DNA of 64,000 nucleotides. Origin: Laccaria trichodermophora. Lineage: Eukaryota > Basidiomycota > Agaricomycetes > Agaricales > Hydnangiaceae. Each line of letters begins with the position of its first letter. Positions within the stretch are counted from its first letter, which is position 1. Shown one piece after another: positions 1 to 64,000 of the stretch. The notes beneath the pieces are model-generated. The model ran no database searches. It had not been told where the DNA came from and saw only the letters and a list, made by a program, of their open reading frames with translations. A program made the position numbers and the translations under genes. The stretch spans positions 558,001 through 622,000 of the forward strand of contig JACTVC010000017.1 in assembly GCA_018417955.1 (NCBI GenBank), given 5' to 3'.

Positions 1-3000
1 GTACTGGCTGAAGAAGAAGCGCCTCTCGGTGCAAGGAAATTGCTTCATCAAGGTTGTTTGAAGCACCCCACCATTTATAACGAGTGTGAAGGGCATTGGC
101 GATTCTATTGAGTGACTGGGCGCGATCTGGATGAGGTGCTGGTTCCAGACCATGACGAAATGCAGTAATCTTGTTGTCCAAGTCTCTGTTAGACTGGCTT
201 TGTTTGTGTAATCTCTCATAGGCAAACCCTAACGCCTTCCATGTCTGCATATCAAGTGGCTGGAGTCGTATGGCAATCTCAAGACATTGAATGTGATATG
301 ACAGTGTGGTGACGTCTTCCTCCCCAATCATAACAGCTACCTCATAAGGCAACGCAGACTTTTGGATGCCGTCAAGAGAGAAGTTATGGCCATCCTGGAA
401 TCTGGCTGTGATACAAGGTAGAAACAGTGTAGCCCAATGACGCATCGCTTCCTCCGATATCAGATCCATACCCACTGTACCGCTCAGTGGTACCAATTGT
501 TGACGTGGGGTTCCACTTGAAAAGTGCAGAGGCCAAAATTTGACAGCATATGGTTCTACACCACGAAGCTCTGCGTAAGTGCAAGTCTTTCCCCGAAAAG
601 ATGGGAGTAACTCGACAAATACAATCTCAAGGCATCTATTTGCCAATATGTAGTGCGCTTCAAGTTCTGTAATGGTAATAGCTTGAAATCTCTTGTCATC
701 AGACTCTGTGGTGATGAATTCAACAAACGACGCATGGAATCGTTCTGTTGCTGGAGATACAAGATTAGTTTTGGGGTCACCCTGCGTTTGCAAGGCTGCC
801 AGCCGTTGGTGAATTTCCTCTGTGGCGGGCCCAGGTATGTCTAAGAGATGCACGAAATCGCCAATTGGCAGGGCTTCCTGCAGAACTAATGTTGCTGCAA
901 GGAACTTTCTGAGTATCCCTCGAATGTGTGGAGGGAAAGAGGCCAAAATAGCACCACGATATAGACGCTCAAGCTGCCCGCCTTCTGGACCATCTTTCTG
1001 ATTGATCACCTTCTCTTCAGACGACAGGATTTGATCAAGTATTTCGTGCGGATATCTAGTATCAAATTTATTCGTTACCAACAATCGTGCCGTTGCTGCC
1101 CAGATAAGGAGACCATCAGCACGAGCTGCCAATCGATGGATTTTGTCATCGTCGGGCTTGCGCCCTCTCCAGTTTATATCACCTGATAAGAAGTGCTGAT
1201 GGAAGTAACACTCGATAACTGTCTGTGAGGCCGGGGGAAGAGGGTATTTGCGGCGGGCTGGCATCTTATTGACAACCCATTCAATGGAGTAATTGAAGCG
1301 ACTTGTCAGGACAAATTTCAAAGGAGAGGGCGATGAAATATGCACAAGTTCCGCCAGGAATGATTCATAATTTCGCCATTCATCCAGACCATCCACAACA
1401 ACGACAAGCTGATAAGGGTACCCGAGCGCACGAATTGGGTCGAAAATATATGCCATGAAATAATCCCTAAGCCCGTCGTGTGGGCCATCGAGCGTCCTTG
1501 CAGCATCGGCAATCTTAGCGATGGCTTGCGGATACATCGCGCCAAGCTGTCTGGAGATCATCTGGATGACCCTCTTGGGGGACTCTGTAGTCAAATTGGT
1601 GAGAAATATACCCCCAGCAAGGCGGTCCTCCGATTTGAGAAGGTGGACCAATTCCTGAGCGACGGTCGATTTACCTAGGCCAGTGGCACCATGTACCCAG
1701 AGGACAGACTCTGGGGCGTTAGCTATCCAGTCGGAAACATCCTGTATAACGTCATCTCGACTTTTCTCAAGATATTCATTGCGTGTAAAGTCTGGATGGC
1801 TTGGCAGGCTGTTCAGTGATGCGAAATCTGGTTGATGTCAATTTACTTCACCGCGCAGTCAGAAATCTCGGACTCACCAAATTTCCGGTTGAGTTCCTCC
1901 GTATCCAGCTTTATATTTACCGAATTTTCCGTCTAATCACAAGTTCGTCAAAGACCTGTGGCATTACGAGGACGTCACAAACCTGAAACAATTGGATTGC
2001 GGCATTCAGCCTTACTCTCATAGCTCCGAGGTCACCCATGTGAGCACTTTGTTGCAAGTACCGTGAAAGCAGATTGAGTCGACTAAGTTTGTCACATTCT
2101 CTAGCTATGCTTCCGAGGGTCCTATGTAAATTTCAGGTCAATACGATATAGCTTCCGGATATGACTGCTTTTCCCCACTTTGTAAATTCGTTGAGGGCTC
2201 GTTTGAGATTCTTTGATGGCCCCGCCATACTCTCAGAACAAATGACAGTGCAAGACAGAACGAATTCTCCAGCTGTAGCTGCTACTTGTTTCATTTCGCT
2301 ATAATTCGAGCGAGTTTGCTGATGGCAATGAGAATTACAGCATAGAAAGGAATTTCGAGGACGTACCGAGACGGCCTGCAACATAGTAACGACTATTCCT
2401 ATTAATGGTCGGACCCACGGTACTGGTATCAAAGAGCTGGCTTCTTTTACGAGGCTGAGGATGCTGATGGTTGTCCCGATGGTTATATCCAGCACTTTGG
2501 ATAGTTTCTCTGACGTTCCGTCTTCGCCATCGCTCATGAATGAAGGCTGAACGATGTGTGAATGGCGTGATCTTGGGTCGGACAAACCGGATTGTCGAAA
2601 CTTACTTTGATCCTCTCAATATCTTTGTTTATCATAATCATGAATTCATCCAAAGATTTGCCGTCGCCACTGAGTTGAATAGTCTTGAGCTTTGCAACTG
2701 TCCTAAACGGTGGACAGAGACATTCGAAACAATCAGGTCTATATGAGATATATGAGATCAATGCCAAATTCTTACTCGTTGAACGCCGTTATCGCCCGTG
2801 TGGCTTCTGCACGCTGGGCATCGGTAGCGGATGCAAGTTGTACGCTGAACCGCGCGCAGGTTTCGAGAACTTCGGTAAGCTAAAGGATAAGACAGTTGAG
2901 AACTCTCAATATGCATTATACACTCGCAAACATTACCTGGCCTTCCGAGTCATTATTACGGATTACAACGATAAGCTGGATGAGCCTCTTGAGTTCGGAA

Positions 3001-3221
3001 CTTTCTTGGAGGGTATGCGCGATAGAGAGAATGGCCATATCTCGTTTGAAAGATTTGCCTTTCGTGAATACTTTGGTGGATGTTGGTTCTGTATTGTGAG
3101 GATTCAGCACCGGAGGTTCTACAGTGCCTGCCAAGTCAGTGGGTTGCGGGGTTCTAGATCGCAAATGAAGCAATTGCATGAACTTATCACGTTTACGATC
3201 CCCTGTAGGTTTAGGTGCCAT
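1..3221 (-). CDS. NACHT-domain NTPase with TPR-like C-terminus (partial, runs off left edge)
   Basis: A multi-exon minus-strand gene, starting at 3221 and open to base 1. Exons that join in frame are 3221-2937, 2879-2776, 2702-2606, 2546-2367, 2318-about 2140, about 2121-1983, 1932-1878 and 1827-1. The residues after the eighth acceptor include a Walker A loop (GATGLGKST, near 1690-1665) and a Walker B-like strand (LVVVVDGLDEW, near 1410-1375). Towards the left edge the translation has a TPR-like look (LNRIANALHTRYKWWGASN near 100-50). NACHT NTPases of this build are STAND-type signalling proteins, in fungi linked to self/non-self recognition and cell death; that role is inferred from the family. 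The join between exons 5 and 6 (near 2160-2120) is unresolved: the only visible gap is about 24 nt, so a frameshift is possible there. The last exon shows no stop codon in 1.8 kb, which argues for a live gene. Confidence 0.8.
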
Positions 3222-4379
3222 AGCTGGGAAAGTTGAAGTGGGTGTACAGAGGAAAGGTTGTCGACCACACTCACCGCTGAGCGTTGATCCTCGAGGCCTC
3301 GAGGCCCAAGCACCGCCCTGCAGAGCCTAGTCTGCCCAAGCTAGGAACAAGGTTCGACTCCTCGCTCACGCGAGTGCCATTCGCGTACCACCCTGCAGAC
3401 CCCGGACCGAAATCGCGAAAGCGGTAAAACATACATGTAAACACAATCTCGAAAGTTGGTTGTGCAAACATCACCGCAAATTCCTTGCAAATTCCACCTC
3501 TTCCTAGCTCAGCCCTCCCTATGCAAAAGAATGCACAAACACATGCTCGACCGTGCTCTCGCTTCAGAAGAACTTAAGATCTTGCCTGAGAGGGAAAGAC
3601 GGGGAGGAACAGGATGTGCCATTGAGCCCCGAAATGGAATCAGAGTCGGGCCTATGCTTATCCGTTGCTTAGGTATGTGCTTCCACTGTGGCTTTTGTAC
3701 TTTGACGCGCCGCATCATACTAGGGCTGTATAGTCCCTCTTTATACTCGCCCACGTCCACAATCGCATCAAGACACCACATATGTTAGTCACATTATCCC
3801 TTACCTAATGGAGTAGCCGGAGGTGACAAAACACCATACCACATGGGCCCAGCCGGACAGCCCGAATCTTATGATGTGCCTTTAGTGATGGTGCAGCCAC
3901 AATCCTTACAGGGACTCACTAGCATGCGCTGGCTGTCCTTTTCACCGACGGCGTAGTGTCCCACCGGCGGAGATGTCCTGATGCCCGGTGGGGAGAGTTG
4001 CGGTGTACCCTGTCCTCTGGCAGCACAAGTTGCGGCATACCATGTAAACATAGGTGATCATACATAGTGATAGGGCTGCAGTCATCAGTTAAATGTCATG
4101 AATGTGAGCCATTACAACTGAAAAATATACTGAATGATTAATCACAATGAGAGTCCTACTGCAAGGTGATGAGATACTGTAATTTCTTTTGAAACACAAG
4201 CAGTCTTCATTAACTATTGTCCATATCATGTCCCCCCAGAGATACAGCTGAATATAACACACCAGCAGAACACCTTCCAATAAAAACACATTGCCTTTTC
4301 ATAAGAGACACTTTTTGAATAGCTGTGTTGGAGGTCTAGAGCAATATATATATATATATAATAAAGCTCTGTTGCAGCA
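3222..4379. other. Intergenic stretch without a recognisable gene
   Basis: I see no convincing coding exon here. A degenerate tRNA T-loop-like word (GGTTCGACTCC) lies near 3350, but the rest of a cloverleaf cannot be drawn. A short AT dinucleotide run sits near 4344-4361, just before the tandem repeats begin. Confidence 0.4.
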
Positions 4380-4384
4380 GTGCA

Positions 4385-5105
4385 GTTTTTTCAAAGAGGC
4401 ACTGCAAGACCAATGTATTTTTTTCACCACTGGCACAATGTATTATTTTTTAAATTGGCACCGCCGGAGCAATGTATTTTTTTTAGGTGGCACTGCCAGC
4501 ACAATGTATTACTTTTTAAAATGGCACTGCCAGAGCAATGTATTCTTTTTAAAATGGCACCGCTGGCACAATGTATTCTTCTTTAAAATGGCACTGCCAG
4601 CACAATGTATTACTTTTTAAAATGGCACCGCCGGGGCAATGTATTACTTTTCGAAATGGCACCGCCGGAGCAATGTATTTTTTTACACCACCAGCACAAT
4701 GTATTACTTTTTAAAATGGCACTGCTGGCACAATGTATTATTTTTTTAAATGGCACCGCCGGGGCAATGTATTACTTTTCGAAATGGCACCGCCGGAGCA
4801 ATGTATTTTTTTAAAATGGCACCACCAGCACAATGTATTAATTTTTAAAATGGCACCGCTGGCACAATGTATTATTTTTTTAAATGGCACCGCCGGGGCA
4901 ATGTATTACTTTTCGAAATGGCACTGCCGGAGTAATGTTTTTTTTTTTTTTTCAAAAATGGCACCGCCGGGGCAATCTATTTCTCTTAAAAATGGCACTG
5001 CCGGGGCAATTGTTTTTTTATTAAAATGGCACCAAGGCAATGTATTCTTCTTTAAAACACCACCACCAGAGCATAAATGGCACCACCAGAGCAATATGCT
5101 CTGCC
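4385..5105. repeat. Tandem array, unit about 31-33 bp
   Basis: Roughly twenty imperfect copies of a unit with the core ATGGCACCGCCGGGGCAATG followed by a T-rich spacer (TATTACTTTT or similar). Copies differ mainly at the CCGCCGG core (also CTGCCAG, CCGCTGG, CCACCAG). Several overlapping frames stay open because of the repeats; those translations are repeat artefacts rather than proteins. Confidence 0.9.
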
Positions 5106-5139
5106 TTTGAAATTGCTCTGGCAGAGTAGTGTTTGCATA

Positions 5140-5625
5140 TTTTTGGAGGGTATATTGCAGGAGGTATATTGCGGGAGGTATATTGCGGGAGGTATATTGC
5201 AGGAGGTATATTGCGGGAGGTATATTGTGGGAGGTATATTGCAGGAGGTATATTGCGGGAGGTATATTGCGAAGGGTATATTGCAGCTGCAGAGGGTATA
5301 TTGCAGGGGGTATATTGCAGTATATTGCAGCTGTGGAGGGTATATTGCGGGAGGTATATTGTGGGAGGGAGGTATATTGTGGGAGGTATATTGCGGGAGG
5401 TATATTGCAGGAGGTATATTGCAGGAGGTATATTGCAGGAGGTATATTGTGGGAGGGAGGTATATTGTGGGAGGTATATTGCGGGAGGTATATTGCAGGA
5501 GGTATATTGCAGGAGGTATATTGCAGGAGGTATATTGCGGGAGGTATATTGCAGAGGGTAGATTGCGGCTGCAGAGGGTATATTGCGGGAGGTATATTGC
5601 AGAGGGTATATTGCAGCTGCAGTGG
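5140..5625. repeat. Tandem array, unit about 14 bp
   Basis: About thirty copies of GGAGGTATATTGCG with variants (GCAG, GTGG, GAAG in place of GCGG), broken by occasional GCTGCAG insertions near 5283, 5331, 5569 and 5613. All six frames are largely open through the array, giving long spurious translations of the GGILQEVYC type on both strands. Confidence 0.92.
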
Positions 5626-5734
5626 ATAGACTACAGAGGGGAGACTCATCTGGATCCTTCAAAGGGGTTTGGAAGAAAGCATATAAATCTTTGTACATGC
5701 TCACAAGTGTGTTTTGAAGAGTTATTTATGTGAA

Positions 5735-6220
5735 ATACCTTTTCACAGATTGTTTCAGCTGCACAGAATGTAAAAATGACTGTCAACCCACATAAAAACT
5801 ACCTCTGGAAAGCTGGAGAAAGCAGGATTTGAACAGGCTAGACCCAACAGTAAGTTACCTAAGAAAAGAAAAAGTCTTGATGGTGTTCATTGTAAATTTT
5901 AACTTTTCACAAGCTGTTTCAGCTCTGCAGAACATAATAATGGCTGTTACCTCATGTAAAAGCCACCTCTGTAAAGCTGGAGAAGTCAGGATTCGAACAA
6001 GCTAGGCCCGACGATAAGTTGTTTGGGGAAAAGAAAAGTCTTGATGGTTTCTATCATAAAAAGTACCATTTCACAGGTTGTTTCAGCCCCGCAACATGTA
6101 ATAATGACTTTTGACTCATGTAAAAACCACCCTTGAAAAGCTTGAAAAGGGACAATTCTAACGAGCTAGGCCCGACGATAAGTTGTTCAGGAAAAAAAAA
6201 AGTCTTGATGATTTTTGTTG
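5735..6220. repeat. Three tandem copies of a unit of about 160 bp
   Basis: Three diverged copies start near 5740, 5905 and 6070. Each holds TTTCACAG-TTGTTTCAGC, a CTCATGTAAAA-CCACC block, an AGGATTCGAAC-like word and an AAAAGTCTTGATGGT block, in that order. The ATTCGAAC word resembles a tRNA B box, so a tRNA-derived origin is possible but unproven. Confidence 0.75.
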
Positions 6221-6689
6221 TAATGCCACAATGCAGTCAAGGTTTGATAGAGATTATCAACATAAAACCCTCTTTTCTGTGTTTGTCAACAAAAACAAAA
6301 TATCTCTTGAAGATTTTAACATGGTAATTACCATGGCATTGAGGTCTATCACCTGGCTGGTTTTCAGGTTACATGGATTGAAATTGGGTGAGTGCGTCGT
6401 TGTTTGTCGGGATGCAGGGTCTGTTTGCATGCGGCAGAGGGCCCATGCACCAAGCGCATCACCTCAATTTGGAAATGTCTCAGGCACAAACTGAAACTTT
6501 GATGGTCCCTGCCTGGCAACAAGCAAAATAGCCGGACCATCCTTGTTGCCGCAACACCCTTTTCTGGTCCTGCATAATGCATACTTGGTTATCTCTGGCT
6601 ATTAGAGCCAGAGCTCATATTGAGAGAAAGTGTGCACAGCTAAAGTTTGAAGGACCATCAGATTGGTGGTGTTTTTGGGGCAATGTGTA

Positions 6690-7965
6690 GTGCTTTGCTC
6701 ATAAGAAAATGACACCACTGGCAGAGCAATATTTGCAGGGGTATTGTGTACTTAGATATGTTTTTGGTGTAAATGTGTCAAACACATTCTAACAGGCTGT
6801 TATAAATTTTCAATATAAAATGCTCCGACGGTGTATCATAAAGAAAATGACACCACCGGCGAAGCAATATTTGCGGAGGTATTGTGTACTTAAATATGTT
6901 TTTGGTGTAAACATGTCAAAAATATTCTAACATGCTATTATAAATTTTCAATATAAAAGCAGAGGCGATTTGCGGTGGCTGGTCCGGTGGTGTATAATAA
7001 AAAAATGACACCGGCGGCGAAGCAATATTTGCGGAGGTATTGTGTACTTAAATATCTTTTTAGTTGTAAAGATGTAAATATTCTAACAGGCTATTATAAG
7101 TTTTCAATATAAACGCAGAGGCGACTTGCAGTGGCTGGTCCAGCGGCGTATCATTAAAAAAAATGACACCGCCGGCGAAGCAATATTTGCGGTGGCATGG
7201 TGTACTTAAATATGTTTTTAATATGAACATGTCAAAAATATTTTAACATGCAATTATAAATTTTCAATATAAAAGCGGAGGCGATTTGCGGTGGCTGGCC
7301 CGGCGGTGTATTATAAAAAATGACACCGCCGGCGAAGCAATATTTGCGGTGGCATGGTGTACTTAAATATGTTTTTAATATGAACATGTCAAAAATATTT
7401 TAACATGCAATTATAAATTTTCAATATAAAAGCGGAGGCGATTTGCGGTGGCTGGCCCGGCGGTGTATCATAAAATGACACCGCCGGCGAAGCAATATTT
7501 GCAGTGGCATGGTGTACTTAAATATGTTTTTAGTATAAACATGTCAAAAATATTCTAACAGGCTATTATAAATTTTCAATATAAAAGCGGAGGCGATTTG
7601 CAGTGGCTGGCCCGGCGGCGTATCATAAAAAATGACACCGCCGGCAGGGCAATATTTGTGGAGGTATCATGTACTTGAATATGTTTTTAGTATAAACATG
7701 TCAAAAGTATTCTAACACACTATTATAAATTTTCAATATAAATGCAGAGGTGATTTGTGGTGGCTGGCCCAGCAGCATATCATAAGAAATGACACCGCCG
7801 GTGGGGCAATATTTGTGGAGGTATTGTGTATTTAGATATGTTTTCAGTGTAAATGTATCAAACTTCATTATAATTTTTTTTCTATGTTTGCGGAGTCAAT
7901 GTGTGGTGGTTGGTCCGGCGGTGTACCATAAAAAAATTATATAACCAGTGGAGCAATATTTGCGG
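6690..7965. repeat. Satellite-like array, about nine copies of about 155 bp
   Basis: Copies begin near 6709, 6847, 7005, 7163, 7321, 7478, 7633, 7788 and 7933. Each carries ATGACACCGCCGGCGAAGC followed by AATATTTGCGG, then GTACTTAAATATGTTTTTA, then a CATGTCAAAAATATT block, ATTATAAATTTTCAATATAA and GCGGTGGCTGGCCCGG. The outer copies are more diverged than the inner ones, as expected if the array grows by unequal exchange in its middle. No coding potential. Confidence 0.9.
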
Positions 7966-10790
7966 AGGAATTGCCTTGCTGGTGTACTTAAATACTTTTG
8001 CAGATTAAATGTGTGAAGCTTCTTCCAACAGATCATTCCAATATGTGTCATTTTTGCAGAGGCAATGTGTGGTGCTTAGTCCAGTGGAGTGTTTCAGAAG
8101 CAATGTGCAGTGCTTAGTCTGGCAGAGTGATTCCACTCAAATTGTAGCAAACAGCATACATAGGTTGATAATATTATGCATGATTGATATAAGCCAGACT
8201 TGTAATTCTAAGTATTCAACTGGATGATGGCCGCCGGCGTGTCACCAACACCCTGGCGGAGGGCAGCCCCGCACTGGGTTATGACATTCAAGGTACACCC
8301 AGCCGCTCCAGTGTTATGGGACATTGTTGCTGACGGCCCACACATAGTTACTGGTGGATTGTTCAGGGTCCGGCCGCCCCTTTGACAATGGGGTCTGGTA
8401 ATCAAACCGGCTGTCTGGCTAGCCCCTTACCATTTGATGGATTGTCAGGGCAGGGTGGCCCATTACTAATGAGCCAAGGTGACTAACTTAACTGAAGACA
8501 CCACCACCAGCATCACTATCAGCACCCCTCCTCCTTCCATTCGTCTCCATCGACCCCTACCGGAAACTATCATCGAGGAAGACGTTCGACCACGGCGAAT
8601 GGGAAGTGTCAAGATAAATATCGGTACCTGTTCCTTGGCGCCCGATGTTCGAACATTATCATGCGGGTGGGGTAGTATCTCTATCTTCTGATGGCGCCTT
8701 TGAGGGCGGTTGTTAGGATGGTTTTGAGGAGGTACTGAGGTTGGTTTTGGCTCTCATTCCTCGTCGTAGTATTCGAACCCGCCCATATCGTCCCCCTTGC
8801 ACACACGCACTTGCATTTTCAGTCTTTCCTAGCCATTACTTGACTTGGATGCTGTCGTCAGTCCCTTTCGACCCTCTCACTCTGGCCCTCCTTTTCAACG
8901 TCGTCCACGCCCATCACCTCTTTCCACGCATTCAAAGCCAGCCTTACTTTCCCTTCAGCAAGCATATCCTGTCCATTTCTCCTTGGGATACAGATTCAAA
9001 TTCAACCACGTATAAACCACGACTGGTACCAAGTACTGCTGAACCGTTCATGTTGATCATTATATTCTAGTCAAACGTTCCTTTCTCTGCCTAACTAGCA
9101 TGGCTGCCGTTTTCCGATAAATTCTCCTACCAATTCCGAAGAACAGGTCCATGACAATCCGTCCCCAGCTCATATTCTCTGCCATCATTCCCAGATAACC
9201 GGCCCCTCCCCGTTACCGCCCCAGACAATGGGGCCTTACTATCGCCATTTACGCCTACCACCCCGCTACCACTACCTTTCCCCTTCCCTGATACCATCCC
9301 CCTTGCTTGCTGATATCCCAATCGATCGTCCGCTCGTCCTTGTAATGTGTGCTTGATTGATAATATCGCATCCCGTCCATTCTACGCCTGCATAATCTCG
9401 CATGACGTCCATTCCACGCCTGCATACCGTGTCTCATTCATTTCCTACCCCGTATCACAGTCGTTTCCCACCCCACGATCCCGCATGCCCTGTACCCTGT
9501 TTCTGTCATCTACCATCATTGTAACGCGTACACGCACGTCTATTCTTTTTCTGCTCTCTCTCTTTTTTCTTTCCTGCTCTTCCCCTTTCTTTCTTTGTTT
9601 ACGTTCTTGTATTTCATATCGATATGAAATTTTTCATATCGACGTCAGTCTTGTAACAGACAAGCTATCGCGCTCTCTCATCCCCTGGCCTGGACAAGGG
9701 ACGGTGATAGATAAATCTTTAAGACTTCAACAACTCCTTGGCTTCGCTAGCACTAGCGCTATCGCCAAGAAACTGCAACGATCCACGCACCATGTATCCC
9801 CCCGAGATTCATGTGGTATTGCTGTCAGGGGGTTCCTAGGTCCTGATGATGATGATCACTTCAACTCAATTCTAATTTCAAGTCGATTGTAATTTACTTG
9901 CACTCGGAAATGACGAGTCGATATACGCAATGGCGCCTGTGGTATGAAATGGGCAATGATCGAGACAAACCCTCACAGCTTGCATGTTGAATACCCAATC
10001 AATACCTCTGGCATCGCAGAAAAAAGGTATAACACCTTGGTACTACGTGACCATGAGGGGCTCTTGAGGAGACGCTCAGCTTCATCATCGGTAAACTATA
10101 TTCAATACCAATTCTCCGCCCCACACTAAGAACTTGTGAAAAAGCCCAATGATCGCCCTTTTATGTAGGTTTCTCGGTCTTGCAATGATTGATGAGAAAA
10201 TGGTGATTCCTTTGGTATCTATATCTATATTGAAAGCCCTTGGAGGGGTCGCTTCCATTAATTATCTTAGATTTCCACCCTAAAACAACGTTAACAAATG
10301 TCGGACTTTCTTATTTTAGCTTACAACCATTCCAATTGCTGGTGGCCGTCTCAATTGCTTGAAATGGAAGTGTGTGTGGTTCAAATCGGGTTGGAACCAG
10401 GGTTGAGTCCGGATTCAACCGGGCTCCCCATACTAATATAGCCATCAATAAATTTACTGATCGACCGATGAAATGTTTATAAAGAAAAGTGCATCAGTCA
10501 AGGATTGAACCAAAAACCTCGGGCTCGTGGCCTATGTGCACAAAGACTACAAATTTGTAGTGCGACATAACCATTCGAATACACGACCTATTAGAAAACT
10601 TCCAAGGCCGCTCATATATCCAATCTCTCACCCAAACTAAAACAAGAAAATCTTCCAGTGCTGTAACAGAGGGGAAGTTTTTTCCTGTAATTAATGCATA
10701 GTATGTGGGGCTCTTTTCAATGGAATACAAATTTTTATGAAATCTACTGTACTTCGTTCAAGCCATTGGAACACCGTTGCAATGTGATTG
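7966..10790. other. Long stretch with no supported gene
   Basis: Open frames here (for example 9347-9892 plus, 8741-9070 plus) lack domain resemblance, biased codon use or splice-supported extension, and I do not call them. A perfect 20-bp palindrome lies at 9611-9630. A minus-strand B-box-like word (GGTTCAATCC, near 10500) next to an A-box-like stretch suggests a decayed tRNA or tRNA-derived SINE fragment near 10480-10620. Confidence 0.4.
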
Positions 10791-11109
10791 TGTGAAGCGT
10801 TCACTCTGAACTTCTCACATAGCTGAAGCCAAGAGGGAAGGAGGAGGCAAGAATGGGTGGATCTGGGATCAACACCCATAAGTGAGCAATGAGCAGTTAC
10901 AAGATACTCAGCTGGCCCAACATGATTATGCATACTGTAGGAAGTACAGTCATACAAAGCACTACATGTAGTGCAAGAGGATGGCAAGACTGCTGACAAG
11001 GTGGTGGTTCAAGACAAAAGATCAATATATTATGTAAGATATCCAAATCTAGCTATATACCACTGTTTGACTATGGCCTCTGGGCATTCCCTTCCAATCC
11101 TATATCACA
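10791..11109 (-). repeat. LTR (3' LTR in element orientation)
   Basis: First of the two 319-bp copies. The termini TGTGA and TCACA are inverted repeats of each other. It differs from the partner copy at only a few positions (for example TGTGAAGCG against TGTGGAGCG). Confidence 0.9.
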
Positions 11110-11938
11110 AAGCCCCCCAATGTCCAGAGGGCATGTAAGGAAAACAATGGTGGGGAAGAATAATAGAATAGAAATCCTCTTGCCCCCCAGAGTGAATATC
11201 AGGATAAAATGAGACCAAAAGGTAGCAAAGCAAAGAAGATGAATAAAAGAAAGAAAAAATTTGGCCCCAAATAATTTACTATCTGGAAAGCTGGTCACTG
11301 TAAGCTCCCAGCTTAACCCAGAAATACCCATATGATCCTCCCATTCTCTCTTCCGTGATGTATAACCATGAGTACTGGGAAACCATGCAAGTGGATGGCT
11401 TCCAGGTCATCCATCCCAACTCCATTGCCTTTCCCCATCAAGATGGTGTAGCATGCTTCCATCATACTTGTGGTCTGGGTATAAGACATGTATAGTGTGA
11501 TAGAGGCTTGCGCCTCTCCACTCAGATCGTTGATCCCAACTCAACTCCCTTTACCCATCAAGATGATGTAGCTTGCTTCCATTGTGGTGTGTCATCTGGA
11601 CGTGGGGAGTGTGTAATGGGATAGAGGCTTGCGCCTCTCCTCCCATCTTCCACCTATACTCCCCTACAGCCCCCCACTTTTCCAGTGTGCGAATCTCAAG
11701 AATCAAGCCAGGGAGGATAGAGGCGAAGAGATCGTGCAGTGGAAAATTACAAGCCATGATCGTAAGTTGGTGTCAGAGTAGGTAGAGGTGGTGCCAGTTG
11801 GGTAGGAATGATGAGAGGAAAGAAAGGGGAAGAAAAAAGAAAGAAAAAAAAAAAAAAAAAAAAAAAAAAGTTGTCATAAAACTTGCCCCCCAGAGTGGAC
11901 ACAGGCCATGCAACACACATGCAGCAATCTGTAAGGCT

Positions 11939-12310
11939 ACCATGATTGAAGAAGAGTCCGCCGCGCAACACGTGAGCAGCAACTCCTCAAGACTGATCCG
12001 CCGCAAAACATGCGAGCTGCAATCAGGAGCCAGAAGGTTACCATGATTGAAGAAGAGTCCACCACGTAATGCGCGAGCAGCAACTCCTCAACACTGATCC
12101 GCCGCGAAACACGCGAGCAGCAATCAGTACTTCTGAGGGACTCAGAAGGTTACCATGATTGAAGAAGAGTCCGCCGCGTAATGCGCGAGCTGCAACTCCT
12201 CCACACTGATCCGCCGCGCAACACACGAGCAGCAATCAGCCTTCTGAGAGAAGGTTACCATGACTGAAGAAGAGTCCGCCGCGTAATGCGCGAGCAGCAA
12301 CTCTCAACCA
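11939..12310. repeat. Tandem array inside the LTR element, unit about 100-112 bp
   Basis: About three and a half copies, each starting ACCATGATTGAAGAAGAGTC and carrying two CCGCCGCG-AA-CGCGAGCAGCA motifs per unit. The same motif recurs singly near 13887-13918. A poly(A) run with flanking purines sits just before it (11820-11868). Confidence 0.85.
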
Positions 12311-12689
12311 GTTGAGGTGTCTCCCCAGCCCATAAGAGTCCTCCAATCAAGTCTTAACACCCCAAATAAAGGGGAGATCCTGAGGTAGCCAAAAATGTGT
12401 TTGAGCATAGCGTAGTGATTTCTGGCCCGTTCCTGGGGATCAAATACCCGTTCGAAAGCTACGAACGACGCCTTTCCAACGGTATAATTCGCGTATCGTG
12501 ACGAGCCGTGGTTGTCGAGATAGAGAGGTAATACCCAGAAACTGCAGTTCTGGAGTAAATGCATACTGCAGACCAGGCTGTTGTCCGTTATCGACGTGAA
12601 TAGGTGCGTCGGAAAGGTACGATTCAGGCGTTTCAAACGGGCTATAGAGCGTCCGATGCGAGCAGGTTATGACAATAGGAATGGGGAAA

Positions 12690-13330
12690 TGGTTGTTGAA
12701 GAGATGGCACTGTAATGCAAGAACCGCTTGTCCGTTCGATGCGTATGAGAGCTTCCCAGAAGCGCATTGTCCGTAGCTTCAAAACGAACCAAAGAACGAA
12801 AGGGGCGACGAAGATCTCGCCGAGAACGGACGAAATATGTTCATCTTGGTCATACCAGGCTGAACTAGGCGAAGCGCAGCCAATAGGTGACCGTTTGGCG
12901 AGTTCATGGTGTCCAAAGAAAGGTGTGGATCAGGGCTTCCCAACGCAAAAAAGACGAGAGCGATACGACCGTCGGTTGGTGAGATATGACATGAACAAGT
13001 CACATGCAAATGGTTGTTGGAGGGATGGTGCTGTGACACGAGAACCGCTTGTCCGTTTGACGCGTATGAGGGCTCCCCAGAAGCGCATTGACCGTGGCTT
13101 CAAAACGAGCCAAAGAACAAAATGAACGACGAGGATCTCGCCGAGAACGGACGAGATATGTTCATTTTGGTCATACCAGGCTGAAGTAGGTGAAGCGCAG
13201 CCAATACGCGACCGTTTGGCGAGTTCAGGGGGTCCAAAGAAAGGTATGAACGAGGGCTTCCAAGCGCAAAAGAGACGAGAGCAATCGGGGCGTCGGTTGG
13301 CGAGATATGAGGTGAATATGTCCCATTTTG
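12690..13330. repeat. Two direct repeats of about 320 bp inside the LTR element
   Basis: GAACCGCTTGTCCGTT occurs at about 12720 and 13040, and the following 290 bp align with scattered substitutions, giving a period of 320 bp. Open frames across them on both strands repeat the same motifs and have no recognisable product. Confidence 0.8.
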
Positions 13331-14045
13331 ATGTCCCATCAACCCCATCCAACCCAAAACCACTCCAAACCCTTCTAACCATTCAGAAACCAAGAAGAGC
13401 CATTCCAGGGAGTTCATAGAGAAGTAAGGAGGATGAGAACACTCATTCCTCAAGCAAGAAAACAGCAAGGATTGGGAGAGAAGCATAGTAGGGCATAGCA
13501 CATAATTTCCAGAGCAGCAGACTGAACTGGAGGGATGTCAATGAACATCTGGCTGTTCTTGAGAGGCCTAGATGCTAAAAGACAAGGGAGATGGTTGAGG
13601 AACAGGTGGAGTCTGAGAGACAGTGAAGCAGCGCAAAGCAACAGGCAACACTGGTTGCAGGTGACCTCCTCACCAAGTCAATGGCCGCGTAGTCGCGAAA
13701 TCCAGACATAGGTGAGAGGAACTCTCCTCACAGTAGACTTCAGGCCGCGTAGTCACGAAATCCCAAAGCCCAGCTGCTCAGAGTCAGCGCAGCACCTCAA
13801 TCGAACAAACCTCAACCTGCTGTGCAAGCACAAGCTAAAGTCAATGGTTCATCCAACTGAAGGATGGATGAGCCCTTTCACATGAAGTAGTAAGCCCGCC
13901 GCGAAGAGCGCGAGCAGCAGCTACCATCCATGCTAAGGTTCCTCCTGTGATGAGCTGGCGCATTCCCACAACTCTCCAGCTCTCCCTCTACCAAGAAATG
14001 CAGACTTCAACCATGCTTTGGTGAAGTCCGCGGTGCCCCCACCAT

Positions 14046-14364
14046 TGTGGAGCGTTCACTCTGAACTTCTCGCATAGCTGAAGCCAAGAGGGAAGGAGGA
14101 GGCAAGAATGGGTGGATCTGGGATCAACACCCATAAGTGAGCAATGAGCAGTTACAAGATACTCAGCTGGCCCAACATGATTATGCATACTGTAGGAAGT
14201 ACAGTCATACCAAGCACTACATGTAGTGCAAGAGGATGGCAAGACTGCTGACAAGGTGGTGGTTCAAGACAAAAGATCAATATATTATGTAAGATATCCA
14301 AATCTAGCTATATACCACTGTTTGACTATGGCCTCTGGGCATTCCCTTCCAATCCTATATCACA
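14046..14364 (-). repeat. LTR (5' LTR in element orientation)
   Basis: Second 319-bp copy. The putative primer-binding site is adjacent at 14044-14027 on the minus strand, which sets the element's orientation. Confidence 0.9.
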
Positions 14365-14369
14365 GATTG

Positions 14370-15090
14370 CAACCAAGTGTCAACAAAGGCAAGTAACTAC
14401 AACTGGTTCAAACTCCGACATAATCATGATTGAAACTCCGGCCAGTTGCAACCAGCAAAAAAAAAGTCCAACAAATGGACCTCTCTATTTTCATGATATC
14501 CATCCAAGTCCTTGACCATGTGTTGAAAGCTCTCTCAAGAAATACTCTTCTCCGGTAGCATTCAGAGCGGGCCCTTTGAAAAGAAAATCACAGGGGAACC
14601 GTGTCCCTCACAAACCCAAAATCAATATGTACATGACGTCTCAGCTACTCTTCTTGACAAATACCCCAGAAACCCCACTGAAAAAAAAAACACGGTGAAT
14701 TCACTGAAACCCATCCCTCTGTCCCTCACAACCCCAAATTCAAACCACCTTGTACAAAATATTGTTCTGAGCAAGTACCGCGAGTGGCCCAAAAAATCCC
14801 TTTTTCCCAAAAATTGCAGGAGAACCACGATGATGCATCGAAACCCACCCCCCTGTCCCTTACAAAACCAAACTAGATCCATGAAGTTCGACCAATTGCC
14901 ACTCCTGCACTTGGTTGGGTGTTTAGTTTTGCGAGCAGGGAGTGACTGACAGTAACAAACCCCTTTCAGGCAAGTCAATTCAACCAAGGAAAATCTGACT
15001 CTGAAAACCCTGCAAATGATGCTGAAATTTCGGGGAGAACTGGACTCTGTGAGTTCTAAGCAACAAGAGTTAACAAATATGGATAGGTTT
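14370..15090. other. Gap between the LTR element and the NACHT gene
   Basis: No supported gene. The repeated phrase GGG-AACC-TGTCCCTCACAA-CC occurs near 14594, 14712 and 14850, suggesting a short decayed tandem duplication. Confidence 0.4.
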
Positions 15091-18000
15091 TCAAAAATAG
15101 CAGACCGTAGTTGATGACCGTGAAATGCGTGGAGGCCTAAGCTTTAGCCTTTCTCTGTCAATTTGTTGTTGCTTTCTCTGCAATAGGAAGAAATGAATTC
15201 AAAAACAGGTTGAGTAGCTCTGAAGACTTACCCACTAGTTAAAAAATTAAAATCAAAATCAACATGTGATGAAGAAAATCAATGATGTACATCCTGAATC
15301 AGCATAGAAACATTGCTTCAGTAGTTGCTTCACCAGATGGAAAACAGTAATTGCTTACTCGCTATACATTGTTAGCACTGATGAGAGATTTTTAACATAA
15401 CATAAAACTCACAATCTGAACACCATTCACATAAAGAGCTACCATTAGAAATTATGTACCAAAAACAGACAAAGGAATCTTGCATTCTAATAATGAAAAA
15501 AGAAATAAGTGACATGGCTTATTGTGAGAAGAACTGGATAACCAACCTCCTGAAATAGATGATTTTGTTGGCTTAGGTATTTAATAAAGAAAGAGAGAGC
15601 ATGCCAGCTGCAGAAATTAGCCATGGGTACTATTCAAAAATAAGAAAGTGCCTACTGTCTGAGAAAAGAAAGAAAAGTTAGCCAAAAGATAAATGATGCA
15701 ACCTGGTTTCTCACATTCTGCATTATGGTTCAATGCTTGGTGAGACAGAAGATGAGCATGGAACATACAGGCTACACAGAGAATAAGTTTTATATTGTGA
15801 ATCTGTTTTGTGTTTTGTCTACTTACTTTTGGAGAACTGGTGCCCTATGGTGGCAAATTCCACTCTTAGGCAAATAATATTTCAGCATCTTGGATACTCA
15901 CAATCTGCAGGGTGACCAATCAGCAAATATAGGTGGCACCAATTATTTACTTACACCCTGGAGTATGCTGCAGGATAAGAGGGCAGATATATCAATGTCA
16001 AGTAAAATAACTTGCATACTGCAATGAATTTCTCAAACTAGGCTCAGAGGGTAAATAAAAGCTACTCACAGCCTAACAGTAACATTCACTTGAAGTTAAA
16101 TAAATGCATGTTGTCCATTGAAAGTTACTCACCCCCTGGCAGTACAATTGAGATGAAAAACCCAATGAGCACTACCCAATAAAGCAGATAGGTTGTGACT
16201 AACATACTAGTTAGATAAATGTTAGCATACAAAGTTCCATTGTTACAGTAAATTTACTTACACCCTGATGAATCATGGTTCTAATCTGAGAATTGACAAG
16301 TAAAAATGTTGCAGAGAAGATACACACAGCCTATATAGTATTTCATCAGCTTAATGTATTCTGCAAATAGGATACCTACATGGGATGTTTTGGAACTGAA
16401 GAGATTTCAGTTCAGAAAGTATCATCAGGGACTCAAACCTGCTCTTACAAATTTTCAACATTCTAAAAACATTGACCATAGAATTCAGCATTCAACATTT
16501 ATCCACCTGCTTTAAAAAAAATTCACCTTCTGATGTTGCACATCAAAGGTCAGATTGGGTAAAACAAGACAAAGAGAAGACTAACATTCTGGTTGCAAAA
16601 CATCCACAAGAATGGCCAACATAGCCAAAATTATCACTCACCCACTAATAAAATGAATTTAGTAAGCAGAGAAGGAGAAATAGCACTCACTTTCTTGTGG
16701 TTGTAATAAATTTGAATGAACTCTTTGAAGTTCAAATTCTAAATCACTCACCACCTAAAAACAAGATAATAAAATGTGTTTCTAGTATCCAAATTGCTTA
16801 CAATCTACATTCTCAATGACATGTTGTTGATTTTCAAAAAATAAAAGACTTACATCCTGCAAAACATGTTCAAACATTATTATTTTGAAACATCCATTTA
16901 CTCACTTTCTGTTGAGGAAATTTTGTCAATGTCTGGATATGCAATAATAATGAGCATACTTTAAGTTTCCGAATGAGCCCTGACATTTTCTGGGTCAAAT
17001 TTTGAAAACATGCCACATTCTGGATGTCTTTTTAATTACAAAATAAACTTCAGAGCTCAAAAATGAACCCACCTCCATGCTCATAGTTAGTAGCTCCATA
17101 TCTTCTAGTATCTTCTTTGTGTTGTCAACCTTGAAGATTAAAATATTAGTCCAAATAATAAATGAAGATTTTGAAGAGTCAAGCAAGATGTCAATGTTTT
17201 CCTCTAGAACATTGCTTGCGTGCATTAACTCCGTGATCTCTTCCAATCGTCCTGATTTACTCATTTTGACACATTTGAGGAGATGGTCAAACCAGTGGAC
17301 AGAAGCATACTGTTGTGCTTCTGCATGTTGTACCCACCCTAGTGCAGTACTCCGTACGGAGCGGGATGACTCCTGATCCCCTTCCGAGAGTTGTGCAGTA
17401 ATTTCCAGACAACTTGCGGCAAGGGAGAAATGAGTTCTTAAACCATCAAGATGATAGCTTCTTGAATCTCGTGGAGACTTAAGATATTCCCAAAGAGATT
17501 CGCAAATCGGTTGTATGGGTTTCTTATCGTCAGCCGGAATAGACAGGAGGGCGTTGATTTGGAAAAGGGAGGGAAGGGGGTCGATCCGGCGTGATGTGAA
17601 AACACGGCGTAAAGCGGTTAAGGACAATGGGGAATTTAGATACGTGACAGTTCCTAGAACCTCTTTGAAATCGGACGAGACTCCCGCCCTGACAATATGG
17701 CTTAGTACCGCCTCGAAAAAATCATAGAGGCGATCATTTGAGCCTCTGAGCAAACCAGAAAGCCTATTGCTCATATCCCTGTGGTCAAGATAATGGAGGA
17801 TAGTTTGGGCAAAATGGAAGGAACCCTTGGACAAATCGACCAGGCACCCAAGCTGCTCGTCCGACGACATACTTCTTTGACGAGCAAAATTACTCGTGGA
17901 ACTCGTCCGCCGAATCTCTTTTAGCCGGTCTTGGACGAATTTCCGGATATCCTTCGTCGTTTCCACGGCATTGATATCTTGAATATTTACTTCCTTTACA

Positions 18001-18861
18001 AATCGACTAAATTCCTTTGACTCCCGAGCTTCCTCGAAGTGGTCTGCAATTCGGCCCGTAAGAAGGATGCGGACATTTGCGAGAGCTTTGGGGGTGCTCC
18101 CGCCGGCGGAAGGTATGTCGACGAGCATTTTGACGAAGTCTCTCATCGCCCTCTCATCACTGCACCGATCTATACCGTCGATGACTATGACCAGCCGGGT
18201 TTTAGACTGCATGATATTCGTCCGTGACTTGGTTGGTTTTTCCTCCGAGATTGTCGATAGGACCCCCAAAAGAAGCTTTCTGAACTGATAGTCCTGCGAA
18301 GAATCTTGAAATATACTCGGCTCGTGTCGGTAAATCCGTTCAACATGTGGTATCGCATGGTAATTTGAGATGCACATGGTGTAGACGAGAGAGGGGATTA
18401 AATGTTCAATCCCACTTCTCTTATTCCAGTCGAAGAAAAAGTTTGCGACCAGCGTATTTTGCTCAGAGCACTTCTTCGCAAGCGTTTGGGCGATAGAAGT
18501 CTTCCCCGAGCCCATTGGGCCTGTGAGCCAGCAGATGGGCGTATTCGACCTGATCCAGTCGTCGAGCTCTTTGAGAAGCTTAGACCGTGTGCCAGGGTGA
18601 TAGGATGGGATGTCGACGCGATTGAAGCTGTAGTTCACCGGCGGACGGAGTGCGTTAAGAAGGTCGGATGCTGGCCACCAGGATGAGTGACATGGAAGAG
18701 GAATGGAGAGAGGCAAGCGAAAGAATCTTACAAAGTCGTCCCGCTGCAGGTGGGTGATGATGAATATGAGTCTCAGTATGATTCCCGCCCACAGTGGTAA
18801 TTCGGTTGTTTCGTAAGCTGAGATCTCTCGGATTTGTGAACGACGAGAATTGGGAGGTCAT
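15091..18861 (-). CDS. NACHT-domain NTPase followed by an array of predicted single-codon exons
   Basis: Exon 1 is 18861-18732 and exon 2 is 18670-17073; together they are 576 codons in frame. The N-terminus carries the VGGNHTETHIHHH-type sequence seen at the head of agaricomycete NACHT proteins. Exon 2 has Walker A GPMGSGKTS (near 18520-18490) and Walker B LVIVIDGIDRC (near 18195-18165). Exon 2 reads into GTGGGT at 17072. It could run unspliced to a stop at 16995, giving FKI at the end. Downstream, however, 29 units of the form AG-NNN-GT follow between 17019 and 15232, and then a terminal open stretch 15177-15091 (28 codons plus stop). Exon 2 ends in phase 0 and all units are three bases, so frame is kept throughout, and none of the 29 triplets is a stop. 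Spliced in full, the protein would have 633 residues. Role: probable STAND-type signalling NTPase (family inference). Confidence 0.72.
15232..17019 (-). other. Array of about 29 acceptor-NNN-donor units (candidate 3-nt exons)
   Basis: Minus-strand triplets, by lowest coordinate: 17017 AAT, 16906 AAA, 16854 GAT, 16802 ATT, 16752 GTG, 16691 AAA, 16642 TGG, 16586 AAT, 16527 AAG, 16460 AAT, 16328 GCT, 16262 GGT, 16204 TAT, 16133 GGG, 16070 GCT, 16016 TAT, 15955 GGT, 15902 ATT, 15837 AAA, 15769 CCT, 15715 AAT, 15656 ACA, 15605 CTG, 15547 GAG, 15484 AAT, 15413 ATT, 15359 CGA, 15291 GAT, 15232 TGG. All but 15837 directly follow AG, and all directly precede GT or, for 16016, 15605 and 15484, GC. Spacers are mostly 47-70 nt, the usual intron size here, and differ from each other in sequence. 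Three or four further degenerate units lie between 16440 and 16280. Read in order the triplets give protein-like text, including KWNKNAGYGAYG and KPNTLENIRDW. Confidence 0.75.
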
Positions 18862-20083
18862 GCTGCAGCGTTGGCAACCACGTATGTCAAAGCGAAACGG
18901 ATATGAGCGTGAGGCTTATCGAGGCGGCTGAGTCAAGGCGCTGAGGTACCGGTTGAGGCACTGGTACACCGCCACAGCAACGTGAGTGTAATGGCGCCTA
19001 TCAATGTCGGACAGGCTGTAGAGTGGACTCAGCAGGACCAATCATACATTGCTACCCTCCCAATAAGTCCAAATCGACATTCAAAAAAACGCAGATAAGT
19101 GAATTATGAAAGCATAGTTGCCCGCCAAATCTCAACTCACAGTGAAAGCGCCTTACCTGCGCACTGATAATTTTATGAACCCAAGTTCGCGCCAGTCGCA
19201 GAGTTGATGCCTATCCTTGAGTTCTTGCTCTCAGAAGACTGTTGAATTACCTGAGTTCTGATCAGCGGCCTCCATCTGCGATCTAAACGTACCGCGGCTC
19301 CTATGGCCACTATGTCGACGGTAGCTTCGAGAACCTCGTCAAGTCAACAACGTGATTCGAGGCACTTGCAGAATGAGCCGAAGGTGGGGGTTGGGAATAA
19401 ATCATTGGCAGCTCCTTTAATACTTGACGGGGTTCCGTACGGTGAAGGCACTGAAGGGTGATTTTCGCCTGTTTCATACACCCCCGCAAATCGTTTGGAA
19501 GACCAAGTCAGTCCGCAGATTGAAAGATCAAGCCTTGGGCCCCGTGTCAGTAAAGAATTGCTATGAAGAAACGGATATCAAGTTGAACGCCGAGCGCTGA
19601 TCCCTTGAATGTTTTTGAGCTCACCTGAACCTCTGAAGCTCGGACTACTTTGGCCTCCATATGTGCAGTAAAACTTCCTTTGTCGTGTCTATAGTTGATT
19701 CACGGGCTACAGTTGTCGAAATTCGCTCAAAAGCCTGAGGATGCCAGGTTCGTCGGGTCCCCAACTGTAGTTTGGTTTCGGCGACGTTTTAGCACATTAA
19801 ATTGCGTATACAGCATCACTCACAAAAACCTTCCACAAAGACATAGTTCTCTGCAATTTATTTGCGGCAAGGCAAAAAAACTCAGAACTTAGAAAGCAGC
19901 CAGAAAAAAAAAGACTAAGATTGATGGGTTCGGTAACTACCGAAGCTTTGCGTAGAACGTTGTTACGCTCTGCGTTTCTTGACCCAAGCCTGCGAGTTCT
20001 CTTTTCTTTTCTTTTGGAAAGTCGCAACTTAAATATGTGCACATGTCATGGAATGTTTCGCAAAACACTCTCGTTGACAGAAA
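18862..20083. other. Intergenic, no gene seen
   Basis: Short open frames only, none with splice-supported extension or family resemblance. The region includes the divergent upstream of the NACHT gene and the 3' flank of the nuclease gene. Confidence 0.4.
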
Positions 20084-21734
20084 TCAAGGGAGACTGACGG
20101 ATCCATCGAACAAAACGTTCAGCCATGCGGCCAAACGGTATGCTCCCTTAGCAATTTGTTCCTCAATCTAAAAACCTTGTGAGAAATAGTGATACCCAAA
20201 AGAAAAGCGCGTACGATGGGTTGCGCGCCTGCGGCGTAGCTGCTCGTTCCTCCCGAACAGAGGTCCTTACCAGTGGTGAAGCTGAATACATAAGACTGTG
20301 TGGTCAACGCATTCACAATCATTGAAAAATGACCTCAAGCTGAGAAATGTACGCACGCAATCGAAGGTGTTTGAATCTTGGGCCCAAACCAGAGGGCATT
20401 TCAGAGGAGTAATGGCGGCCGTTGAACGAGTAGCGAGAAATTCATTAATATCATCCTGAATACTGCGCTTCTGGCTCAGGGGGGCTGAGGGGTCTGAACA
20501 TGCGATCCAAGATGCTTTCGACGAGGCAAAGTTTCCCGTCTGATGTTTGTGGCATCAGTTAAACACATCTCCATGAAAAGTTGAGCTGCGTGCACCTTGA
20601 TGCGGGTGGCAAGGGAATTGGCCCACGTCGTCACAGAATTTCCGTACTGCGCCTTTAAGAAGCCTTCGATAATGCCGGTATCTATAGAACGAACATCACT
20701 CAAAAGATTCTCTCGAAAACACGGGGTTGCCTACCCCACAACTAAAAATATAAACTCGGTCAGTTGCTCTAATCCATCATGTTGCGAAGGAAACTTACAG
20801 CGTGAAGGTTGGTCGATGAGCCGTTGCACTTGACGGTGATGTCGTTTCCACCCACTTTCAGCGCTTCGACGTGGAGGGGCTGGGTAATATCCCCAAGGAA
20901 CTGTGATAATCAAATTTCAGCAGCATACTTAGAACGTGAAATAGACGATATACATGATCTATAAATAGTATCAGGAGGATGAACCCTCGAGAGAGACGGA
21001 TGAAAACTAACCCAAGAACTTCAAAGCCTCCTGGCGTTGAATCGCTGAAAGGTTAGTCTGCACGACGCGGGTGGTATAGTTGGCAATAGCACTGACTTGT
21101 GAAACTTTAAAAATTTGACCCGAAGGGAATTAGACTCAGGCTTACGAATGCAATTCCCGCTGCCGCAGTCCCTTGTCTCAGAGACGGAGCACGACGTGGG
21201 TGGGTTATCTGTAGACCATTTTTAGGCGTTGAGCTTCGGAGTGGAGGACACAACCTCACCCTCGGCGTCGACAAAGTGGAAGGGAGCCGACCTGATTTAT
21301 GAAGTTAGGGATCACTATCCGGCGACAGGCTTTACGCGCACCATGAGTAGGCGGCCTGGGATCTGACGGTGTCCGCCCACTAGGTCGGACTGAAAGTTAG
21401 CTAAAGACGCTTTGGACGAATGTAGGCCTTGACACTTACAGTAGCTGCAGGACCGAGCGATCTAGAGTAAGTAGACCCAAGAGAATTCTGAACAAACGAA
21501 AGGGCATTGGGTGCGAGGAACTGAGACAGCCTGTTTTGAGGGATACTCTTTAAGAAAGGTAGCTGTGCTGGATGAATACCTGCATCGCCGTGTATCTGAT
21601 CATTCATGCATTTCACCGAGAGTCGTATAGATAGTAGATTTCACTTACCCAACTGCCATATGTCCATCAACTCCCCATCCGTAAACCCGAGCGTAGGAAA
21701 TCGAGAGGGCTAAGAGAACTGCTTGAACTTTCAT
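20084..21734 (-). CDS. Secreted S1/P1-type zinc-dependent nuclease, 14 exons with two microexons
   Basis: Exons: 21734-21649, 21530-21440, 21379-21342, 21291-21260, 21208-21146, 21095-21012, 20958-20954, 20900-20799, 20741-20735, 20681-20596, 20539-20357, 20295-20271, 20228-20215, 20167-20084. They sum to 900 nt (299 residues), the family's usual size. A signal peptide (MKVQAVLLALSISYARVYG) is followed by WGVDGH, the zinc-binding mature N-terminus of the S1/P1 family. Family blocks follow in order: LAPNALSFVQNSLG, TWADTVR, WSAPFHFVDAED, CSVSETRDCGSGNC, HFLGDITQPLH with GGNDI, NLHALWDTGI, FASSKASWIACS, CPLVWAQDS and IAKGAYRLAAWLN. S1/P1 enzymes cleave single-stranded DNA and RNA and remove 3'-phosphates outside the cell. 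The 5-nt exon (ATCAT) supplies the His of HFLGD, and the 7-nt exon (TTGTGGG) supplies LWD. The model depends on both to keep frame. Confidence 0.93.
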
Positions 21735-24182
21735 ATGTCGACTTTGGAATGGGAAATTAGGGCCTCAGCTGGAAAGAAACGCTTAATATATATCTTCTCA
21801 GCCTTTCAAATTTGAGATTTTTTGGTAACAATTCCGCTGACGCGAGTCCTAACAACGCACGTTGGCCGTTTCCACAAGGATTCGATATACATGAGGAAGT
21901 AGCAAGCTGCCGTCGACAGGTTGCATAAGATATCCATGAAAGATCCCGAGTAAGGGTGTCAATGAGAAGACGGCCGATAGTCATAGGACAGGGACCATGT
22001 GCTCGGACTCGTGATAGCAGATATAAATATGGCTCATCGCGTGGAGGGGCGCGGAAAATGATGGATTTGGTGGGAATGAGACCAGGACTTGCCAGAATTT
22101 GAGTGGACAAGTGGGAAATGACGAGGAAACATCGTTATCGTCAATTTCAATAATTTTGAGCCTCATTCAAGGGGTAAGGACGGGGAAACTGAGGGGCTGC
22201 CAGTGCGCGCGAGAAAAGCCACAAGGTATAACAGTTGACGTTGAGGAGGAACATCGCTCGAAAGACGTCCGGTGGAGGGGTTTCCAACTTGCGATCTGGA
22301 CAACTTGATCATTGAATATTGAATGTTGAATAGTATCGCCCATTAGCCGATCGCTACTGTGCTGTCGGAGCAGGTTGGAAAGTGAGGTGTGGGCACGTGA
22401 CGCAAACGATGATCAACGACGTTGAATTTCTCAGATGTGGTCCTCCAACCAACCAATGACTGGCCCTCCGACGCAAAGGGTATTCAAGCTCCTCGAGGAA
22501 AGCATCGTCTGGGGTTCTCGTCTCGCTGGTGAACGTATACAAGAAGCTGGGTGGATATCTATCAGCACAACCTAAACAACTTGGACTCCCGTTCAACCAC
22601 ACCGTTTACTGGCAGGTTCAACGGTAAAGAGAAGCGAGGTACGACAGCGAGAGTGGAGGGGAATAGAACAGAGGGTGCGCGACTTTATTACTAGGTCCCA
22701 TTTGCTTGTCAACGATGGAAACCACAGGCCTGCTTTGCTCGTAACTCAAGAATCAGAACAGACCGCCACGCAAAGTGCTGTATGGTCGGCGGTGAAGGCT
22801 TGAAGGGTGTCGTTACGGCTTCTTACCTCCATCAAGCGCACGCAGCTCTGCGAGAAGTCGACCCACAGTCGACCAATAACCCTGTCCAGGTCCAGAGCAT
22901 GGCAAGTCATACACCTGTCCGCTTCAGCTTATATCAATTTTTGTTTACTCAAGATCCTTGTCCTGACTACCGCCTCCTTGATGTCATCAGCCAGAGGGTT
23001 TTAGGCCTTGGCCGCCTCCTTGCTGTGACAGACGGAGCGGTCGAACGTCAACTCCTTGTTCTCTTTTAAGAGGATATCTCCGAACAACGTTTTGTGACCG
23101 TCGCACCCTCAAATTCTCCTGTTGACGCCATCAGCGCTCCTTCTGTGCCTTTGGGATGTCCTTTTGTGCAGGTGAAGATGTGAAGTGCATCCACAAAGCT
23201 ACATTTTGATCCTGCTTTAAGACGCTCGCCAGCATAAGGCCTGGCTCTTCACACTACGACGCATTCATTCCGCTTGAACCCGTTTAGTATGTGAGTGTTC
23301 CACGGAATACCTTCTTCAGGGTGCCTGGACAGGTTTTGTTCTCCAGCAGGCCGCCGGCCATACGCCCCTGGTTATTGCTCTAGCGGGGGGGTGCGCTGCA
23401 GTGCGTCATCGATTCGGAGGCAAAAGGATCTGCGGACTTAGTTACATCCTCCCACCCCTTCCATTTCATCAAGAAGTGTACGTATGTCACATCTACCCTT
23501 GGAAATGAAATCATTGAAGCAATGTCCATTTCTTTCAGTAAAAAGTCAACGACGACAACACTATTTTCTATTGAACCCTTCAGCGTCTGGTTCTGCAGCA
23601 CCTTCACGCACCTTATACTTTACAATCCGCTACATGTCAAGCGGCTCGAATTCCAACTGCCCACAAACTTCGTTCTCTGCTATGGCACATCACGTGATGA
23701 CCGTTCCTGTGCGCCTAAAGAGGAGGGGACATACGCCCATCCTTTTCTGGACATTGAAGATGTTGCAACTTCCCATTATTGACACTTCCGCATTTGAGGA
23801 GTCCCTTTGTTTCCGAACCTCATTCCTTCCCTCTTCGGATCAAAATACCGTATCTGTCCCCTCTTGGAGATCGAATCCTTACAAGCCAGCCGCCTCACAA
23901 CATTATCACCTTGTTTTCAAATAAAGCAGACTTCTTGTCATTAGATTCACGACGGCTTACTCGATTGATGTTCGCTCCGATTCACATGACGTCCGTTTAC
24001 GTCGTGCTAAAGTGTCTTTGTTTTCGGGCAGCACTAATATACATCCTTATGGCGCTGGATGCCCGAAATATCTCAAGCCCTCCTGCTCTAGACGCTGTCC
24101 GCTGCTCCCGCCTGTCCTGTTCCCGCTAGAAGTCAGCGTGTCTCGACTTCCTTCGTGGTCGATCCAGGGAGTTTAATTTGCG
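21735..24182. other. Intergenic region before the pheromone-receptor cluster
   Basis: No convincing gene. A minus-strand frame near 23380-23607 includes FLMKWKGWED, which faintly recalls a chromodomain and may be a retrotransposon relic. No CaaX-ending short frame was found next to receptor 1. Confidence 0.4.
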
Positions 24183-26229
24183 ATGGCCGTCGAACTAGCT
24201 GCCTTGTCCTTCGTCTCCGTCGTCCTCCTCGGGGTGTTTATCCCGGTCAAGCGCGTACGCACAAGTGTTCCTAGCCTAGCCATTCTGCTTTGGCTCATTG
24301 GATGCAATCTTGTGCACGGGATCAACGCGCTTATATGGGCTGGTAACGTCAATGTCCATGTTCCGGTATGGTGCGACATCGGTAAGCCTTCTGTCGTCTT
24401 TCAAGACACCACCGATACTTATTGGCAACTCAGTGACAAAACTCGTGTTGGGTGCCAACGTTGCATTGCCTGGAGCATTTTTATGCATTTCACGCCGCCT
24501 AGAGTTGATATCCTCTAAGAGAAAAATCGAGACTGACTTGAAAACTATACGAAACCGGACACTTTTAGAAGTTTTATTCTGTTATATCATTCCTGTAATC
24601 TACATGGCCCTACGTGTGTGGTTTCCCCCTCTTCTGGCACCGACAACTGACTCTACTTCGAAATCAGACCTGGTTGCTCAGGATCACCGGTTTGACCTTG
24701 TAAAGAACTTTGGTTGCTCTGCCTCGATCCACCCCTCTGCTGCTGCGTCTTTGATGGTGTGGGGGCCACCCCTTCTTATCTGTGGCATATCTTTCTTTTT
24801 GATTGGTAAGTCTCTACCTCCTTGGTTTCGGATCTCGAAACTGACTGCTTCGTTACAGGTCTTGCAATCTCCAACTCCTTTCAAATGCCTTCGGAGCGCT
24901 TCTCGACCCACCTTCCCTCTCGTTCGCCCATGACGACCTCCTTGTTCATACGTCAGCTCACTACTTCGATACTTATGCTCGGCACAGCCATCTTAATTAT
25001 GCTGTTCTCATTCTTCTCCGTTCCCGTCTTCCGGCCTTGGGTCTCTTGGGCTTCCGTGCACTCTCAGTTCTCTGTTATTGATGTCGTACGCAAATCCGAC
25101 GAGATCAAGGGGATTCAGCTCCAATGGTGGGGAGTTTTGGGCCTTTCTGTTGTTTATATTTTGCTTTCGTTCATCCTGGGAGAGGAGGCGAGGGATGCGT
25201 TCAAGTGGGCTCGGAGCCTAATACAAAAACGTCCACTTCGACGACCATTTATCCTGGCAAATCAGTAGGTGTACTTTTCTTTAAAGGTCGAAAAGAGGGA
25301 GCTGAATGGCCTCTGCTCATAGCCGCATGAAGACCCCAGAGCCTCGGCAGATGTCAACACGTTCCCCAACTGCTCAACCACGACCCCTGACAATCGAGCT
25401 CAGTTCCGGATGGGATGACACTCTCGATTTCAAGGTCGCTTCGACTTGGGGTTCGAGCAAGAAGTCAAAGTCCGTCGGGAACTCAAGCCGCTACAGTCCC
25501 AGTCCCAGTCCCACTGCGGCTTCCACGGCCTCAGGGGACGAGGTCTTCATGGTCTCCACTTTGTCATACTTGGGGTCGCCGCCAGCCCAGTCCCTAGGGA
25601 TCGCCCCTCCTCGCAATCCCATTCAGGCTCCTTCACCCACGTACGCTGTTCCGCGGAGAGCCATCGACCTATCTCCTCCGTCTCCAGTGAAACGGACACC
25701 TTCGATCCCTTTCAATCAAGTTCGAGTTACGAGCGTTCCGCCGTCTACAGCATCAAAAGAGAAACACAAGTCGTCGGCGATTGCATCAGTTCTCGAAGTC
25801 AACTGGCCCGTTCCTCCCGTATCACCAGTTCCCAGCATACCCTCTCGACACGGGTCTCCGATGACTTCTCCGTCTTGTTACAGTACCTCCAGCTCAACTC
25901 CTCCACAATCTCGATCAGACTCTCCCGTCTTGCCTGAGGATGAGATTGACGATCACGGGTACCCTCCGTCTCTCTTCATTCCACCTCCCTTTCATATGAT
26001 GACTCGCAACCCTCGGCCTTTCGAAGGTTCGAGCATCTCATCAATGTCGGATATTGGTGCATCGTCCACGCCGACTGTTGGTGCTAGTTCGAACTCATGG
26101 AACTCATCCTTGAAAAGAGGCCCCAGTTTGAGGAGTTTGCAGGGCAGATTTAGTCGGGAGCAGATTGGGCAAGGGTACTTCCCTTCGAATGATGTGATCC
26201 ATATGACGGTGGTCCAGGAGACAGTTTAG
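24183..26229 (+). CDS. STE3-type pheromone receptor-like GPCR (receptor 1)
   Basis: Five exons, 24183-24381, 24434-24613, 24668-24805, 24859-25264 and 25323-26229, sum to 1830 nt (609 residues). The first exon matches the family: short N-terminus, TM1, VPSLAILLWLIGCNLVHGINALIW (TM2 region), then VPVWCDI before the first intron, at the position shared by the other receptors here. The QDHRFDLV motif starts exon 3, as QGHRFDI does in the others. The C-terminal tail is unusually long (about 300 residues, Ser/Pro rich). STE3 receptors bind lipid-modified peptide pheromones at the plasma membrane and signal through a G protein. This copy is the most diverged of the six, has no adjacent pheromone gene and lacks the CATTGT motif pairs, so it may be a non-mating STE3-like receptor. 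Confidence 0.88.
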
Positions 26230-27548
26230 ATAACTTTCTTCCTCTCTCTCATCTCTTTATTTCTATCGGGGAAGACTGCGTTCGACCTTCGCCTTCTATC
26301 CCTCTTTCCTCGATTTCTTATGTTCTCAATAATTCGTCTCCTCTCTCACCACTTATTGTATCTATGTCGTCTCTTCTTCTCAACTATGTAGCATAAACAT
26401 TGTATCATATCCTTTACCCCTCTTATGCCATTCATACATATGATTATATGTGCATATCACTATCGTTCAATTGGAATCATGTCCCACCCAAGACCTTATT
26501 GTTCTGAAGGTGCTCGCGTGGTGGATTACGTAAGTGACCAGGACAATAAGACAATAGGACACTGGCGTCCTTCCGACACATACAAAGACAACGAGCACCA
26601 TGCAGCGGTCAAATCCCTCTTTCCTCTCAACTTTTACCTCTTTTTTGGTGGTAGAGGTGTTTTCAGACGTTCCTCCCCTCAAAAGCGTCCCCAGAACATA
26701 CGTACTACATACAGTAGCCGGCTTTTGGCCTTTTCTTGGCATGTTCTGACGTCAGTAAGTGCTTATGTTTTCTCGGGACTTGTTCTTACATTCCGCTCCC
26801 CATTGCTGACAGCTTACAGGCACTCGGGCTGTCTTGAGAACGAAACACAAGGCTCACGTCCTAAGTTGCCCACTCTCCAACCACTCTCGCGACCGTCATG
26901 ACAAGTTTTGCTGTTTGGAGAACAACGTTTCTAGCTGGACGTTGAGACCTTCGCATCCACGGCGCGACATTACAACTGATTACAAGGGTCTCTTCTATTG
27001 GTACGCCTATATCACCTTCCCTTTGCAATTTCCTTGTCCTCGAGGCAAACCACTTTATTAGCCGATCCTATCACGTGGCGACGAATCTGCCAAATAGACA
27101 CAACCCTGCACCCACATTCGGCTTTCCCTTTCATGCTTCCCTCCCCACCCCGTATCACCGAAATCAATTCTAACAAATGGAGACTTCGATTGACACGTTT
27201 TCCGATGGGACGTGCTAGCGCGGATAGTGTGACACATCGCTTTTGGACATGACAAGGTAGCCTCCCAATTAGGACCCGCTTCGGCTCCTTCAACTTCTGA
27301 CCAGACAAGGTCGCACCCATATCCGGGTCGTCATCTTGCAGTGATCAACAACTTGGACAAGGGGACAACCCAAATTGCGTACAAGGAGGGTGGATCAGAG
27401 CATTTGCTCTTAAAACTGCTGGTGGAAGGCGTTTTCGTCACCGCCTCCAGTTGATTCGGACCTCAGTGTACTCCTGAAGTTGTGCCCCGTTGTCCTGGGC
27501 GTTAACCACCTTACCTCCCGCGCTATCCGCCTCCTGAGGACTCAGAAG
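26230..27548. other. Intergenic between receptors 1 and 2
   Basis: No gene called. The part from about 27160 is the upstream region duplicated before receptor 3. The phrase CAACCCAAATTGCGTACAAGG near 27366 is the intact version of the site into which a retroposon inserted at 29949. Confidence 0.45.
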
Positions 27549-29173
27549 ATGCCTTACACCAACCATGTCTTCACCGCATTTGCCTTCCTTGGCTTCCTCT
27601 GTTGCGCGATCCCTTTTCCGTGGCACTTGGAAGGTAAATACTCAATCGTCTCTTTCGCGAGCTTAGCTCATAACATGGCCTATCAGCTTGGAACACGGGA
27701 ACCTGCCTCTATATGGCGTGGACTGGGTTGGCTTGCCTCAACCAATTCATTAATTCCATTGTATGGAACAATAATGCAATTAACTGGGCACCCGTCTGGT
27801 GTGACATCTCATCAAGGTTCATCGTCGGCACCGCGGTCGCTATCCCAGCTGCATCCCTCTGCATCAACCGCCGCCTCTATCACATTGCCTCTGTGAAGTC
27901 TGTGACAATCACCAAGGCTGAGAAGCGCCGTCAGATTATGGTTGACCTGGCTATTGGACTGGGTCTCCCAGTCATGGAGATGGTTCTTCGTACGTGATGC
28001 TTCTCTCCTCCCTTTCCTTCTTTGCTTACCGGTCATTAGAATATATTCCTCAAGGCCACCGATTCAATATCTTTGAAGAGGTTGGTTGCTATCCCTTCAC
28101 CTACAACACACCCGTGGCTTTCGCTCTGGTGTCTGCCCCTCCCATTGCTATCGGCATCGTCTCCGCGACCTATTCCATCATGAGCATCCGTGCTTTCAAC
28201 AAAAGCCGTGCTCAGTTCAACGAGTTCCTCTCCAACTCCGGCCACAGCAACATCAACAACAGTCGCTACATCCGCCTCATGTGTCTTTCCGCCGCTGAGC
28301 TCTTCTGCACCATCCCATTCGGCTGCTACGCCATCTACCTAAACGCTCACAATGGTGCCATGCGTCCCTGGAAAGGTTGGGCTGACACACACATCTACTT
28401 CTCCCGCGTCGGCCAGATTCCATCCGTTCTCTGGCGCGCGAACAAGCGGACTGAAGTCTCTCTCGAGCTAACCCGCTGGCTCATCGTCTTCTGCGCCTTC
28501 ATCTTCTTCGCCTTCTTCGGCTTCGCTGACGAGGCCAAGAAAAACTACCGTTCTGGACTCTCGTCGGTTGCCAAGAAGGTCGGCATCAACAGCGAGACTC
28601 TCTTTGGCAGCTCTGGTCTTAGCAGCTCAAATGGGTATGTAATCCTCTTTCCTGACCCCGGCGTAGTAACTCACCCGCTGTCAACTCCTCAGAGCCAAGT
28701 CAAACTTCAACACTTCCAAAACCGGTTCAAAAGGAAAAGTCCGCCCAGTCCTCCCCGTTTTCGTGCACACCGAGATGCTCCGCCGCCACGACTCAATGGA
28801 TTCAAGCCTCTCCGTCTCTTTCCAAGACGCTGGCGGCGCTCTCAGCGCAACTACTATCGATGAGAAAGAGAAAGGACTCTTCTCTCCCGTCGTTTCATAC
28901 GGCGAACTCACTCTCACCGACGTGGGCGGTACGCTGGGGGATCTAAGCTCCGATCAGCTCTCGTCGCCACCGTCCTCTGGCTCCTCATCAGCTTCTTCGC
29001 GTTCGAGCATCGTTGAGCAACCTGACGCACCTGTGATGACGGACGTCCCAGACATTGAAATCTCTTCCGTCCGGGGAATGTCAATCAGCGAACGACCAAT
29101 ATCACTGGCGGTACCTGAAGCAGCATACAATGGCTCCCCTCGTCATCCTTTCGATGGCCCATCCGCTGTATAA
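27549..29173 (+). CDS. STE3-type pheromone receptor (receptor 2)
   Basis: Four exons, 27549-27633, 27687-27989, 28040-28634 and 28693-29173, sum to 1464 nt (487 residues). The start is the ATG opening MPYTNHVFTAFAFLGFL, followed by PWHLEAWNTGTC, WAPVWCDIS, QGHRFNIFEEVGCYPF, PWKGWADTH and the TM7 stretch FCAFIFFAFFGFADEAKKNY. A Ser-rich cytoplasmic tail of about 150 residues ends DGPSAV. STE3 class receptors recognise the CaaX pheromones of compatible B mating types. It belongs with receptors 3 and 6 by sequence. A pheromone gene of its own was not found within 3 kb. Confidence 0.92.
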
Positions 29174-30303
29174 ACCAGCCACCTCTCCTTTCCTGACCAC
29201 TTCCTCGACAAACCCAACTCTAGGCATACCCATTTAATATCACGCGACATACGAACGACCAACTCGGCTGCATTCTTCTCTTCAACTTGTATCCAATATC
29301 ACCCTTCACGTGTATCCATAGGTTTTACTCAACTTCACTCTTATTGCTACTTATCCCCACAATACCTACTGGGTTTCGTTGTCCTTGTGTTGTACGGATA
29401 GATATTTAAAAATGAAAAATACATGCAACTTAGAACGGACTACTTGGGCACGAAATATTTTGAGCGAACATTTAGACTCCGATTATAACGGTGCGTTCAA
29501 GCTTGGTTTCTTGCACATTCTAAGACAACACTTCTCTCGACTCCGGGGCAACTCCACGGGCACCATGGCAAATGCGGATGTTGACTCTGGCTCTCTCCTT
29601 AGCCTGATATTTCGATCCACCCACACGCTCGCTTGTCCGCATAATCAATGAAGGGCGATTTGCCTTCAATCTCAGGCTTATGGATTCCCAACCGCTCGAA
29701 ACCTTTTGTGAAAAGCATGAAGTAGTCTTGATTACAAGCTCATGTACGAACGGCGAAACATGGTGAAAATGCCAGCTATCTCGACATTTACATTGACACG
29801 TTTTCTGACTGAACATGCTAGCGCGGATAATGTGACACATCGGGTAACCCTGCCCGATTCCCCCCGCTTCGGGCCGACCAGACAAGGTTTTTCCAGGTCG
29901 ATCTTGGAGTGATCAACAACTTGGACAATGGGACAACCCAAATTGCGTGGGGGCGCGATGGTGTAGTGGTCCATTCGCTGCGAACATCTGGGTGTTGAGG
30001 CATCCAGGTGGTCGAGGGTTCGAAACCTGCCCCCCACCACCACCGGACTACATGTTGACACCGGGGTTTCTCACCACTATCTGCATCGGTCATCTGCTGA
30101 GGGTGTGCGGCTGCGAAGCTGGTTTATGGGAGTCTCTGCAGGGGACGTCACACCAGAGCCGGGGTACCGGCCCCAGGGTATGGGAGGATTATGCCGAAAG
30201 GCCCGCCCAAGCGAAATGCAAAATTGGTGCCTGAAAGATGGCCCCGCTACCATATTGAGGGGTTCGCCGCATCCATAATACAATGGTTCACACTGTTTAC
30301 AAC

Positions 30304-31523
30304 GGATAATTCTATTTGTGAACCCCCTTCATGCGATGAACCCCAGGGTTGATGCTGACAAAGAATTATGGAAATTATGAGGGTTCATCCATTTTCGGCC
30401 AGCTTCGGCGCCGCCGCCAGTTATCCCACCGTTTGACCACAACCAACATGACTGCGTTTCACTGCATAATCCAGGCGTCGCATGCGCCGTCTTTCTCGCC
30501 GACGAACCACCCATTATCCAGCCTACTTCCGATATAGAATCTCACGGGCAAGTCTCAACTCACGCCGAATCTTCCCGTTCTTTCTGCAATGAGATTTAGG
30601 CACTACAGGGGAAGTTAGCGAAAGCAAAGAAGTTCAGCCTCGAGAGTGGATGTACACGGGCCTTGGTCAACTTCCGATGTTCCCCTCCCATCCCGCCAAC
30701 ACAACCATTCGGTAACGGGCCCAATCCTATATTTCACCCTCGCCCCATGAGCCTCCAAAATTTGCATACCCTGCCGGCTCAGAGTCTTCCTTGACCAGGT
30801 TCTCCCAGCACAGCGGACGCATCTGCAACACCTTCCTTGAAATATGAACTCCCACTTTGGTCCTACGGCGCACTCTAAAACGCGTAATCCACATTCAAAA
30901 TTCTCGTCACATTTGCCTTTTACATCTTTGCCCACCGCTTTTCAAGGCCACTCCGCCTAGTCTTTCCATTGTGGTTCAATCTGAGCTACGGGCTGTCTTC
31001 CAGGGATTGTAGGCCAATACGCTGGGAACCAAGATTTCGAGCCCATCTCGTGCGAGTATCGAATTCCATGGTGATCACTTTGCGCGCAGCGGAGAAGAAC
31101 GAAGGGTCGGCATACTTGGCTGGGATCTTCAAGATGACTTCCTCGTGATCGTCGAAGCGGAGGTGGAGGGCCCTGCTGCACAAAACTACCGTCTTTCAGC
31201 TGAGGTGGATGAGTATGTGTTCAACTGCCTACTTTGATCTATTTTCACGAATTGAGTGCAGTGCTTTGTGCCTACCGCGGCGCATGTGGCTTTGTGGAGT
31301 TCTCGCTCTGCCCATCAACACCTAGGATCCTTTACGCCGGTTTGAGATGTCCTCGAAGTCCTACTCAAAACACGCGAGATCTACACAGTTTTCCCAACAC
31401 TTAGTTAATTACGTAATGAATGAATATTTCTGTCATCACCGGACCTCCGACCGTGTGAACCGGGTTCTTACATAGAAGAGGAGGGGGTTCACACGTGAAG
31501 GGGGTTCACAATTAGAATTATCC
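30304..31523. mobile_element. 1.2-kb TIR element with 9-bp TSD nested in the SINE (Mutator-like size class)
   Basis: The 9-bp word GTTTACAAC flanks the element at 30295-30303 and 31524-31532. Its ends are inverted repeats of about 29 bp starting GGATAATTCTA and continuing TTGTGAACCCCCTTCA, with two mismatches. A 9-bp duplication with moderately long TIRs fits Mutator-like elements. No transposase is present; the cargo instead resembles a host kinase fragment. Confidence 0.85.
30615..31190 (-). pseudogene. Aminoglycoside-phosphotransferase-like kinase fragment carried by the TIR element
   Basis: Minus-strand translation at 31183-30986 reads LHLRFDDHEEVILKIPAKYA then ITMEF, resembling the N-lobe of fungal APH-family proteins (FDDG-x-E-x-I-x-RIP, EVATMEF). 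Further on, near 30760-30650, YRIGPVTEW and EVDQGPCTS resemble the IGP and DRGPW blocks of the same family. Frames are broken between the blocks and no start or catalytic-loop motif is seen, so this looks like captured, non-functional sequence. The assignment rests on remembered family motifs only. Confidence 0.5.
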
Positions 31524-32129
31524 GTTTACAACCCTATCACCACTACCTTCAAGTCAGCTTGCTTACTAATCGCACCCACACGGGATAAATCTACCCACGG
31601 TCCTGGTTCAGTACGCACTTAAATGGGCCTCTACTAGCTTGCCGTTATACGGAGCCACCCGGGGGGATAGTCGGCCTTATCAGGAATTTGCCGGAGGATT
31701 TGGGGGCAGAGGTTATGTTCAAAAATAGTTCAGCCAGGTCACAAAGTTGGATAAAGGATCTTGTAAATAATAACACCAACCCATGACGCACGTGACAGTT
31801 GTAGGTATACATCTTAGCCTGGGGGGGGCCTACATACCATATATAGCTTCGATAGCCGGGATTGGATGTAGTGGCACATGGGCGTGCCTCGCTTACGAGC
31901 ATGGCAATAAAAGATTAATAAATAAATAAATAAACCCAAATTGCGTACAAGGTGGGGGAATCGGAGCACTTGCTCTTGAAACAGCTGGTGGAGGGCGCTT
32001 TCGTCACCGCCTCCAGTTGATAGGCTTCGACCTCAGTGCACTCTTGAAGTTGTGCTCCGCTTTCCTGGGCGTAAATCTTGCGTAAATCAGCCTCCCTCCC
32101 GCGCTATCCACCACCTGAGGACTCAGAAG

Positions 32130-33668
32130 ATGCCTTACTCCAACCATGTCTTCACCGCATTTGCCTTCCTTGGCTTCCTCTGTTGCGCGATCCCTCTCCC
32201 GTGGCACTTGGAAGGTAAATACTCAATTGTCTCTTTCGCGAGCTTAGCTCATAACATGGCCTGTCAGCGTGGAATACCGGAACCTGCCTCTACATGGCGT
32301 GGACTGGGTTGGCTTGCCTCAACCAATTCATTAATTCCATTGTATGGAACAATAATGCAATCAACTGGGCACCCGTCTGGTGTGACATCTCCTCAACATT
32401 TATCGTCGGCACCGCGGTCGCTATCCCAGCTGCATCCCTCTGCATCAACCGCCGCCTCTATTACATTGTCTCAGTGAAGTCTGTGACAGTCACCAAGGCT
32501 GAGAAGCGCCGTCAGATTATGGTTGACCTTGCTATTGGACTGGGTCTCCCAGTCATGGGGATGGTTCTTCGTACGTCACGCTCCTTTCTTCCCTTTCCTT
32601 CTCCTTTCCGTTTCCGTCTCCGCTTACCAGTCATCAGAATACATTTCTGAAGGCCACCGATTCGATATTTTTGAAGAGGTTGGCTGCTATCCATTCACCT
32701 ACAACACACCCATAGCTTTTGCTCTGGTGTTTGCCCCTCCGATTGCCATAGGCATCGTCTCCGCGACCTATTCCATCATGAGCATCCGTGCTTTCAACAA
32801 AAGCCGTGCTCAATCCAACGAGTTCCTCTCCAACTCCGGTCACTACAATATTAACAACAGTCGCTACATTCGTCTCATGTGTCTGTGCGCCGCTGAACTC
32901 TTCTGCACCATCCCGTTCGGCTGCTACGCCATTTACATAAACGCTCATGCTGGCGTGCGCCCCTGGAAAGGTTGGGAGGACACACACTTTCATTTCTCCC
33001 GCGTCGACCAGATTCCATCCATTCTCTGGCGCTCGAACAAACGGACTGAGGTCTCTCTCGAGCTGACTCGCTGGCTCGCTGGCTCGTTGTCGTCTGCGCC
33101 TTCATCTTCTTCGCCTTCTTCAGCTTCGCTGACGAAGACAAGAAGAACTACTGCTCTGGACTCTCGTTGGTTGCCAAGAAGATCGGCATTAACGGAGAGA
33201 CTCTGTTCGGCAGCGATGGTGGTCTTACCAGGTCAGATGGGTATGTAACGCTCTTTCCTCACCCCGGCGTATTAACTCAATCGCTGTCAACTCCTTAGAG
33301 CCAAGTCAAATCTTAATTCTTCCAAAACCGGTTCAAAAGGAAAAGTCAGCCCAGTCCTCCCCGTCTTCGTGATGTTCCGTCGCCACGACTCAATGGATTC
33401 AAGTCTCTCCGCCTCCTTCCAAGACGCTGGCGGAGCTCTCAGCGCAACTACCATCGATGAGAATGAGAAAGAGCTCTTCTCCCCCGTCGTTTCGCGCTCG
33501 AGTATCATTGAGCAGCCTGAAGCGGCTGTAATGAGGGACTTCCTTGACATCGAAATTTCTTCAGTCTGGCGAATGTCAATCAGCGAACGACTAATGTCAC
33601 TGGCTGTGCCTGAAGCTGCATTCAGTGGTTCCCCTCGTCATCCTTTCGATGGCCCATCCGCTGTATAA
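32130..33668 (+). pseudogene. STE3-type pheromone receptor 3, frameshifted in TM7
   Basis: Tandem duplicate of receptor 2 with the same exon pattern: 32130-32214, 32268-32570, 32638-33240 and 33299-33668. Exons 1 and 2 match receptor 2 exactly in length, but exon 3 is 603 nt against 595. The extra 8 bp are a direct duplication of GCTGGCTC near 33069-33084, exactly at the start of TM7. Removing it in thought makes the two proteins collinear. As it stands the frame turns into LAGSLSSAPSSSS and stops at 33248, losing TM7 and the tail, although the tail frame is still open downstream. Either a recent pseudogene or an assembly error. Confidence 0.88.
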
Positions 33669-35107
33669 CCAACCAGCCACCTCTCCTTTCTTGATAACTT
33701 GCTTGATAAACCCAACTTTCATTTAACATCACGAACGAACCCCACTCGGCCGCATTTGCTTCTCTTCAACTTGTATCTAATAACAACCTTCACGTGTATC
33801 CATAGATTTTGCTCAGTCACTTTCAGTCTTATTTCTACTTATCTACTGGGTTTTGTTGTCCTTATGTTGTAGGGATAGATATTTTAAAAAATGAGAAATA
33901 CATGCAACTTAGAACTGACAAAAACGAACTGCTTGTGCACTTGAAATTTTGGAGCGCCCAAGGAGCGCCAACATTTAGACTCCGATTGTAACGGTGAGTG
34001 CAAGCTGAAAGTTCCTTGCACGTTCCCAGACAACTCTTCTCTCGACTCCGCGTCAACTCTGGCTCTCACCTTAGCTTGATATTTCGATCCATCCACACGT
34101 TCGCTTGTCCGCACAACTAACTAAGAGCGACTTGCATTCAATACGGTCGGGCTCATAGGATTTCCAAACCCAAAACTTCTGTGGAAAGCCGCATCAGACT
34201 TGACTCGAAGTAGTATAACGAACGGCGAAACATGGTGACAATGCCAGCTATCTCGACGGCTGGCCGCGTGCCTCTTGTACATCATTACATTCGGGGAAAG
34301 TTACTATGCTTGGTGTCGCTTATCTGGGGAGCTTGTTCAGCAACGCGGAGACTCCGGAGCGGTGAATTTTCTACTAATGGCTGAAGGCGGCGACTTTGAT
34401 GACAGCGGGGTCCAAGTTCTCCTCGCCGGAACTCATGAAGAACTGTCTTGCGATACTACTCGGCGACACGAGACCAAGGCTAGAATGCTAAATCCATGAA
34501 TGGAATGTTACTGAAATTACGGAGTCCCTTTGCGATCGTTGAGGACAATTCCTTTCCAACAAGAAAAAGGAGCGGCCTGGAGCGGGCTCTCTTTTATACA
34601 AGCCGTTTGGGCGTACCATATTCGCATTTTCGGTTCTCCGTCGCTCAATGGCGATTGGACGGTCGACCAAAGGGTGGTATACTCATCGCGTTCGAATATC
34701 GCTAAGTCGTTTTCGCAACCTCGTGACTCGGACTCGGTCAATTTCGCCGTCCTGTAACTTTGCTGGTGTGCGAAGTGCGGCGCACAAATTTCCAATAGTC
34801 GAAAGCCCTTCTTTCCGCCGCGAACAATGCGAGCGGGGCCATTGTCGAAGTGGCCTCATGGTCAGCACAATATCCCGAAAATCCACGGTGGTAAGTATAA
34901 ATTGTCGCCAGAGGAATTCTTTCATCCAAAGAGAATATTTGGGACCCCTGACTTCGACCTTCACCAGGCCTTGTTTTTTTCTTCCCACCTCCACTTTGCT
35001 CAACCACTACCGTTGCTTAACCTCCTCGTCGCTCATCCTCTTCAAGTGTTTAACTCCCTCACCGCACGTAACATTTTATTGAACCAAACCCCCAATCCAA
35101 CACACAA
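33669..35107. other. Receptor 3 downstream flank and pheromone 1 upstream region
   Basis: 33690-34110 repeats the flank that follows receptor 2 (29190-29660). From about 34640 the sequence is an inverted copy of the region upstream of pheromone 2 (37100-37800). An ACAATG and a CATTGT occur at 34824-34829 and 34840-34845. No separate gene is supported. Confidence 0.5.
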
Positions 35108-35285
35108 ATGGACTCTTTCACCTCACTTGAATTCCTCGACCTCGAGGCATTGATCTCCTCCGGCGCTTCAGCAATAACACCATCCTTACCATCACGCTCC
35201 ATTTTCTCCAGGCGAAATTGAGCAACCTCCGACGGACTACGAACTCCGCGGGGGCGGCTCCACATATATATGCGTCATCGCTTGA
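35108..35285 (+). pseudogene. CaaX pheromone precursor 1, frameshifted
   Basis: Starts MDSFTSLEFLDLEALISSGA, closely matching pheromone 2. One extra C near 35199-35200 (CGCTCCATTTTCTCC against CGCTCATTTTCTCC in pheromone 2) shifts the frame into an early stop after 38 residues. In the shifted frame the rest still reads EQPPTDYEL, then CVIA and a stop at 35283-35285. CaaX is the farnesylation and processing signal of fungal a-factor-like pheromones, so the break removes the feature that makes the peptide a pheromone. Pseudogene or sequencing error. Confidence 0.85.
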
Positions 35286-35677
35286 AAAAGTGTTCGTGTC
35301 GTCAATTATCTCATCATCTATCCGTAAGAAGTTTCGCGTTGTCTTCACGAATTGTGATACCGAAGTTGTTTTTTTTTCGATCTATTTTAGCATCACAGAC
35401 TGCGCCAACTCTCTCTCAGCGCTCAATGCACTGGCATATAAGCGCTGACGGTTTCCCGGTTTTCTGACACCATGCCAACCTCCCCGCGCCTCGCCTAACC
35501 CACGCCATCTTACAAATATCTGAACGATGGAATCCCAGTTATGCTTGATCTGTGATCATTGTATGAGAGCAGCGCCTTTCTTGACACTTGAGAACACTTA
35601 AAGTTGAGAGGTTGTGGCAATTTTTGGGGGTCAGCTTTGTCCTGCTTTACTAGGTCCCTGGGCTCCATCGACTTTGG

Positions 35678-36046
35678 GTGCCATATCAAATCATGAGGCT
35701 TAACGAACCGATTTTTTCTCAATGGGACCGCCCCGGAATGAATCTGTCAATCTATTACATACCTGTGTTCTATATCAACTCTGAGACCTCTCTCCTCCCT
35801 TCTCGGCATTTGGAGGAACCGCCGCTGCCCAAAAGCAACAAAGAATATATCATCGACACCTCGATGCACGCCGACTTGGATGTGGTCACCAATCAATACC
35901 TTGTTCGCTGCAGAGGCTACGGTGCTAAACAAAATGAATGGCTCGAGGGTTTAGAGCTTCAAAATTGTGGAGGACCAGACTACTGGCTGGCGTCGCGGAT
36001 TGGGCCACTGATCACCTTTAGTCAGCAACATGAAACAGGAAGTTGA
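35678..36046 (+). pseudogene. Chromodomain fragment from a retrotransposon integrase (relic)
   Basis: A 122-codon open frame contains YIIDTSMHADLD, YLVRCRGYGAKQNEWLEG and a following ELQNC, which match the chromodomain pattern (YLVKWKGY-x-x-x-x-x-W) found at the C-terminus of Ty3/Gypsy chromovirus integrases. No integrase core, RT or LTR is recognisable nearby, so only the tail of an element remains, between the inverted pheromone copies. Confidence 0.6.
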
Positions 36047-37098
36047 GGCTTTTTAAAAATCCTGGCAGAGGCGCATCGATAGCCTGGGCTGGGTTTTCTA
36101 GCAGCAATGTGCAATCACGAACCCGTTATCTAGCATGGATCAATGACTAGCTGTCGAGGCAATATATTTTTCTCGGATTGAGTTTCCGACTCTATTCAAG
36201 CCCTCCAACGAAATGGTAGATTTTAATTGTTGTATTTTGTTCGTTCACAAGCCCTACCTCATAAGCTCCTTCCTTGCCCGCCCCGAGATCAAATTTCCTT
36301 CAAGTTTGTGACCACTGAACTTCTTTGTAAAAAACGCGCGGACCCGGGAGCACAGGGTGAGCATCTAGGGGGTGAAAGTGGCGAGCGATCAATTGATAGT
36401 GGAAATATGTCGGGTCTATGGAACGCTTCGCCATGATGGCGCTTGAGCCTCGGGGCTGTTGTTGGACAAGGACAACATACAAAGCAAGTACAAAGGTAAC
36501 AGAGACCGATAAGTCGGCTTGAACATGGATCAAGTTTATTCTAAAGGAAAGAAACGCAACTGGACCTAAGCTTCAGGACGGGGTGTACTAGTAGCACCCA
36601 ACGTCAGTGGAGCAAGCCTCAGCGACAAGCAAGGATGCCAGCTCTCATAAAATGATCACAGATCAAACATAACTCGATTCCATTGTGTGAGCTACATACA
36701 GTACATTGCGGCGTAGAGGATGAGAAATCAAAATCGTTGGATACATAATCGATAGATAAAATGCGTGCAAGGGAGTGTGGGACGCGCTTCGGAAGCTAGC
36801 GTAAGAGATAGAAAAATGTGGTCAGAGGCCGAGAACGAATCATGTCAACACCGGCATCAAATAATTGTAAGATGGCGTGGGGGTAGTAGGAGAGAGTCGG
36901 GGAGGTTGGCACGGTGGTATAAAAAAAACCGGGAAACTGTGAGCGTGAAATGTGGGAGGGAGTTGGCGCAGTGATGCTGAAAGAAAAACGGAGAAACATC
37001 AGCTTCCGTACCAGAGGTCGTGAAGACAATGCGAGGCTACTCACGGAAGAAAAGAACAGATGAGAGCAAAAAAAAATTGACGCAACGCGAACGGCTGT
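36047..37098. other. Intergenic between the inverted pheromone copies
   Basis: No supported gene; short open frames only. Confidence 0.4.
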
Positions 37099-37278
37099 TC
37101 AAGCAATGACACAGAAATATGTGCCGGCGGCCCCTGAGCGGACTTCGTAGTCCGTCGGGGGTTGCTCACTCTCGCCCGGAGAAAATGAGCGTGATGATGA
37201 GGATGATGTTATTGGTGAAGCGTCGGAGGAGATCAATGTCTCGAGGTCGAAGAATTCGAGTGATGTGAAAGAATCCAT
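37099..37278 (-). CDS. CaaX pheromone precursor 2
   Basis: 59 residues, from MDSFTSLEFFDLETLISS to a C-terminal CVIA. The CaaX box (Cys, two aliphatic residues, Ala) is the signal for farnesylation, cleavage and carboxymethylation. The charged YEVR about ten residues before the Cys is a plausible N-terminal maturation site. The inner ATG is chosen over an upstream in-frame ATG (37392) because pheromone 1 and pheromone 3 start at the equivalent MD. A paired ACAATG/CATTGT lies about 260 bp upstream (37533-37554). It is an inverted duplicate of pheromone 1. Confidence 0.9.
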   Translation of the reverse strand: MDSFTSLEFFDLETLISSDASPITSSSSSRSFSPGESEQPPTDYEVRSGAAGTYFCVIA

Positions 37279-37532
37279 TTGTGTGTTGGATGGTGTGGGT
37301 TTGGTTCGATAAAATGTTATGTGCGGTGAAGGTGTTAAACGCTTGAGTGCGATGAGCGACGCGGAGGTTAAGCAATGGTAGTGGTTGAGCAACGAATAAA
37401 AGACAAGGCTCGGTGAAGGTCAAAGGCAAGAGGTATATGGGTTCTCTTTGAATCAGGGAATCCCCCCTAGCGACACTTTATACTGACCCATTGTGGCTTT
37501 CGGGCCATTGTGCTGCCCATGAGGCCACTTTA

Positions 37533-37554
37533 ACAATGGCCCCGTTGGCATTGT
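37533..37554. promoter_or_regulatory. Paired ACAATG ... CATTGT motif upstream of pheromone 2
   Basis: ACAATG at 37533-37538 and CATTGT at 37549-37554, with a further CATTGT at 37506-37511. ACAAT/ATTGT is the core bound by HMG-box factors, which control pheromone-response genes in basidiomycetes; that link is inferred. Confidence 0.55.
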
Positions 37555-38063
37555 TCGCGGCGGAAAGCCATATCCGTTTTTGGATTGAGATAATGCGGAG
37601 TTTGAATTCCATCAAAGTTTGGGCCATTGGCCACCTCATGCCCGAAAGTCCAAGCAACCTTGTTCCTAAAGAAAATGCATGGAGAGTGATGACCCATAAG
37701 TAGAACATCCTCATGGAGCATCATTTTTCCTGCGCAGCGGAGGGCGGGAGACAATAGCGCAAGACGCATTGTTTGTGCATCATTGTCTCAGACTCGAACG
37801 ACAAACAAAGATGGGTAGTTTGTTTTTTTTTTTCTATTCAAATGAGCGTGTTATATACTCGATAATACAAGTCTAATGTACAAGATAATCTAGAAGTGTG
37901 GGGTGAGTAGAGATAATAATAATGAACAAAACAGGGCGTAATCATCTGTAAGGAGTGTGTAAGTCAGCGTCAAGCTTCATATGAATCATTTGTATGCCGT
38001 AAAGGGGACATAAGTTGATATGCAAAGGAACAGAGATGAGAGATGCGGAAATGGGGAAAGAAT

Positions 38064-39650
38064 TTAGAAAGCGTCGGCATTGGGAGGGTTAATACCGTGA
38101 TACGAGGCATCATGTGAGGGGTATGTGAATGGTCGAGAACTCGGCGTCGACGACGCTTGGGAGAGCATTAACGGCCGGAGACGGGAAGGAGGAGTAATAG
38201 GTGAGATCGAAGACAGCGGGGTTTGAGGTTCCACATCTTCCGGTACGTCGGGGTTAGCGGTCCACGGAGTCGAAGGAGCCAAAGTAGAGGGTGTATTGAG
38301 CGAGAGATCGGCGACGGACCCAATTGCTTTCGGCTCCGCAGCGTAAGGCGCGTATCGCGTGATATCAGAGCGAGAGTCGTAGCTATAATCCTCCTTGTCG
38401 AAACTGTGGGCAGATTTGTGCGGGGAAGGTGGGGTATAGGTAGATGCGGATGTCGTGGATTTGAGAACGGGTGCAGAGATGGGTGCCCCACGAATGCCTT
38501 TAGAACTGAGAGTATGAAAGGAGTCAGTAAAGCTGACACGCGGAGGATGAGTAATGGAATACATACAGAGAGGGCAAGGTCATAAAGCTGTTCTTTGTTC
38601 CAGTCTTGTCCGCCGATTGGCGAAGAACGGTGGTACGGAACCAGTCGATACACTTCTTGTATTCGTTCATTGCTTCTCTTCCGAAAGCGAAGAAGGCGAC
38701 GAACAGGATGGTGGACAAAGGCACCATCCACCACAGGACGTAAAATGCCCTTAGGACCAAGGGGGGCGTGAACAGGGCGGGGTAAAGGTCAATGCGGGAG
38801 AAATTGGAGTGTACGTCAGCCCAGTTTGTCCAGGGGCGGATAGGAATAGACACAACGGTGAACCAGAGGGCGTATGACGTGACCGTGATAGACCAGACCA
38901 TCTGAAGAACGGACATGAGCATCAGGCGGAGGTAACGAGAGGTTGTGAGGGCGGAGTGTGCGGCAAGGTGGGTTGCGAATGAAATGCGGCGTTGGATGAA
39001 GTGCCTCAGGGCAAGGCCGGCAAAGACGATTGCGCCAATTGAAAGGATCAAAGGAGGGAGCCACACAATGAAGATGGCGGCGATCGAAAAGTATGTGGTT
39101 GGGCGGCAGCCATAACCTTCAATGATGTCGAAACGGTGGCCTTGAACAACATAATCTATTGAGGAAGACTTGAGTGACCTGTAAGATGCAAAAATAAAGA
39201 ACGACTTACGAAGAACCATAAAGAGAATAGGAAGGCCAAAGCACATAACCGCTTCGAAAATCTGTCGCCTGCGTTTATCCGAGAGACTAGTCCGAGCGTG
39301 ACGAACAGACGACACGGATTCTAGATGAATACAAACACAAAGGCAAGCTGCGGGGAGGGCGAAGTTCGCTCCAATAATGAGCTTCGTCGCTTCAAAGGAA
39401 AAGTTAGCCACCACAAACGAAGGTAGCACGACGACAAAGACATACTGATATCACACCAAACGGGCACTACAATGTCGACGTTGTCGCCCCAAATGATGGC
39501 GTCGACAGCGTAAATAATGTTGGATATGAACAACCAAAGTATGATAGCGAGCGTTGCGACATTGCCTGCACGCCAATGCCATGGAAGGGGAACAAGGAGC
39601 GAGAACGCTGCGATGAACGCGATGGGGGCGAATTCTGGGTGAAGGGCCAT
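38064..39650 (-). CDS. STE3-type pheromone receptor (receptor 4)
   Basis: Four exons, 39650-39446, 39389-39210, 39155-38567 and 38505-38064, sum to 1416 nt (471 residues). It starts MALHPEFAPIAFIAAFSLLVPLPWHWRAGNV, followed by VPVWCDI, the QGHRFDIIEGYGCRP block, PWTNWADVH and a TM7 stretch FVAFFAFGREAMNEYKKC. The tail is Ser/Thr/Pro rich. It forms a subgroup with receptor 5 (PLPWHWRA, VDI-VPVWCDI, FGREAM/FGQDAV). It lies tail to head with receptor 5, and pheromone 2 lies about 0.8 kb beyond its 3' end in the same direction. ACAATGG (39781) and CATTGT (39853) precede it. Confidence 0.92.
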
Positions 39651-39780
39651 GGTGACAAGGAGATGTTGGGGGACGAGGTAGAGAGGGCGTGAACATTATC
39701 TTGCGTGAGTATTTGAACCATATGGGTGGCTCGTGTAAGCGGAGGACAAAGGCCATGAATAAGATCAATGAGGCCAGAGG

Positions 39781-39858
39781 ACAATGGGCGGGGAAATAGC
39801 GACCTACCGTTTTGGGCATCAACTTCGCGACATGTACAAGTCACGCTGTGACCATTGT
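39781..39858. promoter_or_regulatory. ACAATGG and CATTGT motifs upstream of receptor 4
   Basis: ACAATGG at 39781-39787 and CATTGT at 39853-39858, about 130-210 bp before the receptor 4 start, in opposite orientation to each other as in the other pairs. Confidence 0.5.
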
Positions 39859-40336
39859 TGTATGACATCACAGGCCACTGTCAGTGTCACGGGCCAGATA
39901 TCATATTTTGATCACAAGTTGTCACACAAGATGGCGAGTACGCGCGTTCCCGCACTTGAAAATCTGATAGAAGGTCAAGGGAAGTCAAAGCTGGTCAAAG
40001 TCCATTGTTTTTATTGACCTTTGATGAAGACTTGTGGAGTCATCTGTGCCCATGTCACTAACGGACAAAGATGGACGAAAAAAACATGCTAGGTTTATGT
40101 CAATTTATGTACTACTAGGTATATATGTAGTTAAAATTCAGTCACGGTTAACAGAGAGAGTTCTTGATCGTAAAATTTATAGAACATAGGTTCTGGACGC
40201 GGGAAGCTACTTTCTTATACTTCAGAACGATGATGACATAAATGTATATTGATAATATTTCACTAGAATACAATGTGTCGTGAACGAATGGATAATGCGT
40301 TAAAGGAATGGATAGTATGCTACACAGCGAAGTCCT

Positions 40337-41735
40337 TCAAACATGTTCTTCAGCGCTTGACGCCATGTTTGTAGAGTCGTGAGCGAAAGACGTGATAGTC
40401 AATTCATTCGATGCGAATGAGGATACGGATACTGGCGTCAGGACAAAGGAAGAATCCTTATCCATGGAACCTCTTCGAGTAGAAGTATGCGAGAAGGTGC
40501 TATCTCCACAAGATGATTCCAGGTGAGAAAACTTCGGGAGGGCACCACGTGTGATAGGAGTGCTATGACGGGAATGAGTTCCAAGCTTGTGATAACAAGG
40601 CTGTAATGAACAGACCGTAAAGCAGGACGAAGAGCAGATGACACCTTTTCATCTCCGAGATGTCTGAAAGTCTTGGAGCGGACCCAAGCGAAGCAGGCGC
40701 CATACTCCTTCACAGCATCTTGGCCGAAAGCAAAGAATATGAAGAATAAGCCGGATGAGATAGGAATGGTCCACCATGCAAAGTACGTCCAGCGAAGCAC
40801 CTCGGGTGGGAAAAGGAGTGTTGGGAAAAGACCGACGCGGGAGAAATTGTAGTGCACGTCGGCCCAGCCTGTCCAAGGACGCAGACCCTTCCGACACGTA
40901 AACCACATATTGAAACCTATGACCACGGCACCCCAGAACATCTGCACGATGGCCATGGCCATCAGACGGAAATAGCGAGAAGCCGTCAACGCGGAATTGG
41001 ACCCTTGAAGATGACGGGCGAAAGTCAAACGACGTTGAAAAAAGTGATAGAGCGCAAGGCCTCAAAAAGAGTATCAGGTCAATACAGCGAGTGGCAGCGT
41101 AAGTGTAAATGCGCTTACCAGCAAAAACAAAGATAAGAGCTATGACTATGAGCGGTGGTACCCAAACAAGGAAGATGGATTGAAGGGAGTTGTAAATGGC
41201 AGGGCGACAGCCAAGGTCTTCGACAATATCAAAACGATGGCCTTGAACAATGTAATCTGTCCAAAGGCTTAGATGAGTACCAAACATCAAAATAACAACG
41301 CACGTAGTGCCATATAGATCACTGGGATACCCCAACACATTAAGGCATCTAAGAGCATACGCCGGTGTTTTTGTTGCAGACTCGTGTTCACCTGACGTAT
41401 TGATGCGATGCGCTCGAGATGCATGCAGAGGCATAGACACGAGGTTGGAAGTGCCATCGTCGCCCCAATCTGAAGCTTAGTGACTACAAAGGAAGTTGAA
41501 GTCAAACGCGGCAGTAGTGTGTAAAGAAAGACGAACCAATGTCACACCAAACTGGAATTACTATGTCAACATTGCCCGCCCAGACGATAGCGTTGACGCC
41601 ATAAATAAGGTTGGAAATGAAGAGCCAGGCTATAATCGAAAGAGTGGGAACGTTGCGTGCGCGCCAGTGCCACGGGAGAGGGATGAGAACGAGGAAAGCG
41701 GCGACAAATGCGCCAATAGGGAGCTCAAGATGCAT
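40337..41735 (-). CDS. STE3-type pheromone receptor (receptor 5)
   Basis: Five exons, 41735-41537, 41483-41304, 41256-41119, 41060-40645 and 40600-40337, sum to 1197 nt (398 residues). Start MHLELPIGAFVAAFLVLIPL; then IPVWCDIG, QGHRFDIVEDLGCRP, PWTGWADVHYNF, and the TM7 stretch FIFFAFGQDAVKEYG. The last intron (GTGTCA to TTACAG, 50 nt) restores a Ser/Thr-rich tail ending SSAEEHV; without it the frame runs to a different stop at 40438. It is transcribed divergently from pheromone 3 across a 609-bp shared upstream region rich in CATTGT/ACAATG. Confidence 0.9.
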
Positions 41736-41802
41736 GTTGCAAAGTCTAGAGATGAAATGGAGAACCAGGACTAGAGCCTTCCCATCCGCCTTTATATGTC
41801 GC

Positions 41803-42214
41803 CATTGTCGAACGCATTTTCGCTCACACCCAATATGGGAGACAAAGAGGAAGGCGTGTCACAAGTGTCACGACGAGGTGACACATTGTCCTCATGGCCT
41901 TTTCTGGCTTGCGCCCTTCCAAAAAGATCTCAATCATTGAATCAATCCCAGATCAATCCTCCTGAGTCCTGGCACAAGCATTCTCAAGAATGCCACTCAA
42001 GGCACTTTGACACCCAACCAGAAGTCTTCATGTGGCCTCAATGTGCCAATGTGGCCTTCGACGCAGAGGTGTGGCCGCCAAGTGGCCTGGCCATATTGAT
42101 GCAACTAGACAATGGGAATATCATGAGAATATTTGGACGGTTCTAACATGAGGCCTGGCCTTCCGCTTTTGTACCGCGTTGTTGAATGGCTACCCATTGT
42201 CCTGCAGACAATGG
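41803..42214. promoter_or_regulatory. Shared divergent promoter with CATTGT/ACAATGG motifs
   Basis: CATTGT at 41803 and 41884, ACAATGG at 42109, and a perfect inverted repeat CCATTGT-N7-ACAATGG at 42194-42214. It lies between receptor 5 (minus) and pheromone 3 (plus), so it could coordinate the cognate pair. Confidence 0.6.
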
Positions 42215-42344
42215 CGGTTCATCCCTTTAAAAACTCCCTCAACATAATCCCCAACCATTCAATCTACCCGCGTATTCTTCGTCCATAACAACTCCAACCG
42301 ACTACTTAGCCTTCGCACACATACAACTCTGAACGCTTCTTTCA

Positions 42345-42515
42345 ATGGACATGGACACTTTCTCGTCAATCGAAGGCCTTTTCGCCACCCTTGAAACCAA
42401 CGCCTCGCCTTTTCACCCGGAGTCCCGCTCAGACTATCCCCCCTTATCCGATGTACCTCTAAACGAGGAGCAATATGGCGCGGGTACTTCTCACGCGTTC
42501 TGTGTTATTGCATAG
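42345..42515 (+). CDS. CaaX pheromone precursor 3
   Basis: 56 residues, starting MDMDTFSSIEGLFATLE and ending in CVIA directly before TAG. It was found by reading the sequence, being shorter than typical ORF cut-offs. NEEQYGAG before the Cys gives a charged pair (EE) about 11 residues upstream of the Cys, a plausible maturation site. It is divergent from receptor 5. Downstream, TCCGTGAGT just after the stop looks like the donor of a 3'-UTR intron; similar TCCGT(A/G)AG words follow pheromones 1 and 2. Confidence 0.93.
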   Translation: MDMDTFSSIEGLFATLETNASPFHPESRSDYPPLSDVPLNEEQYGAGTSHAFCVIA

Positions 42516-43210
42516 CCTGACGTCCGTGAGTCATGTTTGTGCCGACTTGTTCAAAACAATGTTCCTAATTTTGTAGTCAGGTTTTCCCCTCCTACATTCC
42601 TTTCTATTTCGTTCCCATCGCCGACACCGGTACTTTTTCCGTGCCTTTGATGTTGAGTTCGTCAGCTAATGTCATATCTTGTAGTGTTTTCCTAGAATCA
42701 TTTCCATTTCCTACTAGGCATCGAGATCTCAGTAGTTATATTAGCCAACTTAGCGTCGCTCTCTACTCGGTTTATTCGTTTCACTTTCAACTATCTATCA
42801 CACTGTAGTATATACATATTTATGCCTCTCTTCCTCTCCATCCTGGAACGATTTGAAGTCGATAGTTGGGAGGCGTACTTCTCTCAGCCGCTCCCTTTGG
42901 TTTCGCTGCTATAACGCTCTACTATAACGCTCATGATCAATGTCTTCCCTGAATAACGAAATTGGCGGCGTGTTGGCGAGTCGCGTTACTCATAATTTTA
43001 TTGATTGGACCTAAGCAGCTCACTAGCAATGTGATTTTTCTTCAGGCTTCCTGTCTTCCTCTGTAACTATTGGTATTGACCAACGCCCTTGGTACCGGAT
43101 TTGAACCTTTAAACGGTCGACATTCAACAGTGATCGAGCATTATAAGTTATGTATGTAGAACAGTAAAGTAGAATTGTACACATTGGTATGGTCATAAAT
43201 ACATCATCAT

Positions 43211-43986
43211 CTATCGATACAACGCTAAGGTCATTAAACAAAGCACGGCGCCTAGAATACCTAGAAAAGGGATGTGATTGTGCAACTTGATATTGATCGC
43301 AATATTTTCAAGAGAATGGACCGGGATGGGTTGGCTAATGAGTCGGATTGGCGAGGCACGACACGCATGATCATCGATTGCACCTCTTAGCTCTCGCGAA
43401 GCGTGTTGCCCACCGCTCTCAGTAAAGTTTAAAGAATTACAGGCGTTGGTGTACGCTGTAGAACACGTTGAGAAAGCGGCATAAACTGGACACATCGTAC
43501 ACACCAGTAATGTCGGATGAGACACCCTTGAGATAAGATGGAATCAAACGAAGGACATCGCCGGCACCATCCATTATGCATTGGAGACATTGCTTCATTG
43601 ACGCCGGTGGGGCGTTGGGACACATACATGGAATCGAATCGTCGCAATACTGGCGAAGGACACAATATGAGTCCCTGAAATGACATAACTAACGCAGTAC
43701 TTACTATTTGCATTTGGTGAAGAGGCTGGCACAGAGAGTAGCACTTGGGCGCTAAAGTTGAGTGAAAATGTTAATACGGCAGCACAAAACCCGACTTACC
43801 GCTTCTTGATACGATGGAATCGACACATTGGTTCGGCAAAGTTCGGGTATGATATCCAGGCTGCGAGGAGGAATATGAAGCGCTAAGATAGGTCAGCGTA
43901 ATTGGACTCATAAAGAAAAGTTACATACCTGAGCTTAAACGGGTCAAAGTAGCAAGTAACAGCAACGCGATTTCAAGCATCATCAT
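43211..43986 (-). CDS. Small cysteine-rich secreted protein, possible GPI anchor
   Basis: Four exons, 43986-43929, 43882-43800, 43649-43505 and 43455-43211, sum to 531 nt (176 residues). The N-terminus MMMLEIALLLLATLTRLSS is a signal peptide. The middle carries closely spaced cysteines (ELCRT, YCDDSIPCMCPNAP, QCLQCIMDGAG, TNACNS). The C-terminus ends with a hydrophobic segment (FLGILGAVLCLMTLALYR), compatible with a GPI signal. No family is recognised. It sits inside the pheromone/receptor cluster, and its upstream region holds a perfect GCATTGT-N7-ACAATGC inverted repeat like those of the mating genes. Intron 2 is 150 nt and contains a second acceptor-like site, so that join is the least certain. 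Confidence 0.72.
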
Positions 43987-44156
43987 GGTGGATCAATTGC
44001 CTGGGGATGGAAGGCTTTCCGAAATACTTATGGACGATCTGGCAAGGGGGATTCAAAAAGCTGGCAAGAGCGGCAAGTTATGGGGGCTTCACAACGAAGT
44101 CCGGTCTCCATATTTGAGGGCCAAAGCTTCACCAGGGATGGCAAGTTAAAGCCACC

Positions 44157-44177
44157 GCATTGTTCGAAGGACAATGC
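44157..44177. promoter_or_regulatory. Perfect inverted repeat GCATTGT-N7-ACAATGC
   Basis: Lies about 170 bp upstream of the secreted-protein start. Arm sequence and 7-nt spacing equal those of the pair before pheromone 3. Confidence 0.55.
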
Positions 44178-44412
44178 TGGTGATTACGTACAACAATAGT
44201 CAAGATTGCCAAACAGTGTCAAATATCTATCGTGGTTCTGATTCCATCAGCGTGAGTCGCTTGACCGAAAAGAACAATGCTTGCATGAGAACGTTTCTCA
44301 CTACTACTAATATAAATACCATTTTAGAGGAATATTGTTGTAAGTTTTAAGAGAGTTTTGAGGACTTGTAAAACGTTTAAGTTCCTAATTTAAAATCACG
44401 AGTCGGCGGCGC

Positions 44413-44988
44413 TAGGGCTGCGCACCGTCCGTTTGACGGGGACGGCCGTCGATCGACGGACGTAAAATTGCAACTCGAAAGTCAAAACGGGAACGGGCGG
44501 GCAAAAAACGGCCGTAAACGGGTTGGACGGACGTTTGCCCACTCTTTCAAAGTACATATTTTTTTTCACAGTTTTTCTTTTGTTTTTGGGTACCTGGTAG
44601 ATCTAAGAAGAGATAGTGAGCACGAATAGTAAAAATTTGCACGTTCAAACAGCAAATCGTGAGCTCGGGGTGTGAACACACCTTCCGCGGGGTTTCAATT
44701 GCAATGAGTCACCATTCTTGGTTGTTTTTGAGCTGCAATTGAACCCGTTTAGCGTTGATAGAGATATGCAAAAAATTGACGATGCAGCACTTCAGATATT
44801 GTCAATAAATACAGCTAATTGTGGGGTAAAATTACAGTATGTGTCGATGACCCGTCTGACGGCCGTTACAACTTACGGCCGTCATGAGACGGATAAAAAC
44901 GGGTGTTCAGCAAGCCCAAACGGAACGGGTAATTGTCCGTCAGACCCGTCCGTCGACCCGTCATAGACGGGCACGGTGCGCAGCCCTA
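44413..44988. mobile_element. hAT-like MITE
   Basis: Ends are inverted repeats, TAGGGCTGCGCACCGT at 44413 and its complement ending at 44988. The 8-bp word AATCACGA occurs at 44394-44401 and 44988-44995, consistent with a hAT-type TSD, but about 11 extra bases lie between the left copy and the TIR, so the left junction is imperfect. The interior is rich in GACGG/CCGTC words near both ends, and no transposase is present. Confidence 0.65.
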
Positions 44989-45553
44989 ATCACGACGTCA
45001 ACAGAAGTATAACTTCTAGTCGAGGGGTAGTAATAAAACAATTAAAAAAATTGTGGTAGCTACTGTGAATAACGCGCAGCCATGCTTGCCAATTTCAGTG
45101 GGATGAGGCGCCTTTCCAAGCATTTCAGTGCTCAAGCGCTCAAGTTTTAGACTTTTAGTCGCGACGCCGTGGGCGTTACTTTCGAGAGGGGGACTGAGCT
45201 GCTTGAACGACATCTTTTATATAATGATGAAATAATACACTGGAGAATAATCTTTATATCCTAGCAATACAACGGCATGCGGCGGGACGGATACTGCTGC
45301 GCACTGAGCGACAGCCAAATACTATCAATGAAAGGCGAAAGACGAAGAAACCAAAAACCGTAAGGAGCGTGGATAGCTACAAGCCAGTAATAAGTAGAAG
45401 CTCTCTGCGTACAATGAGGTAAGAAACGTACCGTGGTAGGACGCTGTAAGATGAACAAAATGTTTGATATGAGGCAAGGGAAACGGAAACAGAGATCATC
45501 TAGTGGGGTAAGAAAAAAATTTAGCTGATGAACGATTCGAGTTGAAAAAATGC

Positions 45554-45691
45554 TTACGATATGGTACACCATATCGCCGGTCGGTATTGCGAATCCTCAT
45601 CAAGAGGGATATCTGGTAGGGAGCCCATGCTGGTTGGAGCTTGCTCAAAGAGCAACTCGGACTCGACAGCTATTGTTGTAAATTCGTCCAT
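45554..45691 (-). CDS. CaaX pheromone precursor 4 (CTIS end)
   Basis: 45 residues from MDEFTTIAVESELLFEQ to WCTIS and TAA. CTIS fits CaaX with Ser last, a farnesyl-type box. An upstream in-frame ATG at 45769 would give 71 residues; the MD start is preferred by analogy with the other precursors. LDEDSQYRP before the Cys supplies acidic residues typical of the maturation region. It is divergent from receptor 6. The stop overlaps a GTAAGC word; splicing there would remove the stop, so I assume it is not used, or is used only in a minor transcript. Confidence 0.87.
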   Translation of the reverse strand: MDEFTTIAVESELLFEQAPTSMGSLPDIPLDEDSQYRPAIWCTIS

Positions 45692-45873
45692 TGGTAGTGA
45701 GGTGTCTGGAGAAGGTGTGGTAGTGGTAGCGTTGACTTGTTGGGGCGCACGAAGTGGTGTCAAGAGCAAAGGATGTGCTGAAGTACTGGCAGCGGTTCAA
45801 GTTGGGCTGTATGCGCGAACAGAGGATGTGAAAAATGCGAAAAAGGCTGAACCTCTTATATGGTGTTCCCAGG

Positions 45874-46006
45874 ACAATGTCGCCATTGTTTGCGGCAGGG
45901 AAAATGTGTCCGCATTGTCTATCTGGGCCATGCAACAGTGGCCTGTGGCCTCGAGTTTCTGACCATTATACTAAGAAAGGAAAGGGGACAATGGTGGTCA
46001 CATTGT
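45874..46006. promoter_or_regulatory. Divergent promoter with two ACAATG/CATTGT pairs
   Basis: ACAATG-N4-CATTGT at 45874-45889, CATTGT at 45913, and ACAATG-N7-CATTGT at 45988-46006, between pheromone 4 and receptor 6. Confidence 0.6.
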
Positions 46007-46148
46007 CGGATATCAATGTCACAATCAGTGTCACACGCTCCCTTTCTCGCTCATTGTGTTCCAAGGAACCTCCGCAATAAAGAGATGGCCCTCTCACTTT
46101 TCAAGCGTCTCTCAATTCTTTTTCGTTTGTCGCCGAACTTTTGTAACG

Positions 46149-48053
46149 ATGAGGCACTCGCATGATCCAACCTACCCGCTCTACCCTATCTTCTCATTTC
46201 TAGGTTTCGTCCTCTGCCTAATTCCTCTGCCCTGGCATATTCAAGCTTGGAACTCCGGCACCTGCGCATTCATGATTTGGACGGCGTTTTCTTGCCTTAT
46301 TGGTTTCGTGAACTCGCTGGTTTGGACAGGGAATGTGAATAACGTTGCGCCTGTGTGGTGCGATATCTGTGAGTAGCTGTACCATAATCGCCCGCCCCTC
46401 CGTTGACGTGTTTACCTCATAGCATCAAAGCTCATACTTGGAGCGAGCGTCGGTATACCAGCTGCCACCCTCTGCATCAGCCGCCGCCTTTACTCCCTGA
46501 CCGCCATACAAACTGTGCACATCACCCGCGCTCATGTGCATCTTCTGTGTGGTTTCACTCCAAATCAATTGCTGATGCATTTTTTGGTTATCAGAAAAGG
46601 CGCATGGTAATTGGCGATTTGGGTATCGCAGTTGGATTTCCTATGCTTATCATGGTCTTTCGTATGTTTCATTCTTCCCGACGTCGACATCCCCATTGAC
46701 CTGTTATGGCGTCACAGACTACATTGTCCAAGGCCATCGTTTCGATATTCTGGAAGACATCGGTTGCTATCCAGTCGTGTACAATACGCTTCCCGCCTAC
46801 TTCCTCTATTTTATGTGGCCGACGACGCTGGGCGTCATTTCCTTCATCTATTCAGGTATATACCTACATTGCTCATTACCTCTGCCCTCTAACTCTACCT
46901 CAGGTCTTACCTTACGATCTTTTTGGATGCGCCGCCTTCAGTTCAATCAGATCATGTCCTCTAATTCCGCCATGAACATGAGCCGGTACCTCAGACTTAT
47001 GTTGCTAGCCTCCATCGATATGATGTGCACCATACCGCTCTCAGTCTACTCCTTGTATATTGCGAATAAGGGTGTCGGCCTTGCACCATGGATCTCATGG
47101 GAAGATACCCACTACAATTTTTCTCATGTCGGTCTCGTTCCTGGCATTATCTGGCGTAGCAACCGATCTTTCCAATCTTCCGCTGAAATGACTCACTGGC
47201 TGCCAGTCATATGTGCTTTCCTCTTTTTTGCTCTCTTCGGGTTTGCTTCAGAGGCAACGAAACACTACAAGATCGCTTTTAACATTGTCGCCAAACGCCT
47301 CGGATTTGGTCTGCCCCCAAAGATTCCTCCGAAGACGACTCTTCCATCGTACGTCTCTTCCCTTACCAATGGGCGGGCCTGAACACTCATGTCATCTATA
47401 GATGGGTAAAACCACTCAAAGCTAAGCCTGGCTTCACCTCTGTGGAGTCATTGCCAGTATATGCCACGAAAGGCTCCCTGGATTCCTTGTCACCAAAGGA
47501 GCTCCGCCGCAACTCGTTCTCGGCTTCCTTCACGGATTCCATGGAGCTCGGTGTGTACACTGAGACGGACGCTGAGAACTCCGGCGGCCTACCTTCTACG
47601 TGCGACACCACTCCCCCATTGTACATCCATATGGCCCAGGCTCCCAAAGGTGTAGGCGTAGAAGAAAAGAGTGCCCATCGCTCTTCCTCACCATGTCTTT
47701 CTACCAGCGGCACATTTGTGAATCCTTCACCTCCCACGTCTCCCTCGCTTCCCATTGCTCTGCCGTCCTCTTCATCTGATCCCCACCCCCTACCACAATC
47801 TCATCCTGGCAACGAAACAGATCCACAACACGAAACAAACACCAAATTCCTACGAACTGTAACCTCCAAAGACCGGTTCTACGTTGTCACTGAGGGCGCT
47901 ATATCACGACCCCCTTCCCCAGCCCCCTTCGCGGACATGGTGCGATCAGACGAGGATCGCTCACTTTCCCCACCCCTAAGCCTCTACCCCTCGTTTGCAG
48001 ACGCGATTCAGGTGACGGTGCATACGGAGTATAGGAGCACCGAACCAGTTTAA
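46149..48053 (+). CDS. STE3-type pheromone receptor (receptor 6)
   Basis: Six exons, 46149-46368, 46423-46535, 46595-46661, 46718-46855, 46904-47348 and 47402-48053, sum to 1635 nt (544 residues). Start MRHSHDPTYPLYPIFSFLGF; then PLPWHIQAWNSGTC, APVWCDI, QGHRFDILEDIGCYP, PWISWEDTHYNF, and the TM7 stretch FLFFALFGFASEATKHY, followed by a long Ser/Pro-rich tail. It groups with receptors 2 and 3 (PWH-x-x-AWN-x-GTC, YPLYP-like start) but has two more introns than receptor 2. It is paired head to head with pheromone 4, the classic arrangement of a B mating-type subunit. Confidence 0.92.
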
Positions 48054-48661
48054 TTTGAAGTCAAGCTACCTTTGTTCTTTCCCACGTCCATGCATCAAGT
48101 CCGCATTCGCATTATTACATACCTAACGCATTACCAACGTCACCAGTTCACCGACCACGCTCCTTCAACCTTGCTATTTCATTTTCTACATTATCTGTAT
48201 TTCTAAACTGATCGCTCTGCTAGTCGTCTCTGTTTTCGTTATCATATTTTTGAACGATGAAGTATCCCTTTTGTATTACTTGGCTCCATCTACAAAAAAT
48301 GTGCCATTCGGCTCTTGGTGCTTCTTCCCTGTTGCAGTACTAGCAGTGCACAGCGCCCGCGTAATATCAAACATACTACCTCAGAATCGGCATGATGGCC
48401 GTTGGGTGAGCGCTCACTAGCACTTGACCTTGTAAGTTGTACAGACGATTGGTCAATCAGATCCACTACATTGAAAACCTTCCCTGTTCTCCAGATCTAG
48501 CTGCAGAACGACGTCCTCCACGCCTCATCAGCAAATCAGTCACAGTCAGGCCGCATCCACCATCTTCCTATCTTGCTGCAAAACGTTTCAAATGATAGAA
48601 GACTTTCCCAATGAAATTCTGTTGCATGTTTTCTCACTCCTCCCTCTCAAGTCTCTCATAA

Positions 48662-51600
48662 CATCAGGAAAACGTCCAATTGTACTTTGGTAACTTAGAC
48701 TTTGATGTCAGGAACTTTGGGTAACTATTTCAACTTTACGGTCAACTTTCACTCTGGAAATGCATCTTTGACTTTGGTTTTCACTCTTTCAACCACTTTT
48801 CAAAATTGGCTCTACTTTGGAATTTGCCACTTTGAAAAGATCTTACAAATTAGATTCTAGAAGGCTATAGCTATCCCCCATACTCAATCTATATACTTAT
48901 GTACTTCTATTATTGTAAGTCAAATATAAGAATTCTGTAAGTAACGGTTGCAGGCTGCGAGCGCTACGAAGGACTCACACGCCTTCCTCGTTAACCCTCT
49001 GGCAATGTCCCAACTGTGACAATCAGACTCGCCATCAGGCTGGACAGCATCCCACGCAATAGCTCCCAATTCGCGTCGCTGCGCAAACGACAGAGTGCCC
49101 AGCGGAACTATTACAAAACCCGTGGTTGGCACCAACGCGCTGCTGTTGGTTAAGGGGACCATAATTGAGGCGGCGCGGTCAAGCGCGATCAAGCTCAATG
49201 GCACAATCATGGAAGGTCAAAGTCGTGAGAGAGGTTGTTGACCTTGGCGGATGTGAGAGCGGCGTTATTCATGCCCAACTGAGTGGCGCGGCGCGTGCAG
49301 AGGATCCGTCTCCGTTCCGCAAAGGAAAGGAGATTTGACAAGGGAATGATGACCGTCGATGATGGAGCTGAGAGGGGGGAGTATTGGTATGTCATCAGAT
49401 GATGACCAACGCCAACGTACCTTTCCTGCAAGACCTGTGCATTTAGACCATGAACTGACAGGCCACACATCCAACACAGGTCCATCATGGTTCCTCGCCG
49501 TTGAATATCGGATGACTATGGTATAAAGCAAGAATGAGCGAATGTATAAGCTTAAGGTAGGCGGGAACTATATGGCAGGATTTAAATTCGTGATTGATCC
49601 AACCGCTTCTCGAAACTATTTTGGGAACTATTTCTAACGGCGACCATTAGGTAATGTCCACCTCTAGGACCTGCCGACGCTTGAAATATGGCACCGATTT
49701 GATACAAAAATGCAAGTAGAGTGTATCGCAAGAAATAACATGGAAAAGATTGCAAAAAAATGGAATTAGCGGATGACAGTCTCTGAAAGTGAGGGTCAGC
49801 GCTTCCGTGGATAAACATACAAAGGCTGGGCACTTCGACGGCATTGCCAGTGTACATAGGAGACAAGGTATATAGAGACGTATATCTGATTAATTTCCTT
49901 CAATTCGATGTAATTGAATTCTCAGAATATTCGTGACTCCTAGTCAGCTCACAGCTGCCAGTGGATGCCAGATGGCAGTACAAAATATTGAAACTAGATT
50001 CGGTCCGCTGGAGATCAAAAAATTTGGCAAAGCTCGCATGGTTGAGGACCTGGTATATCCGGCACAGAACAGTACCAGAATACTTGTGATTTCTCCATTT
50101 TAGGGGGTTTAACAATGATACTTAGTAACCTAAGTCCAACCTAAGTCTATCTGTCCCAAGATCTGTCCCTCGGTGGCCTACTAAGAGATTATTGTTTTCT
50201 CGAGTGTTTTCTGGATTTTTATATTTTATATGGACTGTCTGCCATTCATAGCATCCACCTTGAGCAACGACTACTGAAGAAATATTCATTGACTTGTTTT
50301 GAGTATTTTATGCCGAAGTCGTTGCTTTGTCGCTGAGCAAAGCTTTGAAAATTATTACTTACCAAAAGTGATACTTAAATTCATATGATCGAGTCTGCCT
50401 CGCTTCTCCGTCATGTCGCAACTCTCATGCTATAAGACTTGCAGCTTGCAGGCCAATCGCTGTCCAAATATTATTTATTAGCTCAGACTCGGAGGCTCAG
50501 CTGCAAGTTTAGACTTCCTAAAAACAATATTTACTTGATAGTTGAAATATTGAGCAAGAGAAATAAGATTCGGCAGATCCCATTAGCGGAAATTGAAATC
50601 TCATGGATGGAATGCGTGCGTCAAAAATCAAAATTCTGCCATATAGTTCCCGCCAACGCTAATAAGCTACCACGTGAAGAGAACCCCGCCATCAACGGAT
50701 ACAATGAACACACCTTTGCAGTTGATACTGAGTTGAAAGTTATTGACGTTCTTGTGATGCCCACTTGTTTTGCATAAGGCGAAGTGCCCGGCCCTCACGA
50801 GAATGACGCGATCACAGATCCACGTGACATTTGGTTCAAGTTCAAATTTCACGCCCTTTCCTTCTCACCACCATCCCGATTCCCATACGGATTGTTCGGG
50901 CGAGTTACCTCTTACAAACTCGGAAAAGTGGAATCAACACGCGCTGCAAACGACCAAGCTGGTGTTGATCAGCCCCATCATTGCGCGTGTATTCCCCTCC
51001 CTTCCTCTCAGAACACTAACGCCCCTCTACCCTTAGTCGATAAATACTAAGCAACACTCCCATTCTACGAGGTCCACACAAATAGATCCACCCTTTCCGC
51101 CTCCATCCAACATCAGCGGCAAGTAAATATAAGCAACTGATTGTGTCTCGTTCGTACCCTCCCTTTCCAGCCTACATGATAACTCACCTTTGATCAGATA
51201 AAGTTACTCTGAGACTTTGCTGACCGTTTCGCCTCTAGTTACTTCGTCTTTCCATTCTGCAACGAATTCGGCTCTTTCGATTGAGAGATCACGAATCGAC
51301 GAGACATTGAGCTTCAGTTGAGAAAAGCTGCGGTCTAGGTAGGGTGATTCTACCCTCTCGCGAAATGGATTTGCAACGGCGGCCGGCGAGGCATTCGATC
51401 TCTTCAAGAAATAATACGCCGATGACCTCGACACCCCTGACAATATTGCAGAGCATGTCGAGACGTACCTCATGACCACTGGTGACCCCCCGCACTCTGC
51501 GTTCTGGTGGCGAGAATTGGAAGCAGGGGAAGTTCAGAAAAAAGGTACGCTCATCTATTTTATGCCACACCATATCGACTTACTCAACATTGAAGGGTAT

Positions 51601-52358
51601 GTTTCAGAACTCCTTGATCGTGTACCCTCTCGCGAACGCCCGTTTTATCGAGTACGGCGATGAAATGCCATCTCGGCTTGACGCGGACAACAAACCCGCT
51701 CTCCTTACAAGCCGTAAGTACTATACCAACATCATACCTCCCCAACACCCTGACATGCCTTCTCTCAGGTTGAGCACGTACTCAAGTCCTGGTGAACTAC
51801 GACACGTGGTGGCGGCGGTACAGCAAGCGCCTAATACTTCTCATCTGACAACTATGGTCCCTCCACAAAGACGGTCATGAACATTGAACCGCGCGCCTCG
51901 CGGTTCCTCAAATCAGCCAAGGACCTCAAGGAGAAACACAGGGCTGAGATTTTCGCGGCGGCCATGGCATTTCTCAACAACAGCCGCAAGCGGAAACGAT
52001 CCCAATCAGCGTCGTCACTCGCCAGTTCAGACTTTGTAGCGGATAGCATCCCCATGTATTGATTTGTATCTGATACGGATTGAATAGAATTTTATTATAT
52101 GCCCCGCTGAAGTACCGAAAGTTTACAAATAAGTGAATCAAAGTTGTACTACCAAAGTGAAAGATGGATACCAAAGTGATGCCGAAAGATGTTTTTCAAC
52201 TTTGGAAAGTGATTCAGTAACTTTGAAAGTGGTTCAGCAACTTTGAAAGTTGTTGTACCTTACTTTCCAAAGTTGTCGAACTCTGGCAACTTTCGCAACT
52301 TTACAACTTTGCAAAGTTGCGAAAGTTGCCCAAAGTTCAATCGGACGTTTTCCTGATG
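48662..52358. mobile_element. 3.7-kb TIR DNA element of unrecognised family
   Basis: Both ends carry a 29-bp inverted repeat starting CATCAGGAAAACGTCC with two mismatches. Comparison with the uninterrupted paralogues (CTCATAAATGGGCG) shows that only AA was duplicated (48660-48661, 52359-52360). Subterminal regions of 150-200 bp at both ends are dense in AACTTTG/CTTTGG words. The ends do not match CACTA, hAT (8-bp TSD) or a TA-duplicating mariner, so the family is open. The interior has only short frames. Confidence 0.85.
51420..52062 (+). pseudogene. Unrecognised host-like coding remnant inside the TIR element
   Basis: Overlapping frames read HVETYLMTTGDPPHS, FWWRELEAGEVQKKG, RFIEYGDEMPSRLDADNKPA, and near the end RFLKSAKDLKEKHRAE then SRKRKRSQSASSLASSDFV. 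Apparent introns (GTACGC near 51544, GTATGT near 51598, GTAAGT near 51714) separate them. I do not recognise the family. It may be element-encoded or captured; no intact model was obtained. Confidence 0.4.
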
Positions 52359-53704
52359 AAATGGGCGAACCATATCCCAGGAGTGGAGGCGATTGATTAC
52401 ACTTGCAGATGTCAACCTAAGTCGTCGAGGCCTCCTTGACTTCTACCTGACCCTCATCGACTCACCGATATTTCTACAAACCCGTCCTTGGGTTCTTGGA
52501 ACTTGCAACCTTTTGACCGCCAACAACACATTGACGATCTGCTGGACCAGCACCCATACATACCGGGGGCATTTCGGGTCTGGATCCTAGAGTGGCCCGC
52601 CAAGGCAGTCATTGGTTGCAATTGGCCAGGCTTGCCCAACGTCCATGCGGGAAGGGATATTGCGGACAATGTCCACAGAATTGAAGGAAATAATTCCCTG
52701 GCACCACTACCTCCCACAATCTGTGCTCTGCTTTTCACGAACTACACTGCGGCAGCCGCTCACTTCATCCCTGCCCTCTTCATCTTTCACGGCCAACAAA
52801 GCACCGTCTGGCTTATGCTGGACGAGCGAGAAAGTCTGCGTGACAAAGTTTATACTTTGGTCGAGGGCGGTAATAGTCTCTTCGATGAAAAGGGCGATTC
52901 GGACTGGGATATCATTGACGATAATTGGGTTGAATACCAAAAACGGACGTGGGGTAGAATAGAGTTCTGGGCGAAGTATAGAGCCGATAAAAACCTGCCG
53001 ATCATGCGACTGGAAGATATGCCGCAAAATACGAGTTTTGGTGAAAGACCGATGTTCACGAAGTCATTCCGCCGTGGTGAACTTCAAGCGCATACTTGGC
53101 GGGAGAGGGATGAGCCTAATGTTCGACTGGATCTGTATTTCGCTGAGGTATGTTCTCTTGCCATACGTAGAGAAAGAACGGCTTCCTTATTGCCGTGGGT
53201 TTTCAGAACGATGTGCATTTGCCAGATCTGGGCGAGCGTATTGAGTACTAGTGCGATCTCTCCCCCGCCACTCGCTTTGCCCGTAGTCTTAGTCCATTTG
53301 AGAAACACAACCCGAGTCTTTGATGACGTCTTTTAGTCACTACAAATCGAGATGAACGCCGTTGTGAAGATGTCAGAACTTGAATTTAGATAGTTGCTGT
53401 AGTCATCGGACTTTCCAGTAACATTTCCATATTATGCGAGTAATCGAGTGGAGGCAGGAGAGGGAGCAATGTCATATTGCAGGACTCCAAAGATCGTCAC
53501 GGGAGGCACTGGTCCTCATTAGTTCCCGCAACTAGGTGAGTGTTGTCGTCCAAGTCTGCGATGTACTGCACAGTACCAACAATGTGATGTTAATCCTTTC
53601 ATTGGACGAGAAATCACAAGAAGACCACACTAGTACCCATACACTCGATCATTCTTTAAAACGACGACTTAAGTTCATGTTCGACGTGTGGTAAAGAACA
53701 TACC

Positions 53705-54571
53705 CTAGAACCTAGAAAAATGCAAATCTAGCCGCACATGAGGCTCATCCCTCTCCCGCCAAGAGTGTTGAAGTTGACCGCGGCGGAATGACTTCGTATA
53801 CATTGGCATTTCAACATATCTCGGGTCTGGCGGCGGTGGCATATCTTCCAGTCGAAGAATGGGGAGCTTTCCATGAGCTCTCTTCATCGCACCCCACTCT
53901 ATGCAGAACCACATCCGTTTTTGGTAGTCGACCCAATTATTATCAATGTAACCCAGCAAACATCCACGATTACTGCACCCTACGGAGAGACTGCTAGCTC
54001 CTTCCATCACAATGTAAACTTTGTCTCGCAAACCGTCTCTCTCATCTAGCACAAGCCAGGCGATGTCTTCTCGGCCATGGAAGATGGACAGGACAGGGAT
54101 GAAGTGAGCATCCGAAGAGTAGTTCCTATGTGGCATGGCACAGATTGTCGGAGGTAGTGGTGCCAGCAGATTGTTTCCCTCATTTCGATGGACATGGTCC
54201 GCAGCCTCCGACGGACAATAAGCATTCGGCAGACCTGGCCAAACGCAGCCAATGACTGCCTTGGCGGGCCATTCTAAGGTCCAGATGCGAAAGGCTTCTG
54301 GGACGTATGGGTGTTGATTCAGAAGATCATTGATGTATTGTTGGCGGTCGAAGGGCTGCAAGTTCGCTAGGACCCAAGGACGGGTTTGTAAAAATATTGG
54401 CGAGTCTACGAGAGTAAAGTAGAAGTCAAGGAAAGATCGACGAATTGGGTTGATATCGGCGAGCGGTATCAGTCGCCTCCATTCCTGAGATACGGTTCGA
54501 CCAATTATGAGAGATTTTAGAGGCAGGAACGAGAAGATTTGCAGGAGGATTTCCTTTGGAAAGTCTTCCAT
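53705..54571 (-). CDS. F-box protein, C-terminally altered paralogue
   Basis: 288 residues starting MEDFPKEILLQIFSFLPLKS, an F-box that in such proteins binds Skp1 in SCF ubiquitin ligases. It is followed by a single-domain body shared with the 61417 gene (SQEWRRLIPLAD, LQPFDRQQYINDLLNQHPY, EWPAKAVIG, WRERDEPHVRLDL). The intact paralogue splices after LYFAE to a 14-residue last exon. Here the splice donor context has changed and the frame stops at HFSRF, so the last exon is lost. The start was chosen at MEDF by alignment with the paralogue; an upstream in-frame ATG exists at 54730. Confidence 0.75.
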   Translation of the reverse strand: MEDFPKEILLQIFSFLPLKSLIIGRTVSQEWRRLIPLADINPIRRSFLDFYFTLVDSPIFLQTRPWVLANLQPFDRQQYINDLLNQHPYVPEAFRIWTLEWPAKAVIGCVWPGLPNAYCPSEAADHVHRNEGNNLLAPLPPTICAMPHRNYSSDAHFIPVLSIFHGREDIAWLVLDERDGLRDKVYIVMEGASSLSVGCSNRGCLLGYIDNNWVDYQKRMWFCIEWGAMKRAHGKLPILRLEDMPPPPDPRYVEMPMYTKSFRRGQLQHSWRERDEPHVRLDLHFSRF

Positions 54572-56250
54572 GCATGGGCTGCAAGTGAGGGCCATGTATT
54601 GCGGAATTGCAACGTGTAGGTAAGCAGGGAGTTCCAAGGAAGTTTTAGGAACAGGAGCAGAATTTGAATGAAACGCAAATGAAACGCGTTGGAAGCCCCA
54701 ATATTTGGCATTTGCGCTTGTAACAAACAAAACTTAAGGTTTTCCCCTTCCCCTTTGTATCGGGAACCGGTTGTTCCTTATTGGGACCGCTCCGGAATAT
54801 ACCTCTACCTCTACCTCTACCTTGCAAGAACCGTCACAATCAAGCAGCAACGTCAGCGCTTGAGCAACCACAATCAACGGCAAAGAGACGAGCTCAACCC
54901 GTTTCAAATTTACAATGAAGTTGCCCTAAATCGGCCGTGTAAACAAGCATGAACTTCGAAATTCACCGTTCAAAAATCTCCCTCTCGATCTGCACCTGCA
55001 GATACTTAGCCTGGTGGATTTGCGAGATGTCATTGCTTATAGGAAGGTTGTAATTCTTCCCCACTTCTTTGACCTTACTGACAAATGCCACATAGACCTG
55101 CAAGCTGTTCCTTTTCATCACTTGATCTTCTCACCCGTGTTTGCTCGAAGAACTCTGTTTTCAAACCCACATTTCCGATTGAGGAGATGTCTGTCATAGA
55201 CCTCGAACAAGCTGTCTCCGCGCCGACTCGATGGTCAAACCAAGTCGTGAGGAGTAAAGCTGACGTTATAAGATCCTCCCGCTGCATGCGAACTATCACT
55301 CCACTCGAAAATCGTGACTTCTATGGTGTATTTCTCGTTCCTGGTGGTCGATTCCTTGTCACCTTCTCCGAGGCCGATGTGTTGTTTGGGACCTTGGCTA
55401 CTCATCTAGCGCTGTATTGAAGGGCGCCCCGTTGGCATCTGCTCCTTGTGTTCCCAACTATCACTTTGCCGTGGTTCCCACACCAGATGAGTCAGGCCTC
55501 CGGATTTTTGTTAGTGCGAGCTGCGGGGCGACTAGAGATGAAATGTGAGTCGCCGCTTTCTTAGTAGTATAAAGACGGACCCTCAGGCCCATCATCTGGC
55601 AGGTGTGTTGAATTCTGGATCTTTGAAGTATATCCCCTGTCAGAGAAACCCGTACTGTCCAAAATAGCCAGTCTCGTATACGAGGATTACTATAAGATGC
55701 GACTTTTTTCGCTTCGCGGTGACCTCTTGATCTTGCATGCTTCAAACCACGTAAAAGTATGGAACTTCGTTACGAATGTAAGTGCAACATTCGATGTAGG
55801 TGATGAACCATTCGGGAAGGTAATACTCAATGGCTTACACCATGACATGCTTTGATTGCATTGCAGGCTTGGGTAACCGCCCAATCGGTCATATTATTCC
55901 GCGCAGGCATGATTTCCATCTGGAATATACCCCCTCTAACTCCCGATGGAGACATCAAAGAAACCAAGGATTGTCCCCAAGAGCCCAGCTAAATTTCGTA
56001 CCTCAACGGATTGGTTCTTAGAAGACTTCGAAATGCCTAGCCAATGCTACACCGGCCACCCAATCATATATGACTATATCTCCCATTCAAACGTGTTCTA
56101 TGTATCGCGATTCGACGTCATCCTTCCGGAAGGGCAGTTGAAGGAACGAAGTAAATTCATTCTGCCACCGGCCCACCCTTCAGCGCTTTTTGGACCCTAC
56201 AGGTTTTGCAATGAGTCCCTTGTCATGTATTGGGACGATTCCAAGTCTGT

Positions 56251-57613
56251 GGGCATATAGAAATCTGCGTGCCACTTGCGGTCACTTGCGGACCACCCGT
56301 TCGCAGGTGACCGCAAGTGTCTCGCAGATAATTAAAAAGGATCGCAGGTATCGCAGGTGTCACGCAGATAGATAGTCTACTACAACATAGTACTTAGTAA
56401 ATTTAAACTAAAGAAATGTAATCTTCACTTGAGAACTTAAAATGTGGCCACTGCTATGCGATACGAGTCCGGAATACAGTGTTCAATTTTCTACACAAGG
56501 GTTTTAGTTCTTATTTACTCATGCCTACTCGCAAGTTGACCGCAGGTGGCTCGCAAACATCCATTTTGTGCGCAGATTCTCGCAAGTGTGTCTCGCATTG
56601 GTCTCGCAGGTGTATCGCAAGTGATGCGCAAGTTGCACGCAAGTGTACGCAAGTCTCGCAATGGATACTAACTCTCGCAAGTGTATCTTAAATGTGTCGC
56701 AGGTGTGTCGCAGATGTATCTCAAGTGTACCGCAAGCTGAACGCAAGTGTATCGCAGGTGGAATGCTGATTGGATGCAGGACATCTTGGTCATTTCGTAG
56801 AGCAATGTATGTCGCCAGTATAATTTATGAATCCCATGAATGAAATGGTTCCAAAATTAGTGAATGTGAGGGAAATGTCATTGAAATACATTGTGAATGT
56901 GAGGGAAATGACAGTGAAATACATTATGAATGTCCCAAGAATTTCCTTCAAATCTGCTGGCACCAGTCTAATCGAGGAAATTGGGGGAAACACCGGAATC
57001 CAGGTTTTCTGGGGAAGTAGTTGGGAAATAACGAGAGATTTTCGTCGATTTCCAAAGTTGGTTTTCCCTAATGTCCCTCGTTTGGTGTGGAATCAAGTTG
57101 GGATGGGAAGAAGAGAGCGAGTCTGAACGAGAGGTGAGACTCCATCACTTGACAATGGCAGACATTGGCTATTGAGTCCCGAAGTCTCTGGAAAAAAATC
57201 GACCACAATCACGTCCGATAATTTATAAAGAAGGAAAATAATGGTAAGACGCCGGTGGCTGACTAGTCATAGCCTCAGACACTGCGTTACTTGTACATTT
57301 CTGCATAAAAATGGTCTTAGTATAGACCTATAGGTATGAACCAACAAGTCAGAAAGATTCAGAGAGATTCAGATATGTTAAACTAGAAGGATAATTACGG
57401 TGCTCATTGAATAAATCTCAAGAAATATGAAATCTCAGCAAGGTGCGCTGATGCTCGCAGATGCCTGCAGATACTCGACTCACTAGGTCTAATTTGCACG
57501 CAACTGGATTGGTCTGCACGCAAGTGACCGCAGATACTTCTATTCGGTTCGCAACTGGCACGCAACCTGTGTCCGCAGGTGTCCGCAGATGGCACGCAGA
57601 TTTTCCTGTGCCC
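56251..57613. mobile_element. 1.36-kb TIR element with 9-bp TSD and CGCAAGTG subterminal repeats
   Basis: CAAGTCTGT flanks it at 56242-56250 and 57614-57622. The ends are inverted repeats GGGCA-N5-AAATCTGCGTGCCA. Both ends, and the region 56500-56760, contain many CGCAAGTG/CGCAGGTG words in both orientations. A 33-bp direct repeat (GTGAATGTGAGGGAAATG...) lies near 56862-56930. The host reading frame is continuous across the site once the insert and one TSD copy are ignored. The TSD length suggests a Mutator-like element; there is no transposase. Confidence 0.85.
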
Positions 57614-57953
57614 CAAGTCTGTGACGGCAGCGGCTACGCCTATTTCTCGTGAACGACAAGGGGCCATTAGAAAAAGCCGTGCACCACCGTGCATGGCCGT
57701 GTATGACGTACCGTGCAGAGGAGACTACCGTGAAACTTGGGCATCCATGTTCTCCATAGATGTAAGAAACCGCTCAAAGTCGACGATAATTTCACTTCCG
57801 TTTCTTTGCTCCGAGTCGTCGGTACGATTAAATTTATTCGTCACCAACGGCCTTAGGCTCCGCCAATTCATTCACAGCTTCCTTCGTACCTTCCACGGAG
57901 CTCAGTGCATCGAGACGGATGTTTTTTGGTTGTCCACTGGCACCCCTTTGCAC

Positions 57954-59571
57954 TAGTGTTGCCGAAGTTCAGTTCAGTCTGGTTCTTCACGTCTTTTTGA
58001 GAACTGAGAACTGAACTGACGACCTCCAAGCAGAACTGAGGACCGAACAGGACTGAACTGGTAAGAACCGTTCTTCCCTGTCCAGTTCCGTTCAGTTCTC
58101 GGTTCGAACTGCCGAACTGCCAGAAATTTGTATCTCAATGTCTTATCCATATGGAGAGCTGGGTACGCTTCGTTTCCTACCCATCAGTCAGACTCATACT
58201 TTGTCCAGAGTTCAAATTGGACTTTTACACCAAAGTACAAGACCTAGCCTAACTCGAAAATTCACTCTCTGGCTCCCTCTCACCTGGATTCGCCACCTTG
58301 AACATGGCCATGATATCACTAGACGAAGACTGCAGCCTTGTCAGATTAGAAAATTAGAAACTCTCGCGGTTGAGGTACCCAGGTGCCCTCTCCCTGTCAA
58401 ACAATCCTGCTCACTCCCAACCTCAGAATGATCAATCTTGCCTGTGTCATCGACCGCGCAACAGGGTACATCGATGTCCCTCGTTCCTCCTCAAACGCAC
58501 CCCCTGGTACTCTCAACGACACCGCCGCACCTCCATCCGTCCGTGCAAACATGTACGCACTCATCTCCAGCGCTGCGGGGGAGATGGGGGGAGATGAAGG
58601 GGAGGCGAAGCGACGTCAGGGATATCCAGAAACGATGGCTTGATGCCAGAAACGATGGCTTGATGGGAAAGAGCATGGGATGTGTTTGAGAGGAGGGAGC
58701 GGAGGAAGGAGAGTGAAGCGGTTTGTGTTTTGATACGAGAGTGGAAGGGAGGAATTGTTGGAATGAATGTTTAATGACATATCGGTTGTACATACCAGAT
58801 GTATGCGCGGCTGTTAATAGATGATGGTCAGTTTCCGATGAGGGGCCATAAGGACATGGGCAAGTCGGTAACGAGGATGACCTAGGAAAATGTAGATGAA
58901 ATTCAGGATGAACAGTAAAGAGGATAGACGTACCATTCCGTTCCACGTTTCCCTGCTCCTATTCTACACCACCTGCCCAACTATGCACCTGTGCGTGTTC
59001 CCTCAACAACGAGTGGTTTGAAACATGTAGCGCTGTCAGCCTCCAGGTCTAGGACATAGGGTGGTGACTTACAAGGGAATGAGGTTCCGTGAATACTTAC
59101 TGTAGTTGCCGCTCAGCTCTGAGGCACAGGTCACGTCCCATCATCATACTGCATATCGAAAGCGCCAACATTGACAGCTTCATGTATGACAGCCCCAGTC
59201 AATTGGGTGACAATGTTGGCGATCGATGTGGTGAAAGAAAAGGTCTGTCACAATTGTTACACGTTACTCTATGCTGACTGTTTACATTATTTACACGAAT
59301 AAGAAACAGAAACATCGAAATCACTCGCCAACGCAACTCTTTTTCAACGTTTCTTAGCCATTTCTTGATGAAAAAATTTTGAAAAAATTGTATGTTCAGT
59401 TCAGTTCGAACCGGTTCACATACGGTCCTCAAATTTTATCTCATGCCCGAACTGCGAACTAGAACCGACCACTCGAGCCCGGACCAGAACTGGAACCGTA
59501 ACCGAACTGTCCGTTCGGTTCTGCCAGTTCGGTCCGAACCGATGGTTCGGAACTGAACTTTGGCAACACTA
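57954..59571. mobile_element. 1.6-k hAT-like non-autonomous element
   Basis: CTTTGCAC (8 bp) flanks it at 57946-57953 and 59572-59579. The termini TAGTGTTGCC and GGCAACACTA are inverted repeats typical of hAT elements. GTTCAGTTC/GAACTGAAC words crowd both subterminal regions. No transposase is recognised. Interior open frames (58138-58640) have no known relatives that I can name. Confidence 0.88.
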
Positions 59572-60136
59572 CTTTGCACACTCGCCCCAGCCCGTCATAC
59601 ATTCCCGAACGAAAAGACATGGGGAGTATTAGCCAGCCCTCCTTGCTATGCCGTTCTATTACTTGACCGTTCGATGATTACGAGGAAGACTGGGGAGAGC
59701 TGATAAAGTACTTGAATTACAGCGAGATATGAAATACAGCGGAAAACTACAATCGCAAGCCAGAAAAAACGCCTCAGCAACGATACACTTTTACCAAGTT
59801 GAGAAGGAAAAAATCGAGTCACTTCCGAAGCAATGGTGTGGGCATCTTCAAAGCAGAGCTATGAACTCAAGAAAAGAAGTAGATCCTGAACGGCAACAGA
59901 TGTTTTTTTTCTTTTTCTTTTCTTACAAACAGAGATAAAATTGGCTAGTAAGGTGTTCTTCAAGTTCGGTTTCTACTAATTTAGGTGAGAAATAAATTGT
60001 TCACAATTATGATTTAACTCCAGTTGTATGAAGCTGCCTGAGCTCTCGCAGCTGCCTGATTAGTAGCTGTAATCATCTTTCTCTGACCAAGATATACTGG
60101 CTTGTCAGTGTTTCGTCCGATTTGTTAAAAAAAATG

Positions 60137-60854
60137 TCAACGCACAGTTTCCTCTGACATATATGGCGTACCCCTGTCACCGCCGTCTTTCACCACAAGT
60201 CCATATTGCCTGTCGCACATAGCTTGGACGTAAGCTCGACAGTTATCGCACAGAGGCTTCTTTGCCGTGTTTTGCCTATTGATCGTTACTGTCATCACTT
60301 GAACAACTCCATATACCGCCATTGCTCGCTCGAATACCTGCGGTAAACTCATGTACTCGCAACACTGAGTAAGTGGAGTATCAGTTTCTGATGAAGGCAC
60401 TGGCAAATTGAAGTTTGTAAATGCATGTTGGGTGCGGTAATCATGCAACTGATCAACAGCGGCTTCGGTAACCGGAGGGTGGGTTCTGCCATGCGGAGCG
60501 GAGACACCGTATGAATGTGGGATGTCAGGATGGGTGGGTGAGTACGCAACCGACAAGGCTCGGGGATTAGTGTTAGGGCGGTCGCCTGCAGCCAGCCTAA
60601 ACGCTTCCGCAAGATTTGCCAAGCGCGTTTCAGGGCTAATGTTTTCTTCTAATCCGGGTCTGCGGCTGGGATATTCAAGGGTGTAGGCATAAGCTCGTCG
60701 GCTGGCTAAGTCCTGAGGGAAAGGAGGCGCAGGGATGTAATTATGCCACTTTATAACCAAGTCGTCCAAAAGTTGTGCTATGGCATTGTGGCATTAGTAG
60801 GGTCAAAATGTAATAATAAGTAGTGGATTTGAACTCACGAGAGAGCGAATTCAT
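60137..60854 (-). CDS. Unrecognised protein with a C-terminal CxxC motif
   Basis: Exon 1 (MNSLS, from 60854) ends at GTGAGT. The second exon starts after CATAG near 60778 and gives PQLLDDLVIKWHNYIPAPPF, then runs open to the stop at 60137, about 215 residues in all. The C-terminal third has VYGVVQVMTVTI then KKPLCDNCRAYVQAMC. A PLCxxC near a helix recalls the zinc-binding end of deaminase-fold proteins, but the upstream His/Glu motif is not clear, so I do not assign a function. No signal peptide or membrane segment is seen. Confidence 0.6.
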
Positions 60855-61416
60855 TGCGAAAGAATCAATGTGGTAAATGGAGGGAGAAGGGAGAAGATGG
60901 CGATGAACACTGGTTTTCGCAATAGTCTCATCCTTTTAAACAGTTGGTAGAAACCATGGGTTGAAAATGGAATAAGACTCAAATTTTTGAGGGCGCACAA
61001 GGATTTCAGCGAGCATTAGCGAAAACAAAAAAAAAGGCAGGGTTGACTGGACCTTCTCATAAATTATGATGGTTGCCTGATCTATCAAACGGAGTTCTTC
61101 GTTCAGCGAGTTAATAAAATGTCCGCTTTGATCAAGTAGAATGAGGTAGAATGGTAATTGCTGTAAAGTGCCTGGACCCACATACAACAGACAAAGAAAT
61201 GTTGGTGAAACAACGCCAAACAACTGCGACTTGCGCTCCCGCCACCGGCACCACTTGGGCCCCACTGCCCCATTTGTCATCTCTCTTGTTTTGCTTTTGT
61301 TCTTCCCCTCCAGCCTCCAGGCCCCAGATTGTCGTTTAACAGTCTACTGACTCGTTTTTCCTTTAGCTAAATCATCCTTCTCTGGCTTCCTATCTTGCTG
61401 CAAAACATCTCAAAGG

Positions 61417-62372
61417 ATGGAAGACTTTCCCAATGAGATTCTGTTGCACGTTTTCTCATTCCTCCCTCTCAAGTCTCTCATAAATGGGCGAACCATATCC
61501 CAGGAGTGGAGGCGATTGATTCCACTTGCAGATATCACCCCAATTCGTCGATGCCTCCTTGACTTCTACCTGACTCTCATCGACTCACCGATATTTCTAC
61601 AAACCCGTCCTTGGGTTCTTGCGAACTTGCAACCTTTTGACCGCCAACAATACATTGACGATCTAATGGATCAGCATCCATACGTACCCGAAGCTTTTCG
61701 CGTCTGGATTCTAGAATGGCCCGCCAAGGCAGTCATTGGTTGCAACTGGCCAGGCTTGCCCAACGTCCATTGTGGAAGGGATATTGCGGACAATGTCCAC
61801 CGAGCTGAAGGAAATAATTCGCTAGCACTACTACCTCCCACAATCTGTGCTCTGCCGTTTATGAACTACACTGCAGCCGCTCACTTCATCCCTGCCCTCT
61901 TCATCTTTCACGGGCAACAAAAAACCATCTGGCTTATGCTGGACGAACGAGAGAGTCTGCGTGACAAAGTTTATACTTTGGTTGAGGGCGGTAATAGTCT
62001 CTTCGATGAAAAGGGCGACTCGGACTGGGATATCATTGACGATAATTGGGTTGAATACCAAAAAAGGACGTGGGCTAGAATAGAGTTGTGGGCGAAGAGG
62101 AGAGCCGAGAAGAACTTGCCGATCATTCGACTGGAAGATATGCCGCCGCCAAACACGAGATATCATGAAAGACTAATGTTCACGAAGTCATTCCGCCGCG
62201 GCGAACTTCAAGCGCATACTTGGCGGGAGAGGGATGAGCCTAATGTTCGACTGGATCTGTATTTCGCTGAGGTATGTTCTCTTGCCATACATAGAGAAAG
62301 AATGGCTTTCTTATTGCCGTGGTTTTTCAGAACGATGTGCATTTGCCAGATCTGGGCGAACGTATTGAGTAA
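61417..62372 (+). CDS. F-box protein (intact paralogue)
   Basis: Two exons, 61417-62271 and 62331-62372, sum to 897 nt (298 residues). MEDFPNEILLHVFSFLPLKS is an F-box, expected to bind Skp1 in an SCF ubiquitin ligase. The rest is a body of unknown fold conserved among the three copies in this window (EWPAKAVIG, FIPALFIFHGQQ, DSDWDIIDDNWVEYQKRTW, WRERDEPNVRLDLYFAE). The 59-nt intron (GTATGT to TTTCAG) leads to NDVHLPDLGERIE and a stop, a short last exon also preserved at 53210-53251. Without splicing, the frame would end at 62421 with unrelated sequence. Confidence 0.88.
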
Positions 62373-62516
62373 TCCGATCGCTTCCCGCCACTCGCTATGC
62401 CGTCGGATTCTGGGGGCGTAGTCGTAGTCCATTTGAGAAACATAACCCTAGTCTCCAATGTCATCCTTTAGTCGTTCATGAAGCTTGAAGACGGAAGAAT
62501 TTGAATAGTTGCCGTA

Positions 62517-62783
62517 CTATGCCCTACCAGGACCTCGGCACCCCCGCACAGTCGGCAGTCACAAAACGTCACATTTTTTGGCGGAAGAACGTGACAGATT
62601 GTGACTGCCGAAATAACAGAACTTCGTCAATTCATCGTTTTTCTGGACGGAGAAAAGCGGAATTAGGTTGGATTAGGCCCAGGAGGCTCTCTCTGAAATT
62701 TTGTGACAAGAGGTTTGGCGGAAGGGTTCGAACTCAAAAATGTGCCGACTGAGAGGGGGTGCCGAGGTCCTGGTAGGGCATAG
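62517..62783. mobile_element. 267-bp MITE with TA duplication
   Basis: Ends are inverted repeats of about 29 bp beginning CTATGCCCTACCAGGACC and continuing through TCGGCACCCCC, flanked by TA at 62515-62516 and 62784-62785. This fits a Tc1/mariner-type MITE. It lies just 3' of the intact F-box gene. Confidence 0.88.
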
Positions 62784-63239
62784 TATTCATCGGGTGGAAT
62801 TTCGAACAACGTCATGTAACATTTTGTTGCCTGCTTCCATTTTGCCCCACCTACGTTTTCACCACGCAATCCAATCATCGTCAATTTGGTAAGACTACAG
62901 ACTGTAACTTGTAAGCATAACCAGATGACCGCCGGTGGGTCGCAATCGGGGCCAGGATTCGGACATGGGCGTCTGTGGTAGGTGTAGCTACGTTATTGCA
63001 GGACAAAGACCGCAAACTTGTTTCCCGTACCCATTCTAGTCAACTCTCGGCTTTCGGAGGCGCAGAAAAGAGTGTCAAGAACGTGTTCAAGGTCATTGAT
63101 CATCAAAAATTTCACGTTGACCACCTTCCAATCTCCGACGTCGACGTCACTGCTGAAACGCACACAAACCACTCTCCCCTCTTCTCCAGTCCCATGTCCT
63201 ACTCCTCCTCCTCCTCCTCGCCTTGATTCGACGCCAAAA

Positions 63240-64000
63240 ATGTTCGGTTTGTCGCAAAGGTGGAACCCAGATGGAAAGGTATGAGCGCCATAAAAGGACC
63301 AACCCAATGTTGATTGGGTATCACGCAGCACGTCTCGGTCTTTCCTTAGCCATAATACTTACTAACAAGGGCGCCCACGTCCCCATTTTGGCCGGAACCA
63401 AAGAAGAATTGACAAGGCTCTGGCCGAGCTTGAAGTGAGCCCAACTTCAATCCCCTGATAACCGGCTCCCTCATCCACTGACAGGAAGCCCGTGTCAGCC
63501 CTTCCCAGTTATTATCAATAAAAGGGTACTCACATTCCCTTGATACGGCCGCAGCGTCGACAGCTACGCTGGAAGAAGTATCCGCGGCACATGGTGGTGA
63601 GGCATCTGATGCCTTGTTTGCGTGTACGGGCGCTTCGAAGCCCACGTTCTTCGTGGAGATGAGGGAGGAGGATTTGATTAATGAGACGACGGCGGGGTAT
63701 TGGGTGCAGGCTTGCACTGCGTGGGTGAGTGGTTTTGCTAAGGCTTTTGGTTTCGTTTCTTGCTGATGGGGAAATGTCGCTTGGCAGCTGCGGAGATGAA
63801 GAGAAAAGGGGAGGGTTGCATTGGTGTCTTCTACGTTTGGGTATGCTTATGTCTTTCTTGGGTTGGGCGTCGTATTCTCAAGCATGCTTTGAGAGGTATG
63901 TCCCCTTCTCCATTCTTGCGAGTTTGTCTCATCAATCATTGCAGGCCTCGCGAACACCCTCCAGTCCGAACTTGTGCTGTACGGGAAAAGTGTACACTCC
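63240..64000 (+). pseudogene. 3-ketodihydrosphingosine-reductase-like gene, frameshifted (partial at right edge)
   Basis: MFGLSQRWNPDGK, then LSLAIILTNKGAHVPILAGT, IDKALAELE, ARVSPSQ, TAAASTATLEEVSAAHGGEA, GASKPTFFVEMREEDL and YWVQACTAW, VSSTFGY and GLANTLQSELVLYG follow the order of the short-chain reductase that reduces 3-ketosphinganine at the ER membrane (KDSR/Tsc10 family). The glycine-rich cofactor loop is not recognisable at 63310-63340. The frame changes between AGT and IDKALAELE (near 63405) and again near 63840, and the SYSPAKHALRG block is split across frames. It is therefore most likely a degenerate copy. The family call rests on motif order alone. Confidence 0.7.

Follow-up and report, generated by a model that had tools for sequence, protein, structure and literature searches.

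Results

Layout of the window gene

The window, a 64,000-nucleotide stretch of the Laccaria trichodermophora genome (C9:558001-622000; the genome searched comprises 59.0 Mb on 77 contigs), carries on its minus strand a 620-amino-acid open frame (16995-18857). A Pfam search of this frame identified NPHP3_N (PF24883, 1.1e-19) and NACHT (PF05729, 1.1e-7), both passing the cut-off. WD, ANK and TPR repeats were not among the 22 Pfam families reported for it, and no N-terminal effector domain was reported at E 0.1 in the frame, whose first exon is provisional. C-terminal repeats are common, though not universal, in this class of fungal NLR; in the window gene their place is occupied by the peptide of an array of predicted single-codon exons (Table 1). 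The best named relative is the Laccaria bicolor model P0012, with 81% over 24% of the query.

Table 1 Predicted exons of the window gene, in order of translation; L051 is a paralogue and P0012 an L. bicolor protein model (see text).
Feature	Position	Strand	Remark
Possible first exon with ATG	18861-18859	-	5' border of long exon provisional
Long exon, NACHT/NPHP3_N (STAND, NLR-type)	17073..18857	-	last codon ends 17073; donor GTGGGT 17072
Predicted 10-codon exon KMSGLIRKLK	16960..16989	-	by reading; L051 one base different (KMSELIRKLK)
Predicted 9-codon exon TLTKFPQQK	16906..16932	-	L051 and P0012 read TLTNFPQQ
Array, 26 predicted single-codon exons	15232..16856	-	6-codon exon between 16th and 17th
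Predicted exon GAT (D)	16854..16856	-	
Predicted exon ATT (I)	16802..16804	-	
Predicted exon GTG (V)	16752..16754	-	
Predicted exon AAA (K)	16691..16693	-	
Predicted exon TGG (W)	16642..16644	-	
Predicted exon AAT (N)	16586..16588	-	
Predicted exon AAG (K)	16527..16529	-	donor weak
Predicted exon AAT (N)	16460..16462	-	donor weak
Predicted exon GCT (A)	16328..16330	-	L051 = ACT
Predicted exon GGT (G)	16262..16264	-	
Predicted exon TAT (Y)	16204..16206	-	
Predicted exon GGG (G)	16133..16135	-	
Predicted exon GCT (A)	16070..16072	-	
Predicted exon TAT (Y)	16016..16018	-	GC donor
Predicted exon GGT (G)	15955..15957	-	
Predicted exon ATT (I)	15902..15904	-	
Predicted 6-codon exon GGCACCAGTTCTCCAAAA (GTSSPK)	15827..15844	-	by reading, L051, P0012
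Predicted exon CCT (P)	15769..15771	-	
Predicted exon AAT (N)	15715..15717	-	
Predicted exon ACA (T)	15656..15658	-	
Predicted exon CTG (L)	15605..15607	-	GC donor
Predicted exon GAG (E)	15547..15549	-	
Predicted exon AAT (N)	15484..15486	-	GC donor
Predicted exon ATT (I)	15413..15415	-	
Predicted exon CGA (R)	15359..15361	-	L051 = GGA
Predicted exon GAT (D)	15291..15293	-	
Predicted exon TGG (W)	15232..15234	-	
Final exon, 28 codons + TGA (RKQQQIDRERLKLRPPRISRSSTTVCYF)	15091..15177	-	in-frame 3-base gap vs L051

The predicted composite peptide of the array reads DIVKWNKNAGYGAYGI-GTSSPK-PNTLENIRDW. An earlier sequence-only reading had described about 29 units; the array is real, and the count slightly high against a working set of 26 single-codon exons plus one exon of six codons. 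Reading of the sequence confirms the donor at 17072, the last acceptor and the final 28-codon exon, whose stop is at 15091. The working set was selected manually, guided by the paralogue, and automatic chains recover 16-17 of the 26. The triplet AAA (16906-16908) probably belongs to the predicted 9-codon exon, as its last codon, and is less likely to be a single-codon exon. Introns within the array span 46-68 nt, except for two gaps, one of 129 nt and one of 130 nt; the latter contains the 6-codon exon. Donors are weak or GC at about seven of the array's exons, and the simple branch-point consensus YTRAY occurs in only 12 of 26 window introns and in 167 of 290 units elsewhere.

Also in the window are two sets of tandem repeats in surroundings that look gene-poor: one has a period of about 157 bp and 6.5 copies (6699-7853), the other periods of 34/68/134/262 bp and a CACCGCCGG motif (4411-5033). 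A near-duplicate repeat of 321 bp lies at 12440-13382, and open frames (TTTLSAVLPSSCTTCSA...) recur at a distance of about 3.2 kb, at 10691-11008 and 13988-14263.

Splice-signal statistics

Between 16905 and 15231 the minus strand contains 13 GTRAGT donors, of which 12 are preceded by AG-NNN, the same counts as in the sequence-only reading; the 13th, at 15826, closes the 6-codon exon. Across the rest of the minus strand there are 30 GTRAGT in about 62 kb, or 0.9 per 1.8 kb, in line with the earlier estimate of about one by chance. When the spacer k in AG-N{k}-GTRAG was varied from 0 to 12 over 1.7 kb of the minus strand, k=3 gave 15 sites, k=10 two and all other values none. The best automatic chain of 3-nt exons in the array has 17 units (score 113.3). 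By comparison, 200 first-order Markov shuffles reached no more than 3 units and a score of 17.3, and the 52 other window tiles no more than 7 units and 28.6. Twelve NACHT loci that lack an array gave chains of at most 3 units on either strand, and the genome-wide search for consecutive pairs returned 760 matches, compared with 49 for the reversed pattern. The spacing spectrum, shuffles and tiles rule out a chance origin of the window array. A simple tandem repeat is likewise ruled out by TRF, which returned 0 rows for it.

The sole candidate for a second array in the window, the 7-unit tile chain, proved to be a minisatellite of 14 bp (GGTATATTGCAGGA) at 5149-5616, which imitates seven units of acceptor, codon and donor. 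Isolated perfect YAG-NNN-GTRAGT sites occur beyond the array at 28680 and 47202 (minus strand) and 23285 (plus strand); they could be lone 3-nt exons or chance occurrences.

Codon conservation in an old pair

A paralogue (L051), at C9:536-540 kb and 20 kb beyond the window, shares 66% identity in the NACHT part and has a 516-aa open long exon together with the entire array. The two genes differ at 2/81 codon bases (GCT/ACT and CGA/GGA) and 0/108 AG/GT bases, compared with 211/1446 (14.6%) in the intron interior, where there are also 38 gap columns (Fisher P 7.6e-4). Any AG-NNN-G(T/C) matches 36 partly overlapping sites in the window array, and 33 of these are kept at the same L051 columns. Because the codons are kept and the introns are not, we read this pair as evidence of purifying selection on a predicted spliced product. 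The window gene would be an old copy of the array design, in which the introns are no longer alike and the codons are conserved.

The L. bicolor model P0012 reads TLTNFPQQ-E-D-I-V-W-N, an intron read-through, LQG-V-GTSSPK-P and later IGDW. It joins D-I-V, W-N, G-V-GTSSPK-P and I-G-D-W in the order of the codons of the window gene and L051. Since some introns are read through, this model is a gene-finder's guess and not proof of splicing.

Arrays across the NACHT family

The genome contains 59 NACHT matches, of which 30 were cut out as loci. Seventeen of the 30, including those of the window gene and L051, carry 14-18 YAG-NNN-GTRDG units on the gene's strand; a cut-off locus (L046) has 6 and the other 12 have 0-3. 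The sequence-only reading had noted that no triplet of the window array is a stop, and this extends to 0/290 units in 18 sequences; at the rate seen among triplets of the adjoining introns (6.5% stops), the expected number is 18.9 (the units are paralogues and not independent). Unit number and codon order differ between close NACHT paralogues. The composite peptides of the paralogues can be aligned (TENENYKKWTEK, TENENFNKWASK, TENKNFKKWIKK, TEDENFEKWIKK, TENENLKKWTKK and, more distantly, SNESFGKWIKK). Patterns in common are TENENFxKWxKK and VIN(L/V)QSISFK(E/K), the latter with T/N-I-L beyond the array. Six genes were extended by joining L056-L061 to their loci. The end of the array reads K-VINLQSISFK(E/K)-T-I-L-K-W-R in three of the six (N30, N34, N35), with variants in N31, N36 and N28.

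A homologue encoding the stretch in one continuous exon, put forward earlier as strong support for the model, was not present among 29 protein matches to the N30 composite, the nearest being P0012 and the L. bicolor GTPase model P0052 described below. By motif check none of the 29 has the array peptide, and 25 run on into the first intron, including P0025 from L. amethystina and also P0032. Public models from L. amethystina terminate at the first donor or close to it. In Laccaria, standard annotation thereby loses the predicted variable ends of array-bearing receptors: the public models viewed end at that donor. The L. bicolor RNA-seq method of 2010 reportedly detects only exons of at least 9 bp.

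Arrays in other genes

When the matches listed (of 168) were grouped by place, units of the GTPase type lay at no fewer than 16 places (L053, L054, L062, L063, L064 and 11 further), between the GTPase domain and the C-terminal part. In the P-loop GTPase gene L053, six introns are followed by 37 predicted single-codon exons (RWDYRRYGQGHYHRENYNAANDDDDYYDAHTNDNKID), through which the frame stays open into the GTPase exon VTNIFNHTDW. Sister arrays read ANNVVVNNRH and DNFWDWRGGRNHIP, and the strings of L063 and L064 are rich in A/D/Y; two chains among these sisters include a few longer, doubtful exons. Of 1438 GTPase homologues we read 15, taken from the best 120; the named sources of both NACHT and GTPase relatives are mainly L. 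bicolor and L. amethystina, for the GTPase within those best 120 of 1438. P0052 has a D/F/A/Y-rich stretch (DYLKRDFDADFDSDFDADAYDFDAAKAKDNQAREANEAFFFNNADRIPEY) exactly at the place of the GTPase array, and the Pisolithus homologue P0109 has little there. A similar low-complexity stretch occurs at this place in LACBIDRAFT_325699 (L. bicolor).

A third kind of gene lies on the minus strand at L055:806-6850 (C6:740.8-746.9 kb). It opens with MASQT, followed by about 68 predicted single-codon exons. Its array is a 71-bp tandem repeat (62 copies by TRF), the predicted peptide (KKERRREERPPLLERLRRRL...) is charged, helix-like and rich in R, E, L, D and K, and no Pfam family was found in the conventional exon that follows. 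DNA searches with units of the three families returned, among the matches listed, only arrays of the same kind. A weak match (70%) to the L055 unit at C29:230092-230304 is perhaps another array.

Hypervariable codons between near-identical introns

Between their flanks, the six extended NACHT genes consist of tandem units of a 66-nt intron plus one codon. The middle introns of the sister arrays measure 66-68 nt and are nearly identical in the youngest; in the N36 extension, TRF counts 35 copies of a 69-bp unit. The earlier statement that the spacers form no simple tandem repeat thus holds for the window gene and fails for these younger arrays. Predicted middle peptides read T-Y-G-F-W-Q in N34, AAWNNGNNANNWAAYWKYAWNNGFQ in N35 and TFFLGSRRFLDWRIEDRRFGRIEDFGRLRIEDWSS in N36. 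In N35, 24 of 25 compared units have at most 2 differences from the consensus over 66 intron bases, and between these near-identical introns stand codons such as GCA, TGG, AAT, GGG, TAT and AAG.

The ratio of codon to intron distance, calculated from units of modal length with one N35 unit of unrelated intron dropped, was 30.9 in N35, 12.4 in N36, 6.4 in N28, 3.7 in N31, 5.3 in L053 and 8.5 in L055. Units whose introns differ at no more than 2 bases but whose codons differ were compared in pairs, which are not independent; the change was nonsynonymous in 215/215 (N35), 119/119 (N36), 20/21 (N28), 8/8 (L053) and 194/202 (L055). In the flanks of four recent paralogues, codon change was 30/234 compared with 205/4091 for introns; summed over all pairs, 25 codon changes were nonsynonymous and 4 synonymous. 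Because stops are absent and changes nearly all nonsynonymous, selection appears to act on the peptide.

Linkage of codon and intron haplotype was found in N36 (P 0.001), which points to the copying of whole units and blocks; the other five gave no clear linkage (P 0.084-0.81). In these five of six arrays, where introns are homogenised and codons not linked to them, recombination within introns appears to be frequent; not every array allows unit copying to be told from reshuffling. The codon alphabet (17 codons for 14 amino acids) was no different from chance (P 0.10). Triplet choice is family-specific: arginine is AGG in NACHT arrays (8/8), CGA (3) or CGT (1) in GTPase arrays and AGA in L055 (19/19), and glycine (GGG vs GGT/GGC) and alanine (GCA vs GCT/GCC) follow suit. 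This suggests that letters are inherited and re-used inside a family.

Discussion

Interpretation and mechanism

We put at roughly 80% the probability that the array region codes for the C-terminal part of an NLR-type NACHT protein, predicted from sequence to be split over about 26 single-codon exons separated by short introns. The sequence-only reading had arrived at such a model. It is borne out by the exact 3-nt spacing, the lack of stops, the conservation of codons and splice sites against changing introns, codon strings shared between paralogues, and reading frames that run on, still open, into a conventional exon at either end. The L. bicolor models P0012 and P0052 also speak for it. Against it stand the YTRAY consensus in only 12 of 26 window introns, several weak window donors, the recovery of no more than 16-17 of the 26 units by automatic chains, and the 29 protein matches to the N30 composite, which do not contain the array peptide. 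The unit is AG-codon-GT, always in one phase; in old arrays the codons are kept and the introns drift, and in young arrays the introns are kept and the codons change. The same layout in dozens of genes likely serves to add, drop and swap single amino acids in a variable part.

Splicing would join the array peptide one amino acid at a time. Recognised by intron definition, the 45-70-nt introns would be removed by the spliceosome, probably in succession, because the 3-base gap between acceptor and donor is too tight for simultaneous binding; dozens of consecutive 3-nt exons that need error-free joining make a hard test for splicing. As the unit is a whole codon, its gain, loss, exchange or skipping would be frame-neutral. 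Near-identical introns may act as homology handles, so that unequal recombination within and between arrays changes how many codons there are and in what order. New peptides would be favoured by selection on the protein, and codons would therefore outpace introns in divergence. In the resulting sensor protein the C-terminal recognition segment would be rewritten residue by residue; by analogy with other fungal NLRs, the array segment would be the sensing part of the window protein. We infer a codon-by-codon device for varying a sensor peptide through frame-safe intron recombination and diversifying selection.

More tentatively, and with a little less than even odds, we propose that more than 30 arrays in at least three gene families hold a sensor peptide as separate codons between interchangeable introns, with recombination resetting the letters. 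If true, this would be a frame-proof generator of single-residue diversity in which selection drives the letters at up to 31 times the intron rate. We know of no cassette system as fine-grained as this resetting of single codons. As the variable part is one codon and the homogenised part non-coding, each array brings a neutral standard of its own, the change in the intron next to that in the codon, and the strength of selection on a sensor is measurable directly, residue by residue.

The arrays might instead be mainly an alternative-splicing device in the style of the truffle nank genes, with single-codon exons variably included or skipped to give many peptides per individual. We regard this as possible, if improbable on balance; it is compatible with the favoured model and not exclusive of it. 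Every unit is a whole codon in one phase, which makes any skip frame-safe, and the 3-bp microexons of Tuber NACHT-ANK genes are reported to vary in this way (as cited in PMC4986451 and PMC10197012). On the other hand, the DNA bears no sign that skipping is used, and the conserved codon strings of old arrays (2/81) fit constant inclusion.

Targeted mutagenesis of the codon between its splice sites, with variation that is mutational and not selected, seems to us unlikely. It would account for a codon distance of up to 30.9 times that of introns and for N35 codons changed at all three bases beside unchanged introns. Yet pairs with near-identical introns differ almost wholly by nonsynonymous changes in N35, N36, N28 and L053, there are no stops, and one triplet per amino acid is kept in each family. 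This nonsynonymous excess, together with the absent stops and the single triplets, argues for selection on the amino acid. That we know of no codon-mutating enzyme of such a kind in fungi also counts against it, and we prefer recombination with diversifying selection.

We give very little credence to an introner-like invasion, in which an exon, once continuous, was broken up codon by codon by the insertion of copies of a single intron. The near-identity of young introns (N35, 24/25 units within 2/66 of the consensus) and a homologue without an array (P0109) would fit it. The units are tandem with a fixed period, however, and their number and codon order differ between close paralogues; to our knowledge, transposing introns do not insert exactly every three bases in one phase, which also tells against it. 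Least tenable is a relic, removed as one large intron or never translated with its signals left over, as public L. amethystina models ending at or near the first donor might suggest: 0/108 AG/GT and 2/81 codon bases changed against 14.6% of intron bases, no stops occur in 290 units, and frames are open on both sides.

Comparison with known systems

Fungal NLRs are required to diversify fast. The known route is the shuffling of coding repeats, whereas here the shuffled and homogenised part is non-coding. Schistosome micro-exon genes resemble the arrays in their short exons, from 3 bp up, which are thought to vary proteins, but they mix exons of 3-81 bp with introns of up to 5 kbp (PMC10526429), where here nearly all array exons are 3 nt and introns 45-70 nt. 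Nor do short exons make up most of the coding sequence of the window gene, the array being a C-terminal segment after a long exon. Exons of aphid bicycle genes are reportedly larger and not single codons, unlike those of the arrays. The likeness there lies in many microexons and rapid evolution (PMC9168663). Fungal introner-like elements share near-identical introns in many copies (PMC4457414), but they spread among unrelated genes, while here the copies lie head-to-tail inside one gene. Among the matches listed, the near-identical introns were not dispersed among unrelated genes.

Also comparable are NLR repeat domains of high internal conservation (Podospora NWD; WD/ANK/TPR repeats), which according to PMC4986451 are recombination-homogenised tandem units, variable in number and C-terminal to NACHT, with diversifying selection at a few positions. 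There the repeat that is conserved encodes protein; here the homogenised part is the intron and the variable part one codon.

Our literature search found no report of such arrays in Laccaria or any basidiomycete, nor of homogenised introns, hypervariable codons or array genes outside the NLRs (GTPase). Three-base microexons in truffle NACHT-ANK genes are said to go back to Iotti et al. 2012. The sequence-only reading knew of no described gene with a run of consecutive 3-nt exons, and in this it was mistaken: as cited in PMC4986451 and PMC10197012, the NACHT-ANK (nank) genes of Tuber melanosporum owe variation to alternative splicing of microexons of codon size (3 bp), and such runs in a fungal NLR are therefore already known. 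As far as those papers describe nank, both systems combine runs of 3-bp exons, in the window gene predicted from sequence downstream of NACHT, with an expanded NACHT (NLR-type) family, an ectomycorrhizal fungus and receptor diversification. In contrast to nank as described there, the window host is a basidiomycete, the window gene has no ankyrin domain, and arrays occur beyond the NACHT setting, in a GTPase family and the charged-helix gene L055. Because it lacks ankyrin repeats, we file the window gene as a variant of the nank design and not as a nank gene. Set against those descriptions of Tuber, introns homogenised within arrays and hypervariable codons distinguish the Laccaria system, and the evolutionary mechanism that they imply would be new.
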